Shown here: one piece after another, positions 1-64,000 of the stretch
Layout: every line of letters begins with the position of its first letter
How positions within the stretch are numbered: position 1 is the stretch's first letter
Source of the DNA: Ralstonia soli
Lineage (GTDB): Bacteria > Pseudomonadota > Gammaproteobacteria > Burkholderiales > Burkholderiaceae
DNA length: 64,000 nt
Assembly: GCF_023955655.1 (NCBI RefSeq)
Contig: NZ_JAMXHT010000008.1
Coordinates: forward strand, 248,001 to 312,000
Direction of reading: 5' to 3'
Notes under the pieces: model-generated
The model's input: the letters and a program-made list of their open reading frames with translations, nothing else
What the model was told of the DNA's origin: nothing
The model's database searches: none
Translations under genes and position numbers: made by a program

Positions 1-150
1 CTGTATGCCATCTCGCTGGGCTTGTCGCAAGTGTTTGCCGATGACCTGACGATGCTCGAACACGGCCTTGTGATGTACGACGCGCTCTATGCCTGGTGCA
101 AGCACTGCCAGGCGGAGACGCACAACTGGCCGCCCAACATGCCGGCATGA
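1..150 (+). CDS. ChrB-like chromate resistance protein, C-terminal end (partial)
   Basis: Open from the window edge in frame 1 to a TGA at 148-150, giving 49 residues. It contains LGLSQVFADD, then YDALYAWC and ETHNWPP. The ADD...YDALYAWC pattern is what I recall for the C-terminus of ChrB-type chromate resistance proteins (ChrB_C domain). The next gene is a DUF1259 protein of the kind called ChrL in chromate operons, which supports the call. The N-terminal part lies outside the window, so the assignment rests on a short tail plus context. Confidence 0.6.
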   Translation: MYAISLGLSQVFADDLTMLEHGLVMYDALYAWCKHCQAETHNWPPNMPA

Positions 151-311
151 CGCCAGGCGGCACAAGGTGTGCTTCTGGCAGGACGGGAAGTGGAGAGGGG
201 GAACAACGGCCCGATGCTTGCCGGCCTGCGCCTGCAACGTCGGCTGACTTCAACGGGCGACCAACGCGTGTGCACCACACCCAGGCGCCATCCCCCTGCA
301 AGGAGCCACGG

Positions 312-1235
312 ATGTCATTGCCCAGCCGTATCGCCCTCGTGCTTGCCACCATCGCGTGCGCATGTACCCTCGCCAGCGCCGCGCCGTCAGACCGGCATCC
401 CACACTGGATCGGGCCCAGATCGAACAGATCACCGGGCTCAAAGGCAGCTTCTCCGAGGCGGAGAACGTTTTCAAGGTCACCAAGCCGCGCACCGACGTG
501 CCGGTGCAGGTTGACGGCCTGGCCATGGCGCCATTCATGGGGCTGACCTCCTGGGCGGCCTTCACGCCCGCCCACGGCGGCCGCGTCATGCTGATGGGCG
601 ACACCGTGGTGTTCGAAGACGAGGTGAACCCCGCGATGAGCGCGGCGTTGGACGCAGGCCTTGAGGTGACCGCACTGCACAACCACTTCTTCTTCGACCG
701 GCCCAAGGTGTACTTCATGCATATCGCCGGCATGGGCGATGCCAGCCAATTGGCAGCGGGCGTGAAAAAGGTCTACGACAAGATCGCCGAGGTCCGGGCA
801 GCGAATGCGGCCCCGGCCATGACCTTCCCCGGCAGGATCGGTGCGGAAAACACGATCACCCCAGCGCCCTTGGAAGCCGTCCTTGGCAAAAAGGGGCAAG
901 CCAGCAATGGCATGTTCAAAGTGGTGGTTGGCGCCCCAGGCAGCATGCATGGCACGCCGATCGGCAACGAAATGGGCGTCAACACGTGGGCCGCGTTTGC
1001 CGGCACAGACGACGAAGCGATCGTCGATGGCGACTTCGTCATGCGTGAAGACGAACTGCAACCCGTGCTGAAGTCCATGCGCGGCGACGGCATCAACATC
1101 GTCGCGATTCATCAGCACATGACCCACGAGCAGCCGCGCTACATGTTCCTGCACTACTGGGGCAAAGGCCATGCCGACACCCTGGCCAAGGCCGTCAGGA
1201 AGGCGCTGGATGCGCAGGCCGCCGTGAAGAAATAG
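312..1235 (+). CDS. DUF1259 (LppY/LpqO family) exported protein, ChrL-like
   Basis: A 307-residue protein. The ATG at 312 follows AAGGAG with good spacing; a longer in-frame start at 96 would overlap the ChrB tail and put the signal peptide in the middle. Residues 1-24 form a Sec signal peptide ending ASA-AP, so it is periplasmic. The mature part looks internally duplicated: two halves of about 125 residues each carry a TSWAAF/NTWAAF segment, and later a His-rich strand (ALHNHFFF near residue 121, AIHQHMTH near 265) followed by an aromatic strand (YFMHIAG, YMFLHYWG). This is the DUF1259 pattern. Proteins of this family occur next to chrB/chrA in chromate operons of Cupriavidus and Arthrobacter. 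The paired HxH motifs suggest metal binding, which is inference. It lies 161 bp after the ChrB-like tail on the same strand. Confidence 0.8.
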   Translation: MSLPSRIALVLATIACACTLASAAPSDRHPTLDRAQIEQITGLKGSFSEAENVFKVTKPRTDVPVQVDGLAMAPFMGLTSWAAFTPAHGGRVMLMGDTVVFEDEVNPAMSAALDAGLEVTALHNHFFFDRPKVYFMHIAGMGDASQLAAGVKKVYDKIAEVRAANAAPAMTFPGRIGAENTITPAPLEAVLGKKGQASNGMFKVVVGAPGSMHGTPIGNEMGVNTWAAFAGTDDEAIVDGDFVMREDELQPVLKSMRGDGINIVAIHQHMTHEQPRYMFLHYWGKGHADTLAKAVRKALDAQAAVKK

Positions 1236-1430
1236 GGAGCGCATTCACCAGCGCGCGACAGTGGACGCTAAACGGTTGCGCGCTGTGGCGGTGCAGAGGT
1301 TCCGCAAACGTTGTTCCAATCTGGCCAATGCGACCCGGTGCCCGTCGCGTTACGATTGGTTGCACTTTGCCCAAAGTGCGTGCCATGGCCAGGACTATTC
1401 TTCCGGCACCCCCCACCCGAGGAGATAACC

Positions 1431-2594
1431 ATGAGAACAAACTATCGGAACGCGTTGCTTGTGCTGCCACTGCCGTTTCTCATCGCCGCATGCGGCGGTG
1501 GGGATGGCGGTCCAGATACCGGCACTCTCCATGTCTCGATGACAGACGCACCGGCCTGCGGCTTTGACCATGTCTACGTCACCGTCAACAAGGTGCGCGT
1601 CAATGCCAGCTCGACGGCTGCAGATACGGATGGCGGTTGGACCGACATCGCATTGGCCACGCCGCAGAAGATCGACCTGCTCTCGCTCACCAACGGCGTG
1701 CTGACCGATCTGGGCAGCGCACCGCTGGCCGCTGGGCAGTATCAGCAGCTGCGCCTTGTGCTGTCGCCCAACCAGGGCAACACGCTGGCCAACTCCGTGG
1801 TGCCCACCGGCGGCACCGAGCAGCCGCTGGCCACCCCAAGTGGCGCGCAGAGCGGCTACAAGATCATCCAGCCCTTCACCGTGCAGGCCAACACGCTGGT
1901 GGATCTGGTGCTCGACTTCAATGCCTGCAAATCGATCGTCACGCAGGGCAATGGCAACTACCTGCTCAAGCCGGTGGTCACGGCCACGCCCATGGTGGTG
2001 AGCGGTTCGATTACCGGCTACGTGCCTACCGCACAGGCCGGCGCCACCGTGTATGCCGAGCAGAACGGCAAGGTCGTGCGCGGCACGGTGGCGGATTCCA
2101 CCGGCAAGTTCGTCCTGTCGCCGCTCGTGCAGAGCTCGACCAACGGCAACTACGATGTCGTGATCGTCGACAACAACCCGGCGGGCGGACATGCCACCGG
2201 CGTCATCCGCTCGGTGCCCGTGACCGCCAGCACGACCACCACGGTGGCCACCTCGGCCCAGCCGATCACGCTGGCCGCTTCGGTCACCCGCACGGCTTCC
2301 GGCACGGCCACGGCTTCTGCGCAGGCATCGCTGGTGGCGCTGCAGACGATCGGGACGGCATCGTACGAAATCACCTCGACCAACGCTGACCTCACGACCG
2401 GCGCCTACTCGATGAATCTGCCGGCCGCCACGCCCGTGGCCGGCACGTACAGCACCACGCTGCCGATTGCGCTGGCGGCAGCGGGTACGGCAGGGGCCTA
2501 TACGATTCAGGCGACCAGCTCGACGGGTGTGGTGCAGTCCAGCCCGGCCAATGTCGCGGCGGCCAACCAGACCGGCATCAACTTCAATTTCTAA
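1431..2594 (+). CDS. DUF4382 domain lipoprotein
   Basis: A 387-residue predicted lipoprotein. The ATG at 1431 follows GAGGAGATAACC. The leader ends in a lipobox (LIAAC-GGG), so Cys21 should be lipidated and the protein membrane-anchored. Residues about 30-180 match the DUF4382 pattern: TLHVSMTDAP, VYVTVNKVRV, IDLLSLTNG, LAAGQYQQLRLVL. Residues about 200-260 (SGSITGYV, ATVYAEQ, GKFVLSPL) resemble a carboxypeptidase regulatory-like Ig domain. The tail is rich in Ala, Thr and Ser. Function unknown; probably a surface or periplasmic adhesion or scaffold protein. A second, tiny lipoprotein gene follows 39 bp downstream and may be co-transcribed. Confidence 0.8.
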   Translation: MRTNYRNALLVLPLPFLIAACGGGDGGPDTGTLHVSMTDAPACGFDHVYVTVNKVRVNASSTAADTDGGWTDIALATPQKIDLLSLTNGVLTDLGSAPLAAGQYQQLRLVLSPNQGNTLANSVVPTGGTEQPLATPSGAQSGYKIIQPFTVQANTLVDLVLDFNACKSIVTQGNGNYLLKPVVTATPMVVSGSITGYVPTAQAGATVYAEQNGKVVRGTVADSTGKFVLSPLVQSSTNGNYDVVIVDNNPAGGHATGVIRSVPVTASTTTTVATSAQPITLAASVTRTASGTATASAQASLVALQTIGTASYEITSTNADLTTGAYSMNLPAATPVAGTYSTTLPIALAAAGTAGAYTIQATSSTGVVQSSPANVAAANQTGINFNF

Positions 2595-2633
2595 CCAAGG
2601 AGAACGGGGGCCGAGCCGCCCCCTGACAACACA

Positions 2634-2786
2634 ATGAAGAACCTCATCCTCATCCTGTCTTTGGGTGCATCGCTGCTGGGCGGGTGCGCCGTGTATCTGC
2701 CCGATGATGGCCCCGTTGCACGGCCGCAAGGCGGCCCCGGTAACGGCTTCTGCCCGCCGGGCCAGGCAAAGAAGGGGAATTGCTGA
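2634..2786 (+). CDS. 50-residue predicted lipoprotein
   Basis: The ATG at 2634 opens a 50-codon frame ending TGA at 2784-2786. The first 18 residues form a short hydrophobic leader with a clear lipobox, LLGGC, so a mature peptide of only about 33 residues would be lipidated. The tail is Pro/Gly-rich and ends FCPPGQAKKGNC, with two further Cys that could form a disulfide. The gene lies 39 bp after the DUF4382 lipoprotein and just before an intrinsic terminator. AAGGAG sits farther upstream than usual (about 2597-2602), so the ribosome site is weak. I do not recognise a function, but I have the impression that small lipoproteins with a CPPGQAKKG tail recur in Burkholderiales. Confidence 0.6.
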   Translation: MKNLILILSLGASLLGGCAVYLPDDGPVARPQGGPGNGFCPPGQAKKGNC

Positions 2787-2815
2787 GCGCCTGCCCCCAA
2801 AGCGAGCGCCCAATG

Positions 2816-2846
2816 AAAAAGCCTGTCTGCGTGACCGGCTTTTTTT
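2816..2846. terminator. Intrinsic terminator, probably bidirectional
   Basis: AAAAAGCC at 2816-2823 pairs with GGCTTTTT at 2837-2844, leaving U-tracts on both strands. It separates the plus-strand lipoprotein genes from the minus-strand gene ending at 2864, so it can serve both. Confidence 0.75.
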
Positions 2847-2863
2847 GTGCAGCGATGCGGCGC

Positions 2864-3127
2864 TTACTTGCCCTTGCCCTTGGCTTTGCCCATGTGCTTG
2901 TGCTGCATCGACTTGCCATGCTCATGCGCACGGTCTTCGGCACGGGCGCGGCCCTTGTCGCGGTCCAGGCTGTCCGGGCCGTTGGTGTTGGCCATGCCAT
3001 GACTGCTCATATGCGCCGCCGAACCGCCGCCGGCATTGCCGCCTGCGCCGCCCCTGGCTTGGGCCGTCAGCGACACGGTGCACAGCACGGTCATCGCGGC
3101 CGCCATCATCCATTGTGCTCGGGTCAT
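2864..3127 (-). CDS. Small exported protein, unknown function
   Basis: An 87-residue protein. The ATG at 3127 follows AAGGAGGACACAC, a strong ribosome site; an upstream in-frame ATG lacks one. Residues 1-24 are a signal peptide ending AQA-RGG. The mature part is Gly-rich (GGAGGNAGGG), then charged with many His, Met, Lys and Asp (DRDKGRARAEDRAHEHGK), and ends in a basic KAKGKGK tail. It is low in complexity and I cannot assign a family. A role in binding metal or polyanions in the periplasm would fit the composition, but that is speculation. Confidence 0.65.
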   Translation of the reverse strand: MTRAQWMMAAAMTVLCTVSLTAQARGGAGGNAGGGSAAHMSSHGMANTNGPDSLDRDKGRARAEDRAHEHGKSMQHKHMGKAKGKGK

Positions 3128-3282
3128 GTGTGTCCTCCTTCTGGTTTTGGTGTCACCGATTGTAGGTAGACGCACATGCGAATGTGCATTTCTGTGCAAC
3201 CAATCGTAACCGCGCCGAGCGATGCGAGCCGGTGATCAGAAAGCCGCATAGAACCCCAGCATGACCCTCACAGCAGGTGGCG

Positions 3283-3588
3283 TTACTTCCACTTGGCGCC
3301 AATCTCGGCCAGCCCTGCTTTCTGCAAGTCCTCCGCACTCATCACGATGCGGAACTCGCAATCGGCGTTGAACATGAGGAACCACGGCTCGGCCAGCGCG
3401 GGAATCTGCGATGCGGTCTCCACATTGACGATGAGCATCGCACCGCGGTGGCCGTCCTGCTCGGTGAAGTACACGGCCTCGGGTTTCATTTCCGCCATCA
3501 CGCGCGGGATGCGCTCGGCGATGGAGCCGTCGCGCACATAGGTGTTGAAGGGTTCGTGCGGGAGTTGCACGTTGACGAGCATGCGCAT
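3283..3588 (-). CDS. Small conserved protein (DUF3303-like)
   Basis: A 101-residue cytosolic protein; the start at 3588 follows AGGAGAAAAGCC. The sequence MRMLVNVQLPHEPFN... with KPEAVYFTEQDG, AEPWFLMFNA and a C-terminal GAKW resembles a conserved family of about 95-100 residues, often mis-annotated as panthothenate synthetase and linked to DUF3303. The beta-alpha-beta alternation suggests a ferredoxin-like alpha/beta fold. No catalytic residues are evident and its role is unknown. It is transcribed alone, away from the gene-free region upstream. Confidence 0.7.
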   Translation of the reverse strand: MRMLVNVQLPHEPFNTYVRDGSIAERIPRVMAEMKPEAVYFTEQDGHRGAMLIVNVETASQIPALAEPWFLMFNADCEFRIVMSAEDLQKAGLAEIGAKWK

Positions 3589-4270
3589 GGCTTTTCTCCT
3601 GGTGGGTCGCCCGCTGGACGATGACAAGCCTGTGCAGCAGGTGGCAAGGCAAGCGCCGCACGCGTGATGCCACCGCGCGAGTCGCCGGACACCGTAGGTA
3701 TAGGACGCCTGATGCGTTTGCGAAATCGGCCATCGGCTAGGCGGGATGGCGGAGAGGCAAGGATGAGGACGCGTCGGCCACGCCCAATGTGGATAACTCC
3801 CCCGCCCCCTGTGAATAACTCCAGGGACAAGCGTGTTGGTTCTGCGGGGTCGGCTTGTCGACAGCGGAGGAACAACTCCCACATGCATCGACAGCGTGCG
3901 ACACGAACCCCCGACTCATCCACGCAACGGCACATGCTGTCCGATGGGTTGTGCTTTTCTTAAGCCCTTGATGCACAAGCGCTTTTTGCACCTATCCACA
4001 GGAGTTATCCACCGTTATCTACTACTACTATCTGTATACATAAAGAAGTAAACCTATAAACCCACGGTGGGGAGAGCCGTCGGATCGGGCATGTGAATAT
4101 CGGCCTCGCCTTCCGCCCTGCGCGCGACACCCCTCGCATTCATCCTTGCAGCTCGCATGGCGCGTACTACGCTTGACCAGTCTGCGCAGCGCCCTGCCAT
4201 ACGGTCCGATCAGCGTGAGCGGGCCGCTTCCCAATCGGCTCCGGCCGCCCCCTCCCCCAGAGAACACGCC
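3589..4270. other. Gene-free region with DnaA-box-like cluster and AT-rich patch
   Basis: No convincing gene in 682 bp. The sequence holds TGTGGATAA (3788-3796) and TGTGAATAA (3810-3818), both matching the reverse DnaA-box consensus, plus the near-matches CTATCCACA (3992-4000) and TTATCCACC (4005-4013) in the opposite orientation. The 12-mer GTGGATAACTCC occurs at 3789-3800 and inverted at 4002-4013, and a one-mismatch copy lies at 3811-3822. Directly after these sites lies an AT-rich tract (about 4014-4062) that stands out from the GC-rich background. The arrangement is origin-like or DnaA-titration-like, but no replication gene is near. Confidence 0.5.
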
Positions 4271-5188
4271 ATGCGAAAACTCCTTACAGCCGTTGCGCTC
4301 CTGCTGGCCATGACGCCCCTTGTGCAAGCTGTGCAAGCCCAGGTGAAACCGTATCCGCCGGGTTTCCGCCACCAGAACATCCAGACCGATGGCGCCACCC
4401 TGTATGTGCGCGTGGGCGGCAGCGGCCCGGCCGTGGTGTTGCTGCACGGCTTTGGCGACACGGGCGACATGTGGGCGCCGCTGGCCGCCGAGCTGGCGCG
4501 CACCCACACCGTGGTGGTGCCGGATCTGCGCGGCATGGGTTTGTCATCGCACCCGGAAGGCGGCTATGACAAGCGCACCCAGGCCGCCGACATCCGCGCC
4601 GTACTGACCAAGCTGAACATCGACCAGGCCGACGTGGTCGGCCACGACATCGGCACCATGGTCGCGTTCGCGTATGCGGCGCGCTACCCGGACAAGACCA
4701 CACGGCTGGTCGTGATGGACGCCCCCGTGCCGGGCGTGCCCCCGTGGGAACAGATCGTCCGCTCGCCCAAGCTCTGGCACTTCTCGTTCGGTGGCCCCGA
4801 TGCGGAGCGGCTGGTCAAAGGCCGCGAGCGCATCTACCTCGACCGGTTCTGGAATGAATTTGCCGGCAACCCCGCAAAGATCGACGAGGCCACGCGGGTG
4901 CACTACGCCCGCCTCTACGCCAAGCCGGGCGCCATGCATTCCGCGTTTGCGCAATTCCTGTCGATTCCGCAAGACGCGGAGGACAACCAGAAATCCCTCG
5001 CCACCAAGCTGCCCATGCCGGTGCTGGCCATCGGCGGCGCCAAGTCCTTCGGCGAGAACGAAGCCATCGTCATGCGCAATGCCGCGAGCAACGTGCAGGA
5101 GCTGGTCATTCCCGATGCCGGGCACTGGCTGATGGAGGAGCAGACGCAGGCCACGGTGAGTGCCATCGTGAAGTTCCTCGCGCAATAG
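4271..5188 (+). CDS. Exported alpha/beta hydrolase with Asp nucleophile (epoxide hydrolase / dehalogenase-like)
   Basis: A 305-residue protein. Residues 1-23 form a signal peptide ending VQA-Q, so it is predicted periplasmic. The fold signatures are in order: oxyanion-hole HGFGDTG near residue 59, nucleophile elbow GHDIGT with Asp at about 126, and catalytic His in DAGHW near 285. An Asp at the elbow, rather than Ser, is typical of epoxide hydrolases and haloalkane/haloacetate dehalogenases, which form an alkyl-enzyme ester. The cap region (FSFGGPDAERLVKGRERIYLDRFW) resembles annotated epoxide-hydrolase-like proteins. The substrate cannot be read from sequence. The ATG at 4271 was chosen because it begins the signal peptide. 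The next gene follows 94 bp later on the same strand. Confidence 0.75.
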   Translation: MRKLLTAVALLLAMTPLVQAVQAQVKPYPPGFRHQNIQTDGATLYVRVGGSGPAVVLLHGFGDTGDMWAPLAAELARTHTVVVPDLRGMGLSSHPEGGYDKRTQAADIRAVLTKLNIDQADVVGHDIGTMVAFAYAARYPDKTTRLVVMDAPVPGVPPWEQIVRSPKLWHFSFGGPDAERLVKGRERIYLDRFWNEFAGNPAKIDEATRVHYARLYAKPGAMHSAFAQFLSIPQDAEDNQKSLATKLPMPVLAIGGAKSFGENEAIVMRNAASNVQELVIPDAGHWLMEEQTQATVSAIVKFLAQ

Positions 5189-5282
5189 CGTCCGGTCTCA
5201 TTCATTCCACGCTGCGAGTCGCCAGGGTTGTCACCGGCGACTCGATCCCTCCTTCAACGCTCGTCAACGAGAGGACGTTCCA

Positions 5283-5612
5283 ATGCAGCCAGTCGTCAGA
5301 GTCTCGATTCTCCGGTGCCCGTCGGACAAGTTCGCCGAGATGCGGCAGATGATGAACGACCTCGAACCGGTGCTTCGGCCCGGTATCGAGGCGATGCGTG
5401 GCTTGGTCGCCTTCTATGTGGGCGAAGACGCGTCGACGTCGTCGCTATCGAACGTGAGCCTGTGGACCGACCTGGACGCGGCCAAGCAACTGGACACGTT
5501 CCGGCCGATGCTGGATGCGGGCAAGCCATTTATCGACAAGGGCGGCACGTTTGAGCGGCCGATCATGAACTACCTGCCGATGTGGGAGCTGAAACCCGTG
5601 TCGAAGGCTTGA
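5283..5612 (+). CDS. Small unknown protein, possible dimeric alpha/beta barrel
   Basis: A 109-residue protein starting at 5283 after GAGAGGACGTTCC. It has no signal peptide or membrane segment. The pattern VVRVSILRCPSDKFAEMRQMM ... VAFYVGED ... LSNVSLWTDLDAAKQLD resembles antibiotic-biosynthesis-monooxygenase-type (ABM) proteins, where two such chains form a beta barrel. No cofactor motif is visible. It may share a transcript with the exported hydrolase upstream. Family placement is inferred from secondary-structure rhythm only. Confidence 0.65.
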   Translation: MQPVVRVSILRCPSDKFAEMRQMMNDLEPVLRPGIEAMRGLVAFYVGEDASTSSLSNVSLWTDLDAAKQLDTFRPMLDAGKPFIDKGGTFERPIMNYLPMWELKPVSKA

Positions 5613-5784
5613 GGCGACTTCTGTCGCCAACAGAGGGAGGTGGCCCCGACGATGGGGTTAGCGATCCGGCTCTCCACGCCGGCGCACCCCGAGGCGGCTT
5701 GACATGCATCAATGGCGCATCGCGCCCGTCCTCTACATTGGCAGTGTGGGTTTTTGGCGCCAATCACACGCAAGGACGGCCATC

Positions 5785-6258
5785 ATGGCAAACACTCGAC
5801 GCAACCTCATCGCAACCGCCTCGGCCGTGCTCATGTGCGCGTGGGCGTCTCTGGCGCTCGCTGCAGGCCCATCCAGCAGCACGGAACACGATCACAACCA
5901 CCCGGAGAAGAAGACCGCCGCGCCTGTGGCCGCAACCGCGCAGCAAAGCAATGCGGACTTCGACGCGCAAATCGCCCACCTGAGGGCCATCAGAGAACGC
6001 CTGGCGCGTGCCAACACCCCTGAAGAACGACAAGCGCTGATGAACGAACGCATGAAAGTCATGCAAGACATGATGGCCGGCATGCGTCGCATGGGCGACA
6101 CGAAGCGGGCAAAAGGAAGGGGCCAGGCCGGCCAGATGGCGATGTGTCAGGGAATGATGGAGCAACACACGGCCATGATGCAGGAGATGATGCAAATGAT
6201 GATGGATGGCCAAGGCATGGGTATGGGTGGCGGCATGGGCGGCATGATGTCGAAGTAA
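5785..6258 (+). CDS. Periplasmic Met-rich, copper-associated small protein
   Basis: A 157-residue protein with ATG at 5785; an earlier in-frame ATG (5704) would bury the signal peptide. Residues 1-27 form a signal peptide ending ALA-AG. Then comes a short His segment (EHDHNHPEKK), an amphipathic helix (DAQIAHLRAIRERLARANTPEERQ, residues about 53-76), and a strikingly Met-rich C-terminus with MMQEMMQMMM and GMGMGGGMGGMM. Met clusters in the periplasm commonly bind Cu(I). It lies directly upstream of a copper ATPase and is likely part of the same copper defence, although the ATPase has its own MerR-type promoter in between. No known named family is clear. Confidence 0.7.
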   Translation: MANTRRNLIATASAVLMCAWASLALAAGPSSSTEHDHNHPEKKTAAPVAATAQQSNADFDAQIAHLRAIRERLARANTPEERQALMNERMKVMQDMMAGMRRMGDTKRAKGRGQAGQMAMCQGMMEQHTAMMQEMMQMMMDGQGMGMGGGMGGMMSK

Positions 6259-6300
6259 GCGGATCGTCGAGTCGCGCAGCGCTGGGCACAACGCTCACCG

Positions 6301-6331
6301 TTGACCCTCCCTGCATGGGAGGGTTTATCGT
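6301..6331 (+). promoter_or_regulatory. CueR-type (MerR family) operator-promoter
   Basis: The -35 is TTGACC (6301-6306) and the -10 is TATCGT (6326-6331), with a 19-bp spacer. The spacer carries the perfect dyad ACCCTCCC / GGGAGGGT (6304-6311 and 6317-6324). A 19-bp spacer with a dyad across it is the hallmark of MerR-family activated promoters, and the bases closely follow the E. coli copA/CueR site. It drives the ATPase gene at 6410. No MerR-family gene lies in this window, so the regulator must be elsewhere. Confidence 0.75.
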
Positions 6332-6409
6332 TTTTTGGGCATGAGAAATGCACGTTGCCCCTCAAGCTAGTGCACCTGGCAGTAGGCGAACTGATAGGAG
6401 CCGACCTCA

Positions 6410-8689
6410 ATGGAAGAGCACCGCCATATCCACGCAGCCGAACACGATCACACGCACTCGCATCAAGCCCACGCCGGCCATCGTCATGACGGGCACGGTG
6501 CAACACAGGCACCCGGCCGGACCGCAGCAGGCCCCGCGGAGCCTATCGGCAAAGACGGTGTTGGCTCCGCCCCGGCCGAATCCCAAGCAGGCACCGTCTA
6601 CACGTGCCCGATGCATCCGGAAATCCGCCAGGATCACCCAGGCAACTGTCCGATCTGCGGCATGACGCTGGAGCCGGTCATTCCGGCGTTGGACGAAGAA
6701 GAGAACCCCGAGCTCACCGACTTCCAGCGGCGCTTTTGGTGGACGCTGCCGCTCACCGTTGCGGCGTTCATCCTGGCAATGTTCGGACACCGATACGGCT
6801 GGATGGATGCTTCGCAGCAAAGCTGGGTCGAGCTGGCCCTGTCGACCCCCGTGGTGCTGTGGGCGGGGTATCCGTTCTTCCAGCGGTGCGCTCAGTCGTT
6901 CGTGCATCGCAGCCCGAACATGTGGACGCTGATCGGGCTCGGCACGGGCGCCGCGTATCTCTACAGCCTGATCGCCACCGTCGCGCCAGGGCTGTTTCCT
7001 CAAACGTTCACGGAGCACGGCCGGATCGGCGTCTACTTTGAGGCGGCGGCGGTCATCATCTCCCTCACGCTGGTGGGCCAACTGCTGGAGCTGAAGGCGC
7101 GGTCGCAAACGTCGGCCGCGATCAAATCACTGCTTGGGCTCGCCCCCAAGACAGCCCGGCGCGTCAACACCGACGGCACCGAAGCGGATGTACCGCTGAG
7201 CCATGTGCACGTTGGCGACCGGCTGCGCGTACGCCCCGGCGAGAAGGTGCCCACCGACGGTATCGTCGTCGAAGGCACAAGCTCCCTGGACGAATCCATG
7301 ATTACCGGCGAGCCCATCCCCGTGACCAAGCGGGTGGGTGACCACGTGATTGGCGCGACGATGAACACAGCAGGCAGCTTGATCATCGAATCGGAGAAAG
7401 TGGGTTCCCAGACCGTCCTCTCGCAGATCGTCCAGATGGTTGCCCAAGCTCAGCGTTCCAAGGCCCCCATGCAGCGCATGGCGGACAAGGTCGCGGGCGG
7501 TTTCGTTGTCGCTGTGGTGGCTGTTGCGGTGCTGACCTTCTTCGCCTGGGGCTTCTTTGGGCCGCAGCCAAGCTGGGTGTATGGGCTCATCAACGCAGTG
7601 GCTGTGCTGATCATTGCCTGTCCATGTGCGTTGGGCCTGGCCACACCGATGTCGATCATGGTGGCGAGCGGCAAGGGTGCATCGAATGGCATCTTGTTTC
7701 GCGACGCGGCCGCCATCGAAAACCTGCGCAAGGTTGACACCCTTGTTGTGGACAAGACAGGAACGCTCACAGAAGGCAAGCCCGCCTTTGAACGCAGTGT
7801 GGGCGCCAACGGTTTCGATGACCTGGAAGTGCTCCGCCTGGCGGCCAGTCTGGATCAAGGCAGCGAACACCCATTGGCTGCGGCCATTGTGGCGGCCGCC
7901 AGAGGGCGCGGACTGTCTCTGCAGCAGGCGAAGAACTTCGAATCCAGCAGCGGCATCGGCGTACGTGGCGCTGTCGCCGGCAAGAAGCTGGCGCTGGGCA
8001 ACACGGTGTTGATGGCGCAAGAGCGCATCGATGCAGCCCCGCTGGCCCAGGCCGCAGACGCGCTACGGGCCCGAGGCGCGAGCGTCATGTACCTGGCCGC
8101 AGACGGCAGGCTTGCCGGCTTGCTTGCCGTGTCCGATCCAGTCAAGCCGACGACTGCCGAAGCGTTGGCGCAACTCAAGGACGCGGGCATTCGTGTGGTG
8201 ATGGCCACCGGCGACGGCACGGTCACGGCAAGGGCGGTCGCTCAGTCGCTGGGCATCGCCGAGTTTCATGGAGAAGTCCGGCCCGCCGATAAATTGGAAC
8301 TTGTGACACGGCTTCAATGCGAAGGCAGGACAGTCGCCATGGCCGGCGACGGGATCAACGATGCACCCGCATTGGCGAAAGCCGATGTCGGTGTCGCCAT
8401 GGGCACGGGCACGGATGTCGCCATGAATAGTGCGCAAGTCACGCTCGTGAAGGGGGACCTGCGTGGCATCGCGCGCGCACGGCACCTGTCCGAGGCAACG
8501 ATCGCCAACATGAAGCAAAACCTGGGCTTTGCGTTTGTCTACAACGCCCTGGGTGTGCCGCTCGCCGCCGGGGTTCTCTACAGCACGACCGGTTTGCTGC
8601 TGTCTCCGATGATCGCGGCGCTCGCAATGAGCCTGAGTTCGGTGTCGGTGGTATCCAATGCGCTGCGTCTGCGCCGGCTGAGCATCTAG
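6410..8689 (+). CDS. copA: Copper-translocating P1B-1-type ATPase
   Basis: A 759-residue membrane pump that exports Cu(I) using ATP. In place of an HMA domain, the N-terminus has a His-rich tail ([18 protein letters not shown]) and a heavy-metal-binding segment near residue 64 (YTCPMHPEI ... CPICGM). Core motifs follow: TGEP near 300, CPC in the sixth core helix near 405, phosphorylation site DKTGT near 448, and GDGINDAP near 646. The last two helices carry YNALGVP and [12 protein letters not shown], matching the Cu(I) (P1B-1) signature. The start at 6410 gives a short leader after GGAGCCGACCTCA. Its own CueR-like promoter lies 80 bp upstream. The lack of an HMA domain resembles the CopF-type pumps of Cupriavidus, so copF would be an equally fair name. 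Confidence 0.9.
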
Positions 8690-8734
8690 TCCCACGTGAG
8701 GGCAGTGGCCACACTGCCCGCTGCGCCCACCGAC

Positions 8735-8998
8735 TCACATGGCCGGCGGAAGCTTTGCACTCAACCAGGCAAAGAACGTTGCCGCGAAAAAGGCCCAGAC
8801 CCCAAGGACGACATCTGCATACACCGTGCCCCCGAGTGTTGCCTTCCCGCTCTGCAGCGCGTGGAAATCGATGCCATGGAACAGCGCCATCATGAAGCGC
8901 ATGAACGGCTCCGGAAATGCATACCAGACCATCGCGCACAAGGCGTAGAACAGCATGACCGTAAGGGCGAACGTGGCACCGGTTTTTAACGGCTTCAT
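8735..8998 (-). CDS. DUF5676 family membrane protein
   Basis: An 87-residue protein with start at 8998 after CAGGAGGCCGCC. It has two predicted membrane segments: residues about 8-28 (TFALTVMLFYALCAMVWYAF) and 60-82. Between them lies FMMALFHGIDFHAL, typical of the DUF5676 family, which is common in metal-resistance gene clusters. Last gene of a three-gene minus-strand cassette that converges on the copper ATPase, with 45 bp between stops. Function unknown. Confidence 0.75.
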   Translation of the reverse strand: MKPLKTGATFALTVMLFYALCAMVWYAFPEPFMRFMMALFHGIDFHALQSGKATLGGTVYADVVLGVWAFFAATFFAWLSAKLPPAM

Positions 8999-9020
8999 GG
9001 CGGCCTCCTGATTCAGTACG

Positions 9021-9692
9021 TCAGAGCTTCCTATGCACCTTGTCGTGGTGGGCACCTTCGCCAAGGCGGGGAAAGAATGCGGGTGTCTGGTCCCGATAGG
9101 CTTCATATTCGTGCCCGAACTCAGCCAGTGCTTCGGCTTCCTCAGCCTTTGCCAAGCGCACATACATCCATACGAGAACCGGGAACATGGCCAATGTCAG
9201 CAGTGTCGGCCACTGGAAGAGAAAGCCGGCCATGATGAGGATGAACGCCACATACTGCGGGTGCCGCAACCGGGCGTAGATTCCCGTGGTTGCCAGTCGG
9301 TGGGCGCTTTGGGCAACGTAGAGCACGCGCCACGCCGTGGCGAGCAGGATAAAGCCGCCAAAGATCAGCACGTTGCTCACGATGTGGAAGAGGCCGAAAT
9401 GCGGGTTGGCCCGCCAGCCAAACATGACTTCCAGCAGATGCCCCGAGTCATGCGAAAGAAAGTCGACGCCAGGAAACCTTGCCGTCAACCACGGATACAG
9501 CAGATAGATCGTCAGCGGTATCCCGTACATCTCCGTGAACAACGCAACGATGAATGCCGAGAACGCACCGAACGAGCGCCAGTCGCGCTGCGTTTGAGGC
9601 TTCGTAAAGCTGAAGGCAAAGATGATGAAGACGGCGGAGTTGATGAACACCAGAGACCACAGGCCGTACCCATATGTGCTGTCGTGTTGCAT
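9021..9692 (-). CDS. ICMT-like membrane methyltransferase family protein
   Basis: A 223-residue protein with about five hydrophobic segments. The C-terminal half has [10 protein letters not shown] followed by a hydrophobic stretch and then [14 protein letters not shown], the pattern of isoprenylcysteine carboxyl methyltransferase / PEMT-like membrane methyltransferases (RHPxY with a later ExxY). The prokaryotic substrate is unknown. Its ATG overlaps the stop of the DUF2933 gene by one base (TGATG), so translation is probably coupled. Such genes often travel with DUF2933 and DUF5676 proteins in copper/silver clusters. Confidence 0.75.
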
Positions 9693-9955
9693 CAGTGTTC
9701 TCCCTTGGCGTCGGCACCGTCAGCCTTGGCCGATGGGTGACCGTGATGCCTATGACCGTGACCGCCATGCATGAACACATGCATCAGCGGGCATGTCGCA
9801 AGCAGAAGAAACGGCAGGAACTGGATAACGTGCGCCTGATGCTCGGTCCACAGGAAGTACGCAACAACCAACAGAAAACCGACCAGCACAAGCTTCGACC
9901 GCGCGATGGCCGGCGCTGCCTCGTCATGTTGCTGCCCATGTTCGTGGTGCTCCAT
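9692..9955 (-). CDS. DUF2933 family membrane protein
   Basis: An 87-residue protein. The start at 9955 follows GGAGGCGGAT; an upstream ATG at 9988 has no such site. It has two hydrophobic segments ([16 protein letters not shown] and [18 protein letters not shown]), then a His/Gly tail ([11 protein letters not shown]) facing one side of the membrane. [14 protein letters not shown] is the DUF2933 signature. The family recurs in copper and silver resistance loci; metal binding by the His tail is inferred. Confidence 0.8.
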
Positions 9956-10143
9956 ATCCGCCTCCGGCCAGGGAAAGGGACTAACCAAGCTACGTCTTCA
10001 GTATTGGCGCGGTGCAGAAACGGGAATTGACCGCGATCAACACGCTCGCCAATGACGTGTTCCGTGCGATACGACATTCACCGAGCCTCTTCTTGCTCGG
10101 GCCACAACTGCCGTATCCGATTCAGCCGCGCCGGCGTTTGGCC

Positions 10144-10590
10144 GCCGAGCAAAAAGCGCCACACGTCGAGCTCAGAACTCGGGCCGCCGAGAAAAATGCT
10201 CCGTGCGCCGAGGTCGGAACTCGGGCCGTCGAGAAAAAAGCTCCGAATGCCGAGCTCAGAACTCCGACCGTCGAGCAAAAAGCTCCGTGTGTGGAGCTCA
10301 GAACTCGGAGCGCCGACCAAAAAGACTCATGCGCCGAGCTCCGAATCCCACGCGTGGACCAAAAAGACCCGTGCTTCGAGCTCTTTGCTTGACCGTTCGA
10401 GAAAAAAGCCTCGTCCCCATGGAGCTCCGAACTCGGAGAGCGAAGCAAAAAGCTCCACACGCGGGTCTCGGAGCTCGGGAGGCCGAGAAAAAAGACGCAA
10501 GGGCCGAGCTTTAAGCTCGGAGAGCCGAGCAAAAAGCCTCGAACGTCGAGCACAGAGCTCGGGGCGTCGAGCAAAAAGACTCATGCGATG
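10144..10590. repeat. 42-bp degenerate tandem array, about 10.6 units, phased A-tracts
   Basis: Units start at 10144, 10186, 10228, 10270, 10312, 10354, 10395, 10440, 10482, 10524 and 10566. All are 42 bp except two (41 and 45 bp). Each unit begins GCCGAG or GTCGAG, followed by a run of 5-6 A (CAAAAAGC), then a CCGAGCTC-type segment and AACTCGG. The CCGAG and CTCGG parts can pair within and between units. Forty-two base pairs is four helical turns, so the A-tracts face the same side of the helix, which should bend the DNA. Confidence 0.85.
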
Positions 10591-10728
10591 TATTCAGTGC
10601 GCAGTGCCCCTTGAGGTGGAGTGGGCGAAGGGCAGATGTCTTCCTCCGTCTTCCATTTTTACACTGCGTTTACACCCCTCCCCCCCAACCTTTACCCCGT
10701 TTTTACCCCCCTTTCCCTACTGTTGCAC

Positions 10729-10762
10729 TGCACGCAGGCCCTGTGACGGGAGCCTGCGTGCA
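10729..10762. repeat. Perfect 11-bp inverted repeat upstream of the porin
   Basis: TGCACGCAGGC (10729-10739) and GCCTGCGTGCA (10752-10762) are exact complements with a 12-base loop. No T-run follows, so it is not an obvious terminator. It could be an operator or a leader hairpin for the gene starting at 10836. Confidence 0.6.
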
Positions 10763-10835
10763 CGCCGCATCCGGCCCCAGTTGACGCGCACACGCGCCGG
10801 GCCATGCGGCACCCAAAACAACAAGGGAAAGGTCC

Positions 10836-11633
10836 ATGCAAGCCAAGGTTGCTTTGCACGCCACCGTCATCGGTGGCGTTGTCTTCTGTGCCGCAGCACT
10901 CTCCAGCGCGGCCTCTTTTGCGCAGTCCACTGACGCTGCCCCGGCGCCCGCCGCTGCACCCGCCGGCCCGTTGACGGCCAACGTCACGCTGGCCAGCCAG
11001 TACCGCTACCGGGGCCTCATGCAGACCAACAACAGGCCTGCAATCCAGGGCGGTGTGGATTACGCCCTGCCCAACGGCTTCTACGTCGGCAACTGGAACT
11101 CGTCGATCAGTTGGCTGGGGGATTCCAACCCCAACGTGTCGGCCCCCATCGAGATGGATTTCTACGGCGGCTACAAGACCGAGCTGATGAAGGACGTGCC
11201 CATCGATGTGGGCGTGCTGCAGTACTACTACCCGGGCAGCTACCCCGATGGCTACACGCGCCCGCATACCACCGAGGGTTATGCACAGATCGGCTACGGG
11301 CCGGTGGCGTTCAAGTACTCGCATGCGTTCTCCAACCTGTTCGGTTTTGCGGATAGCCACCACAGCCAGTACTTCGATCTGTCGGGCAACTTCGATACAG
11401 GCTTCTGGGGCCTGACGCTGAACCTACACGTGGGTTATCAACAGGTGCCGCACCAGGCGGTGCGCACGTCGTATGCCGACTGGAAGGTGGGCGTGACGAA
11501 AGACTTCGGCAGCGGCTGGGCGGCGTCGCTCGCCTACCTCGACACCAATGCTTCGCGCCTGGCCTACACCAACACGCGCGGCAACTACATGGGCAAGGCC
11601 ACGGCGCTGCTAGCCGTGACCAAGGCGTTCTGA
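10836..11633 (+). CDS. TorF-family putative outer-membrane porin
   Basis: A 265-residue protein with a signal peptide (residues 1-30, ending SFA-QS) and an Ala/Pro linker. Alternating beta strands follow (LTANVTLASQYRYRGLMQTN, NGFYVGNWNSSISWL, IEMDFYGGYKTEL), ending in an aromatic C-terminus (VTKAF) as outer-membrane proteins do. The N-terminal strand with YRYRG matches the TorF / Gcw_chp (TIGR02001) family of putative porins. The start at 10836 follows AAGGGAAAGGTCC. It sits 37 bp before the kdp genes on the same strand, so it may be read with them; a link to K+ entry is inference. Confidence 0.8.
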   Translation: MQAKVALHATVIGGVVFCAAALSSAASFAQSTDAAPAPAAAPAGPLTANVTLASQYRYRGLMQTNNRPAIQGGVDYALPNGFYVGNWNSSISWLGDSNPNVSAPIEMDFYGGYKTELMKDVPIDVGVLQYYYPGSYPDGYTRPHTTEGYAQIGYGPVAFKYSHAFSNLFGFADSHHSQYFDLSGNFDTGFWGLTLNLHVGYQQVPHQAVRTSYADWKVGVTKDFGSGWAASLAYLDTNASRLAYTNTRGNYMGKATALLAVTKAF

Positions 11634-11670
11634 TCATCACGCGCAACGGACACAGAAAAGGGGAGCGCAT

Positions 11671-11796
11671 ATGGACTTCGTTTATCTCGCCGGCCTCGCG
11701 GCGCTGGCCTTGGCAGTGGGCGGATTGCTCGCCCTGTCTGCCCGGCTTGCCACCAAAGACCAACCCACCACGCATGCGATGGAGAAACAGCAATGA
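11671..11796 (+). CDS. 41-residue single-pass membrane microprotein preceding kdpF
   Basis: ATG at 11671 after AAAGGGGAGCGCAT; 41 codons to a TGA at 11794-11796 that overlaps the kdpF start (ATGA). One hydrophobic helix (residues 3-25, FVYLAGLAALALAVGGLLAL), then a short polar tail. The overlap implies coupled translation with kdpF. It is distinct from KdpF, which follows. I do not recognise a named family; a small Kdp accessory subunit is the natural guess. Confidence 0.65.
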   Translation: MDFVYLAGLAALALAVGGLLALSARLATKDQPTTHAMEKQQ

Positions 11797-11882
11797 CCTG
11801 GCTCTACGTGCTGTCCGGGGCCATCACGGTGGTCCTGCTCGTTTACTTGTTCGTGGCCTTGCTGTGGCCCGAACGCTTCTAA
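11793..11882 (+). CDS. kdpF: K+-transporting ATPase KdpF subunit
   Basis: 29 residues, one membrane helix (residues 4-24) and a short C-terminal WPERF, the same length and shape as E. coli KdpF (29 residues). KdpF stabilises the KdpABC complex in the inner membrane. ATG at 11793 overlaps the stop of the preceding microprotein gene; kdpA begins 20 bp downstream. Confidence 0.85.
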
Positions 11883-11901
11883 CAACACTGCGAGGCACAC
11901 C

Positions 11902-13674
11902 ATGAATGCGTTCCTCCTCCAGCTGGCGATCTATCTGGTCGTGCTGCTGGTTCTGGCCAAACCGCTGGGCGCGTATATGACCGGCGTGTTTGGCGACAAG
12001 CCGTCGCGCACACACTGGCTCGGCCCGATCGAGCGGCTGTTCTATCGCGTGGCCGGCGTCAACCCGCAGGCCGAGATGGGCTGGAAGCGCTATGCCGCTG
12101 CCGTCATCGTCGTCAACGTGCTGGGCGCGCTGGCGGTGTATGCGTTGCAGCGCGTGCAGCAGTGGCTGCCACTCAACCCGCAGGGCTTTGCTGCCATCAC
12201 GCCGGATTCGTCGTTCAACACGGCCATCAGCTTTGTGAGCAACACCAACTGGCAGGGCTATTCGGGCGAAAGCACGATGAGCTATCTCACGCAGATGCTC
12301 GGCCTGGCGGTGCAGAACTTCTTGTCCGCAGCGACGGGCATTGCGGTGGTGATCGCGCTCATCCGCGGCTTTGCACGCCACTCGGCCAGCACCATCGGCA
12401 ACTTCTGGGTCGACTTCACGCGTGCGACGGTCTACGTGCTGCTGCCGCTGTCGATTGTCGTGTCGGTGTTCTTCGTGAGCCAGGGCGTGATCCAGAACTT
12501 CGATGCGTACAAGGACGTGACCACCGTCACCGCCACCACGTACGACAACCCGAAGCTCGATAGCAGCGGCGCGCCGATCAAAGACGCCCAAGGCAACCCC
12601 GTCACCGAGAAAGCCACCACGCAAACGCAGACCTTGCCGATGGGCCCGGTGGCCTCGCAAGAGGCGATCAAGATGCTGGGCACCAATGGCGGTGGCTTCT
12701 TCAACGCCAACTCCGCACATCCGTATGAGAACCCCAATGCGCTAACGAACTTCGTGCAGATGCTGGCGATCTTCATCATCCCGGCGGCGCTGTGCTTCAC
12801 GTTCGGCGGCATGGTGGGCGATGGGCGTCAGGGCTGGGCAGTGCTCGCGGCGATGACGGTGCTGTTTGTGGTACTCGCCGTGTTCCTTGCGTGGGCCGAA
12901 CTGCATGCCAACCCGATGCTCGCCAACCTTGGCGTCGACCAGGCGATCGGCAACATGGAAGGCAAGGAAACGCGCTTTGGCATCGTGGCCTCGGCGCTGT
13001 TTGCCACCATCACGACGGCGGCATCGTGCGGTGCGGTCAATGCCATGCACGACTCGCTCACCGCGCTGGGCGGCTTCGTGCCGATGTTCTTGATGCAGTT
13101 GGGCGAAGTGGTGTTCGGCGGTGTGGGCTCGGGCCTGTACGGCATGCTGGTGTACGCCATCCTGGCTGTGTTCATCGCGGGCCTGATGATCGGCCGCACG
13201 CCGGAATACCTCGGCAAGAAGATCGAGGTGTTCGAGATGAAGATGACCTCCATCGCCATCCTCGTCACGCCGTTGCTCGTGCTCGTGGGTACAGCCATCG
13301 CCGTGGTGGTAACGCAGGGCAAGGCGGGCATCTTCAACCCGGGCACGCATGGGTTCTCGGAAGTGCTCTACGCCTTCTCTTCTGCTGCCAACAACAACGG
13401 CAGCGCGTTCGCGGGCCTGTCTGCCAACACGCCGTTCTACAACATCGCGCTGGGCATTGCGATGTGGCTGGGCCGCTTCTGGATCATCGTGCCGGTGCTG
13501 GCCATGGCGGGCACGTTTGCCGCCAAGAAGCGCCTGCCCGTGACCGCCGGCACGCTGCCCACGCATGGGCCGCTGTTTGTCGTGCTGCTGATCGGCTCGG
13601 TGCTGCTGGTGGGCGCGCTCACGTATATCCCGGCGCTCGCACTTGGCCCCATCGCAGAACACCTCGCACGCTAA
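11902..13674 (+). CDS. kdpA: K+-transporting ATPase potassium-binding subunit KdpA
   Basis: A 590-residue multi-pass protein (about ten helices) that forms the K+ channel-like, high-affinity binding part of the KdpFABC pump. Recognisable parts: [20 protein letters not shown] near residue 30, [20 protein letters not shown] near 110, the selectivity-filter loop [18 protein letters not shown] near 260, and late [15 protein letters not shown]. Length is normal (E. coli 557; slightly longer here through a loop near residues 205-240 rich in Thr and Lys). Second pump gene in the kdpFABC run. Confidence 0.97.
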
Positions 13675-13707
13675 CGCGCGCTGCCACTCCACATCAACAG
13701 GTGCCTT

Positions 13708-15915
13708 ATGGCGATCCGTTATCCCGAATCCCAACCCGTTGTGCGTACGGTCAAGCACAAGCTTGAACCGAGCACAGCCACCACGACCGTCGCGACGCCG
13801 CATGCGCCGCTGTCCGCCAAAGACGTGCGCAAGCTGTCGATGTTCTCGTCGGCGCTGGTCAAGCCCGCCATTGTCGATAGCTTCCGCAAGCTCTCACCCG
13901 CTGCGCAGGCCAAGAACCCGGTGATGTTTGTCGTGTACGTCGGCAGCATCCTCACCACCATCCTGTGGATCATGGCGCTGCGCGGCCAGGCCGAAGCCCC
14001 GGCGGGCTTCATCCTCGCCGTGACGGTGTGGCTGTGGTTCACCGTGTTGTTCGCCAACTTTGCAGAGGCGCTGGCCGAAGGCCGCAGCAAGCAGCAGGCC
14101 GCCTCGCTGCGCGGCATTAAGACCACGGTGCAGGCCAAGGTGTTGGCCGACGCCCGCCGCCGCGACCGTGTGGAAGCCCGCGCTGCTACGGCCCTGCGCC
14201 GTGGCGACATCGTCCTCATCGAAGCCGGCGACATGGTGCCCGGTGACGGCGAGGTGATCGAAGGCGTGGCCTCGGTGGATGAGAGCGCCATCACGGGTGA
14301 ATCCGCACCGGTCATCCGTGAATCGGGCGGGGATTTCTCGTCCGTGACCGGTGGCACGCGCGTGCTGTCGGACTGGATCATCGTGCGCATCACCGCGAAC
14401 CCGGGCGAGAGCTTTCTCGACCGCATGATCTCGATGGTGGAAGGCGCCAAGCGCCAGAAGACCCCCAACGAACTCGCACTGACGATCCTGCTGGTGAGCC
14501 TGACCATCATCCTGATGCTGGCCACCGTCACGCTGCTGCCGTACTCGATCTTCTCGGTCGATGCGATGAAGGCTGGGTCGCCGATCACGATCACCGTGCT
14601 CGTCGCGCTGCTGGTGTGCCTGATCCCGACCACCATCGGGGGGTTGCTCTCGGCGATTGGCGTGGCGGGCATGAGCCGCATGATGCAGGCCAACGTGATC
14701 GCCACCTCGGGTCGCGCCGTGGAAGCTGCGGGGGACGTGGATGTGCTGCTGCTCGACAAGACCGGCACGATCACGCACGGCAATCGGCAGGCCTCGCGCT
14801 TCATTCCGGCGCCGGGCGTGACGGCGAAGGCGTTGGCCGAAGCCGCATGGCTGTCGTCGCTGGCCGATGAAACGCCAGAAGGCCGCAGCATCGTCACGCT
14901 CGCACGCAACCTGGGTGAAGCGTCCATCGATGAAGCCGCGCTGGCCAAGACGCAGCCCGTGTACGTCGCCTTCTCCGCGCAGACGCGCATGAGCGGCATC
15001 AACCTCAGTTCTCACAACTCGCAGAACGGTGAAGCACGTCAGATCCGCAAGGGCGCGGCCGATGCCATCCGCACGCACGTCACGCTGCTCGCCGGCAAGT
15101 TTCCCGATGCTGTATCGACGGCTGTGGACGACGTGGCCCGCGCAGGCGGCACACCGCTGGTGGTGAGCGACAACGACCGCGTGCTCGGCGTGGTGGAACT
15201 GAAGGACATCGTCAAGGCCGGCATTCGCGAGCGCTTTGCCGAGCTGCGCCAGATGGGCATCAAGACGGTGATGATTACCGGCGACAACCGCCTCACCGCC
15301 GCCTCCATCGCCGCAGAAGCCGGTGTCGACGACTTCATCGCCGAGGCCACGCCCGAGACCAAGCTCGCGCTCATCCGCGAGCAGCAGACGCAAGGCCGCC
15401 TCGTCGCCATGACGGGGGACGGCACCAACGATGCCCCTGCCCTCGCACAGGCCGACGTGGCCGTCGCCATGAACAGCGGCACGCAGGCCGCCAAGGAGGC
15501 CGGCAACATGGTCGACCTGGATTCCAGCCCGACCAAGCTGATCCAGATTGTCGAGATCGGCAAGCAGATGCTGATGACGCGCGGCTCGCTCACCACGTTC
15601 TCGATTGCGAATGATGTGGCGAAGTACTTCGCGATCATTCCGGCTGCGTTTGCGACCACGTATCCGCAGTTGGCGGCGCTGAACGTGATGCACCTGGCAA
15701 CGCCTGCATCGGCGGTGATGAGTGCGGTGATCTTCAATGCGCTGATCATCGTGTTTCTGATTCCGCTGGCGCTCAAGGGTGTGAAGTACCGCGCGCTGGG
15801 GGCGGCGGCGCTGCTGCGACGCAACCTCTTGGTCTATGGGTTGGGCGGGCTGCTGCTGCCGTTCCCCGGCATCAAGATCATCGACATGTTCCTGGCCGCG
15901 ATGGGCTGGGTTTAA
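13708..15915 (+). CDS. kdpB: K+-transporting ATPase ATP-binding subunit KdpB
   Basis: A 735-residue P-type (P1A) ATPase that drives KdpA. Key motifs: TGESAPVI (actuator), phosphorylation site [10 protein letters not shown] with Asp near 350, FSAQTRMSG in the nucleotide-binding domain, and [22 protein letters not shown]. The N-terminus has a longer leader than E. coli before the first helix ([15 protein letters not shown]). The start at 13708 lies 33 bp after the kdpA stop; kdpC follows 15 bp later. Confidence 0.97.
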
Positions 15916-15930
15916 GGAAGGAGTGCATTC

Positions 15931-16545
15931 ATGGCAACCACGACACAAGCCGTACAGGCTGAGGTACCGCAACAAGGCGGGCTGCTGCGTGCGGCGCTGG
16001 TGGTCTTCATTGGGCTGTCGCTGATTACCGGCGTGTTGTACCCGGTGGTGGTGACGGGGATTGGCAAGGCGGTGTTTCCGGCGCAGGCCAGTGGGTCGAT
16101 CCTTTCTCGTAATGGCAAGGCTGTTGGGTCTTCGTTGATCGGGCAGAACTTTGAGTCGCCGCAGTATTTCTGGGGGCGAATCTCGGCGACTGCGCCGAAC
16201 CCGTATAACGCGCAGGCTTCTGGCGGCTCCAACCTGGGGCCTAGCAACCCCGCGTTGACCGATGCTGCTAAGGCGCGCATTGCTGCGCTCAAGGAAGCGG
16301 ACCCGACCAACACTGCACCGATTCCTGCTGACCTCGTGACGGCTTCTGCAAGCGGGTTGGATCCGGAGATCAGTCCGGCTGCTGCCGCCTATCAGGTCGA
16401 GCGGGTTGCTCGTGCGCGGCACCTGCCGGTGGAGGTGGTTCGGAAGGTGGTGGCTGAGAACACTAAGGGGCCGGTGCTTGGGGTGTTTGGGGAGCCTGTC
16501 GTCAACGTGTTGGAGTTGAATTTGGCGTTGGATGATTTGAAGTGA
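15931..16545 (+). CDS. kdpC: K+-transporting ATPase KdpC subunit
   Basis: A 204-residue protein with one N-terminal membrane helix ([22 protein letters not shown]) and a soluble domain. It carries [32 protein letters not shown], the conserved KdpC core, and VDP-like [13 protein letters not shown]. KdpC aids ATP binding to KdpB. ATG at 15931 follows GGAAGGAGTGCATTC. A hairpin at about 16553-16581 follows the stop and may end the kdpFABC message. Confidence 0.96.
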
Positions 16546-16552
16546 GCTTTGT

Positions 16553-16581
16553 GGACCACCGGGTTTTTATGCTGGTGGTCC
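16553..16581 (+). terminator. Hairpin after kdpC
   Basis: GGACCACC (16553-16560) pairs exactly with GGTGGTCC (16574-16581) around a 13-base loop holding a T run. The 3' side is C-rich rather than U-rich, so termination would be weak or Rho-assisted; a mRNA-stabilising hairpin is equally possible. Confidence 0.45.
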
Positions 16582-16593
16582 GCCCCCCTTTCG

Positions 16594-17144
16594 TTCCCTG
16601 CCGGGACCGACTCACTTTTCTTTGTCTTGCCAAAGAAAAGTAAGCAAAAGAAAGGCGCGCCCGAGATGGCGACCCCCTCCTTGAATTTTCGTAACCGGGC
16701 GGAGATGGGGAAAACTCGCTGCGCTCAGACAGTTCCCCATCTTTTTTCCGCCCGCTTACGAAAATTCAAGGCGCCATCAAGGGCAGGAACGTCAAAGGCC
16801 AAACCGTTGGTGCGCTGGCCATGGCGTTGTTTTTTTTCTTGTCGTCCCCGCGCAGGCGGGGACCCAGTGTCGTTGGTGTTCTACTGCATCAAAACGCCAC
16901 TGGGTTCCCGCCTGCGCGGGAGCGATGGAGCGGTGATGGTGTGGCCGTACCTTGCCCTAGATGGCGCCTTGAATTTCTGTTGCAGAGAGGAAAAAGGAAG
17001 GGGAACTGTTTGAGCGAAGCGAGTTTTCCCCTTCCCCTCTCTGCGACAGAAATTCAAGGGGAAGTCGCCATCTCGGGCGCGCCTTTCTTTGCTTACTTTC
17101 TTTGGCAAGACAAAGAAAGTGAGTCAGCCCCGGCAGGGGATGAA
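16594..17144. repeat. 550-bp nested inverted-repeat element (REP/REPIN-like core)
   Basis: Gene-free DNA between kdpC and kdpD built as palindromes within a palindrome. Outer arms at about 16594-16672 and 17064-17144 are near-perfect reverse complements (TTTGTCTTGCCAAAGAAA, GGCGCGCCCGAGATGGCGAC and their mirror). Two inner hairpins lie at about 16681-16776 (GAATTTTCGTAA arms) and 16966-17057 (GAATTTCTG arms). At the centre sits a REP-type pair: CCCCGCGCAGGCGGGGACC (16846-16864) and its mirror CCCGCCTGCGCGGGA (16907-16921), with CCCAGTG / CACTGGG between. Such GC-rich REP pairs are widespread in proteobacterial genomes. The outer arms end 45 bp before kdpD. Confidence 0.8.
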
Positions 17145-17189
17145 ACAGGGGATGCACCACAAGACCAAAAACCACCCAAAATACAGCGC

Positions 17190-20018
17190 ATGCCAGCCAA
17201 CCAACGCCCGAACCCAGACGCACTCCTAGCCGAACTCCAATCCGGCGAGGAGCACGCCGCCCGCGGCAAACTCCGCATCTACTTCGGCGCCTCCGCAGGT
17301 GTAGGCAAAACCTACGCCATGCTGTCCGCAGCAAAAGCAGCCCGCGCCACGGGCATCGACGTCATCATCGGCCTGGTCGAAACCCACGGCCGATCCGAAA
17401 CCGCCGCCCTGGTCGCAGACCTGGAACACCTCCCCACCCGCCAGATCGAATACAAAGGCCGCACCCTCCCCGAGTTCGACCTCGACGCAGCACTGGCCCG
17501 CAAGCCGGCATTGATCCTCGTCGACGAGCTTGCCCACTCCAACGTCGCAGGCTCCCGCCACCCCAAGCGTTGGCAAGACATCGAAGACCTACTGGCGGCA
17601 GGCATCGACGTCTGGACCACCGTCAACGTCCAGCACCTCGACAGCCTGAACGAAGCGGTCGGCAGCATCACCGGCATCCGCGTATGGGAAACCGTGCCCG
17701 ACGCCGTGTTCGACAGCGCCAACGAAGTCATCCTCGTCGACCTGCCCGCCGACGAACTGCTGCGCCGCCTGGCCGAGGGCAAGGTCTACATGCCCGAGCA
17801 GGCGCAGCACGCGGCGCGCAATTTCTTCCGCAAGGGCAACCTCATCGCGCTGCGCGAACTGGCCCTGCGCCGCACCGCCGACCGCGTGGACGACGACGTG
17901 CAGGCATACCGCCGCGCACGCCGCATCGAAAACGTCTGGCGCACGCGCGAGACCATCGTTGCGTGCCTCGACCCGCAGGGCGACAGCGAACAGGTCATCC
18001 GCAGTGCCGCGCGCCTGGCGGCACAGCTCGAATGCGACTGGCATGCCGTGGCTGTGGTGATGCCGCATCTGCGCGCCGCCGATGCGCGTGCCGAGCGGCT
18101 GCACGCGCTGCTCAAGCTGGCCGAAGACGCCGGCGCGCGGGTGGAGACATTGGCGGGTACGAACGCCGTCGAGGCCATCACCGGCTATATCCGCCGCCAC
18201 AACATCACCAAGGCGGTGATCGGCAGGCCGCCTGAGAAGCGCTGGCGGTCGGCGCGCGCCATCATCGTCGCGCTGCGGCTGGCGATCGGGTTGGAGCGGC
18301 GTTTGCCCAGCGGCGACTTTGCGGAAGCGCTGGCGCGGCAGTGCCCCGAGGTGGACGTGATCCGTGCGGCGGCGGACCCGGCGCATATCCAGCTCACGCC
18401 GCGTGCCGCAGAGGTGGGCCGTGCCGACGTGCGCAGCGAGGCCCAACGCGCCGCGGATGCGCAAGCAACCGTGTTCAAGCCGGGCTACGTGGCCGCATGT
18501 ATTTACGTGGGCTTGGCGACAGTGCTGTCCACCCTCGTGCGCCCGGTGTTTGACCTCGCCAACATCGTCATGGTCTTCCTGGCTGCCGTGGTGGCAGTGG
18601 CGATGCGCCATGGGCGTGGGCCGGCAGCGCTGGCGTCGGTGCTGTCGGTGGCGCTGTTCGATTTCTTCTTCGTGCCACCGCGCTTCTCCTTTGCCGTGAG
18701 CGATGTGCAATACCTGCTGACCTTCGCGGTGATGCTGGCAGTGGGCATGCTGGTGGGCCAGCTCACCGCGGGCCTGCGCGAACAGGCCGAAGTGGCCGTG
18801 CAGCGCGAAGCCGCTGCGCATGCGCTGTACGAGGCGGCGCGCGAGCTGTCGGCTGCCCTCACGCTCGACCAGATCGTCAGCATCGGCGGGCGCTTCGTCA
18901 ACGCGACGTTTGGCGGGCGCTGCGCGTTCTTCTTCGTCGGGCTCGATGGGCGGCTCGGTGCACCGCAGATCGCCAAGCCCGAAGGCGCCGTCGATGCACC
19001 TGAATTGGCACCTTCCGGCATGCCGAACCTCGACCGTGTGCTGGCCGACTGGACGTATCAGCACGGCCAGCCCGCCGGCACGGGCACGCACACGCTGCCG
19101 TCGGGCTCGGTGCTGTATCTGCCGCTGAAGGCGCCGATGGCCATTCGCGGCGTGCTGGCCGTCGAGCCCGAAACGTTCCATGTGCTTACGCAGCCCGACA
19201 ACCGCCGCCAGATCGACGCTTGCGCCACGCTCGTCGCCATCGCCATCGAGCGCGTGCATTACGTGGAGGTGGCGCGCGATGCGCTGGTGCGCATGGAATC
19301 GGAGCGGCTGCGCAATTCGCTGCTGGCTGCGGTGTCGCATGACTTGCGCACGCCGCTCACCGGGCTCGTGGGGATGGCCGAGACGCTTACGCGTGCGCAG
19401 CCCCCACTGTCGCCCCTGCAGGCCGAGGCCGCGGCCGCTATCGGCCAGCAGGCGCAGCGCATGCGGACCATGGTCACCAACCTGCTCGACATGGCGCGCC
19501 TGCAGAACCAGGACGTCAAGTTGCGGCTGGAGTGGCAGTCGATGGAAGAACTCGTCGGCGCGGCGCTGCAGGCCATTCCGCTGCCCGAGCATCGCGTGGT
19601 GGTGGATGACCTGGCTGCCTTGCCGCTCGTGCGTTGCGATGGCCCGCTAATGGAGCGCGTGCTATCGAACCTATTGGAAAACGCCGGGAAGTTCGCGCCC
19701 GCCGGCACCGAGGTACGCATCTCAGGCGAGATCGTCCACGATGACGCCCGCGGCAACGAACTGCACTTGCGCGTGCGCGACCACGGCCCCGGCGTGCCGG
19801 CCGGCGCGGTGCGGACGATCTTCGAGAAGTTCACGCGCGGTGAGAAGGAATCGGCCACCACCGGCGTCGGCCTGGGCCTGGCGGTGTGCGAGGCCATCGT
19901 CAGCGCGCATCACGGCCGCATCTGGGTAGAGGCACCGGCCGATGGCGGGGCGTGCTTCGTCGTTGCCCTGCCCGCTGCCGAGCCGCCGCCCGTGGAAGAC
20001 ATCGAGCCCGCGGTGTAG
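17190..20018 (+). CDS. kdpD: Osmosensitive K+ channel sensor histidine kinase KdpD
   Basis: A 942-residue inner-membrane kinase. N-terminal KdpD domain with Walker A GASAGVGKT near residue 33 and DELAH near 110; a universal-stress-protein-like segment (about 250-370, TIVACLDPQGDSEQVIRSA, VIGRPPEKRWR); four closely spaced helices (about 430-530); a GAF-like region; then HisKA with the phosphorylated His in VSHDLRTPLTG near 717 and an HATPase domain (DHGPGVP, TGVGLGLAVCEAI). It senses K+ limitation and normally phosphorylates KdpE to switch on kdpFABC. The start at 17190 gives the usual N-terminus; the frame is open further upstream, but only through the repeat element. No kdpE follows. Confidence 0.95.
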   Translation: MPANQRPNPDALLAELQSGEEHAARGKLRIYFGASAGVGKTYAMLSAAKAARATGIDVIIGLVETHGRSETAALVADLEHLPTRQIEYKGRTLPEFDLDAALARKPALILVDELAHSNVAGSRHPKRWQDIEDLLAAGIDVWTTVNVQHLDSLNEAVGSITGIRVWETVPDAVFDSANEVILVDLPADELLRRLAEGKVYMPEQAQHAARNFFRKGNLIALRELALRRTADRVDDDVQAYRRARRIENVWRTRETIVACLDPQGDSEQVIRSAARLAAQLECDWHAVAVVMPHLRAADARAERLHALLKLAEDAGARVETLAGTNAVEAITGYIRRHNITKAVIGRPPEKRWRSARAIIVALRLAIGLERRLPSGDFAEALARQCPEVDVIRAAADPAHIQLTPRAAEVGRADVRSEAQRAADAQATVFKPGYVAACIYVGLATVLSTLVRPVFDLANIVMVFLAAVVAVAMRHGRGPAALASVLSVALFDFFFVPPRFSFAVSDVQYLLTFAVMLAVGMLVGQLTAGLREQAEVAVQREAAAHALYEAARELSAALTLDQIVSIGGRFVNATFGGRCAFFFVGLDGRLGAPQIAKPEGAVDAPELAPSGMPNLDRVLADWTYQHGQPAGTGTHTLPSGSVLYLPLKAPMAIRGVLAVEPETFHVLTQPDNRRQIDACATLVAIAIERVHYVEVARDALVRMESERLRNSLLAAVSHDLRTPLTGLVGMAETLTRAQPPLSPLQAEAAAAIGQQAQRMRTMVTNLLDMARLQNQDVKLRLEWQSMEELVGAALQAIPLPEHRVVVDDLAALPLVRCDGPLMERVLSNLLENAGKFAPAGTEVRISGEIVHDDARGNELHLRVRDHGPGVPAGAVRTIFEKFTRGEKESATTGVGLGLAVCEAIVSAHHGRIWVEAPADGGACFVVALPAAEPPPVEDIEPAV

Positions 20019-20164
20019 CCGACGCGCTGCACCATCGCTGGGCATATCGACATGCCGAAATTGTCGTTCTTCGGCAGAAGCCTCTGTGTCAGGATTGCAT
20101 CACACCGCCCGCTACCCGCGGGCGGAGTTCGTTTCAATCCGCGATAAATCCACGAGGTTTCTCC

Positions 20165-20983
20165 ATGTCCCTGTTCTCCCGCCTTGCACGCGTGGCCGTA
20201 CCGGCCATCGCCTTTGCCGCAGTTGCCACGCTGAGCACAGCCGCCAATGCCGACACCAAACAGATCAAGCTCGGCACCATGAGCGGCCCCGACGCGCAGA
20301 TCTGGGAAGTCGTGCAGAAGGTCGCCAAGAAGGACGGCCTGGACGTCAAGGTCATCGAGTTCAACGACTACGCTCAGCCCAACCCCGCGCTCGATTCGGG
20401 CGACCTCGACGCCAACGGCTTCCAGCACCAGCCCTTCCTCGACAGCCAGATCCAGGCGCGCCATTACAAGATCGTCAATGTGGGCCTGACCTACGTCGCG
20501 CCGATGGGCTTCTACTCGAAGAAGGTCAAGTCGCTGGCGCAGCTCAAGGAAGGCGCCAAGGTCGGCATCCAGAACGACCCGTCCAACGGCAATCGCGCGC
20601 TGCTCCTGCTGCAGAAGGCGGGCGTGATCAAGCTGAAGGCCGGTGCGGGCACCAACGGCAACAACGCCACCCCGCGCGATGTGGTCGAGAACCCGAAGAA
20701 GATCAAGCTGATCGAGCTGGATTCGGCCCAACTGCCGCGCTCGCTGGATGACCTGGACGCCGCTTCCATCAATACCGACTACGCCGTCAAGAACGGCCTG
20801 ACGCCGGCCAAGGACGCAATTGCGCTGGAAGAGCGCCAGGGCCCCTACGCCAACCTGATCGCCGTGCGCGAGAAGGACAAGAACCAGCCGTGGGTGAAGG
20901 CGCTGGTGCATGCGTACCAGTCGGACGAAGTGCGCAAGTTCATCGACACGCAGTTCAAGGGCGCGATCCTGCCGGCGTTTTGA
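20165..20983 (+). CDS. metQ: MetQ/NlpA-family substrate-binding protein
   Basis: A 272-residue periplasmic binding protein of the methionine (MetNIQ) ABC importer family. Residues 1-30 are a signal peptide (ANA-DTKQ) without a lipobox. Conserved parts: IKLGTMSGPDAQIWE, VIEFNDYAQPNPALDSGDLDANGFQHQPFL, VGIQNDPSNGNRALLLLQ, and INTDYAVKNGL. ATG at 20165 follows CCACGAGGTTTCTCC, a modest ribosome site. No metN or metI lies nearby, so it would serve a transporter encoded elsewhere. The exact substrate (D- or L-methionine) cannot be read. Confidence 0.85.
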   Translation: MSLFSRLARVAVPAIAFAAVATLSTAANADTKQIKLGTMSGPDAQIWEVVQKVAKKDGLDVKVIEFNDYAQPNPALDSGDLDANGFQHQPFLDSQIQARHYKIVNVGLTYVAPMGFYSKKVKSLAQLKEGAKVGIQNDPSNGNRALLLLQKAGVIKLKAGAGTNGNNATPRDVVENPKKIKLIELDSAQLPRSLDDLDAASINTDYAVKNGLTPAKDAIALEERQGPYANLIAVREKDKNQPWVKALVHAYQSDEVRKFIDTQFKGAILPAF

Positions 20984-21171
20984 TGCTGCCTAAAAAGTAA
21001 GCGGATACTTTCGCCAAATCTTCGGAAACTGCAGGCGGCGCGCCACGGGAGCAGCAACTTCCGCGCGCGCCGCGTTGTTTTGTTGCGTTGCGCCATTCCT
21101 GTTGCCCTTGCAATCGTTTTCGCGATCGTGGCGCCTTGGCAACGCTTGGTGCATTAAGTAGTTCTACGTTA

Positions 21172-21200
21172 TTGCAACGCAACAAACGATCCGCTATAGT
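21172..21200 (+). promoter_or_regulatory. Strong sigma-70-type promoter for a short transcript
   Basis: The -35 is TTGCAA (21172-21177) and the -10 is TATAGT (21195-21200), with exactly 17 bp between. The predicted start is about 21206-21208, only about 30 bp before a stable terminator hairpin, so the product would be a short RNA. Confidence 0.65.
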
Positions 21201-21205
21201 TGGAA

Positions 21206-21268
21206 CTGTCTCCTCCACCCTCCTTGGTGGATTGCGGCCCGAGCACCTGGTGCTCGGGCCTTTTTTCT
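21206..21268 (+). ncRNA. Candidate small RNA (about 60 nt) with anti-Shine-Dalgarno-like loop
   Basis: Bounded by the promoter above and the terminator at 21236-21268. It begins with CTCCTCC (21210-21216), then forms a small hairpin: CCACC (21215-21219) pairs with GGTGG (21226-21230), leaving the loop CTCCTT. That loop is the core of the 16S rRNA anti-Shine-Dalgarno sequence and is complementary to AAGGAG. Small RNAs exposing C/U-rich anti-SD loops are known in alphaproteobacteria. No named family is claimed here; a function in binding ribosome sites of target mRNAs is inferred. Confidence 0.55.
21236..21268 (+). terminator. Strong intrinsic terminator
   Basis: GGCCCGAGCACC (21236-21247) and GGTGCTCGGGCC (21249-21260) are perfect 12-bp arms followed by six T (21261-21266). 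Confidence 0.9.
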
Positions 21269-21594
21269 TAGGGCAGCGGATTCAGGATCCGCACGGCTGT
21301 CTTGCAGACTCGCCGATTCCGGCTACGCTGATTGCTCTCTTGCAGCAGGGCGGCGTTGCCCAATCGCAACGAGCGCAATATTTTTCAAGCGTGCGCTTTG
21401 AGGCATGCCTCGAGCCCACGCTCCCGTTTTTCGGTCTTCCCCGAGAAGCGTCACTTGCGTCACGCTAACGTTGCGAATGTGCGCACAACCACGTGCTTTG
21501 TGCGGCCAACATCGCAGAAGTGCGTCAGTTTTTGTCCTACAAGGGTTTCGGCGAACCCCGGACAGTCTGACCTCCCCCCCTTTACTAAACTTCA

Positions 21595-21662
21595 CCTTGC
21601 TCTCTCTTTAGAGAGCACTCCCCCCCTTTTGAGCCCGCCCCTGTTGCGGGCTTCATTTTTTT
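21595..21662 (+). ncRNA. Possible second small RNA with C-rich linker
   Basis: A 7-bp hairpin (GCTCTCT at 21599-21605 with AGAGAGC at 21610-21616) is followed by a single-stranded C-rich stretch (ACTCCCCCCC, 21617-21626) and then the terminator at 21632-21662. Hairpin, C-rich loop, terminator is a common small-RNA plan. I do not see a convincing promoter; TTTACTAAAC near 21581-21590 could supply a -10. It may instead be the 3' end of a longer transcript. Confidence 0.35.
21632..21662 (+). terminator. Intrinsic terminator
   Basis: AGCCCGC (21632-21638) pairs with GCGGGCT (21646-21652), followed by TCATTTTTTT. Confidence 0.8.
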
Positions 21663-21737
21663 CGGGCACGATTTCTTGCATCCCGACGCCGTCGACACCG
21701 GCGCCGGAAGCTCAAAAGGTTGGGGGAATCGCTCAAG

Positions 21738-21776
21738 GCCCGCGCAGTTGAAAAGCTGCGCGGGCTTTGTTTTTTC
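21738..21776 (+). terminator. Intrinsic terminator
   Basis: GCCCGCGCAG (21738-21747) pairs exactly with CTGCGCGGGC (21756-21765), loop of 8, followed by TTTGTTTTTT. It stands 127 bp before the REC-EAL gene start and insulates it from upstream transcription. Confidence 0.85.
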
Positions 21777-21902
21777 CGGCGCCATGTTCCCCACCGCCTG
21801 ACAACGCCCGCGCGCGGTGTTTCAATGACGGCTCACGGTGGCGTCACATAGCGCAAACGGGATGCGCGGCTGCCGATACCTACAACAACAAAGGACTGGT
21901 CG

Positions 21903-23117
21903 ATGGAAGGTTTCGCGCAACTCGCCGTGCTGGTGGTGGACGACCACCCCGTGCAACGGGCCGCCGCCCGGCAGCTGCTCCATACGCTGGGCGTGCAGCA
22001 GATCCTGACCGCCTGCGACGGCCGCGAGGCGCTCTACCTCCTCCAGCTCTGCCATGTCGACCTCGTGCTGTGCGACATCGACATGCCGAGCATGAACGGC
22101 CCCGAATTGATGGAGCAGATGCGCCTGCGCAATGGCCAGGTTTTTCCGCGGCGGGCACCCGTGTGGGCGTGGGTCAGCGGGATGGACGCCCCGATCGTCG
22201 AGTCGCATGTGAGCCTGGGCGATGCGATCGGCCTGTCGCGCATGCATGGCGTGCAGAAGCCGTTGCGACCGGCACATGTGCTGCCGTTGCTCGAAGAAGC
22301 CGCCGCGCGCGAGCGGGATCGCGCCCCCGCCCCGCCGAGCGGCATGCCGCAGTTTTCCGACGCCGAGATCGCTGCACTCATTCACGAGACGCCCGAGCAG
22401 ATCGAGGTCGTGCTTCAACCGCAGCACGATCTGGCCAGCAACCAGATTGTGGGCGCCGAGGCGCTCTGCCGATGGATGCATCCGGTGTACGGGCGCGTGT
22501 CGCCGGCGGCATTCGTGCCGCGCCTGGAGGCGCTCGGGTTGGCTGATGGCCTGTTCTTCCACGTGCTGGAACACTGCGTGCGCGTGCAGCACGCGCTGGC
22601 CGCGCATGCGTATCCGGTGTCGATCGGGGTGAACGCGTCGGCGGCCACGCTCAGCCGTGCGGGCACCATCGAGCGCATCGAGGCCATCGTGCGCGAGGCG
22701 CGCATCGCACCGGCGGCCATCGCCATCGAGCTGACCGAGGATTCGCCGGTGCCCGACGCCACGCAACTCACGATCGCGCTCAACCGCCTGCGCCTGCTGG
22801 GCCATCCGCTGGCCATCGACGATTTTGGCGTGGGCATTGCCACGCTCAAGCTGCTGGCCGACCTGCCCTTCACCATCCTCAAGATCGACCGCTCGTTCAC
22901 CGCCGCTGTCGACCAGACCAGCCAGCGCGGCGTGATCTGCCGCACGATGATCGAGCTGGCGCGCACGCTGCATCTCGAATGCATTGCCGAAGGGGTGGAA
23001 ACCGATGCGCAGCGCCAGACCCTGCGTGCGCTGGGCTGTGCCATCGGGCAGGGCTATCTGTGGGCGGCGCCGTTGTCGGTGACGGCCTTCCTGGCGCACG
23101 TGCAGGCAGCCGCCTGA
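21903..23117 (+). CDS. Response regulator with EAL (c-di-GMP phosphodiesterase) output
   Basis: A 404-residue cytosolic protein. Residues about 5-130 form a receiver domain (VVDDHP, phospho-acceptor Asp58 in CDIDMP). Residues about 155-400 form an EAL domain with most catalytic features intact: EALCRW, GVNASA, ELTED, IDDFGVG, LKIDRSF, IAEGVET, IGQGYLW. So it probably degrades cyclic-di-GMP when phosphorylated. No partner kinase lies nearby. The start at 21903 follows AAAGGACTGGTCG. Another response regulator gene follows 155 bp later. Confidence 0.88.
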   Translation: MEGFAQLAVLVVDDHPVQRAAARQLLHTLGVQQILTACDGREALYLLQLCHVDLVLCDIDMPSMNGPELMEQMRLRNGQVFPRRAPVWAWVSGMDAPIVESHVSLGDAIGLSRMHGVQKPLRPAHVLPLLEEAAARERDRAPAPPSGMPQFSDAEIAALIHETPEQIEVVLQPQHDLASNQIVGAEALCRWMHPVYGRVSPAAFVPRLEALGLADGLFFHVLEHCVRVQHALAAHAYPVSIGVNASAATLSRAGTIERIEAIVREARIAPAAIAIELTEDSPVPDATQLTIALNRLRLLGHPLAIDDFGVGIATLKLLADLPFTILKIDRSFTAAVDQTSQRGVICRTMIELARTLHLECIAEGVETDAQRQTLRALGCAIGQGYLWAAPLSVTAFLAHVQAAA

Positions 23118-23272
23118 GCCCCTGGTGCCGAGGAGTGTTCAGTTTCCCTCAGCCCTGATTGAAACAGCTTCTGCCCCGAAAGGTTACGCGCGGCCAAAGT
23201 AAGAAACGTCTGATCCCATCGGGGTCGTCGGGTGAGTAAGGTACCTGCTCTTTGCTGCGGTCCTTCCACCCC

Positions 23273-23944
23273 ATGACTCACCCGACGACGCGCGCCATGT
23301 CCCCTTTCCTGTCGATCGTGGCGGCGGACGATCACCCTGTGATCCTGATGGGGCTGAGCGCTGCCATTGCGCAATTTCCGCAGCAGCGCATCGTGGCGCA
23401 GGCCCATGACGGGCGCGAACTGCTGCAGGTGCTCGACCATATCGACTGCGATGTGGTGGTTACCGACTACAACATGCAGGGCGAGCCCGCCTTCGACGGC
23501 ATGCGGCTCCTGTTGCGCCTGCGCAAGAAGCATCCCAAGCGCCCGATCGTCGTCTGCACGATGGTCCACAACCCGGCATTGCTGCGCAGCATGCGCGAGG
23601 TGGGCGTGGCGGGCATCGTCAGCAAGAGCGACGACCTCACCTACGTCGGCCACGCCATCATGGCGGCGGCGCGCGGCATGCGTTACTACAGCCCGCGCAT
23701 CCTGGAAGAAGGCGGCCTCAGCGCCAATGAGCGCGACGTCTTTGAACGGCTGAGTGCCCGCGAGCGCGAAGTCATTCGTCTGTATGCACGCGGCATGGCG
23801 GTGTCAGAGATCGCGCGCCGGCTCGGTTCGAGCGTCAAGACGGTCAGCACGCAGAAGACCGTGGCGCTGCGCAAGCTGGGCCTGGCGCGCGAAACCGATC
23901 TCTTTCAGTACGTGCGTACCAGCGGGGTTGCTGCGATCCGCTGA
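23273..23944 (+). CDS. NarL/RcsB-type response regulator
   Basis: A 223-residue regulator: receiver domain (AADDHPVILMGL; VVTDYNMQG with the phospho-acceptor Asp; Lys in IVSKSDD) followed by a LuxR-type HTH (LSAREREVIRLYARGMAVSEIARRLGSSVKTVSTQK). The SAREREV...VSTQK pattern is typical of RcsB/BvgA-like regulators. ATG at 23273 is chosen; a second ATG at 23297 is possible, and neither has a strong ribosome site. No sensor kinase is adjacent. It is on the same strand as the REC-EAL gene, and the two may act in one motility/biofilm circuit. Confidence 0.85.
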   Translation: MTHPTTRAMSPFLSIVAADDHPVILMGLSAAIAQFPQQRIVAQAHDGRELLQVLDHIDCDVVVTDYNMQGEPAFDGMRLLLRLRKKHPKRPIVVCTMVHNPALLRSMREVGVAGIVSKSDDLTYVGHAIMAAARGMRYYSPRILEEGGLSANERDVFERLSAREREVIRLYARGMAVSEIARRLGSSVKTVSTQKTVALRKLGLARETDLFQYVRTSGVAAIR

Positions 23945-23954
23945 GCGCGGCGCA

Positions 23955-24755
23955 TCAGTGTGCGCGGCGGCGCATCGGCAGGGCTTTCACCGGTGCCGTG
24001 GTTGGGGCGGCGATCTTTGCCGGCGCGGGTGCGGCACCCATCAGCCACGTGAACAACGGCGTTGCCAGCAGTGCGCCGGCCAGTTGCGCCAGCATGTAGC
24101 CCGGTACATCGCCGGGGCGGATGCCGGAGGGGCCGTCGGTCAGCGCGCACGCAAATGCCAGCGCCGGATTGGCCAGCGATGACGACGACGTGAACCAGTA
24201 CCCCGCCGCGATGTAGGCGGCCACCACCAGCGGCAATTGCTTCGGCGCATGACGGCCGCAGGCGATGCCCACCCCGATCAGCCCGAACGTTGCCAATGCC
24301 TCGCTCCACCACAGCGTGGGGCCGGTGGCGGCATGCGTGCCCGCCGCCCACACCGGCATGCCGTACATGGCATGCGCGGCCGCCACGCCCAACGCGGCAC
24401 CCACCGCTTGCGCTGCCAGGTAAGCCGCAGCCTCGCGTCCGCGCAGGCCGCCACGCAGCAGCGCCGACAGCGTCACCGCTGGGTTCAGGTGCGCGCCCGA
24501 CACCGGCGTGAACATCGTCAGCAGCGCCAGCAACCCCGCGCCGCCCGCCAGTGATTGCGCCAGTAGCGTCCACGTGGCATCGCCGCCGGAGAGCCGGCTG
24601 GCGTGGATGCCGGTGCCGATCACCACCGCAATCAGCAAGGCCGTACCTAGCCCTTCCGCGACGATGCGGCGAGCCAGGGAGACCGTGGATGGTGCTGCAG
24701 ACGTGACCGACGCAGCGGCGCGATGCGCAGAAACAAGCGGAGAAACGGTGGCCAT
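23955..24755 (-). CDS. MIP/aquaporin-family channel
   Basis: About 266 residues and six hydrophobic segments. The first half-helix motif is HLNPAVT; the second is SLANPALAFACALTDGPSGIRPGDVP. The second matches an aquaporin subgroup whose motif reads NPAVTxARxLTDTFAGI, seen in arsenic gene clusters of rhizobia, except that the usual Arg after NPA is replaced (NPALAFA). So the selectivity filter may differ. The start is uncertain: ATGs at 24755, 24788 and 24824 are all in frame, and 24755 gives the shortest leader. No ars genes are in the window. The substrate (water, glycerol, metalloid acid) is unknown. Confidence 0.8.
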   Translation of the reverse strand: MATVSPLVSAHRAAASVTSAAPSTVSLARRIVAEGLGTALLIAVVIGTGIHASRLSGGDATWTLLAQSLAGGAGLLALLTMFTPVSGAHLNPAVTLSALLRGGLRGREAAAYLAAQAVGAALGVAAAHAMYGMPVWAAGTHAATGPTLWWSEALATFGLIGVGIACGRHAPKQLPLVVAAYIAAGYWFTSSSSLANPALAFACALTDGPSGIRPGDVPGYMLAQLAGALLATPLFTWLMGAAPAPAKIAAPTTAPVKALPMRRRAH

Positions 24756-24887
24756 GCGGGAAGACAATGCGGACGATGCCAAGTGCATCGCGCGGAGTGT
24801 GGAACCTCCGCCTGGGCCGATCAATGCATCGCGGCGCGCTTGTGTCGCGCGCCGGAGTATCGAATGTCGCGGGCGGGCGCCACGTTT

Positions 24888-26366
24888 TCAGGCCGGGCTC
24901 GCTGCCCCGGCCGCCGCCAGTTGCCGCTGTTGCGCGCCGAGCCGAGCAAAACCCACGGCCGCCGCGCACAGCGCCGCCAGCATGGCAATGCATCCCGCCA
25001 TGGTGCCCTGCGCGACGCCGGCGGCGCCGTTGTTTGCTGCAAACGTGAAGTAAACCCCGCCGATGCAGGCCACGCCCACCGCGCCCGCCAGCTGTTGCGC
25101 CGTGATCAGCAGCCCCGCGGCTGCACCGGCCTGCGCACGCGCCACGCCGGTCAGCACCAGCCCGATCAGCGGGACCACCACCAGGCCCTGCCCCGCCCCG
25201 TACAACGTGACGGCGACGCCGATACGCGCCATGCCGGGCGTTGCCGGATGCGCCCAGTCCATGCCGGCTTGCGTGCCGAAACCCGACAGCAGCACCAGTA
25301 GGCCCAGCGCCATCAGGCCAAGGCCGCCCAGCAGCGCGCGCACGCCGTAACGCCGCACCAGCGGATTGGCCACCCGCGATGTGACCAGAAAAGCGATGGC
25401 CAGCGGCAGGATGGCCACGCCCATGTGCAGCGCCGACAATTGCCGCCCGTTCTGCAGGTACAGCGTCAGCACCAGGAAGAACGCCATCATCCCGATGTAG
25501 TGCAGCCCCGATGCCGTCAGACCGGTCATGAACGCACGATGCTGCAGCAGCGCGGGCGGCAGCAGCGGCGTACCACCGGCGCGGTCGATACGGGCTTCGA
25601 GCTGCTGGAACGTCGCCATGCCGAGCAGGCCCACGGCCAGCAACGCCAGGCTCCAGACCGGCCAGTGCAGTTCGCGGCCGAACAGCAGCGGCACGAGCAC
25701 GGCCGCCACGCTGACGGCCATCCAGGCGACGCCCGCCGTGTCGAGGTGGACGTCTGCGCGGGCGGTGGCCGGATGCGGAATCCAGCGCCAGCCGAGCCCG
25801 GCTGCCGCCAGCCCCACCGGAACGTTGATCAGGAAGGCCGCGCGCCAGCCCAGCCCGGCGATGTCCGCGCTGGTGAGCGCGCCGCCCACCAGCAGTCCGG
25901 CAGCACCGCCGGTGCCCATTACCAGCCCGAAGATCGACAGCGCGCGGTCGCGCTCCGTGCCGGCAAAGAGCGCCTGCACGCTCGCCAGCACTTGCGGCAC
26001 CATCATCGCGGCAGAGAGCCCCTGGGCAAACCGCCATGCGATGAGCGCCGCCGCGTTGCTCGCCAGCCCGCAGCCGGCCGAGGTGGCGGTAAAGGCGACC
26101 AGCCCCAACAGAAACACGCGCCGCCGCCCGAACAGGTCGCCCAGGCGGCCGCCGGTGATGAGCAGGATTGCGTAGCCCAGCTGGTAGACGGCCAGCACCG
26201 CCTCCAGTTGCGCGGGTGTGGCGGAGAGGCTCGCGCGGATGCTCGGGATCGCCACATTGGCGATGAACGCATCGACGATGAACATGAATTGCGCCGTCAC
26301 CATCACACCAAAGGCGAGCCAGCGGCGGGGTTCCGATGCAGGAGAAGCAGAAGAAACGTGGGTCAC
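24888..26366 (-). CDS. MFS drug exporter, DHA2 (14-helix) type
   Basis: A 492-residue membrane protein with about 14 hydrophobic segments. It shows FIVDAFIANVAIPSIR in helix 1, the MFS loop motif GGRLGDLFGRRRVFLLG, and GWRAAFLINVPVG in the motif-C/helix-6 region, all typical of EmrB/QacA-like proton-driven exporters. It lies divergent from an XRE-type regulator with 124 bp between starts, which holds a dyad operator candidate. The substrate is not predictable. Confidence 0.88.
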   Translation of the reverse strand: MTHVSSASPASEPRRWLAFGVMVTAQFMFIVDAFIANVAIPSIRASLSATPAQLEAVLAVYQLGYAILLITGGRLGDLFGRRRVFLLGLVAFTATSAGCGLASNAAALIAWRFAQGLSAAMMVPQVLASVQALFAGTERDRALSIFGLVMGTGGAAGLLVGGALTSADIAGLGWRAAFLINVPVGLAAAGLGWRWIPHPATARADVHLDTAGVAWMAVSVAAVLVPLLFGRELHWPVWSLALLAVGLLGMATFQQLEARIDRAGGTPLLPPALLQHRAFMTGLTASGLHYIGMMAFFLVLTLYLQNGRQLSALHMGVAILPLAIAFLVTSRVANPLVRRYGVRALLGGLGLMALGLLVLLSGFGTQAGMDWAHPATPGMARIGVAVTLYGAGQGLVVVPLIGLVLTGVARAQAGAAAGLLITAQQLAGAVGVACIGGVYFTFAANNGAAGVAQGTMAGCIAMLAALCAAAVGFARLGAQQRQLAAAGAASPA

Positions 26367-26426
26367 GATCGGCTCCGGAAAGAGGGATGGACGCAGCGTA
26401 GGTGCCGGTGCCGATTCGATGCAGAG

Positions 26427-26446
26427 CTAGGATTAACCTAGGATTG
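26427..26446. promoter_or_regulatory. Candidate operator between MFS and XRE genes
   Basis: Inverted repeat CTAGG (26427-26431) / CCTAG (26437-26441) with spacer ATTAA, overlapping a direct repeat of CTAGGATT. It lies in the divergent promoter region, where the XRE regulator could control both itself and the pump. Confidence 0.45.
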
Positions 26447-26490
26447 CGCTGTCCCTCCCACGCGCACGCGCCGTCGTGTGTAATGCCGCC

Positions 26491-27339
26491 ATGGACGATT
26501 TCACGCCTGATCTGCCTGCCCTTGCCGCCGCGCCCCGCAACGAGCTGGGCGAGTTCCTGCGCAGCCGCCGTGGCCAGCTGCGCCCGCAGGATGTCGGCCT
26601 GCCCGAGGGCGGCGGGCGGCGGCGCACCGCTGGTCTGCGCCGGGAGGAAGTCGCGCAGCTGGCCAACATCAGCATCGACTGGTATGTGCGCATCGAGCAG
26701 GGGCGCGACGTGCGGCCCTCGGTGGCGACCATCGAGGCCATCGCCCGCGCGTTGATGCTGTCCCCGGATGAGCGCGCGCACATGCGTGGCCTGGCGCGTG
26801 CGGAATCGGCCTTCACGGCTTCGGCAGAGCGCCCGGCGGCCGAAGCGGTGCCTGATGTCTTGCGCCGGGCCGTTGCCGGCATGGTCCTGCCGGCCCACGT
26901 GCGCAGCTACCGCACCGAGTTGCTGTGCTGGAACGAGGCCACCACGCAGCTGTTCATGGATTTCGGCACGATGCCGCCTGAAGACCGCAACTCGCTGGTC
27001 TACATGTTCCTGTATGCCAACGCGCGCGAACGGTTTGTCGAGTGGGAGAACGAGGCGCGCCGCATGCTGGCGAAGTTTCGCGCGGTGTACGACCCGCATG
27101 CGGACGACCCCGTGCTCGCGGCGCTGGTCGAGCGGCTGCGCACCGACAGCCGCGAGTTCGACACCTGGTGGCGCCAGCACGAGGTGCGTGCCCAGCGCGC
27201 CGAGCACAAGCTGATCCGCACACCCGGCGGCAAGATCGTCCGCTATGACTACATCGGCCTGCCGGTGATGGAAGACCCGCGCCTGCGCATGGTGCTGTAC
27301 GTGCCGGTGGAAGACGGCACGCAGGTGCTCAGTCGGTGA
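26491..27339 (+). CDS. XRE-family regulator with MmyB-like ligand-binding domain
   Basis: A 282-residue regulator. N-terminal helix-turn-helix (residues about 12-85) with [19 protein letters not shown] and [14 protein letters not shown], which is the MmyB-type version of the XRE fold. The C-terminal part (about 105-275; [46 protein letters not shown]) is the MmyB-like PAS-related domain thought to bind small lipophilic ligands. ATG at 26491 chosen over a GTG five codons earlier. Divergent from the DHA2 pump, so probably its repressor. Confidence 0.85.
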
Positions 27340-27928
27340 GCGCCGCCAGGATGGTCTCCGTGTTGCGCACGCGGCCCAGGCGCGGGAAGACGTGCTCGAC
27401 GGAGGAGCGATGCAGCGCGGCGTCGTTCGAGCTCATCGCATCTTCGGCCAGCACCAGGGCGTAGCCGTGTTCCCACGCGGCGCGCGCGGTCGATTCCACC
27501 CCCACATGCGTGGAGATGCCGCCCAGCACGATGGTGGTGATGCCGCGTCGGCGCAGTTGCAAGTCCAGCTCGGTGCCGTAGAACGCGCCCCACTGGCGCT
27601 TGGTGATCTGAATGTCGGTGGGTGCGACTTCCAGCTCGGCGGGCTGCTCCCACCATTGCGGCGGCAGGCCGCCGGGCTGTTGTGGCGCGGGGCGGTCGAC
27701 GGGCTGGCGCGGCGCATCGGCGTAGTCAGAGGCCCAGCCCACGCGCACCAGCACCACGGGCGCGCCCAGCTCGCGAAAGCGCTTGGCCAGTTTGGCGGAT
27801 GCGCCCAGGACTTGCTCAGGAGAGTGCGGCCCCTGCGCAAACGGCAGGATGCCGCGTTGCAGGTCGATCAGCACCAGCGCGGTGGTGCTCGCAGATAAGG
27901 CGGACAGGGTTTGCAGCGATTCGGACAT
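27329..27928 (-). CDS. Isochorismatase-family hydrolase with Gly in place of catalytic Cys
   Basis: A 199-residue cytosolic enzyme. Start at 27928 after CAGGAGTTGTTG. Family catalytic residues: Asp22 in LVLIDLQRG and Lys110 in [15 protein letters not shown]. At the position of the usual nucleophilic Cys (TxxCVExTA) it reads [10 protein letters not shown], so the nucleophile is replaced by Gly143. Gly at this site is found in true isochorismatases (EntB, PhzD), which hydrolyse a vinyl ether, whereas amidases and nicotinamidases need the Cys. It overlaps the 3' end of the convergent XRE gene by 11 bp and lies 14 bp after the PaaI-like gene on the same strand. Confidence 0.85.
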
Positions 27929-27942
27929 CAACAACTCCTGGG

Positions 27943-28377
27943 TTACGGACGACGGATGACACACGTGGCCGTGGCATGCGCCAGCAGCGTGCCGTCTTGC
28001 GTCTTGAGCGTGCCTTCCGACACGCCGATCGTGCGCGAGACATGCAGCACGCGTCCCTCGGCCACCAGCGGCGTATCCACCGGCACGGCCTTCACCATCT
28101 TCACGTTCAGGTCGACCGTGCCGTAGCCGACACCGGCTTCGAGCATGGAATGCACCGCGCAGCCCGTCACCGAGTCGAGCACCGTGGCCGCAAAGCCGCC
28201 GTGCACCCCGCCCAGCGGATTGAGGTGGCGCTTGTCTGCCTGGGCGCCGAAGCGCACGGTGCCGGGTTCAATGGTGTCCATCGACATCGGGATGGTTTCG
28301 CTGATGGACGCGCGCGGCAGATCACCGCGCGACATGGCCTGCAGCAATTGCAGGCCGGTCATTTGGGACGGATGCAT
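27943..28377 (-). CDS. PaaI-family hotdog thioesterase
   Basis: A 144-residue protein with the hotdog-fold core [23 protein letters not shown] and [23 protein letters not shown], typical of PaaI-like acyl-CoA thioesterases. HGG and the nearby Asp belong to the active-site helix. The first ATG (28377) is used; a GTG 13 codons upstream is possible. It is followed by the isochorismatase-family gene with a 14-bp gap, so the two probably form an operon, perhaps acting on an aromatic acid or its CoA ester. Confidence 0.85.
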
Positions 28378-28665
28378 GGGAAGGCTCGGATGGGGTTGGG
28401 ATAAACGACTCGACACTCTACCCCGAGCCGGGTTTCCACGACTGCAATGCGTTGCAACAGGTGACGCAACAACGCCCCAATGCGGGCGAACCCTAGCGTT
28501 GCGCGCATGCCGACGCGAAAGGCTCCAGAAAGGTGGCCCCCTCTACGCTCGCCCGGCGATTGCATCGGGCGGCCTGACAGGCATGGTTGAACGGCGGCCC
28601 CTGCGCGTTACCCCAAGCCGGCATCACGACCGGACGCCAATTACCCACAAAGGAAGGAGACTTCA

Positions 28666-29790
28666 ATGTCCCGCATCAAGTTTGCCCTGGCGGCAACTGC
28701 AGCCGCCGCGGCCACCCTGGCCACCGGCGCCCACGCACAATCGAGCGTTACGCTCTACGGCCTGATCGACACCACGATCAGCACCGTCAGCAATGCCAAC
28801 GCTGCGGGCTCGCGCCTGACCGGCTTCCAGGTGCCCTGGTTCTCCGGCAGCCGCTGGGGCCTAACCGGCAAGGAAGACCTGGGCGGCGGTCTGTCGGCCA
28901 TCTTCAAGCTGGAATCGGAATTCGAAACGCCGACCGGCAACATGGACACCCCGGGCGTGCTGTTCAACCGTGACGCCTGGGTGGGCCTGTCGAGCGAATC
29001 GCTCGGTAAGCTGACCTTCGGTCGCCAGAACGCGATTGCACGTGACGTGTCCGGCATCTACGGCGACCCGTACACCAGCGAGAAGGTGACCCTGGACGAA
29101 GGCGGCTACACCAACGTCAACAACTTCAAGCAACTGATCTTCTACGCAGGCAGCGCCACCGGCACGCGCCTGAACAACGGCGTGGTGTGGAAGAAGCTGT
29201 GGGATGGCCGCTTCTTCACGGGCTTGGCCTATCAGTTTGGCGAAGTGCCGGGCCAGTTCACGCAAGGCACCACCGAATCGCTGGCCCTCGGCTACAACGG
29301 CGACACCTTCCACCTGGCCGGCTTCGCACAACAGGCCAAGGTGGGCGGCTTCATGGACCGTTCGTACTCGGTGGGCGGCAACGTGATCATGGGCATGTTC
29401 CGTGTGAACGCTGGCTACTTCCACTACACCGGCGAGCAGCCGGCCGCGCTGGGCAACCGCAGCGACAACGCCTACACCGTGTCGCTGAAGGTCGCACCGC
29501 CGGGAGCCTTCGACTACGAAATCGGTTACCAGATCATGAAGGCCAACAACGCCGCCTTCAGCGCCGATGGCAACACGCTCAACGCGTATGCCAGCGTGGT
29601 GGGCGCCACCGCAGCGGGCAGCGGTCGCAAGAACACGCTGTACGGCTCGGTGTTCTACCACGTGTCCAAGCGTACCGAGTTCTACGTGGCGGCCGACTAC
29701 ATGAAGCTGAAGGATCAGTACGTCGTGGGTAGCGCCAACGGCCACAACAGCCAGACGGAGTTCGGCGTCGGTATGCGCACGCGCTTCTGA
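28666..29790 (+). CDS. Gram-negative porin (OmpC-like, Porin_4)
   Basis: A 374-residue outer-membrane trimeric porin. Residues 1-24 are a signal peptide (AHA-QSS). The mature start SSVTLYGLIDTTIS, then SRWGLTGKEDLGGGLSAIFKLESEFE, NRDAWVGLSSESLGKLTFGRQ and the C-terminal FGVGMRTRF (final Phe) are the standard betaproteobacterial porin marks. AAGGAAGGAGACTTCA before ATG 28666 is a strong ribosome site. It is transcribed alone, and its stop is 18 bp from the end of a convergent gene. Confidence 0.95.
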   Translation: MSRIKFALAATAAAAATLATGAHAQSSVTLYGLIDTTISTVSNANAAGSRLTGFQVPWFSGSRWGLTGKEDLGGGLSAIFKLESEFETPTGNMDTPGVLFNRDAWVGLSSESLGKLTFGRQNAIARDVSGIYGDPYTSEKVTLDEGGYTNVNNFKQLIFYAGSATGTRLNNGVVWKKLWDGRFFTGLAYQFGEVPGQFTQGTTESLALGYNGDTFHLAGFAQQAKVGGFMDRSYSVGGNVIMGMFRVNAGYFHYTGEQPAALGNRSDNAYTVSLKVAPPGAFDYEIGYQIMKANNAAFSADGNTLNAYASVVGATAAGSGRKNTLYGSVFYHVSKRTEFYVAADYMKLKDQYVVGSANGHNSQTEFGVGMRTRF

Positions 29791-29808
29791 TCTGAGCGTT
29801 CGACGCGG

Positions 29809-30882
29809 TTAGCGTCGCTCGCGCACCTGATCGACGAACTTGTTGGTATAGGTGCGCGAGAGGTCGATGTGCGGGTCTAAGAGCTTGCTGCGCGCGTTGG
29901 CATTGCTGGCGGCGAGGACGCGCAGGACGGTGGGTGGGCCGTCGTCCGGCATACGTCCGTCGGCGCTGAAGGTGGGTAACGCGGCGGCAAGCGCCTTGAC
30001 GTAGAGCTCGGGATGATCACGCCGGAATTCGGGCGGCATGTGCGCCGCGATGTCCTCCGCATCGTGTGCGTGCATGTAGCGCAAGGTCCGCACAAAGGCG
30101 TGTGCCAGCTTGGTCGCCAGCTCCGGATGGGCTTCGAGCCATTCGGACTGCAGATACAGGCACGCGGCCGGATACGGGCCGCCCAGCGCCGCGCGGGTGC
30201 TCTCCAGCGTGCGCAGATCGAGCAGTACACGGGCCTCGCCGTTGCGCACCAGGCGCGAGGCGATCGGGTCGGTGGTCATGCCGGCATCGATGCGGCCGCT
30301 GCGCAGTGCCTTGGCGAAGCTGTGCTCGGCACCGACTGGCAGCATGGTGTAGTCGGCAGCCGACAGGCCCTGCTGCGCCATCAGGTAGCGCGTAAGAAAG
30401 CTGGTGGACGATCCCAGCCCAGTCACCCCGAGCGTGTGGCCACGCAGGTCGCGCATTGTGCCGACAGTGGCGGGCAGCCGCGTCGACACCAGTTCTGCCT
30501 CCCCCGGCACCTGGCTGAACACGACGATGGCGCGCACTTCCTTGCCCTTGGCCTGCAGGTCGATGGTGTGGTCGTAAAAGCCGACCACGCCTTGCGCGAA
30601 ACCGGTCAGCAGTTCGCTCTCGGCATCCACGCCGGCGGGCTGCGAGAGCAGTTCCACCTCCAGCCCCTCGTCGCGGAAATAGCCCAGGCGCTGTGCCAGC
30701 GTGGCCGGCAGATAGATCATCTTGGCGGTGCCGCTGACCATGATGGTCAGCCGCGTCGGGTCTTGCGCGTGTGCATGCGGGGTGGCGATCGCCTGCGTCA
30801 GCGCCACGCATGTGGCGAACAACGGCGTGATCCAGCCCCGGACGCCGCGTGGGCGGGCGCGCCTGCAGGTAAAAACACCCAT
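29809..30882 (-). CDS. ABC-type solute-binding protein (NMT1/SsuA-like), orphan
   Basis: A 357-residue periplasmic protein. Start at 30882 after GGAGACAACTC. Basic N-terminus and signal peptide to about residue 40 (HAHAQDP). The body shows LTIMVSGTAKMIYLPATLAQRLGYFRDEGLEVELL, LRGHTLGVTGLGSSTSFLTRYLM, GRIDAGMTTDPIASRLV and a C-terminal YTNKFVDQV, the NMT1/THI5-like fold of nitrate/sulfonate/taurine-type binding proteins. No permease or ATPase gene is adjacent. Its start lies 147 bp from a divergent two-component system, so it may be a ligand sensor for that kinase. Confidence 0.85.
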   Translation of the reverse strand: MGVFTCRRARPRGVRGWITPLFATCVALTQAIATPHAHAQDPTRLTIMVSGTAKMIYLPATLAQRLGYFRDEGLEVELLSQPAGVDAESELLTGFAQGVVGFYDHTIDLQAKGKEVRAIVVFSQVPGEAELVSTRLPATVGTMRDLRGHTLGVTGLGSSTSFLTRYLMAQQGLSAADYTMLPVGAEHSFAKALRSGRIDAGMTTDPIASRLVRNGEARVLLDLRTLESTRAALGGPYPAACLYLQSEWLEAHPELATKLAHAFVRTLRYMHAHDAEDIAAHMPPEFRRDHPELYVKALAAALPTFSADGRMPDDGPPTVLRVLAASNANARSKLLDPHIDLSRTYTNKFVDQVRERR

Positions 30883-31029
30883 TGAGTTGTCTCCGGCTCT
30901 TTTGTAGATATCGATATCGCGCGTGGCCTGGATCATCGAGTGATGTATCCGGCGCGCGTAGGCAGCCGCCACCATTCTAGGAAGCGGCAACCCACAAATC
31001 GCTTTCATTTCCTGACGCGTCGCCTTCGT

Positions 31030-31710
31030 ATGAAGCTGCTCCTGATCGAAGACAACGCCCCCCTGGCGCACTGGCTCTCCGAAGCGCTGCGCCGCGCCCA
31101 ATTCACGGTGGATCATGCCACCGATGGTGAATCCGCCGACAGCTTGTTGCTCACGCAACACTACGACGTGGTGCTGCTCGACCTGCAACTGCCCACGCTG
31201 TCCGGGCAAGGCGTGTTGCAACGTTTGCGCAGCCGGCGCAATCCCGTGCCGGTGCTGATTCTTACCGCCAGTGGCGGCATCGACGACAAGGTCGCCTGCC
31301 TGGGTGCGGGCGCCGACGATTACCTCGTCAAGCCATTCGAGATCCGCGAGCTGATCGCGCGTATCCAGGTGCTGGTGCGACGCAGCGCGCCCGATCAATC
31401 GGTTGAACTGCATTGCGGCGACCTGGCGTACCACACTGGCAGCCGCACCTTCAGTCTGGCGGGCCAGCCGCTGGTGCTGCCGGCGCGCGAGCACACCGTG
31501 CTTGAAATCCTGATGCTCAAGCTCGGGCGCACGGTGTCCAAGCCGTCGCTGGTGAACGGCGTATTCGGGATGGACGACGAGGCCAGCCCCGAAGCCATCG
31601 AGATCTACATCCACCGCTTGCGCAAGAAGCTGGAGCACTCCGCCGCCACCATCGTCACGCTGCGCGGCCTCGGTTACCTGCTGCGCGATGCATCGGCCAC
31701 CCAATCCTGA
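31030..31710 (+). CDS. OmpR-family response regulator (TctD-like)
   Basis: A 226-residue regulator. Receiver with IEDN, phospho-acceptor Asp51 in VLLDLQLP, Thr in LTAS and Lys in LVKPFE, then a winged-helix output domain (REHTVLEILMLKLGRTVSK, EIYIHRLRKKLE, TLRGLGYLL). The sequence is closest in style to TctD/QseB regulators. The kinase gene overlaps its 3' end by 23 bp. Divergent from an orphan solute-binding protein. Confidence 0.9.
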   Translation: MKLLLIEDNAPLAHWLSEALRRAQFTVDHATDGESADSLLLTQHYDVVLLDLQLPTLSGQGVLQRLRSRRNPVPVLILTASGGIDDKVACLGAGADDYLVKPFEIRELIARIQVLVRRSAPDQSVELHCGDLAYHTGSRTFSLAGQPLVLPAREHTVLEILMLKLGRTVSKPSLVNGVFGMDDEASPEAIEIYIHRLRKKLEHSAATIVTLRGLGYLLRDASATQS

Positions 31711-33139
31711 GCCGCCGGCGGCGCGCTCGCGCACACGCAGCCTGCGTGCGCGGCTGGTACTGTGGCTTGCGTTACCACTGGTCGTCTACGTGGCGGCCGA
31801 TGGTTGGCTCGACTTGGCGGCCGCGCGCCACAACGCCGATCAGGTGCACTTCCACGCGCTCGACACGGCCGCACAAATGATCAGCGGCCAGATCGAATGG
31901 GACGAAGGCCGCCTGCGCGTGTCGGTACCGCCGGCCGCGCTGGCCGTGTTTGCCGCGCCACAGGGGCCGGACAGCGCCGTGCGCGACCAGGTGACCTACC
32001 AGGTGAGCACCGAGCACGGCCGCCTGCTGGCCGGACGGCTCGATTTCGGCACGCGTCCCGCCTTCGACGCGGCAGGGTTGCCCGATGCTGGCACCTACAC
32101 CGATACGGTGGAAGGCGAGCCCGTGCACGTGGCCGCCGTGCTGCGCACCATGTACGACGCGGGGCGCACCGAACGCGTGGTCACGCGTGTCGCGCAGACC
32201 ATGAACGGCCGCGACGCGATGATCCGGCAGCTGTGGTGGCCCGCCACCGTGCGCCAGCTCGCCCTGGTGGGGCTGGCGCTGGCGATGATTCTGATCGGCC
32301 TGACGCTGGAGCTGCGGCCCATCTTGCGGCTGGCCGGCAACGTATCGGCACGTGCGCCGACCGACCTCGCCCCACTCGACCCCGACGGCCTGCAGCACGA
32401 GCTTCAGCCGATTGCCGGCGCGTTCAACCAGTACCTGAAGCGCATTGCCGACAACGCGGTCACGCAGAAGCGCTTCATTGCCGATGCCGCGCACCAGATG
32501 CGTACGCCACTGGCGATTCTCGATACGCAGATGCAGGTGGCGGCGCAGACCAACGCCGATGCCGCGCTGCACGAAGTCCTGCGCGCAGCCCGTACCAGCA
32601 CACGCAACCTGGCGGACCTCATCAACGACCTGCTGCTGCTCTCGCAGGCGGAGGCGGCACCCGCCACCAGCGAGGCGGTCGATCTTTCACAAGTCGCACG
32701 CACCGTGCTCGAAGACCTGGCGCTGCTCGCCGATGGCCGTGGCATCGATCTGGGGATGGAGCCGGCCGATCGCCCGGTGTGGACCTTGGGCAACCGTACG
32801 CTGATCGCTGCCATGCTGTTCAACCTGGTCGACAACGCCGTGCGCTACACCCATGAAGGGGGCCGCGTGACCGTGCACGTGTCGGCCGATTACGGCTGGG
32901 CGATGCTGACCGTGACGGACAACGGCCCCGGCATTCCGCCCGAGGCGTACGCACGCGTGTTCGAGCGCTTCACGCGCCTGGCAGGCACGCACACACAGGG
33001 CACCGGCCTGGGCTTGGCGATCGTGCGGCAGATCGTCGATCGCATGGGTGGGCAGATCGCGCTGGCGCCCGGGCCAGGCGGCATCGGACTGGCGGTGTCG
33101 GTGTGGCTGCAGCGGTCGGAGCCGCCGGCCGCTGCATAA
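31688..33139 (+). CDS. Sensor histidine kinase (TctE-like)
   Basis: A 483-residue membrane kinase. First helix at about residues 24-42, a periplasmic domain (about 43-185), second helix (about 188-210, LALVGLALAMILIGLTLEL), then HAMP-like linker, HisKA with the phosphorylated His near 269 in DAAHQMRTPLAIL, and HATPase (NLVDNAVRYT, DNGPGIP, GTGLGLAIVRQI). DAAHQMRTPL is typical of TctE-type kinases that sense carboxylic acids, often through a periplasmic binding protein. Overlap with the regulator gene implies coupled translation. Confidence 0.9.
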   Translation: MHRPPNPEPPAARSRTRSLRARLVLWLALPLVVYVAADGWLDLAAARHNADQVHFHALDTAAQMISGQIEWDEGRLRVSVPPAALAVFAAPQGPDSAVRDQVTYQVSTEHGRLLAGRLDFGTRPAFDAAGLPDAGTYTDTVEGEPVHVAAVLRTMYDAGRTERVVTRVAQTMNGRDAMIRQLWWPATVRQLALVGLALAMILIGLTLELRPILRLAGNVSARAPTDLAPLDPDGLQHELQPIAGAFNQYLKRIADNAVTQKRFIADAAHQMRTPLAILDTQMQVAAQTNADAALHEVLRAARTSTRNLADLINDLLLLSQAEAAPATSEAVDLSQVARTVLEDLALLADGRGIDLGMEPADRPVWTLGNRTLIAAMLFNLVDNAVRYTHEGGRVTVHVSADYGWAMLTVTDNGPGIPPEAYARVFERFTRLAGTHTQGTGLGLAIVRQIVDRMGGQIALAPGPGGIGLAVSVWLQRSEPPAAA

Positions 33140-33164
33140 CGCCGCATAAGCTCGCGCGCGGCCG

Positions 33165-33371
33165 CTATGGGGCGTCCTTAGACGACGTATCGCGCTCTTC
33201 CTCTCCGGCCGGATCGCGGTGCGATTTGCTGCCGCTCACTTCGGACATGTCCCGCTCGCGCACTTCGGCCTCGCGCACGGTGGTGCCCTCGGCGTCGGGT
33301 TCCGACACGTCGGTCAGAAACGTGTCGTCGCCCGGGGCGCGCCCCGCGCCTTTCTGATGTCGGCTGTTCAT
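33165..33371 (-). CDS. Small acidic hydrophilic protein, unknown
   Basis: 68 residues, start at 33371 after GACGAGGACACC. Rich in Asp, Glu, Ser, Arg and Lys, with no hydrophobic core (VREAEVRERDMSEVSGSKSH), so probably disordered. It lies 26 bp after the DUF4142 gene on the same strand and may belong to a stress-related cluster. No family recognised. Confidence 0.55.
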   Translation of the reverse strand: MNSRHQKGAGRAPGDDTFLTDVSEPDAEGTTVREAEVRERDMSEVSGSKSHRDPAGEEERDTSSKDAP

Positions 33372-33397
33372 GGTGTCCTCGTCGTTAGGGGACGCGG

Positions 33398-33934
33398 CTA
33401 CTTGCCGGATTTGAGGTGCTCTGCCATCTGCAGATGCTCACGCAGCGCGGGCAGGTTGTGGGCGAAGAACGCCTTGATGTCAGGGTCCTTGGCGTGCTTC
33501 GAGGCTTTGTCGAACAGCGCGACGGCCTCCTTGTGCGCTTTCACGCCCACCTCGTCGGCATAGGCGCGGTCGTACTGTGCGCCTTCCAGCGTGCCGAGCT
33601 TGTCGACCTTGGCACGCTCATCGGCGGGCAGCGCATCGGGCACGGCAATGCCCTTTTGGCCCGCCAGCGTCTTCAGCTCATCGCCGACGGCGGTGTGGTC
33701 CTTCACCATGCGTTGCGCAAAGGCGCGCACGTCGGGGTTGCTGGCGCGCGTGATGGCGGTCTGGCTGGCCTGCACTTCCATCATGCCGGCGGCCGCAGCC
33801 TTGGTGACGTAGGTCGTATCGGCCTTGTCTGCGGCGGCCGTGGCCATGCCCGCTGCGCCGAAGAAGCCGAGCCCGCCTGCAAGGCACAGCGCAGCAATGC
33901 GCCGCGCGCCAAAGCGGTGTGTCGATGTTTTCAT
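33398..33934 (-). CDS. DUF4142 exported protein
   Basis: A 178-residue protein with signal peptide (residues 1-34, ATA-AADKA). Helical body matching DUF4142: TYVTKAAAAGMMEVQASQTA, VRAFAQRMVKDHTAVGDELKTLA, AYADEVGVKAHKEAVALFDKASK, and PALREHLQMAEHL. The family folds as a ferritin-like four-helix bundle and is abundant in Burkholderiales; no metal ligands are certain here. Start at 33934 after CAGGAGAACGACCCCC. It lies 26 bp downstream of the DUF2795 gene. Confidence 0.85.
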   Translation of the reverse strand: MKTSTHRFGARRIAALCLAGGLGFFGAAGMATAAADKADTTYVTKAAAAGMMEVQASQTAITRASNPDVRAFAQRMVKDHTAVGDELKTLAGQKGIAVPDALPADERAKVDKLGTLEGAQYDRAYADEVGVKAHKEAVALFDKASKHAKDPDIKAFFAHNLPALREHLQMAEHLKSGK

Positions 33935-33960
33935 GGGGGTCGTTCTCCTGTGCGGGCGCA

Positions 33961-34347
33961 TCACATCTCGTGGCCGACGGCCTTGGAGACGGCGGCCGGC
34001 GTGTCGTACTCGTCGTCGGGCATGTCGCGCAGGGTCTTCAGGGTGCTGTCGTCGGCACCGTTGGCCTGTGCGGTCTTGAGCAGATCCTGCTTTCTGGCCG
34101 GATACGACGCGCCCTTGAGCGCCTTCTGGATGCCGATGGGCGAGTGCGTCGTGTGTTCGCGCTGGCCGCCGTCATGCGTGCCGCGCTCGTGCGACTTGGC
34201 GCCCGCGCGCTCATCGGGTTTGCCGTGGCCGCCATGGCTGCCTTGGCTGGCGTGCCCGCCGCGCTCCTTCGATGCGCTGCTGTGCTTGGTCTGGGACGTC
34301 GACTTCGAATGCGACGCATGCGTGCTCTTGTCGCGAGTCGGTTTCAT
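33961..34347 (-). CDS. DUF2795 domain protein with Lys/His/Ser-rich N-terminus
   Basis: 128 residues, start at 34347 after GCGGAGGTGTC. The first 70 residues are low-complexity (THASHSKSTSQTKHSSASK, GGHASQGSHGGHG), basic and probably disordered. Residues about 72-124 (IQKALKGASYPARKQDLLKTA, LKTLRDMPDDEYDTPAAVSKAVG) are a DUF2795 domain, a small helical module found in stress-related proteins. It heads the run DUF2795, DUF4142, small acidic protein on the minus strand. Confidence 0.8.
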   Translation of the reverse strand: MKPTRDKSTHASHSKSTSQTKHSSASKERGGHASQGSHGGHGKPDERAGAKSHERGTHDGGQREHTTHSPIGIQKALKGASYPARKQDLLKTAQANGADDSTLKTLRDMPDDEYDTPAAVSKAVGHEM

Positions 34348-34470
34348 GACACCTCCGCTGGTTGGTTGAACGGGCCGTCACCCGGAATGGCGCGGCCGAC
34401 AGCGGTTCTGCAGCACCGAACATGCCTGCGGTGCCGTGAACATCAGCGAGAGGAACGAGCGATGGCGAGG

Positions 34471-34950
34471 CTACTTGCGTGCCGCCGCCTTGGCGCGCGT
34501 GCGCGGCATCGGCAAGGCCGCCTCACCCAGCGCCCGGCTCACCGCATTCGGCTTGTCGACGAGATCCTGCAGCGTGTAGCCGTCGAGCACCTGGAAGTAC
34601 GCCTGCAGCGCCGCGTGCAGCACGCCGCGCAGCCCGCACACGCGCGTGATGACGCAGTTGTTGTGATCCGCCTGGAAGCACTCGACCATGCGGAAGTCGG
34701 GTTCGGTGGCGCGCACCACGTCGCCCAGGTTGATCTCGTCGGCGGGGCGGCCGAGCGTGATGCCGCCCGCGCGCCCGCGTACGGTGTGCAGGAAGCCGTC
34801 TGCCCCAAGCTGCTGCACGATCTTGATGAGGTGGTTCTTGGGAATGTCGAATGCGTCCGCGATGCGCTGGATCGTGACGAGCTCGTCCGGATGCACGGCC
34901 ACGTAGATCAGCGTGCGCAGGGCGTAGTCGGTGTAGTCGGTCAGTCGCAT
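34471..34950 (-). CDS. nsrR: Rrf2-family NO-sensing repressor NsrR
   Basis: A 159-residue regulator. Winged helix at the N-terminus (MRLTDYTDYALRTLIYVAV, IPKNHLIKIVQQLGADG) and three Cys (91, 99, 105) in CFQADHNNCVITRVCGL that bind an Fe-S cluster destroyed by nitric oxide. It is divergent from the flavohaemoglobin gene, the classical NsrR target. Start at 34950 matches the family's N-terminus; an upstream in-frame ATG would add 32 residues without family likeness. Confidence 0.93.
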   Translation of the reverse strand: MRLTDYTDYALRTLIYVAVHPDELVTIQRIADAFDIPKNHLIKIVQQLGADGFLHTVRGRAGGITLGRPADEINLGDVVRATEPDFRMVECFQADHNNCVITRVCGLRGVLHAALQAYFQVLDGYTLQDLVDKPNAVSRALGEAALPMPRTRAKAAARK

Positions 34951-35058
34951 GGCGGGTGTGCGGTGCTGCTGCGAGGGAAAACATTCACAAGAGACGCATC
35001 TTATCGGGAAGTTGCCCGCAAGATGCGCCGGTTTGCCGCAGGCCAATTTGTTGTATCA

Positions 35059-35081
35059 AAGATATATGTTTAATAGAATCC
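35059..35081. promoter_or_regulatory. Candidate NsrR site, nsrR-proximal
   Basis: A 23-bp stretch starting AAGATATATG matches about 14 positions of the NsrR dyad (AAGATGYATTT and its mirror). AT-rich, in the nsrR-hmp divergent region. Confidence 0.4.
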
Positions 35082-35144
35082 AATGCAAGCGGTTGCCCGA
35101 TCACCGGGTGACACAAATAAAGCGTGACGGCGCCCCCGTCTTAT

Positions 35145-35167
35145 TTGTTGCATTTATAAAGCATATT
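35145..35167 (+). promoter_or_regulatory. Candidate NsrR site, hmp-proximal
   Basis: A 23-bp stretch containing TTGCATTTATAAAGCATAT matches about 16 positions of the NsrR dyad consensus and ends 12 bp before the hmp ATG, where a repressor would block transcription or its start. Confidence 0.45.
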
Positions 35168-35178
35168 TGGAGTCCAAC

Positions 35179-36384
35179 ATGCTGTCCGACAAGTCCAGGC
35201 CCTTCATTGATGCGAGTGTTCCGGTGTTGCGCGAGCATGGGTTGACCATCACCCAGACCTTCTACCGCAACATGTTCGCCAGCCACCCCGAGCTGACCAA
35301 CGTGTTCAACATGGGCAACCAGGCCAATGGGTCGCAGCAGCAGTCGCTGGCTTCGGCGGTGTTTGCGTACGCCGCCAACTACGGCAACAACGCAGCGCTG
35401 GGGCCGGTGGTCAACCGCATCGTGCACAAGCACGCCGCCGTGGGCATCAAGCCGAGCCACTACCCGATCGTCGCGCGCCATCTGCTGGGTGCGATTGCCG
35501 AGGTGCTGGGCGATGCCGCCACACCGGACTTGATTGCCGCCTGGGACGAAGCCTACTGGCTGCTCGCCGCTGAGCTGATCGCTGCGGAGGCACGCCTGTA
35601 CCAGCACACCGGCAGCGGCCCCGACCACCGCCAGCCGGTGCGCATCGTGGAGCGCCGCCAGCAGGCAGAAGACGTGGTCTCATTCACGCTCGAAGCCGTG
35701 GGTGATGCGCCGCTGGCCGACTTCCTGCCGGGCCAGTACATCTCGGTGCAGGTGGATGTGGCGCCCGGCGTGCTGCAACAGCGTCAGTACAGCCTGTCGG
35801 ATGCGCCGAACGGCCGCACCTGGCGCATCTCGGTCAAGCGCGATGCCGGCGATGCTGATCGCCCGGCCGGTACGGTGTCGAGCTGGCTGCACGCCAACGC
35901 CCGCGAAGGCGATGTCCTGCTCGTCAGCCAGTCGTACGGCGATTTCGTGCCGCAACTTGCCACCGACAATCCGATCGTGCTGATGTCGGCCGGTGTCGGC
36001 ATCACGCCGATGATCTCGGCGCTCAACACGCTCGCGCAGCAGAACAGTGCGCGCAAGATCGTGTTCAGCCATGCCGATCGCGCGGCCTCGCACGTGGCGC
36101 ACGTCGATGACCTGGAGCGCGCGGCGCAGGCGCTGCCTGCGTTCGAAGCGCACGTGTTCCTGGAGTCCGGCGAAGACGCACGGTTTGCAGCGCGCCCGGC
36201 CCAGCCTGGCCGCATGCGCGTTGACAGCTTCATCCACGACAACGCAATCGATGCGGACTTCTACCTCTGCGGTCCGCTACCGTTCATGCAGGCACAGCGC
36301 GCGGCGCTGCTTGCCAACGGCGTGCCGTCGGCGCGTATCCACCGCGAAGTGTTCGGCCCGGATCTGCTGGACGACATTCTCTGA
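35179..36384 (+). CDS. hmp: Flavohaemoglobin, nitric oxide dioxygenase
   Basis: A 401-residue cytosolic enzyme that converts NO and O2 to nitrate with NAD(P)H. Globin domain (1-140) with Tyr29, Gln53 and proximal His85 at the same numbers as E. coli Hmp. FAD-binding domain (about 150-260; GQYISVQVDV, QRQYSLSDAPN) and NAD domain (LMSAGVGITPMISALNTL, YLCGPLPFMQA, HREVFGP). The start at 35179 was chosen over an in-frame codon 4 triplets earlier because it begins the conserved MLSDKSRPF segment. Divergent from nsrR with 228 bp between starts. Confidence 0.97.
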   Translation: MLSDKSRPFIDASVPVLREHGLTITQTFYRNMFASHPELTNVFNMGNQANGSQQQSLASAVFAYAANYGNNAALGPVVNRIVHKHAAVGIKPSHYPIVARHLLGAIAEVLGDAATPDLIAAWDEAYWLLAAELIAAEARLYQHTGSGPDHRQPVRIVERRQQAEDVVSFTLEAVGDAPLADFLPGQYISVQVDVAPGVLQQRQYSLSDAPNGRTWRISVKRDAGDADRPAGTVSSWLHANAREGDVLLVSQSYGDFVPQLATDNPIVLMSAGVGITPMISALNTLAQQNSARKIVFSHADRAASHVAHVDDLERAAQALPAFEAHVFLESGEDARFAARPAQPGRMRVDSFIHDNAIDADFYLCGPLPFMQAQRAALLANGVPSARIHREVFGPDLLDDIL

Positions 36385-36589
36385 ACGGAACCACGGCGTT
36401 CACCATGCCCCGCCAAGCGCCCCTGCTCACCACTGGCCGTTCCACTTGCTGGTCGGAGCCTTGGCCGCGCTGGGCATGGCGTTGTGGGCGGACGGGCGAG
36501 AAGGCGGAACTCGCAGCATGCAGCCGTGTGGGCGGCTTTCCGTAGAATGGCGCAGCTCCCTCGCCTCGTTTGCGCCCATTCTGCCCACG

Positions 36590-38047
36590 ATGGATGTCCA
36601 CCTGACAATCCAGGGCCGGCATGACCTTGCTGGCCAGCTCTATCGACAACTCCGCACCGCCATCCTTGACGGTCGGCTTGTGCCGGGCGAGCGTCTGCCC
36701 TCCACGCGCGATCTTGCGCTGCAGATCGGCGTGTCGCGCAAGACCACGCTCGACGTGTTCGAGCGCCTCATCGCCGAGGGCTATCTGCAGTCGCGCACCG
36801 GTGCCGGCACCTTCGTTGCCGAAGCCACGCAAGGTCTGCGCGCCCGCACGCAGGCCGCCTCACCCGCGGCGCAACTCGCTTCACCCGCCCCGCCCGTCCG
36901 CACGTTCGATACCCCGTGGAACAACGTGGCGCCCGTGCTGCCCATGCCGCGCACGAATATCGTCTACGACTTTGTTGGTGGGGTGACGGAGAAGCGCCTC
37001 TTTCCCTTTGATGTGTGGCGCCGCTGCGTGGCACACGCGCTTCGGCAGCAGGCACGCGGGCGAGGTGGGTATCACGATCCGGCGGGCGATCAGGCATTGC
37101 GGCTGGCCATCGCGCGCTACCTGGCGTTCAGCCGTGCGGTGGTGTGTGCATGGGCCGATATCGTCGTCACGAACGGCGCGCAGCAGGCCATTGATCTGAT
37201 TGCCCGCGTGCTGGTGCACCCCGGTGATACGGTGGCCGTGGAAGACCCCGGCTACCCGCCCACGCGCATCGCGCTGCAGGCGCTGGGCGCCAACGTGGTG
37301 CCGGTACCGGTGGATGCCGAGGGGCTGGTGGTCGAGGCGCTGCCGCCGTACGCCAAGCTCGTCTACGTAACGCCGTCGCACCAGTTTCCGCTGGGCATGC
37401 CGATGAGCCTCGCGCGCCGGGCGCAACTGCTCGACTGGGCGCAGCGCCATGATGCGCTCATCGTGGAAGACGACTACGACAGCGAGTTCCGCTTCGACGG
37501 CCGCCCGATGGAGTCGCTCAAGAGCCTGGACACCGACGGTTGCGTGGCCTACGTGGGCACCTTCTCCAAGACGATCTTTCCGGAGCTGCGCATCGGTTAC
37601 GTGGTGCCGCCGGCTTCGTTGGCGGCGCCATTGCGGCACGCCAAACAGGTGGCCGACTGGCACAGTGAATCGCTCATGCAGGCCGCGCTCGCCAAGTTCA
37701 TGCTTGATGGCGATTTCGGCAAATACCTGCGCCGCATGCACAAGGAATACGCCGCGCGTCGTAATGCGCTGCTGCGCCATCTGCGTGGCCCGCTGGCGCC
37801 GTGGCTGGCGCCGATGCCGTCAGCCGCCGGCATTCACATGGCGGCGCAGTTGCAGACGCCGTTGCCGGAAGTCGAACTCGTCAAGCTGGCCGAACGTGTG
37901 GGTGTGGGGTTATATGGCACGTCACGCATGTTCGTGGCGCGGCCTCCTCAGCCCGGCCTGCTGATCGGCTACGGCCATGTGAACGTGGCGGAGATCGACG
38001 CGGGGCTCGGCCAGCTGGCGGACGAGCTCGCCCGGGTGGCTACCTGA
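36590..38047 (+). CDS. MocR-type regulator (GntR HTH fused to aminotransferase domain)
   Basis: A 485-residue PLP-dependent regulator. Winged helix (residues about 8-80; LYRQLRTAILDGRLVPGERLPSTRDLA, RKTTLDVFERLIAEGYLQ), then a fold-type I aminotransferase domain (about 115-480) with VTNGAQQAIDLIARVLVHPGD, VEDPGYPP, PSHQFPLGMPMS, VEDDYDSEFRFDGRP and the PLP-binding Lys in GTFSKTIFPELRIGY. The start at 36590 begins the GntR domain. The AhpD-like gene follows 79 bp later on the same strand and is a likely target. Confidence 0.92.
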   Translation: MDVHLTIQGRHDLAGQLYRQLRTAILDGRLVPGERLPSTRDLALQIGVSRKTTLDVFERLIAEGYLQSRTGAGTFVAEATQGLRARTQAASPAAQLASPAPPVRTFDTPWNNVAPVLPMPRTNIVYDFVGGVTEKRLFPFDVWRRCVAHALRQQARGRGGYHDPAGDQALRLAIARYLAFSRAVVCAWADIVVTNGAQQAIDLIARVLVHPGDTVAVEDPGYPPTRIALQALGANVVPVPVDAEGLVVEALPPYAKLVYVTPSHQFPLGMPMSLARRAQLLDWAQRHDALIVEDDYDSEFRFDGRPMESLKSLDTDGCVAYVGTFSKTIFPELRIGYVVPPASLAAPLRHAKQVADWHSESLMQAALAKFMLDGDFGKYLRRMHKEYAARRNALLRHLRGPLAPWLAPMPSAAGIHMAAQLQTPLPEVELVKLAERVGVGLYGTSRMFVARPPQPGLLIGYGHVNVAEIDAGLGQLADELARVAT

Positions 38048-38126
38048 TATTCGTGTCGATTGGCGATTTCAAGGTGCCACTGCGGTGCCTAGACTGGCTC
38101 CTATCCTCAAGTACAGGAGCCCCGCC

Positions 38127-38564
38127 ATGGAACCCCGCCTCGATTTCTATCAAAGCAGCCCCGCCGCCATTCAGGCCGTCGTGGGCCTCGAAAAAGCCCT
38201 CGGCAAGAGCACGCTGGAAAAGCCGTTGACCGAACTCGTGCGCCTGCGCGCCTCGCAGATCAACGGCTGCGCCTACTGCGTCGATCTGCACACCGCCGAT
38301 GCCCGCAAGGGCGGCGAAGACAACCGCCGCCTGGCCACGGTCTCCGTCTGGCACGAAACGCCGTTCTTCACCGACCGCGAACGCGCCGCGCTGGCGTGGA
38401 CGGAAGCCGTCACCCTCGTCAGTGAAACCCGCGTGCCCGACGATGTGTGGCAAGCCGCACGCGCGCAGTTTTCCGATGCGGAACTGGTCGACCTGACCCT
38501 GCTGGTCTGCACCATCAACACGTGGAACCGGCTGGCGATCAGCTTTCGCAAGCTGCCGAGTTGA
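38127..38564 (+). CDS. AhpD-like carboxymuconolactone decarboxylase family protein
   Basis: A 145-residue helical protein. Start at 38127 after AGGAGCCCCGCC. LVRLRASQINGCAYCVDLHTADARKGGE carries the CxxC and following His of the AhpD/CMD alkylhydroperoxidase core. So it may be a thiol peroxidase-type enzyme rather than a decarboxylase. It is next to a MocR regulator, a pairing that recurs in proteobacteria. Confidence 0.9.
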   Translation: MEPRLDFYQSSPAAIQAVVGLEKALGKSTLEKPLTELVRLRASQINGCAYCVDLHTADARKGGEDNRRLATVSVWHETPFFTDRERAALAWTEAVTLVSETRVPDDVWQAARAQFSDAELVDLTLLVCTINTWNRLAISFRKLPS

Positions 38565-38612
38565 GCGCCGCATATACTGCCTCGCACGGCGCGCGCCGCA
38601 CACGGAGGCAAC

Positions 38613-39059
38613 ATGCTGCACAACGTCCGCACCCTGAGCATCAACGTCGAACGTCATTTCGACGACGTGGCCATGTTCCTGGCCGAGCCGCTGAACTTTC
38701 CGATCTGGGCGACCGGCCTGTCGGAGGGGCTCGCGCCCGGCACGCAGGGTTCGGGCGCGGCACCCGACGAGTGGATCGCCAAGGGGCCCGTGGCCAGCGA
38801 CGGCAATGACGGCAACGCAGGCAGCGTGTTCATCCGCTTCAGCCCGCCCAACACCTTCGGCATTGCCGACCACTGGGTCCGCCTGCCGGACGGCTCGGTC
38901 GTCTATGTGCCGCTGCGCGTGGTGCGCAACGGCGCCGGCACCACGGTCTCGCTCACGCTGTTTCAGCAGCCCAACATGGATGACGCGCAGTTCGAAGCCG
39001 ATGCTGAATGGGTGCAGCGCGATCTGGTCAAGCTGAAGATGGTGCTGGAAGCGGAGTAA
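38613..39059 (+). CDS. SRPBCC (START-like) family protein
   Basis: A 148-residue protein, ATG 38613 after ACGGAGGCAAC. Pattern LSINVERHFDDVAMFLAEPLNFPIWATGL, then a beta-rich middle (SVFIRFSPPNTFGIADHWV, SVVYVPLRVVRNGAGTTVSLTLFQ) and a C-terminal helix (AEWVQRDLVKLKMVL), as in polyketide-cyclase/SRPBCC ligand-binding proteins. Substrate unknown. It follows the AhpD-like gene by 48 bp. Confidence 0.75.
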   Translation: MLHNVRTLSINVERHFDDVAMFLAEPLNFPIWATGLSEGLAPGTQGSGAAPDEWIAKGPVASDGNDGNAGSVFIRFSPPNTFGIADHWVRLPDGSVVYVPLRVVRNGAGTTVSLTLFQQPNMDDAQFEADAEWVQRDLVKLKMVLEAE

Positions 39060-39073
39060 GGCTTGGAGCCTCC

Positions 39074-40366
39074 TCAGAGCTTCTCCACCTGCGGTGCTTG
39101 CGGCACCGCTTGTGGACCGGAGGGCGCGGAGGGCGCCGCCAGCGACGGGTCGCCCTGCGCATCGGACCCCTTCACCTGGCGCACCCAGAACACGCAGAAC
39201 AACCCCGCCGCCACGGCCAGCCAGCCGTTGAACCCATAGCCTTCGATGCGGCCGCCCGCGCCGGCGGACAGCAGCAGCCCGCCCGCCCACGCTCCCACGC
39301 CCGTCCCCACCGACATCACCGCACTGTTGGCCGACAGGAACGCGCCGCGCACCTGCGGGGCGGGCACCGTCGTCATCAGCGCCTGCATCGGCACCATGCG
39401 GCTGGAGAGGACCACCATGAAGCACGGGAAGAACAGCAGGATGCCGACGTAGGGCCAGTCAGGCAGATGCGTCATTACCAGCACGGGAATGAACGCCAGC
39501 AGCGCGGCGGCCACGAACACGCGGCGGCGGCCGTAGCGGTCGGCCAGCTTGCCCACGGCGCGCGAGGTGAAGAACGATGCCGCACCGCCCGCCACATACA
39601 ACCACGACAGGTTTTGGGGCGCGATGCCATGGTTGGCCACCAGTACCGGCGAGATGAACGGAATCACCAGCATGTGCGAGCCCATCATCACGAAGGTCAG
39701 CACAAAGGCGCGCAGATGGTGCGGGTTGGTGAGCAACTGCCATAGGCCGGCGAGGATCTCCGCGAGCGTCTGGCTACGCTTGCCGACCAGGTGTTCGGCC
39801 AGCGGCGGAATGGTCTGCCGCGCGCCCACCCAGATCAGCACGGTCAGCGCCGTCAGCAGGAAGAATGGCGCCGACCAGCCGAAGTGCGCGCCGATCGCAA
39901 TGCCCACCGGCACGCCCGCCATGGCGGCCAACGCGAACGAGGACATCACCACGCCGGTGGCGGCACCGCGCCGCGCGGGCGGAATCACATCGGACAGCAC
40001 CGCCATGATGATCGACCCGAGCACGCCGCCCGTGACGCCCGCAAACGCGCGGGCAAACAGCAGCATGGCGTAGCTGCCCGACAGCGCGCAGGCCAGGTTG
40101 GCCAGCGTGAAGAGGCCGTAGACGGTCAGCAGCAGGCGGCGCCGGTCGAAGCGGTCGACATAGGTCGCCGCCAGCAGACCCGAGGCGCCCGAGCACAGCG
40201 AATACACCGACACCGCTGTGGCGAACGCCGCCGGGCCGATGCCAAACGTATGCATGATCTGCGGACCAAGCGGCATCATCACCATGAAATCCATGATGAC
40301 GGTGAACTGCGTGAGCGCGAGGAGCCAGAGCAGCCGGCGCTCGCGGGAAGGGTCAAGTAAGGGCAT
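39074..40366 (-). CDS. MFS transporter (DHA1-like)
   Basis: A 430-residue protein with about 12 helices. Marks: FTVIMDFMVMMPLGPQIM in helix 1, AATYVDRFDRRRLLL in the conserved loop, AFAGVTGGVLGSIIMAVLSDVIPPARRG, and a second-half loop GKLADRYGRRRVF. Probably an exporter; substrate unknown. Start at 40366 puts helix 1 at the usual distance; the frame is open upstream. Convergent with the SRPBCC gene (14 bp between stops). A dyad operator candidate lies about 85 bp upstream. Confidence 0.85.
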   Translation of the reverse strand: MPLLDPSRERRLLWLLALTQFTVIMDFMVMMPLGPQIMHTFGIGPAAFATAVSVYSLCSGASGLLAATYVDRFDRRRLLLTVYGLFTLANLACALSGSYAMLLFARAFAGVTGGVLGSIIMAVLSDVIPPARRGAATGVVMSSFALAAMAGVPVGIAIGAHFGWSAPFFLLTALTVLIWVGARQTIPPLAEHLVGKRSQTLAEILAGLWQLLTNPHHLRAFVLTFVMMGSHMLVIPFISPVLVANHGIAPQNLSWLYVAGGAASFFTSRAVGKLADRYGRRRVFVAAALLAFIPVLVMTHLPDWPYVGILLFFPCFMVVLSSRMVPMQALMTTVPAPQVRGAFLSANSAVMSVGTGVGAWAGGLLLSAGAGGRIEGYGFNGWLAVAAGLFCVFWVRQVKGSDAQGDPSLAAPSAPSGPQAVPQAPQVEKL

Positions 40367-40731
40367 GAGGGCGAATGAAGGAGAGGAAGCGCGCGCAGGC
40401 CGCCGCCTTAACCGGTGAGCTGGCGCGCTCCTTTTGTGTCGGAAAACATATCTTAAGATAGTTGTCGCGACACAAGAAGTCAAACTTTATGGAGTGGATT
40501 CTGCGCCTCGTCGGCGTGACGGGGCGCGCAATGGGCTATTTCGCGCTCCGGGCCTTTCGTCCTCACCGGCCAGGGCGGACGCCCATCTTCAGTGGCAAAT
40601 CGAATGAACAGCATCGCAACATTTAATTGGTCGATCGTGATCGACTTCGCTATCGTCAACGCCGCCCGCGTACGAACCGCCTGATGCTGTTTGCGCCCGG
40701 GGCCGGACCAACCCCATTGCCTGGATGCAGT
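40367..40731. other. 365-bp divergent promoter region
   Basis: Lies between the MFS gene (minus) and allE (plus). It holds two adjacent palindromes at 40449-40472 but no regulator gene. A plus-strand open frame that reaches upstream of allE has no family likeness. Confidence 0.55.
40449..40472. promoter_or_regulatory. Two adjacent perfect palindromes, operator-like
   Basis: TATCTTAAGATA (40449-40460) is a 12-bp perfect palindrome, and two bases later TGTCGCGACA (40463-40472) is a 10-bp one. The first resembles sites bound by MarR/PadR-type repressors. It probably controls the MFS gene, allE or both; no matching regulator is next door. Confidence 0.5.
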
Positions 40732-41568
40732 ATGTCTAAAACCACGTATTACGCGCCGCATGGCGGCCACCCGCCGCAGACCGATCTGCTGACCGATCGC
40801 GCGATGTTCACCGAGGCGTACGCGGTCATTCCGAAGGGAGTGATGCGCGACATCGTCACGAGCCACCTGCCCTTCTGGGACAACATGCGCATGTGGGTGA
40901 TCGCTCGCCCGCTGTCCGGCTTTGCCGAGACCTTCTCCCAGTACATCGTCGAGCTGGCACCCAACGGCGGCAGCGACAAGCCGGAGCAGGACGTCAACGC
41001 CGAAGCCGTGCTGTTCATCGTCGAAGGCGAGCTGACCCTGACCCTGCAAGGCCAGGTTCACAACATGCAGCCGGGTGGCTACGCCTTCATCCCGCCGGGC
41101 GCCGACTACAAGGTGCGCAACACTTCCGGCCAGCACACCCGCTTCCACTGGATCCGCAAGCACTATCAGAAGGTCGACGGCGTACCGCTGCCGGACGCCT
41201 TCGTCACCAACGAGCAGGACATCCAGCCGCTGGTGATGCCGGATACCGAAGGGCGCTGGAGCACCACCCGCTTCGTCGACATGAGCGACATGCGCCATGA
41301 CATGCACGTCAACATCGTCAACTTTGAGCCGGGCGGTGTGATCCCGTTTGCGGAAACGCACGTCATGGAGCACGGCCTGTACGTGCTGGAAGGCAAGGCC
41401 GTCTATCGCCTGAACCAGGACTGGGTCGAGGTGGAAGCCGGTGACTTCATGTGGCTGCGCGCCTTCTGCCCGCAGGCCTGCTATTCGGGTGGCCCGGGCC
41501 GCTTCCGCTACCTGCTGTACAAGGATGTGAACCGTCACATGAACCTGACGCTGAACCCGACGCGCTAA
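40732..41568 (+). CDS. allE: (S)-ureidoglycine aminohydrolase
   Basis: A 278-residue double-cupin enzyme that releases ammonia from (S)-ureidoglycine to give (S)-ureidoglycolate in allantoin breakdown. First cupin: AEAVLFIVEGELTLTLQG, GGYAFIPPGADYKV. Second cupin: ETHVMEHGLYVLEGKAVYRL, VEAGDFMWLRAFCPQACY, then YLLYKDVNRHM, very like E. coli AllE (YlbA). Metal ligands are the EtHvxEHG group. The ATG at 40732 begins the conserved region. No other allantoin gene is in the window. An intrinsic terminator follows. Confidence 0.88.
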   Translation: MSKTTYYAPHGGHPPQTDLLTDRAMFTEAYAVIPKGVMRDIVTSHLPFWDNMRMWVIARPLSGFAETFSQYIVELAPNGGSDKPEQDVNAEAVLFIVEGELTLTLQGQVHNMQPGGYAFIPPGADYKVRNTSGQHTRFHWIRKHYQKVDGVPLPDAFVTNEQDIQPLVMPDTEGRWSTTRFVDMSDMRHDMHVNIVNFEPGGVIPFAETHVMEHGLYVLEGKAVYRLNQDWVEVEAGDFMWLRAFCPQACYSGGPGRFRYLLYKDVNRHMNLTLNPTR

Positions 41569-41589
41569 GCGCCGGTCAGGTCGGACAAG

Positions 41590-41622
41590 AAAGCCCGCCG
41601 GTGCAGACCGACGGGCTTTTTT
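41590..41622 (+). terminator. Intrinsic terminator after allE
   Basis: AAGCCCG (41591-41596 region) pairs with CGGGCTT around a 14-base middle, followed by TTTTTT (to 41622). Confidence 0.8.
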
Positions 41623-41656
41623 CATGGGTGATGCCGCTGGCGTTGCGCGCAGGCAT

Positions 41657-42436
41657 CTACTTGCGCGTCGCCACGATGAACAAGCGTGGAAACGGCAGCA
41701 GCACAGTGCCGTCGCCGAGCGTCGGATAGGCCGTGGAAACGGCGTCGCGGTAGCGCGCGAGGAAGGCGGCCTGTTCGTCTTCGTTCAGTGCCGCCAGGAA
41801 CGGCCGTAGCGCGCTGCCCTTGAACCATTCGACCACCGCATCCGCGCCGCCGTGCAGGGGATGGTGATAGGTGGTGCGCCACACATCTACGCGCGCGCAC
41901 AGCGGTTGCAGCATCGCGTAGTAGCGGCGTGCGTCGAATCGCTCGGTGCGCTCCACACCCTTGAGTTTGTCGGCCCACGGCCCGGTGGCGGCCACTTCGC
42001 GCATCCGCCGGTGTGCTGGCTCATCGAGGTTATCGGGCATCTGCACGGCAAGATGCCCGCCCGACGCCAGCTTGCCGACCAGCTTCGGAAACAGCGTGTC
42101 ATGCGCCGGCAGCCATTGCAGCACCGCGTTGGCGAGGATCAGGTCATACGCGCCCGGCTCGTCCCACGTTGCTATGTCGACGATATCGAAGCGCACCTCG
42201 GGCAAGCGCTTGCGTGCAGCCTGGATCATGTCGGCCGAGGCGTCGATTCCGCGCACGGCTGCCGCGGGCGCATGCGCCATTAACGCATCTGTTGAGTTGC
42301 CGGGCCCGCAGCCGATGTCAATGGCGATATGGATGGGGGTGTGCGGCACGGCGGCCAGCAGGTCGCGCACCGGCCGCGTGCGCTCGTCTTCAAACTGCAC
42401 GTACTGCTTGGCGTACCAATCGTGTGGGGTCGTCAC
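41657..42436 (-). CDS. tam: Trans-aconitate 2-methyltransferase
   Basis: A 259-residue SAM-dependent enzyme (E. coli Tam 252). Begins with GTG at 42436 after AAGGAGCACACC; an upstream ATG lacks a ribosome site. Motifs: WYAKQYVQFEDERTRPVRDLLAAV, DIGCGPGNST for SAM, ANAVLQWLPAH, and GGHLAVQMPDN, all Tam hallmarks. It methyl-esterifies trans-aconitate, an inhibitor of the citric acid cycle. Divergent from a LysR gene. Confidence 0.9.
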   Translation of the reverse strand: MTTPHDWYAKQYVQFEDERTRPVRDLLAAVPHTPIHIAIDIGCGPGNSTDALMAHAPAAAVRGIDASADMIQAARKRLPEVRFDIVDIATWDEPGAYDLILANAVLQWLPAHDTLFPKLVGKLASGGHLAVQMPDNLDEPAHRRMREVAATGPWADKLKGVERTERFDARRYYAMLQPLCARVDVWRTTYHHPLHGGADAVVEWFKGSALRPFLAALNEDEQAAFLARYRDAVSTAYPTLGDGTVLLPFPRLFIVATRK

Positions 42437-42498
42437 GGTGTGCTCCTTGCGGTGGTCTCCGATGACGGAATTGTCGGCAGTCACGATCAATCAGTAAA

Positions 42499-42525
42499 AT
42501 GAATTCAATTTCCGAATTGATTCAT
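42499..42525. promoter_or_regulatory. Palindromic site between tam and the LysR gene
   Basis: Outer arms ATGAAT / ATTCAT (42499-42504, 42520-42525) and inner arms CAATT / AATTG. The site ends 8 bp before the LysR ATG, so it could be an autoregulatory LysR site. Confidence 0.4.
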
Positions 42526-42532
42526 AACGCTG

Positions 42533-43429
42533 ATGAAAATCGACACGCTTGGGGTGCAGGCCTTTGTGGCGATTGCCGAATGCGGCAGCTTTACGCAAGC
42601 CGCCGATACCCTGCACGTAACGCAGACCGCGATCACGCAGCGGCTGCGCAAGCTCGAAGCATTCCTGGGCGTCGCGCTGGTGGAGCGCACCACGCGCCGA
42701 ACCGAACTCACTGAAATCGGCCAGCGCTTTTTGCCGCAGGCGCGGCGGCTGCTCAATGAGCTGTCCGATGCGTTGACGGAGATTCGCGAGACCGGCCTGA
42801 GCCAGCGCGGCGACATCACCATCGCGTGTGTGCCGACGGTGGGTGTGCAGTATCTGCCGCGGATCCTGCGCGCGTTTTCCGAGCACAGGCCGCATGATCG
42901 GGTGAAGATTCTCGATCACGCATCGGCCTCGGTGCTGCAGGCGGTGCTGCGGCGCGAGGCGGAGTTCGGCATCAGCATTGCGGGCGATCAGCATCCCGAG
43001 CTGGTGAGCGTGCCGCTGACGAGCGACCCGTATGTGCTGGTCTGCCGCGACGATCATCCGCTCGCGAAGCGGCGCCGCATTCGGTGGGACGCGCTGCATC
43101 CCCACCCGCTGATCTTTGCCGGTGAGGTAAGCGGCAACCGCAGCCTGCTCGAAGGCGCGTTGAAAAGCAGCGGCGTGACGTTGCATTCGTTCTACGAGGT
43201 GCAGCGCAGTTCAACCGCACTCGGCCTGGTGGCGGAAGGGTTGGGCGCGGCGGTCGTGCCGCGGCTGGCGATCCAGAAGAATGCGTACCCGATGATCCGC
43301 ACGATCGAGCTGATCGAGCCGGCGGTCTCGCGCACGCTGGTGCTGGTGACGCGCAAGGCGGCGCAGTTGTCGCCCGCGGCGCGTGCGCTTTATGACCGGA
43401 TCATCGAAGATGCAACGTCCGCGCAGTGA
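42533..43429 (+). CDS. LysR-family transcriptional regulator
   Basis: 298 residues. HTH at residues 1-60 (FVAIAECGSFTQAADTLHVTQTAITQRLRKLEAFLGVALVER), then an effector domain (DITIACVPTVGVQYLPRILRAFSEH; GLVAEGLGAAVVPRLA). Divergent from tam with a dyad between, so tam is a candidate target. Effector unknown. Confidence 0.9.
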   Translation: MKIDTLGVQAFVAIAECGSFTQAADTLHVTQTAITQRLRKLEAFLGVALVERTTRRTELTEIGQRFLPQARRLLNELSDALTEIRETGLSQRGDITIACVPTVGVQYLPRILRAFSEHRPHDRVKILDHASASVLQAVLRREAEFGISIAGDQHPELVSVPLTSDPYVLVCRDDHPLAKRRRIRWDALHPHPLIFAGEVSGNRSLLEGALKSSGVTLHSFYEVQRSSTALGLVAEGLGAAVVPRLAIQKNAYPMIRTIELIEPAVSRTLVLVTRKAAQLSPAARALYDRIIEDATSAQ

Positions 43430-43442
43430 CGGTGGTGGAGGG

Positions 43443-43466
43443 GCGCCGGTGTCGCGCACCGGCGCT
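43443..43466. terminator. Hairpin between convergent genes
   Basis: GCGCCGGTG pairs exactly with CACCGGCGC around TCGCG. No U-tract, so it is at best a Rho-independent-like or stabilising hairpin between the LysR gene and the small secreted protein gene. Confidence 0.4.
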
Positions 43467-43486
43467 CTCACACCACCCGTGGCCTC

Positions 43487-43795
43487 TCAAGCGCGCGCCC
43501 CTTCCGTGCTGCCCGGATAGCGCGTATCCCCGCGCCAGGCGAGCACGTCATGCGCGCTGGTCTGACGGTCCGCGCCTTGGCCATAGGGGTCGAAGCGGTC
43601 GTATTTCCACGACAGATAGCCGTAGGTGTCTGCCTGGCGATCGGCACCCTGCGTGTATGGGTCCGCCTTGTCGAGGGCGCCCTGCGTATAGGGGTCGAAC
43701 TTCGGTTGGGCGGCCGAGGCGGGTTGTGCGAGGAACAGCGCGGCCGAAGCCGAAAGCGTGGCAAGCAGAGCCAGTGAAACGCGGCGGGTGTGCAT
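43487..43795 (-). CDS. Small secreted protein with repeated DPYTQGA motif
   Basis: 102 residues, start at 43795 after AAGGAGTTCATC. Signal peptide 1-27 (ASA-AQP). The mature part repeats FDPYTQGA / ADPYTQGA / FDPYGQGA, then ends HDVLAWRGDTRYPGS. It resembles small DUF4148-like exported proteins of Burkholderiales. Function unknown. Confidence 0.7.
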   Translation of the reverse strand: MHTRRVSLALLATLSASAALFLAQPASAAQPKFDPYTQGALDKADPYTQGADRQADTYGYLSWKYDRFDPYGQGADRQTSAHDVLAWRGDTRYPGSTEGARA

Positions 43796-44011
43796 GATGA
43801 ACTCCTTGTGCGGTGAACGTGCCGTCCGGAGGCGGCATCCCATCGGATCACCGGCGGAGCGTGGCCGCCTGGATCCCACAGGTTGGTCGCGGCACACATG
43901 GAAACCTGATACTGCATCGGCGAAAAAAAACATTGCGCACCAGCCTGTACCTGCAGATACGCAGGCCAAGCGTCCGCGGATGCAGCCTTGCGCGAATGCG
44001 TGGGTACGTTG

Positions 44012-45142
44012 CTACGGCAATTGCATCAACCCATGCACGCCCTGCCACCCCACATACACACCCACCAGCGAGATCAGCACGCCCGAGAAATACGGTGCCT
44101 TGCGCGCAAATTCACCAAAGCCGCTCCAGCGCCTGGAGACGTGCTTCACGCTCAATGCCGCCAGCGCGCCCGACGCCACCAGCGTGAGCGCCAGCCCGAT
44201 GCTGAAGCACAGCACCAGCGCGGCACCCAGCGTCACCTGCTTGAGCTGCAGGCACAGCAGCAGCACCGTGATCGACGCCGGGCACGGCACCAGCCCGCCC
44301 GTGAGCCCGAACACGATGATCTGTCCGGTGGTCACATCTCGGTTGGCGAAGCGGCGGCGGATGTCGTTGGCGTGTGCGCGTTCGTGCGCGTCCTGGTACC
44401 CCGCCGACGACACATCGAGCCCGCCGTGGTCATGCGCGTGTGCATGGTCATGTTCAGTGAACTCGACGTCGTAGTCATGCCGATGGTGGGCGTGCCCCAG
44501 TGACAGGTGCGCCACAAACGCATGGGGTTCCGGAATGGTTTGCTCCGATTCCAGAAAGCCGTCGCGCGGCACGAAGTGGAACGTCTGCCGGCTGCCGTCG
44601 GGCCGCTCGGTGACGATCCGTACCTGATCGGCCCCCCATGCATGGCCGCGCGAGCCTTCGCGTGTGAGGCGGAAGCGCGGCGGAACGCCGTCTTCGAACA
44701 CCTCCAGCCGGACGATGCCGTGGCCGGTGTCGATGCGTTTCACCTCGTCGTGGCCGTGGTTGTGTTCATGGTCGTGGTGATGATCGTGATCGTGCGGCGC
44801 ATGCGTGCTGCGCCATGTGCGCCACATCATCCACGCGGCCACCGCCACGATCAGGACGGCGGACGCCACCTGAAAGTACGGCTCCGTCGTCTCCGCGTTC
44901 CAGTTGCGGCCGAAATACAGGCCCGCCATCGCCACTGCCCAGACCACGGCCGTATGCGAGATCGTGGCCGACAGCCCCAGCAGCACGGCCTGCCCCAGCG
45001 TGCCCCGGATCGCCACGATGAACGCAGCCATCATCGTTTTCGAGTGCCCTGGTTCCAGGCCGTGCAGCGCGCCCAGCAGGATTGCGCTGGGAACGAACAG
45101 CCAGGCGTTGCCTTGCTGCAGGAGCGTCGTGAATGCGGTCAT
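44012..45142 (-). CDS. rcnA: Nickel/cobalt efflux protein RcnA
   Basis: A 376-residue inner-membrane exporter. Helix 1 has LLGALHGLEPGHSKTMMAAF, the NicO/RcnA signature. A cytosolic loop (residues about 116-260) is very His/Asp-rich (HDHDHHHDHEHNHGHDE; HDHAHAHDHGG) and should bind metal. A late helix has GLTGGLVPCPASITVLLLC. It is divergent from rcnR, with the operator between. Longer than E. coli RcnA (274) because of the extended loop. Confidence 0.93.
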   Translation of the reverse strand: MTAFTTLLQQGNAWLFVPSAILLGALHGLEPGHSKTMMAAFIVAIRGTLGQAVLLGLSATISHTAVVWAVAMAGLYFGRNWNAETTEPYFQVASAVLIVAVAAWMMWRTWRSTHAPHDHDHHHDHEHNHGHDEVKRIDTGHGIVRLEVFEDGVPPRFRLTREGSRGHAWGADQVRIVTERPDGSRQTFHFVPRDGFLESEQTIPEPHAFVAHLSLGHAHHRHDYDVEFTEHDHAHAHDHGGLDVSSAGYQDAHERAHANDIRRRFANRDVTTGQIIVFGLTGGLVPCPASITVLLLCLQLKQVTLGAALVLCFSIGLALTLVASGALAALSVKHVSRRWSGFGEFARKAPYFSGVLISLVGVYVGWQGVHGLMQLP

Positions 45143-45182
45143 CGAGTGCGGGTGAAGGCGGTGATTCGTGGTCGGTGCAGTA

Positions 45183-45197
45183 TACTCCCCCCTAGTA
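45183..45197. promoter_or_regulatory. RcnR operator
   Basis: TACT, a run of six C, then TAGTA (45183-45197) matches the TACT-G/C tract-AGTA form of RcnR sites. It lies in the 106 bp between the divergent rcnA and rcnR starts, positioned to repress both until Ni or Co binds RcnR. Confidence 0.75.
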
Positions 45198-45248
45198 TCG
45201 TCATGCTACCCTCCGGCGATCCTTGAATCACTCCCACACCACCGATCC

Positions 45249-45521
45249 ATGGCCCATACCATCCGCGACAAAGCCAAGCTGCTGGCGCGCGTGCGGCGCA
45301 TCCAGGGGCAGGCGACTGCGCTGGAAAAGCAACTCGCCGACGAGGGGGATTGCACGGCCATCCTGCAGCAGATCGCGGCGATTCGCGGCGCGGTCAACGG
45401 CCTCATGGCTGCCGTCATCGAAGGCCACCTGACCGACCACGTGGTGAAGGAACCTGCCGAGGCGCAGCGTCAAGAAGACCTCGACGCGGTGATGCAGGTG
45501 ATCAAGTCGTATCTGAAGTAG
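45249..45521 (+). CDS. rcnR: Ni/Co-sensing repressor RcnR
   Basis: A 90-residue four-helix repressor of the CsoR/RcnR family. The metal ligands of E. coli RcnR are conserved at identical numbers: His3, Cys35, His60 and His64 (MAHTIRD, GDC, GHLTDH). [22 protein letters not shown] is nearly identical to E. coli. This signature distinguishes it from CsoR (copper) and FrmR (formaldehyde). Confidence 0.95.
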
Positions 45522-45541
45522 CCGCGCGCGGCAGATCGATT

Positions 45542-46879
45542 TCAGACCAACGGCAAGCGCACCGTCACGCGCAGCCCGCTTGGCTCACCACCGGCATCGC
45601 CCAGCTCGACTTCTCCCCCCAGCCGCCTCACCACGGTACTCACGATCGACAGCCCCAGCCCAGAGCCCGTCGCGTCATTGCCGAGCACGCGATAGAACGG
45701 GTCGAACACGCGGGCGCGTTCATCGGCGGGGATACCGGGGCCGGTGTCCTGCACGGCGATCGACACCATGCGCGCCTCTGCCGTGACCGAGAGGTCGATG
45801 CGCCCGCCTTCGGGCGTGTAGCGGATCGCGTTGTCCACCAGGTTGCGTACTACGACGAAGAGGTCGAGTTCGGCAGCATGCACGCGCGCATCGGTTTCGG
45901 TGGTGACGCCCACGTCGAGGCGCCGCGCGTCGGCCAGCGGCATGAGATCTTCGAGCACGCTGCGGAACACGCGCTGGACCGAGACGGTGCCCGCCGGCAC
46001 GCCGGTGGCCTCCTGCGCGCGGGCCAAGGCGAGCAGTTGGTCGAGCAGCCCGCGGCTGCGCTCGATGCCTTGGCGCAGCGTGGCGAGCCGTTCGCGGGCA
46101 TCGGGCGACATCGCCGCCTGCCCGAGGCGCTCGGCCTGTAGCGACAGGGCGGAGAGCGGCGTACGCAGCTCGTGCGCGGCATCGGCGACAAAGCGATGCT
46201 GCGCGTCCATCGATTGCTGCACGCGTGCCAGCAACCGGTTGATGGCCACCACGAACGGGTGCACTTCGTCGGGCACGGCCTCTGGCGTGATGGCGTGCAG
46301 TTGGCGCTCGTCGCGCTGGTCCACCTCGTGCGCGAGCCGCTTGATGGGCGCGAACATCTTGCGCAGCACGTGCGCCAGCGCCAGGAGCAGGATCGGCACG
46401 AGCACGGCAAACGGCAGCAGCGTACGGATGGCGCTGTCGCGGGCGGTTTCGTTGCGCACGGCGGTCTCCTGCGCCACGGCAATGCGCTGGCCGTTGGCAA
46501 GCGTGCGCACCCACACGCGGTAGTCCCGCTTGCCGGCGCGCGCGGTCTGCATGCCGTCGACCAGCGTGGGCGCAAGCGCCAGCGGCGGCGCCGATGTTCC
46601 CGGCGCGACGGCACCGTCCGGGCCGGGCAGCACCTGCACGATCACGCGGGCCTCCTTGTCCGACACCTTGGGCGCATCGGCCGGATTGCCCGGCGACGGC
46701 AGATGCGCGGGGTCGAACATCGCGCCCACCTGGCGCAGCACGTCGTCCTGCAGTGCGTAGGCCTCGCGGAACGCTGCAACAAACGCCCAGGCGCCGCCCA
46801 CCACCGCCACTGTCACGATGATCGCCGACAGCCACACCGAGAGGCGCCGCTGGACGGACGCCGTTGCAGGCGCGGTCAT
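45542..46879 (-). CDS. Sensor histidine kinase (QseC-like)
   Basis: A 445-residue membrane kinase. Helix 1 about 15-37, periplasmic domain to about 155, helix 2 (TLLPFAVLVPILLLALAHVL), HAMP-like segment, HisKA with His in DAAHELRTPLSAL, and HATPase (NLVDNAIRYTPEGG, DTGPGIP, GSGLGLSIV). Start at 46879 overlaps the regulator's stop as ATGA, so it is co-translated with it. QseC-like in layout. The signal is unknown; rcnA/rcnR are neighbours but have their own regulator. Confidence 0.9.
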   Translation of the reverse strand: MTAPATASVQRRLSVWLSAIIVTVAVVGGAWAFVAAFREAYALQDDVLRQVGAMFDPAHLPSPGNPADAPKVSDKEARVIVQVLPGPDGAVAPGTSAPPLALAPTLVDGMQTARAGKRDYRVWVRTLANGQRIAVAQETAVRNETARDSAIRTLLPFAVLVPILLLALAHVLRKMFAPIKRLAHEVDQRDERQLHAITPEAVPDEVHPFVVAINRLLARVQQSMDAQHRFVADAAHELRTPLSALSLQAERLGQAAMSPDARERLATLRQGIERSRGLLDQLLALARAQEATGVPAGTVSVQRVFRSVLEDLMPLADARRLDVGVTTETDARVHAAELDLFVVVRNLVDNAIRYTPEGGRIDLSVTAEARMVSIAVQDTGPGIPADERARVFDPFYRVLGNDATGSGLGLSIVSTVVRRLGGEVELGDAGGEPSGLRVTVRLPLV

Positions 46880-47541
46880 TGGCCCTTCGGCACCATCCAT
46901 CCGACCCCCCTGACGTTCTTGATGGCTTCCCCGCCAAGCTTCTTGCGCAGCGCGTGGATGAGAAACTCGACCGCGTTGCTCGCCACCTCGTGGCCCCAGC
47001 CGTAGATGCGCTCTTCCAGCTCCGTGCGCGAGAGGATGGCGCCCGGGCGCAGCATGAGCGCCTGCAGCAGCGCGAACTCGCGTGCCGACAGGCGCACCGG
47101 TTCGCCATCGCCCATGCGGGCCTCGTGCGCGGCGGGGTCCAGCGTGAGCATGCCGTTGGTCAGCACCGGGCTTGCCGCCCCACCCTGGCGGCGCAGGACG
47201 GCACGCATGCGGGCGAGCAGCTCGGCCATCTCGAAGGGTTTGAGGATGTAGTCGTCGGCGCCGCCATCGAGGCCGCGCACGCGTTCGTCCAGCGCATCAC
47301 GCGCGGTCAGGATCAGCACGGGCACCGGGTTGTCGCGGGCGCGCAGGCTGCCGAGCACCGCATGGCCGTCCTTGCCGGGCAGACCGAGGTCGAGCAGCAG
47401 CACGTCGTAGTGCTGATGCGCAGCCACGTCCAGCGCGGTCTGGCCGTTGCGTACCCAGTCCACCGCATAGGCGGCGTCCTGCAGTGCGGCTTGCACGGCC
47501 GCACCGATCATCAGGTCGTCTTCAACGAGGAGGACTCGCAT
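46876..47541 (-). CDS. OmpR-family response regulator (QseB-like)
   Basis: A 221-residue regulator. Receiver with VEDD, Asp51 in LLLDLGLP, Thr in LTAR, Lys in ILKPFE; winged helix with LSAREFALLQALMLRPGAILSR and NAVEFLIHALRKKLG ending IKNVRGVGWMV, typical of QseB/PmrA. First gene of the two-component operon. Confidence 0.92.
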   Translation of the reverse strand: MRVLLVEDDLMIGAAVQAALQDAAYAVDWVRNGQTALDVAAHQHYDVLLLDLGLPGKDGHAVLGSLRARDNPVPVLILTARDALDERVRGLDGGADDYILKPFEMAELLARMRAVLRRQGGAASPVLTNGMLTLDPAAHEARMGDGEPVRLSAREFALLQALMLRPGAILSRTELEERIYGWGHEVASNAVEFLIHALRKKLGGEAIKNVRGVGWMVPKGQ

Positions 47542-47798
47542 CCGGGGTCAGGTCGGTGGGGTTGATGGCAGGAGATGGCATGCAGCACGAAAGACCGGCA
47601 TGAGAGGCCGCTCAGATCATACGCTGCGGCATCCGCCCGATCGCCCCGGCGATGTGCACTCAGGCAGGCAGGGCGATTCCGCGCCAGTCTGCTGCGGCAG
47701 ACTTAGGCGACCCATAGCCAGCCGCAGCAGCGCGTGTGCCAGCGCGGCCCGCCAAAGCCCGGCACAATGCCCACACCCTCGCCTCACGACACATCACC

Positions 47799-48239
47799 AT
47801 GACGCTCCCGTCGCTCAACGATTTCCCGCTGCAGTCCACCGACAAGCTCCGCTACGGCGACACCGACCGCCAGGGCCACATCAACAACGCCGTCTTCGCC
47901 ACGTACCTGGAAACGGGCCGTGTCGAGATGCTCTTCACGCCCGACAATCCGCTGGCCGCGCCCGGCTGCGAGTTCGTCATCGCGCAGCTCGTGCTCGATT
48001 TCCGCAACGAAATCCTGTGGCCCGGTTCAGTGCAGATCGGCACGCGCGTGGCCAATGTCGGGCGCAGTTCGGTCAAGCTGGAACAGGCCATCTTCCAGAA
48101 CGGCCGCTGCGCCGCGACCTCGCAGTCGGTGATCGTGCAGATCGACGTCGCCACGCGCCAGTCGGCCGCGATTACCGACAGCGCACGCCAGCGACTTGCG
48201 GCCCTCACGGTCACCCCCGCCGGCGCCGAAGCCGAGTGA
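47799..48239 (+). CDS. Acyl-CoA thioesterase family protein (4HBT hotdog)
   Basis: 146 residues. ATG 47799. The catalytic helix region RYGDTDRQGHINNAVFATYLETGRVEMLF matches the 4-hydroxybenzoyl-CoA thioesterase type (Asp before the GHxNN segment). Cytosolic. Substrate unknown. Confidence 0.85.
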   Translation: MTLPSLNDFPLQSTDKLRYGDTDRQGHINNAVFATYLETGRVEMLFTPDNPLAAPGCEFVIAQLVLDFRNEILWPGSVQIGTRVANVGRSSVKLEQAIFQNGRCAATSQSVIVQIDVATRQSAAITDSARQRLAALTVTPAGAEAE

Positions 48240-48348
48240 CCCACAGCGTACGCAAACGAGCGTCGACGAAAAATTTTTAACTTTGCTTGCACTTCCACCA
48301 CTTGCCGGGGGGAAGATGGCTCTCCCGTTCAACCTGGTGGAGATGACC

Positions 48349-48573
48349 ATGGGACTGTTGGATGAAGTGGGCAAGATCGCCGGCGCCGTCGCCGCTGTGG
48401 AAGCCGCCGAGAAGGTCGATCCGGATGCCGGCCTGCTGACCAAGGCCGTTGCCGCCGTCGCCGGCTTCAAGGGCGCGGGCGCACTGGAAGAGATGGTGGA
48501 AAAGAAGAAGGACGAAGCCAAGGCCGAAGGCGCCGAGGCTGCCCCGGAAGATGGGGCTGCGCCGCAGGCTTGA
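48349..48573 (+). CDS. Small acidic helical protein, unknown
   Basis: 74 residues beginning MGLLDEVGK (ATG 48349, after GGTGGAG; an ATG two codons earlier is also possible). Ala/Glu/Lys-rich helix (AAVEAAEKVDPDAGLLTKAVAAV) and an acidic low-complexity tail. Followed by a terminator. No family recognised. Confidence 0.55.
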   Translation: MGLLDEVGKIAGAVAAVEAAEKVDPDAGLLTKAVAAVAGFKGAGALEEMVEKKKDEAKAEGAEAAPEDGAAPQA

Positions 48574-48603
48574 TGCGCTTGCAGGCTCGAAAGGATTTGG
48601 GGG

Positions 48604-48633
48604 ACCCCGCCGGTTGGCGGGGTTTTTGTTTTT
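48604..48633 (+). terminator. Intrinsic terminator
   Basis: ACCCCGCC (48604-48611) pairs with GGCGGGGT (48616-48623) around GGTT, then TTTTTGTTTTT. It serves the small gene upstream and lies just before the end of the minus-strand LysR gene. Confidence 0.85.
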
Positions 48634-48648
48634 GGGACCGCGCCGTTA

Positions 48649-49536
48649 CTAAGCCGCGCGCCTACGCTCCGGCGCACGCTGCCGCACCGAAAATCCTTCC
48701 CGCACACACGCCGCCAAAGCCTGCGCCGCCGCACTCGCTCCTTGCGCGGGCAGCAGCAGGCTGATCGCAAACATCGGCAATTCCGGCAAGCCAGCTTCCG
48801 GCCCGAGAATGTCCAGATCCGCCGGCACCGTCGGCGTGAGCCATGCCGTGACGGCCAAGCCTGTGCGCACTGTGGCGGTGGTCGCTTCGATGTTGCCGCT
48901 CTCGAACACCGTGCGCCATTCGATGCCGTGTTCGCCCAGCGCCTTGAGCACGCGGGCACGGAAGGCGCAGCTCTCGTCCACCATCGACAGCGGCAGTGGG
49001 CGCTTCGCATGCACGTTGCCGCCACGCGCGCCCACCCACACCAGCCGTTCCACGCACAGGCATTCGCCGCTGGCTTCGTCCACCGGGGCTTCGACCACGG
49101 CGACGTCGAGTTCGCCGCGCGCAATGCCCTCCGCCAACTCGGGCGACGTGCCGCAAACAATGCTCAGCTCCACCGACGGCCACGCCTCGGTAAAGGCTTT
49201 GAAGATGGGCGGGAAGACGGTGCCGACCAGGTCATACGGCACGCCCAGGCGTACCGCGCCCTGCAGCGGGCGCGCGGCCATGTCGGCCCAGATTTCGTCG
49301 TTGAGGGCGAGCAGGCGTTTGGCGCGGCCGAGAAAGCGTTCACCCGCGTGGGTGAGTTCGAGCCGGCGGCCGTCGCGCTCGAAGAGGCGGCATTCGAAGG
49401 CATCTTCGAGCCGCTTGATCTGCTGGCTGATGGCGCCCTGCGTGAGGTGCAGCGCATTGGCCGCGACCGTCATGCTGGCGTTTTCCGCCACGGCAACGAA
49501 GGTGCGGACGAGCGTGATATCGAGGTTCTTGGCCAT
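48649..49536 (-). CDS. LysR-family transcriptional regulator
   Basis: 295 residues. HTH in FVAVAENASMTVAANALHLTQGAISQQIKRLEDAFECRLFER; effector domain from about residue 90 (VRLGVPYDLVGTVFPPIFKAF). Divergent from the GMC oxidoreductase, 178 bp apart, which is its likely target. Confidence 0.9.
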   Translation of the reverse strand: MAKNLDITLVRTFVAVAENASMTVAANALHLTQGAISQQIKRLEDAFECRLFERDGRRLELTHAGERFLGRAKRLLALNDEIWADMAARPLQGAVRLGVPYDLVGTVFPPIFKAFTEAWPSVELSIVCGTSPELAEGIARGELDVAVVEAPVDEASGECLCVERLVWVGARGGNVHAKRPLPLSMVDESCAFRARVLKALGEHGIEWRTVFESGNIEATTATVRTGLAVTAWLTPTVPADLDILGPEAGLPELPMFAISLLLPAQGASAAAQALAACVREGFSVRQRAPERRRAA

Positions 49537-49714
49537 CGAAGCATTCTAGGTGCTAATGCATCGGTGAAAAAACCGCACCGTTGCTAATGGATTGCGGCCC
49601 GCAGCATGCCATCGAGCGATGCCTCTAATGCGGGGTAACCCCCACCGTTTCAAACAGCCCATGGCGCCTAGCATGTGAGGTCGCGTCTAATACAAGACCG
49701 CACCGGAGACACCC

Positions 49715-51445
49715 ATGGCCACCGAATCGCTCGCCCAAGCCCTCACCTTCGACTACGTCATCGTGGGCGCCGGCTCGGCCGGTTGCGCGCTCGCCAGTCG
49801 ACTGACCGAAGACCCGAATGTGACGGTCGCGCTGCTCGAGGCGGGGCCGCATGACCATCACCTCTCGGTGTGGGTGCCGGCGGGGTGTGCGGCGTCGCTG
49901 CCGTTCAAGAACAAGCGCAACTACGGATTCGAGACGGTGCCGCAGCCCGGCCTTGGCGGTCGGCAGGGCTATCAGCCGCGGGGGCGTGGGCTGGGCGGCA
50001 GCTCGTCGCTCAACGCGATGATTTACATTCGCGGCACGCCCAGCGATTACAACCACTGGGCCGCGCTTGGCTGCACCGGTTGGAGCTGGAACGACGTGCT
50101 GCCCTACTTCAAGCGCTCCGAGGGCAACGCGCGCTTTGCCGGCCGCGATGATGATGCGCTGCACGGCGGCACCGGTCCGCTGCATGTGAGCGACCTGCGC
50201 ACCGGCAACCCGATCCCGAAACGCTTTGTCGAGGCGGCCGCTGCAGCCGGCTACCGCCGCAATGACGACTTCAACGGCTTGGAGCAGGAGGGCGTGGGGC
50301 TCTACCAGGTCACGCAACACAACGGCGAACGCTGGAACGCCGCGCGCGCCTATCTGCATGGTGGTGACAAGAGCGATGCCACCCTCAGCCGCAACCGCCG
50401 CCAGTTGACGGTACTGCCCGAGACGCAGGCCCTGCGCATCGTCTTCGAAGGCAAGCGTGCGACGGGCGTGGTGGTCGAGCGCGCCGGCCGCACCGAGACG
50501 CTGCATGCGCGCCGCGAGGTGATCGTGTCGTCCGGCGCCTTCGGCTCGCCGCAGCTGCTGATGGCCTCGGGCGTGGGCCCGGCCGAGCATCTGCGCGCGC
50601 TCGGCATCCCGGTCGTGCAGGACGTGCCGGGCGTCGGCCAGAACCTGCAGGACCACCTCGACATCATCCTGCACAAGAAGGTTTTCAACCTCGACCTGAT
50701 CGGCTATTCGCTGCGCGGCAGCGCGCACATGCTGGGCGAGATCCTGCGCTACCGGCGCGAGCGGCGCGGCATGCTGGCGACCAACTTTGCCGAGGCCGGC
50801 GGCTTCATCAAGAGCCGCTCCGACCTGGCCGAGCCCGATCTGCAGCTGCACTTCGTGGTCGCCATGGCCGACAACCACAACCGCACGTTCAACTACGGGC
50901 ACGGGTATTCATGCCACGTGTGCGTGCTGCGTCCGAAGAGCCGCGGTGAGGTGCGCCTGGCCTCCGCCGACACGCGCGAGGCACCGCTGATCGATCCGAA
51001 GTTCCTGTCCGACCCGGACGACATGAACGGCATGCTCGCGGGTTTCCGTGCGGTGAAGACGATCTTCGCGCAGCGGCCACTGGCCGACCTGGGCGGACGC
51101 GAGCTGTACTCGGGAAATATTCGCGGCGACGGCTCGGACGACGAAGCCGTGCGCGCACTGATCCGCCAGCACGCAGACACCATCTACCACCCCGTCGGCA
51201 CCTGCAAGATGGGCAGCGCGGATGATGCGATGGCGGTGGTCGATTCGGAACTGCGCGTGCGCGGCGTCGAGGGCTTGCGCGTGATCGACGGCTCAGTCAT
51301 GCCGACGCTGATCGGCGGCAACACCAACGCCCCGATCATCATGATTGCCGAGCGTGCGGCAGACCTCATCCGCCAGGGCGGGCGCCCGGCGCTGAATGTG
51401 GTGGCAGGCACCTCGTCACGGGCAGCACCGGCCGAAGTGCACTGA
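49715..51445 (+). CDS. GMC-family FAD oxidoreductase (choline/alcohol dehydrogenase type)
   Basis: 576 residues, cytosolic. FAD-binding Rossmann motif VIVGAGSAGCALASRL near residue 15 and LLEAGP; GMC signatures GRGLGGSSSLNAMIYIRG near 90 and SSGAFGSPQLLMASGVGP near 275; C-terminal catalytic region HPVGTCKMG with His and the DGSVMPTLIGGNTNAPIIMIAERAADLI segment. Similar in style to BetA and AlkJ. The substrate is a primary alcohol of unknown kind. Confidence 0.92.
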   Translation: MATESLAQALTFDYVIVGAGSAGCALASRLTEDPNVTVALLEAGPHDHHLSVWVPAGCAASLPFKNKRNYGFETVPQPGLGGRQGYQPRGRGLGGSSSLNAMIYIRGTPSDYNHWAALGCTGWSWNDVLPYFKRSEGNARFAGRDDDALHGGTGPLHVSDLRTGNPIPKRFVEAAAAAGYRRNDDFNGLEQEGVGLYQVTQHNGERWNAARAYLHGGDKSDATLSRNRRQLTVLPETQALRIVFEGKRATGVVVERAGRTETLHARREVIVSSGAFGSPQLLMASGVGPAEHLRALGIPVVQDVPGVGQNLQDHLDIILHKKVFNLDLIGYSLRGSAHMLGEILRYRRERRGMLATNFAEAGGFIKSRSDLAEPDLQLHFVVAMADNHNRTFNYGHGYSCHVCVLRPKSRGEVRLASADTREAPLIDPKFLSDPDDMNGMLAGFRAVKTIFAQRPLADLGGRELYSGNIRGDGSDDEAVRALIRQHADTIYHPVGTCKMGSADDAMAVVDSELRVRGVEGLRVIDGSVMPTLIGGNTNAPIIMIAERAADLIRQGGRPALNVVAGTSSRAAPAEVH

Positions 51446-51460
51446 GGCGATGGGGCGGCG

Positions 51461-52354
51461 CTAGTCAGCCACCTTGTCGGTGGGGAACTTGAACGAGTCG
51501 CGCAGCAGGAAGCTCATCGGGATGTCGAGCTTCACGCCGTTGGGCGGAATGGGCTGCAGGAACCACTTCCTGTAGAGCTTCTCGGCGTCACCATCGAGGA
51601 TCGTGCGCGCCATCGCCAGGTCGATCACCTTCTTGAACTCGGCGTCGTCCTTGCCGAGCATGATCGCGTACGGCGCCACCGCCAGATTGCTGCCGACCAC
51701 TGCATAGTCCGCCGGGTTGGGTGAGGTGGCCCGGAAACCGTAAAGCAGCACGTCGTCCATCGCAAAGGCGTCGGCCTTGCCTGCCGCTACCATGCCGAAG
51801 GCTTCGGCGTGGTCCTTGGCCTCGATCACGTTGATCTTCAGCACGCGCGCATCCGCCATCGCGCGGATCTGCCCGCCGTTGGTGCTGCCACGCGTGGACA
51901 CCACCGTCTTGTTGTTGAGATCTTCCCAGCGCTGGATGCCCGAGTTCGTCTTCACCAGCATGCGGCTGCTGGCGATGTAATGCGGGATCGTGAACGCGAC
52001 CTTCTCGCGCCGCTCGCGTGTGTTGTTGGTGGACCCACATTCCACATCCGCGCGGCCCTCGGTGATGGCGGCGATGCGCGTGGCGGGCGTCACGGCCACG
52101 TACTGCACTTTCATGTCGGGCCGCTTGGTCGCCACCTTGATCGCGTCGACCAGATGCGCGCACAGGTCGATCGAATACCCCACCGGCTTGCCGCCATCGA
52201 CGTAGGAAAACGGCACGGAGGTTTCGCGGTAGGCCAGCCGGACGGTGCCGGTGTCGCGGATGCGGTCGAGCACCGGTGTGGGCGATGCGGCCAGCGCCTG
52301 TGCTGCGCACAACGCGAGGCCAGCCGTGAGCATGGCGCGGGTCAGATGCGGCAT
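51461..52354 (-). CDS. Amino acid ABC transporter binding protein (GltI-like)
   Basis: 297 residues with a signal peptide (1-22, ALA-ASP). Binding-protein family 3 features: TGTVRLAYRETSVPFSYVDGGKPVGYSIDLC, GRADVECGSTNNTRERREKVAFT, and AEAFGMVAAGKADAFAMDDVLL. STNNTxER is characteristic of glutamate/aspartate-binding GltI proteins. Start at 52354 after AGAGGGGACTTCACC. No permease genes adjacent, so an orphan. Confidence 0.87.
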   Translation of the reverse strand: MPHLTRAMLTAGLALCAAQALAASPTPVLDRIRDTGTVRLAYRETSVPFSYVDGGKPVGYSIDLCAHLVDAIKVATKRPDMKVQYVAVTPATRIAAITEGRADVECGSTNNTRERREKVAFTIPHYIASSRMLVKTNSGIQRWEDLNNKTVVSTRGSTNGGQIRAMADARVLKINVIEAKDHAEAFGMVAAGKADAFAMDDVLLYGFRATSPNPADYAVVGSNLAVAPYAIMLGKDDAEFKKVIDLAMARTILDGDAEKLYRKWFLQPIPPNGVKLDIPMSFLLRDSFKFPTDKVAD

Positions 52355-52467
52355 GGTGAAGTCCCCTCTTTTCTGCTTGTTCTTGTCGTGCCGGACGCAG
52401 GCGCTCCGGCTGGCGCACGCTACGCCAGGCGCGCTTTCACCGGGCTTTCGAGCGATCCGTGATTTTC

Positions 52468-54129
52468 TTACACGGGCCAGGCGCGCTGCAACACCGCCCC
52501 GAGTTCCTGCGCATGGCCGTCGAGCGTGCCGAACACGCGGCCATGCTGATGGTGGAAGCGGCTGGCGATGAAGCGCTCGGCGTCGTCGGGGTGGGCGTGG
52601 GCCAGCATCAGCGCGGCCTGCGCGGTGAGCGTCAGCCCCTGCGCTATGCGGCGCGCGGAGGTCTCCTGGATGTCGCCCGGCTGGTGCAGCATCGCCTGCA
52701 GCGCGGCCAGTTCCGCGCGCACGGTGCGGTGGCCCCGCGCACGCTCGCCGATGTCGTGCAGCAGGCGCAGCGCGTCGTCGGGCGTGCGGCCGATGGCGCG
52801 CAGCACGTCCAGGCACATCACGTTGCCCGAGCCTTCCCAGATGGAGTTGACGGGCGCCTCGCGGTACAGGCGCGCCATCGGGCCTTCTTCCACGTAGCCG
52901 TTGCCGCCCCAGACTTCCATTGCCTCGCCGGTGGCTTCGATGGTGCGCTTGCAGACCCAGAACTTGGCCGCCGGCGTGACGATGCGCTTCCAGGCGGCGG
53001 TCAGCGGGTCAGCATCGGCCCGCTCGAAGGCGCTGCCCAATTCCATCATCAGCAGGGTCGTGGCTTGCGATTCGAGTGCGAGGTCGGCCAGCACGTTGCG
53101 CATCAGCGGTTGATCGACCAGCAGGCGGCCGAACGCCATGCGATGGCGCGCGTGGTGCAGCGCCTGCATCAGCGCATGCCGCAGGATGGCCGCGCTCCCG
53201 ATCACGCAATCAAGCCGTGTGTGCGTGGCCATCTCGATGATGGTCGGAATGCCGCGCCCTTCCTCGCCGATGAGGATGCCCTCCGCGCCGCGGAACTCCA
53301 CCTCGCTGCTGGCGTTGGAGCGGTTGCCGAGCTTGTCCTTCAGGCGCTGGATCTGGATGGGGTTCTTGCTGCCATCGTCGCGAAAGCGCGGTACGAAAAA
53401 GCACGACAGCGGCCCGTCCTCCGCGCCCATGCGAGCGACCACCAAATGCGCGTCGCACATCGGCGCCGAGAAGAACCACTTGTGTCCGGTGATGGCGTAC
53501 GTGGCGCCGCGTCCCTCGCCGCGCAGGGGCATCGCTACCGTGGTGTTGCTGCGTACGTCCGACCCACCCTGCTTCTCGGTCATGCCCATGCCGATCAGGA
53601 TGGCGGTTTTCTGGCGCCACGGCAGGTCACGCGCATCGTCTTCGCGGGCATACAGACGGGGCCCGAGGTCGGCAAACAACGTGGTCTCTTTCTGCAGCAC
53701 GGGGATGCTGGCGAAGGTCATCGTCGCCGGGCACAGCGTGCCGGATTCGATCTGCGCCTGCATGAAATAACCGGCGGTGCGCGCGGCCCAGGCGCCGGGG
53801 CGTGGTTCGGCAATTGGCAGCGCCTGCAGGCACTGGCTGCGCATCAGGCCGAGCAGCGCGTGCCACGCGGGGTCGAAGCGGATGGCGTCGATGCGCTCGC
53901 CGGTGCGGCTGTGGGTGTGGAGTTCGGGGGGGTACTGGTTGGCCTCTGCAGCCCACCGCAGGGTTTGGGGTGCACCGAGCTGGTCACCGAAGGCACGCAA
54001 CGCATCGGTATGCCAGCCGCCGCCCTGGCGTTCGAGGGCGCTTTGTAGCGTCGTGTCGGACGTGAAGGGATTGAAGCCGGTCAGGTCCGGAACCTGATTG
54101 AAGACGCGGTGCGTGGCCTCGGTGGGCAT
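52468..54129 (-). CDS. aidB: Acyl-CoA dehydrogenase-like adaptive-response protein AidB
   Basis: 553 residues (E. coli AidB 541). HRVFNQVPDLTGFN near the N-terminus, GMGMTEKQGGSDVRSNTT, GHKWFFSAPMCDAHLV, RLKDKLGNRSNASSEVEF, LYREAPVNSIWEGSGNVMCLDVLRA all match AidB closely. A flavoprotein induced by alkylating agents that binds DNA and may protect it. Start at 54129 matches the family N-terminus. Confidence 0.95.
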   Translation of the reverse strand: MPTEATHRVFNQVPDLTGFNPFTSDTTLQSALERQGGGWHTDALRAFGDQLGAPQTLRWAAEANQYPPELHTHSRTGERIDAIRFDPAWHALLGLMRSQCLQALPIAEPRPGAWAARTAGYFMQAQIESGTLCPATMTFASIPVLQKETTLFADLGPRLYAREDDARDLPWRQKTAILIGMGMTEKQGGSDVRSNTTVAMPLRGEGRGATYAITGHKWFFSAPMCDAHLVVARMGAEDGPLSCFFVPRFRDDGSKNPIQIQRLKDKLGNRSNASSEVEFRGAEGILIGEEGRGIPTIIEMATHTRLDCVIGSAAILRHALMQALHHARHRMAFGRLLVDQPLMRNVLADLALESQATTLLMMELGSAFERADADPLTAAWKRIVTPAAKFWVCKRTIEATGEAMEVWGGNGYVEEGPMARLYREAPVNSIWEGSGNVMCLDVLRAIGRTPDDALRLLHDIGERARGHRTVRAELAALQAMLHQPGDIQETSARRIAQGLTLTAQAALMLAHAHPDDAERFIASRFHHQHGRVFGTLDGHAQELGAVLQRAWPV

Positions 54130-54207
54130 TGGGGGTCTCCTGGCGTGTCACGTTTCTTGTGAGCCCATGGTAGACCACCGATGGTTTGCGCGGCTGGAGG
54201 CGAGTTT

Positions 54208-55392
54208 CTATACGGTGCTCGCGGTTTCCGCGTGAGGTGCAACCGTCACCAGCGTCGGCTTCTCCCCCGTCAGCAAGTAATGCATCAACTCCCGCACCGG
54301 CCGGATCGCCTCCCCGAACGGCAGCTTGCCCGCGCCACGGAAAAACAACCCGCGCTCCACATCTCCCCGCAGCGCCTGCGCCAGCTTCAGGTCGATGCAG
54401 AACTGCCCCACCTTCCCAATCCCATCCCGTAGCCCGCACGTCTGCAGGCAATCGAACCCCTGAAGGCAATCGCGTACCTTGGCCTTGGCCTGCAGCGCGC
54501 TTTCGCGTGAAAGGTAACGCGACAACCAAGGCGTCATCACCGCCCGAGCCGGCAACCCCGCCACGCTGACGAACTCGCCGATATCGTCCTGCTCCGCGCC
54601 GGTCAGCACGCGCTTGAAGCGCTCGTGCGCATCGCCCTCTTCCGTCACCGCAAACGCCGTGCCGAGCTGCACCGCCGCTGCGCCCTGGTCGAGCCAATGT
54701 TTTACCTTGGCATGCGAATCAATGCCACCCGCCAGGATGATCGGAATCTGCTCCGCAGCCAGCCCCAGCTTGACGAACAACTCCCGGCATTCGTCCAGCA
54801 CGCGCGCAAACGAGAATCGCTCGTCGCGCAAGTCTTCGATGCGTGCTGCACCGAGATGCCCGCCCGCGTGCGACGGGTGCTCAATCACCACCGCATCCGG
54901 CAAGCGCGCCTTCTTCATCCACCGCTTGAGCACCACCCCCACACCGCGTGAGTCAGAAAGAATCGGGATCAGCGCCACCTTCGGATGCGCCGCCGTCATC
55001 TCCGGCAGATCGAGCGGCAGCCCCGCACCCATGACGATGGCATCGGCGCCGCTCTCGCACGCCTGCCGTACCAGCGCCGGATGCGATTCCACCGCCTTCA
55101 TCACATTCACGGCGATCAGGCCGTTGCCCTGGCTGCTTTCCCGCGCGGCGCGGATCTCGCGGTCCAGCGCGACGAGGTTGGCGGCGTTGATGGCGGCCTT
55201 GTCATGCGATTTCTCGGTGGCCGCCACGAGGTCAGCATGGTGGTGCCGCAAGTCGATGCTGGCGATGGTGCCCACGCCGCCTTCGCGCGCCACGGCACCG
55301 GCCAGCCGGTGCGCCGAAATACCCACGCCCATCCCGCCCTGCACGATGGGCACGAGGCTACGCCCCGCGAGTGTGAACCGACGCTCCAGCAT
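54208..55392 (-). CDS. Nitronate monooxygenase
   Basis: 394 residues, TIM-barrel flavoprotein that oxidises alkyl nitronates. VPIVQGGMGVGIS at the start, IEHPSHAGGHLG (catalytic-type His), IILAGGIDSHAKVKHWLDQGAAAVQLGTAF for FMN binding. C-terminal part has LQGFDCLQTCGLRDG. Start at 55392 follows GGGGAGTTGTC; longer in-frame starts exist without family likeness. Confidence 0.9.
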   Translation of the reverse strand: MLERRFTLAGRSLVPIVQGGMGVGISAHRLAGAVAREGGVGTIASIDLRHHHADLVAATEKSHDKAAINAANLVALDREIRAARESSQGNGLIAVNVMKAVESHPALVRQACESGADAIVMGAGLPLDLPEMTAAHPKVALIPILSDSRGVGVVLKRWMKKARLPDAVVIEHPSHAGGHLGAARIEDLRDERFSFARVLDECRELFVKLGLAAEQIPIILAGGIDSHAKVKHWLDQGAAAVQLGTAFAVTEEGDAHERFKRVLTGAEQDDIGEFVSVAGLPARAVMTPWLSRYLSRESALQAKAKVRDCLQGFDCLQTCGLRDGIGKVGQFCIDLKLAQALRGDVERGLFFRGAGKLPFGEAIRPVRELMHYLLTGEKPTLVTVAPHAETASTV

Positions 55393-55616
55393 GACAACTC
55401 CCCGCGGTATTTGCCGCAATGCAATAGAAAATGGGGAGGAGCGTCGCATAGGTGAAACGCGGCCACGTTGCGCCAGATCAAGGGCGGCCGTGTCCGTGCG
55501 CCCCGATGCACATTGCGCGGGGGTTTGGACTGAAATGACCATCGAACCGTCACCCGAGGGGAATTCTTACTGGCAACGCTGGCAGCCCTGTGCTTAAATT
55601 CAGCCTCGTTGGATGA

Positions 55617-55700
55617 AACAGGGGTGCCGTACGGATGGGCCGTGCGGCTGAGAGAGTCCCTTCGCACCCGATCCGGTTCGTACCGGCGTGGGAAGTTTCA
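55617..55700 (+). ncRNA. TPP riboswitch (THI element)
   Basis: Core blocks are in order: GGGGTGCC (55621-55628), GGCTGAGA (55646-55653), ACCC (55666-55669), GATCCGG, and TACCGGCGTGGGAA (55681-55694). These are the conserved P2-P5 parts of the thiamin pyrophosphate aptamer. It lies about 105 bp before thiC, where it represses the thi genes when TPP is plentiful. Confidence 0.95.
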
Positions 55701-55713
55701 GAACACCGCGTAG

Positions 55714-57702
<1,989 letters not shown>

Positions 57703-57725
57703 GCCATAGCCAACCGGACGGCGCG

Positions 57726-58883
57726 ATGCCAACTTCCACGTCCTTTGACGTAACGATCCTCGGCGGCGGCTTGGCCGGCCGCCTGTGTGCCTGGCAACTC
57801 GCGCAAGCGGGGGTGCCGCCGGCACGCATTGCCGTGGTGGAGCGCGGCGCGCGCGATGGCAGCAGTGCTGCCGCACACGTGGCGGCCGCCATGCTGGCCC
57901 CGCTGGCCGAGGCCGCCGTGGCTGATCGTTTCGTCGTGGACTTGGGGTTGGCAAGCCTGGGGCTGTGGCGCGATTGGCTGCCCAAGCTGCGTACGCCCGT
58001 TTTTTTTCAGGAAGCCGGCACGCTGGTCGTGTGGCATGCGGCCGACCGTGGTGAGGCATCGCTGTTTGCCAACCACGTGCGTGCTGCCGCGCCGGCCGAG
58101 CGTGTCGCCGCAGATTTGCGCGCGGTGGACGCCACCGGCATCGCCGCGCTGGAGCCGCTGCTCGCGCAACGCTTTACGCAGGGGCTGTATCTGGCGGGCG
58201 AAGGCCAGCTCGATAACCGTACCCTGCTCGACGCGCTGGCAACCGAACTCGAAGCGCTCGGCGTGCAGTTGTGCTGGAACACGGAAGTCTCCGATCCGCA
58301 CCCCGATGCATTGGCTGCTGCCGGATTGGGCGCACGTCTCGTGCTCGATTGCCGTGGGCTCGGTGCCAAGCCGCAATGGCCGCGCCTGCGTGGTCTGCGT
58401 GGCGAGGTGGCGCGCATTCATGCGCCCGATGTGTCGCTTACGCGGCCGGTGCGCATGCTGCATCCGCGCTATCCGCTGTACATCGCGCCCAAGCCGGGCA
58501 ACGTGTACGTGATCGGCGCGACGGAAATCGAGTCCGACGATATGTCGCCGGCCAGCGTGCGCTCCACGTTGGAGTTGCTGTCTGCCGCGTACGCCGTGCA
58601 CCCCGCCTTTGGCGAGGCGCGCGTGCTGGAACTGAACACGCAGTGCCGCCCCACCCTGCCCGACCATCGCCCCGCGTTGCGCTGGGATCAGACTGGGAAA
58701 GCGCTGGGCACGCTGTCGGTCAACGGCCTGTACCGGCACGGCTACATGATCGCGCCCGCCGTCACGCAAGCTGCGGTGGCGGCGGCACGTGATCTGCTGG
58801 ACGGCCGTGCCATCGATGCGGACGCCTGCGAATGGCCTGAGCTGTTCGCCGCAAGCGCATCGCCCGAACCTGTTTTGTCATGA
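57726..58883 (+). CDS. thiO: Glycine oxidase-type FAD enzyme ThiO
   Basis: 385 residues. Dinucleotide-binding motif VTILGGGLAGRLCAWQLA at the start; DAO-type fold with LDCRGLGAKPQWPRLRGLRGEVA, YIAPKPGNVYVIGATEIESDD and a C-terminal NGLYRHGYMIAPAV. It makes iminoglycine (dehydroglycine) for the thiazole ring. The stop overlaps the thiS start (ATGA at 58880-58883). Confidence 0.92.
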   Translation: MPTSTSFDVTILGGGLAGRLCAWQLAQAGVPPARIAVVERGARDGSSAAAHVAAAMLAPLAEAAVADRFVVDLGLASLGLWRDWLPKLRTPVFFQEAGTLVVWHAADRGEASLFANHVRAAAPAERVAADLRAVDATGIAALEPLLAQRFTQGLYLAGEGQLDNRTLLDALATELEALGVQLCWNTEVSDPHPDALAAAGLGARLVLDCRGLGAKPQWPRLRGLRGEVARIHAPDVSLTRPVRMLHPRYPLYIAPKPGNVYVIGATEIESDDMSPASVRSTLELLSAAYAVHPAFGEARVLELNTQCRPTLPDHRPALRWDQTGKALGTLSVNGLYRHGYMIAPAVTQAAVAAARDLLDGRAIDADACEWPELFAASASPEPVLS

Positions 58884-59095
58884 CGCTGAACGTCACCCTC
58901 AACGACCTGTCGCTCGCGCTGCCCGCCGGCAGCACGCTGGCTGATGCCATTGGTGCTGCCGCGCCGCAACTGCAGATCGCGCCGCCGTTTGCCGCCTCCG
59001 TGAACGGCGATTTCGTGCCGAAGACGCGCCACGCGCAGCACGCGCTCAAGGCCGGCGACCGTATTGCACTCGTCCAGCCTGTCGTGGGCGGCTAG
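58880..59095 (+). CDS. thiS: Sulfur carrier protein ThiS
   Basis: 71 residues, ubiquitin-like fold, C-terminal VVGG that becomes a thiocarboxylate. FVNG-type ASVNGDFVPK and GDRIALVQPVVGG are typical. Translationally coupled to thiO. Confidence 0.93.
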   Translation: MTLNVTLNDLSLALPAGSTLADAIGAAAPQLQIAPPFAASVNGDFVPKTRHAQHALKAGDRIALVQPVVGG

Positions 59096-59104
59096 GAGTT
59101 CTTG

Positions 59105-59941
59105 ATGACCACTACGAATCTTTCCGCGCTCACCGGCCAAGCCGATTCGCTGCGCCTGTACGACGAGACCTTCGCCTCGCGCCTGCTGCTGGGCACCGCG
59201 CGCTATCCGTCGCCGCAATCGCTGGAAGACGCGGTGCGCGTGTCCAACCCGGCCATGCTGACGGTGGCGCTGCGCCGCCAGAGCGCGGGCTCGCCTGAGG
59301 GCGGCGCCGGCTTCTGGAAGATGCTGCGCGAACTCGGCGTGCCCGTGCTGCCGAACACCGCCGGCTGCTATTCCGCCGACGAGGCGGTCACCCTCGCGCA
59401 GATGTCGCGCGAAGTGTTCGAGACCGACTGGATCAAGCTCGAAGTCATCGGCGACGACTACACGCTGCAGCCCGACACGCTCGCGCTGCCCGCAGCGGCC
59501 GAACGCCTCATCAAAGACGGCTTCAAGGTGCTGCCGTATTGCACCGAAGACCTCGTGCTGTGCCGCCGCCTGCTCGACGTCGGCTGCCAGGCGCTGATGC
59601 CGTGGGCCGCGCCCATCGGCACCGGCCGTGGGCCCACCAACCCGTATGGCTTGCGCCTGTTGCGCGAGCGCCTGCCCAACGTGCCGCTCATTGTCGATGC
59701 GGGCCTGGGTGTGCCCTCGCATGCCACGCAGGTCATGGAGTGGGGCTACGACGCCGTGCTGCTCAACACCGCTGTCGCGCAAGCGGGTGACCCCGTGGCG
59801 ATGGCGCAGGCGTTTGCGATGGCCACGCAGGCCGGTCGCCTGGCGCGCCTGTCCGGTCCGATGCCGGAGCGCGATGTCGCCCAGGCCAGCACGCCGGTGG
59901 TGGGTTTGCCCTTCTGGCATGCGGAAGAGAAGCAAGCATGA
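59105..59941 (+). CDS. thiG: Thiazole synthase ThiG
   Basis: 278 residues, TIM barrel. [34 protein letters not shown], Lys in [11 protein letters not shown], and [14 protein letters not shown] are ThiG hallmarks. Start ATG 59105 after TAGGAGTTCTTG. Its stop overlaps the thiE start. Confidence 0.96.
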
Positions 59942-61092
59942 GCCTGTCCGCCTTGCGTTTTTCCGCCGCGTGGCCCGAAGCGGCTGCCCTTGCGGCACAG
60001 ATCATCGATCGCCATGTCGAAGCCTTCGGCCGCTCGCCGCACGCCTGGAGCGTGACAGACCGCGCCGATGAAGCGACGACCGCCACAACGGTCCTGCTGA
60101 CCACCGACGCTGCGCGAGCCGACCGCGCCCGCACCGCCGGTGCAGCCGTTGTGCTCACGGCAGCGGAAGGCGATCAACGCATCGACACCGTACACGATCG
60201 CCTCGGCACGTACCGCTTCTCGTCGGCTGCCCAAGGCGATGCGCTCGACGCACGCTTCGTCGCCATCTTCGGCGCGGCACTCGCGCTGGCATTCGAGCCG
60301 CGCGATGCGCTGTGCGTGGCCCGTGCGTGGATCGCCGAAGCGAATGCCGATGCGCTGACCTGGCCCACGCGTTTCGACGCCCTGCCGCGCGTGCTCGAAC
60401 CTGCATTGCCGTGCCCGACCGCAGCGGACCTCGCCTTCGCACCGTGCCCGACGCAGCTCGGCCTCTACGCCGTGGTGCCGGATGCCGAATGGGTCGCGCG
60501 CCTGGTCGCCCTCAAGGTGCCGACCGTGCAGTTGCGCTTCAAGTCGGACGATGCGCACGCCGTGGCCGACCAGGTGCGCCGCGCAGAAGCCGCCGCACGC
60601 GGCAGCAGCACGCGCCTCTTCATCAACGACCACTGGCAGATCGCACTCGACGTACACGCACAGGTGGCGGGCAGCGGCCTCTACGGCATCCACCTCGGCC
60701 AGGAAGACATCGACGATGCGGACCTCGAGGCCATTCGCTCCGCTGGCCTGCGTCTGGGCATCAGCACGCACGGCTTTGCCGAGATGCTGCGCGTTGCCCC
60801 GCTGAACCCGAGCTACCTCGCGCTGGGCGCCGTGTTCGCCACGCCCACCAAGACCATGCCGACGGTGCCGCAGGGCCTTGGCCGCTTGTTCGCCTATGCA
60901 GCGGCCATGCGCACACGCGTGCCGGCCCCGCCTTTGGTTGCGATAGGCGGGATCGATCTCGCTGCAATGCCGCGTGTGCTGCAGAGCGGTGTCGGTAGCG
61001 TGGCCGTGGTGCGTGCCATCACCCAGGCGGAGGATGTGCCGGCCGCCGTCGACACGCTGCAAGCGACGTTTGCGGCGCACGTACGCGCCTGA
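59938..61092 (+). CDS. thiE: Thiamin phosphate synthase ThiE with extra N-terminal domain
   Basis: 384 residues, against about 210 for standard ThiE. The C-terminal half (about 175-384) is a clear Thi[49 protein letters not shown]. The N-terminal 170 residues are unlike ThiE; a stretch [19 protein letters not shown] followed by [12 protein letters not shown] resembles the C-terminal helices of ThiD-type (HMP-P) kinases, though no kinase motif is seen. So the N-terminus may be a decayed ThiD domain (inference). Confidence 0.9.
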
Positions 61093-61184
61093 CGCGCAAG
61101 GGCCGTTGCGCTGACCTATCCTGCTTGTGCGCCGCCGTGGCCGATGCTGCGGCGGCTTCCTAAAACACGCTGCAGGAGACAGAC

Positions 61185-61664
61185 ATGGCGGTCCAGCCCA
61201 TCCCCGAGGGTTATCACAGCGTCACCCCATACCTGAGCATCAAAGGCGCCGCACGCGCGATCGATTTCTACAAGCAGGCCTTCGGCGCCACCGAAATCAT
61301 GCGCATGAACGGCCCCAACGGCACCATCGCGCACGCCGAAATCCGCATCGGCAATTCGCCCATCATGCTGGCCGACGAGTTTCCCAACATGGCCTGCGCC
61401 AGCCCCGAGACGCTGCAGAGCACGTCGGTCGGGCTGATGATTTACGTGCCCCACGTCGACACCGTGTTTGCCAACGCCATCAAGGCCGGCGGCACGGAGG
61501 TCCGCCCGGTGGTGGACCAGTTCTACGGCGACCGCTCGGGCACCCTGAAAGACCCGTTCGGCCACGTGTGGACCGTGTCCACGCATGTGGAAGACGTCGC
61601 GCCCGACGAGATGGCCCGGCGCATGGAGAAATGGACGAAGGAGCAGGCCGGCGCGTCGGCGTGA
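61185..61664 (+). CDS. VOC-family (PhnB/glyoxalase-like) protein
   Basis: 159 residues, ATG 61185 after GCAGGAGACAGAC. VTPYLSIKGAARAIDFYKQAFGA and LKDPFGHVWTVSTHVED match the PhnB-like VOC superfamily. Metal-binding His/Glu typical of glyoxalases are partly present. Function unknown. It follows thiE by 92 bp on the same strand. Confidence 0.9.
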   Translation: MAVQPIPEGYHSVTPYLSIKGAARAIDFYKQAFGATEIMRMNGPNGTIAHAEIRIGNSPIMLADEFPNMACASPETLQSTSVGLMIYVPHVDTVFANAIKAGGTEVRPVVDQFYGDRSGTLKDPFGHVWTVSTHVEDVAPDEMARRMEKWTKEQAGASA

Positions 61665-61681
61665 GCCCGTGAGCCGAAACG

Positions 61682-61711
61682 AAAAAGCGCGGATCAACGT
61701 CCGCGCTTTTT
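61682..61711. terminator. Bidirectional intrinsic terminator
   Basis: AAAAAGCGCGGA (61682-61693) and TCCGCGCTTTTT (61700-61711) are exact complements, giving U-tracts on both strands between the VOC gene and the convergent lipoprotein gene. Confidence 0.9.
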
Positions 61712-61730
61712 CTTTGCCCGCGTGTGCCGC

Positions 61731-62090
61731 CTAACGCGGCTGGCAGCTCACCTGCACGTTGTTCACATCGCCGTTGACGGTGCCACTGCCGTTGGCCACC
61801 GTGCAGTTGGCCGATGCAGGCTGCGCGCTGATCGTCACCACATAGCTGCCGCCAAACGGCACCAGCCCACCAAACACAAACGTGCCGTTGGCGGCCAGCG
61901 TGAGCGAATCGCGCCCGTTGTTGAGCAACACGATCGACTGGCCCGCCGGCAGCCCGCTGAGCGTGCCGCCAATCGAGAAGACGCTGCCGATGGGCGAGCC
62001 GATGCTGACGTAGCCGTTGCAGGCAGTCAGCAAGCTGCACAGCATCGCCACGGTAAGACAGCGGACTCGCATGATCGGCAGACGGTGCAT
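61731..62090 (-). CDS. Predicted lipoprotein with Ig-like repeat
   Basis: 119 residues, start 62090 after CCAAGGAGTCGCC. Lipobox LLTAC. Mature part is a small beta-sandwich type (GGTLSGLPAGQSIVLLNNGRDSLTLAANGTFVFGG, SYVVTISAQPASANCTVANGSGTVNGDVNNVQVSC), as in many Burkholderiales IPT-/Ig-like surface lipoproteins. It lies 15 bp after thiD on the same strand. Confidence 0.75.
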   Translation of the reverse strand: MHRLPIMRVRCLTVAMLCSLLTACNGYVSIGSPIGSVFSIGGTLSGLPAGQSIVLLNNGRDSLTLAANGTFVFGGLVPFGGSYVVTISAQPASANCTVANGSGTVNGDVNNVQVSCQPR

Positions 62091-62105
62091 GGCGACTCCT
62101 TGGGT

Positions 62106-63017
62106 TCAATCCTCGTCGACGTCCACTTCCAGCGCGCGCGGTGCGGCCAGCGGGCGCGGTGCAAAGCCGTGGTTGAGCGGGCCGGCCCCGCGCCCGAGCG
62201 CCAGGTGGCGGCCGGCGCCGATGGCGTGCAGCAGAAAATCGAGCGAAGCCTCGATGGCCGCTTCCAGCGTGTCGCCGCGCGCGAGGTGCGCGGCAATCGC
62301 GGCCGACAGCGTGCAGCCGGTGCCGTGCGTGTGCGGCGTGTCGATGTAGGTGTGGGCGTAGACGCGTTCGGTGCCGTCGGCGGTGACGAGCACATCCTGC
62401 AGCACGCCGTCTTCCCCCGCCGTGGCGGCATCGGCCAGATGGCCGCCCTTGAGCAGCACGGCACGCGGGCCCAGCGCGAGCAGGTCGCGCGCGGCGGGCA
62501 GCATGTCGTCAGCCGTGCGCACGGTGCGGCCGAGCAACGCGCTCGCCTCCGGCAGGTTGGGCGTGATGATCAGCGCGCGGGGGAACAGCCACTTCGCCAT
62601 GGCCTGCGCCGTGGCATCGCTGCCGAGCTGCGCGCCGCTGGTGCTGACCATGACCGGGTCGACGACGAGGTTGGCGATGGGGTGGCGGTCCAGCGCGGAG
62701 AGAATGGCCTCCACTACCTGCGGCGTGCCGAGCATGCCGGTCTTGGCGGCATCGACACCGATGTCGCTTGCCACGGCGTCGATCTGCGCGGCAACGATGT
62801 CCGGCGTGAGCGCTTCCACCGCCGTCACGCCCAGCGTGTTCTGCGCGGTGATGGCCGTGATGGCCGACATGCCGTAGCAGCCGAGCGCGGCAAACGTCTT
62901 CAGGTCGGCCTGGATGCCCGCCCCGCCGCCGCTGTCCGAACCGGCGATGGTAAGCACGCGCGGCACGTGCGAGGCAGGGGCGGCAAACGCAGCGAGGGTC
63001 GGGTCGGTGATCGTCAT
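62106..63017 (-). CDS. thiD: Hydroxymethylpyrimidine/phosphomethylpyrimidine kinase ThiD
   Basis: 303 residues. Ribokinase-fold motifs TIAGSDSGGGAGIQADLKTF, VVDPVMVSTSGAQL, TPNLPEASALLG, and DTPHTHGTGCTLSAAIAAHLARG. It supplies HMP-PP for ThiE. It faces the opposite way to the thiCOSGE cluster. A 10-bp palindrome (ATAGCGCTAT, 63060-63069) lies upstream of the start. Confidence 0.95.
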   Translation of the reverse strand: MTITDPTLAAFAAPASHVPRVLTIAGSDSGGGAGIQADLKTFAALGCYGMSAITAITAQNTLGVTAVEALTPDIVAAQIDAVASDIGVDAAKTGMLGTPQVVEAILSALDRHPIANLVVDPVMVSTSGAQLGSDATAQAMAKWLFPRALIITPNLPEASALLGRTVRTADDMLPAARDLLALGPRAVLLKGGHLADAATAGEDGVLQDVLVTADGTERVYAHTYIDTPHTHGTGCTLSAAIAAHLARGDTLEAAIEASLDFLLHAIGAGRHLALGRGAGPLNHGFAPRPLAAPRALEVDVDED

Positions 63018-63570
63018 GGCGGGGTACGTGTGCGAGCGGCGTTGGGGGTTGCTTGCACTATAGCGCTATCGCGGCCGGGCGGGCGCACGAGGCATGGAGT
63101 CCCTCGGAGGAGGCTCCGGCAGCCATGGGCGAGGCTCAGAGCGGCAGCGCCGACGCTCTGAGAACCAGCCTCGGCTCTCAACGTGCCAGCGTTGGGTCTC
63201 GGAGAGCCAGCTCCACCGTGTGGCGCGCCCATGTTGCGTTGCAAAGTGCCAGTGCCCGGCTCTTTGCGTACCAGCTTCTGCTCTCGGAGCGCGAGCGTCG
63301 CGTCTTGACGAGCCAGTGTCGAGTCTCAGCGAACCAGCAGTGGGACCCGAAGAGCCAGCGGTGGGACGCAGAGAGCCAGCGGTGGGACGCAGAGAGCCAG
63401 TGGTGGGACTCAGAGAGCCGGTGGTGGGACCCGAAGAGCCAGCGGGGAGACTGCCTGAGCCAGTGGCGGGGCACAGAGAGTCCGTAGTGGGACTTGGAGC
63501 ATCGGTGGCGGGGCGCAGAGCATGACCGCCGGCTCGCAGCGCCCCGTGTGCGGGCACTGTGGGACCGCGT
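63018..63570. other. 553-bp gene-free region with 21-bp array
   Basis: Holds the 21-bp tandem array (63162-63525). Frames are open on both strands because 21 is a multiple of 3, but none looks like a real protein (low-complexity ESQRWDA repeats). Confidence 0.6.
63162..63525. repeat. 21-bp degenerate tandem array, about 17 units
   Basis: Units begin GAGCCAG or a close variant at 63162, 63183, 63204, then (one irregular stretch) 63268, 63289, 63310, 63331, 63352, 63373, 63394, 63415, 63436, 63457, 63478 and on. The core 63352-63414 is almost exact (GAGCCAG, CGGTGGGACGCA). 21 bp equals two helical turns, and exactly half the 42-bp unit near 10 kb. Confidence 0.85.
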
Positions 63571-64000
63571 TCAATCCATCAAGTCCGTGTAGTCCGCAGC
63601 GGCGTAGCCCTGGGCGCGCACCCACGGTGCCGTGGCCGGCGCGGGCAAGGCCGTCACGCGCGTGAGCTTGCGCTGGCTGCCGCTGGCATTGCGCGATTCC
63701 ACGCGGCGCGGGTATTGGCCGGCCACGTCCCAGTCGACCGTGACGGTGCGCTCGCCCTGCTTCGCCTTGTAGGTCTGCACGCCGTTGCGCACGGGGCCCT
63801 GGGGGCGCATGCCTTTGAGCGCGGCCGGGTCGAGCAGGTGGTACGCCGTCGCCCACGAGCCGTCGAAGCCGATGTTGGAATACTCGGCGGGCTCCACGGC
63901 GTAGTTCTTCTGCTGCAAAACGCTGACCACGCGCACGGTCAACGCGCCCTTGGCGTCGCGTTCGATCCAGCGCGGGGCGGTGTCGGTATCGGCGTGTTTG
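63571..64000 (-). CDS. Unknown protein, N-terminus outside window (partial)
   Basis: Open from the right edge of the window to TGA at 63571-63573; about 142 residues are visible. The frame continues beyond the edge (DTDTAPRWIERDAKGAL... precedes the first internal start codon), so the true start is not seen. Beta-rich with ALTVRVVSVLQ, NIGFDGSWATAYHLLDP, QTYKAKQGERTVTVDWDVAGQYP. No family recognised. Confidence 0.6.
   Translation of the reverse strand, partial: KHADTDTAPRWIERDAKGALTVRVVSVLQQKNYAVEPAEYSNIGFDGSWATAYHLLDPAALKGMRPQGPVRNGVQTYKAKQGERTVTVDWDVAGQYPRRVESRNASGSQRKLTRVTALPAPATAPWVRAQGYAAADYTDLMD

Follow-up and report, generated by a model that had tools for sequence, protein, structure and literature searches.

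The RNA family RF02278 includes ncS03, ncS05, ncS27 and ncS62 of B. cenocepacia and S17 of B. pertussis (PMC5688073, PMC11722255). The CU-rich single strands of the family reportedly mask ribosome-binding sites, and for the B. cenocepacia double-hairpin RNAs 55–80% of the predicted pairings fall no further than 20 nt from a gene start (PMC5688073). Transcription of ncS03, ncS05, ncS27 and ncS62 was detected by dRNA-Seq and Northern blot (PMC5688073, PMC4603805). In glucose medium, ncS03 was 8.0-fold and ncS05 6.9-fold higher, in a study in which we found no PHB measurement (PMC5688073). S17 directly represses BP2158, as shown with a lacZ reporter, and 92 genes rise in its absence, 70 of which have RBS-proximal sites complementary to S17 single strands (PMC11722255). 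The S17 promoter has the boxes TTGCAT and TACTAT with a 17 bp spacer, and its repression in vivo was postulated, the factor being left unnamed (PMC11722255). Slowed growth on overexpression is reported for the Burkholderia members, and not for S17 in exponential growth (PMC11722255). The regulator of sRNA accumulation in B. cenocepacia is stated as unknown (PMC5688073), and a 2021 review calls the role of riboregulation in Cupriavidus necator PHB synthesis undeciphered (PMC8401924).

The second system is PhaR, the regulator that senses the storage polymer PHB. The R. eutropha PhaR consensus is YTKNTGCRNYGCANMAR, in which positions 1–4 and 7 from the centre are almost perfectly conserved (PMC12849132). 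The PhaR-bound DNA of the R. eutropha phaP1 promoter has the same dyad (PMC3570403, Table 1), and the S. meliloti PhaR motif includes the same YGCRNYGCR (PMC12542648). At the repressed phaP1, binding site BS1 adjoins the -35 box (PMC12849132). PhaR is believed to dissociate from phasin promoters upon binding to PHB granules (PMC3570403, PMC12849132, PMC11332829).

The covariance scan of the window, which is the whole 64-kb stretch of DNA analysed, matched RF02278 ("Betaproteobacteria toxic sRNA") at 21207–21267 of the forward strand. The match scored 59.1 bits against a gathering cut-off of 50, covered the full length of the model (1–64) and had an E-value of 2.4e-9 over the whole window. We call this gene copy B. 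The first-pass annotation had proposed an sRNA gene of about 60 nt with an anti-SD-like loop, and the gene proved to be a 61-nt family member with a two-hairpin fold. The architecture of RF02278 was present, namely two hairpins, of which the second is the terminator, and CU-rich sequence at the 5′ end and in loop 1. Five model positions are missing from hairpin 1, the loop of which is CUCCUU. The RNA folded at -32.9 kcal/mol (z -5.8), and 0/200 shuffles were equally stable.

All parts of the gene lie on the forward strand. The -35 box TTGCAA (21172–21177) and the -10 box TATAGT (21195–21200) are separated by 17 bp. This promoter, as first described, was recovered as the only sigma-70-type promoter in the scan of 20980–21900 (shuffle mean 0.3). 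The unpaired 5′ end UGUCUCC (21207–21213) is homologous to Site 1, the 5′ end, of S17 (PMC11722255). Hairpin 1 (21214–21231) folded as UCCACC-[CUCCUU]-GGUGGA with its loop at 21220–21225, as the annotated six-base loop closed by CCACC/GGUGG had indicated. The intrinsic terminator (21236–21266) has an 11-bp stem, a 3-nt loop and six U. The six U and the 12-bp inverted repeat of the earlier description stand, while its 12-bp stem does not, because the 12th pair cannot close a 1-nt loop. A start at CUCCUCC had also been assumed. The start is most likely UGUCUCC near 21207, at the end of the family model; the second half of CUCCUCC lies inside the hairpin 1 stem. We expect copy B to be transcribed separately as a short RNA, unlike the processed S17.

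The first 28 nt and both promoter boxes were invariant in 14/14 copy-B genes (the window's own and those of 13 other Ralstonia), and variation in the terminator stem was confined to the last pair and the loop. The anti-SD loop lies inside the invariant 28 nt. It is therefore conserved in all 14 genes, contrary to one of the outcomes under which the first-pass annotation would have withdrawn its proposal, a loop varying beside a kept terminator. The exact first 28 nt were found in 12 named contigs, nine of them labelled Ralstonia, two from Burkholderiaceae bacteria and one from Caldimonas tepidiphila. The Caldimonas tepidiphila gene has no YGCRNYGCR within 200 nt upstream.

There are two real RF02278 copies in the genome, copy A and copy B. 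From its sequence, we take the gene downstream of copy A to be rplM. A third match (C31, 30.5 bits) was rejected, being a hairpin that resembles a terminator and lacks a CU-rich leader. The covariance search proposed earlier gave over-cut-off matches in the window and in all 16 genomes of the genus, each with two, one at the copy-A score and one at the copy-B score. RF02278 was also over the cut-off in 230/249 family genomes and 75/200 order genomes. Other assignments of copy B were rejected: MmgR/suhB RF00519 (18.5 bits against 41, at 21210–21275), Neisseria NmsR (26.9 bits against 52), and SorX/SorY or anti-hemB (scores far under their cut-offs). Among 83 RF02278 members folded, 69 had CUCC or UCCUC in predicted loop 1. 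The count of 5′-CUCC in the same 83 is not independent, because in 27 rows TCTCCTCC served as the anchor wherever it occurred; in one of these (L165) the anchor is about 10 nt late.

The anti-SD reading is supported by the B. cenocepacia RNAs and S17, in which the corresponding stretches pair with ribosome-binding sites by prediction or by experiment (PMC5688073, PMC11722255). By analogy, we infer that copy B hinders translation initiation, its CU-rich 5′ end and the loop of hairpin 1 binding to Shine-Dalgarno sequences. The proposal of an anti-SD sRNA holds, and its novelty here does not, because the family has already been described in betaproteobacteria. The sRNA part is a known family, and the anti-SD idea is already published.

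Further elements lie downstream on the forward strand. A candidate sRNA at 21584–21662, which is not RF02278, comprises the hairpin GCUCUCUC/GAGAGAGC, a C-rich linker CACUCCCCCCCUUUU and a terminator. It has about 78 invariant columns in an alignment of 8 Ralstonia sequences and a sub-threshold match to MmgR RF00519 (19.2 bits, cut-off 41). Among 150 family genomes drawn, it was matched in 14 belonging to the genus, and the other two matches were 28–30 nt long. No sigma-70 promoter for it was found in the scan of 20980–21900. A third conserved element at 21709–21776 consists of GCUCAAAAGGUUGGGGGAAUC followed by a 16-bp terminator. Its opening stretch is complementary to both the C-rich linker and the terminator arm of 21584–21662. 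The two may act as an sRNA and its sponge, or may be folds of one read-through transcript; the duplex energy (-57.0; shuffle mean -40.6, lowest -59.5) is not clearly beyond shuffles. The covariance scan also placed a TPP riboswitch at 55610–55711 (67.2 bits).

The first-pass annotation described the promoter, the RNA and the terminator with nothing else between them. These parts are all present, and a PhaR-like operator around the -35 box had been overlooked. The operator TTATTGCAACGCAACAA (21169–21185, unstranded) overlaps the -35 box and has one mismatch to the published consensus. The mismatch falls on a poorly conserved position, and all ten conserved positions match YTKNTGCRNYGCANMAR. The site has the features of PhaR regulon sites, a TGCRNYGCA core with T/A at -7/+7. 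A distal dyad TTGTTGCGTTGCGCCAT (21080–21096, unstranded; 2 mismatches) is a possible second PhaR site. At ≤1 mismatch to YTKNTGCRNYGCANMAR, the 64-kb window has 2 sites against 1.08 expected, and 28/100 shuffles reach 2. The motif alone therefore proves nothing, and its position and conservation are what count. Across the genome, YTKNTGCRNYGCANMAR at ≤1 mismatch was counted 128 times and the reversed pattern 54 times, which suggests a PhaR regulon that numbers some tens of sites. Perfect YTKNTGCRNYGCANMAR sites precede ORFs that presumably are those of phaP, a porin, a substrate-binding protein and glyoxylate carboligase. We found no published link between PhaR and RF02278 in the openly accessible literature. 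An upstream motif common to three of the four B. cenocepacia homologues is reported (PMC5688073, Fig. S3); the motif itself may therefore be known already.

The ten-position motif T..TGCRNYGCA..A was sought within 120 nt. It was present at 14/14 copy-B genes (the window's own and 13 Ralstonia, a set covering 14 of the 16 genus genomes, with G006 and G011 left out). It was also present at 26/30 top-scoring family loci, which are close kin of each other (controls 0/300). The sRNAs of 26 chosen family genomes had it in 28/56 cases (controls 5/560); these are the matches of at least 50 bits among 70 of 78 listed, from 26 of 29 chosen genomes, and the other three genomes, all without phaR, had matches only under the cut-off. 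The sRNAs from other families of the order had it in 12/27 cases (controls 4/267), in a biased sample of the 27 best-scoring new loci from 200 genomes. Of the 40 sRNAs with a site within 120 nt, 19 had the site centre at -27 to -30 relative to the RNA 5′ end.

A 260-nt window was then used because 120 nt missed the further-upstream promoters of leader-type copies. Within 260 nt, the dyad served as a -35 box with a -10 box at 16–18 nt in 46/83 sRNAs of the Burkholderiales against 2/657 control windows, and this arrangement was absent from the other 37. The full 17-position consensus at ≤1 mismatch was found at 11/47 phaR+ and 2/9 phaR- sRNAs against 3/504 control windows. At ≤2 mismatches the counts were 26/47 and 3/9 against 18/504, and the reversed 17-position pattern was found at 0/56 sRNAs. 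In 14/14 copy-B genes, a second YGCRNYGCR preceded the first site by 89–100 bp, against 3/168 control windows.

Phasin promoters, the best-known targets of PhaR, were the positive control. The ten-position motif was present in 26/30, twice in 20, with 0/56 in control windows inside and downstream of the gene; the set is 30 of 56 listed matches, and loci at contig ends, with the start codon perhaps misplaced, were scored as misses. The paired motifs were 54–60 bp apart in the 19 pairs measured. The phaP of the same genome has the motif twice, at -192 and -136. The ten-position motif was found within 120 nt of copy A in 0/16 genus genomes. The bare TGCRNYGCA core was within 120 nt of copy A in 13/16 Ralstonia, and in 2 of the 5 copies examined it sits in the leader, about 30 nt ahead of where the conserved RNA starts. 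An RF02278 copy in another genome of the order (L158 of genome G383) has the boxes TTGCAT, 17 bp, TACTAT within the dyad TTGCATCGCACAA, and these boxes are the published S17 ones. Because L158 has exactly the S17 boxes within TTGCATCGCACAA, we speculate that the repression postulated for S17 may be exerted at this dyad.

The PhaR domain PF07879 occurs in the genome (contig C26, 95523–95702), in 229/249 family genomes and in 25/27 order genomes checked. The dyad core was within 260 nt of one or more sRNAs in 40/45 phaR+ and 2/8 phaR- genomes (Fisher p 0.0005, shared ancestry ignored), and counted per sRNA the same contrast gave p 0.015. With the ten-position motif at 260 nt, p was 0.019 per genome and 0.33 per sRNA. 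At 120 nt, this motif gave no significant contrast per genome (27/45 phaR+ vs 2/8 phaR-, p 0.12) or per sRNA (36/72 vs 4/11, p 0.52). All these tests treat genomes as independent of shared ancestry. The widening from 120 to 260 nt followed sight of the 120-nt result, so the 260-nt contrast was not blind, and several definitions were tried. Two genomes keep the motif without a detected phaR, G066 (83% complete) and G232 (99% complete, about 500 contigs). Five phaR+ genomes are without the dyad core (G030, G132, G034, G339 and G386).

The full complement of the first ten nt of the RNA, GGAGGAGACA, occurs at 25 genome sites, and the reversed control at 2. Two of the 25 are the sRNA genes themselves, and 20 of the 23 non-self sites sit 9–15 nt ahead of a start codon, that of pqqA in one case and those of ORFs no shorter than 60 aa in the other 19. 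Such positions are expected because GGAGGAG is itself a Shine-Dalgarno sequence. Pfam matches of the 20 candidate targets comprised four periplasmic binding proteins, one NMT1-type binding protein, an MFS transporter, a porin, two AMP-binding enzymes, a CoA transferase, an enoyl-CoA hydratase, an amidohydrolase, a FAD-binding protein, a 2Fe-2S protein, a sigma-54 activator, PqqA and three others; one had no match. The putative targets, many of them transport or catabolic genes, agree with the published target classes, and the list is a lead only.

We propose, with reasonable confidence, that copy B masks Shine-Dalgarno sequences and that PhaR holds its promoter until PHB titrates PhaR away, so that the sRNA is made and the translation of uptake and catabolism genes falls. 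The CU-rich 5′ end of copy B and the loop of hairpin 1 would pair with the Shine-Dalgarno sequences of mRNAs. PhaR would bind over the -35 box of the sigma-70 promoter; with the site there, repression is predicted, to be lifted once PHB forms. Under surplus carbon, PHB granules would draw PhaR off the DNA and the sRNA would be derepressed. More sRNA would mean less translation of transporters and catabolic enzymes, a storage-polymer brake on carbon uptake. Copy A, whose -35 box is without an intact PhaR dyad, should respond differently. PhaR binding at the copy-B promoter, induction by PHB and the targets in this genome are predictions. The higher B. cenocepacia RNA levels in glucose medium would fit derepression.

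Another regulator with the same half-sites, or simply a favoured -35 context, could account for the dyad with no part for PhaR. The chance frequency of the bare motif in the window speaks for this reading, as do the two phaR- genomes that retain the motif, the phaR contrasts that were not significant, and the RF02278 copies without the dyad that have plausible promoter boxes. On the other side, the half-sites, the one-base centre and the flanks are those of the PhaR consensus and the phasin promoters, and the dyad is absent from 6/8 genomes without phaR. We regard this explanation as unlikely. It is very unlikely that PhaR binds and activates the copy-B promoter, since the site covers the -35 box, next to which BS1 lies at the repressed phaP1, and the B. 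cenocepacia homologues rise in glucose medium as derepression would give (again with no PHB measurement found in that study). The repressive sign is nevertheless read from the site position alone, because R. eutropha PhaR can also activate, as at phaP3 (PMC12849132).

The RNA itself might be a general translation brake that masks Shine-Dalgarno sequences without real target choice, the "toxicity" being its function. The family takes its name from inhibited E. coli growth (PMC5688073, PMC4603805), and ncS27 slows growth when overexpressed and speeds it when silenced (PMC5688073). Overexpressed S17, however, left the exponential growth of E. coli intact and caused only a modest defect on entering stationary phase, and 92 genes rise without S17 (PMC11722255); the growth effect of ncS27 is described as seen on some substrates and absent on others (review PMC10987360). 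A brake of this kind appears quite unlikely to us. That the locus is a functionless terminator-like repeat with no transcript is hardly credible. The copy-B gene is known from sequence alone, but its RNA core and both promoter boxes are invariant in 14/14 genes, and its B. cenocepacia homologues were detected by dRNA-Seq and Northern blot in the cited work. PhaR repression of a target-directed copy B is the reading we prefer.

Extended to the Burkholderiales, RF02278 sRNAs would form the RNA arm of the PHB switch, with PhaR, either DNA-bound or taken up by PHB granules, setting their level and stored carbon leading to translational repression of uptake and catabolism; we lean towards this wider view. 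The PhaR-like operator seems to us more interesting than the anti-SD loop. An operator on the -35 box offers one testable answer bearing on the gaps left by PMC5688073, PMC11722255 and PMC8401924. If true, it would connect the storage of carbon with the post-transcriptional regulation of its uptake in a large order that includes industrial PHB producers.

The B. cenocepacia double-hairpin RNAs are like copy B in sequence, fold, length (about 60 nt) and the RBS-facing CU-rich 5′ end and loop (PMC5688073). ncS03, ncS05 and ncS62 are short primary transcripts, like predicted copy B, whereas ncS27 can be processed. S17 has the same 5′ region and pairs with ribosome-binding sites through Sites 1 and 2, but it is an RNase E product of a 190-nt precursor (PMC11722255), in contrast to the short transcript predicted for copy B. 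The described S17 targets include a sigma-54 activator, as do the candidates here, in which the sigma-54 activator L226 has the perfect complement of the first ten nt of the RNA. Copy A, with its leader upstream of the presumed rplM, resembles S17 and ncS27 more. Neisseria NmsR, as described, also turns unpaired CU-rich stretches to the RBS of metabolic genes (PMC5688073), and differs from copy B in its tandem copies. The closest regulatory parallel is MmgR (RF00519) of S. meliloti, a short trans-acting sRNA lowered by PhaR/AniA, with a promoter dyad (PMC12542648, PMC8401924). MmgR differs in being an alphaproteobacterial RNA of another family, with a described effect on phasins. PhaR over RF02278 would be a variant of this PhaR-MmgR arrangement, its new point being the likely PhaR control, and alpha- and betaproteobacteria would then share the logic of a small trans-acting RNA under PhaR, with unrelated RNAs.
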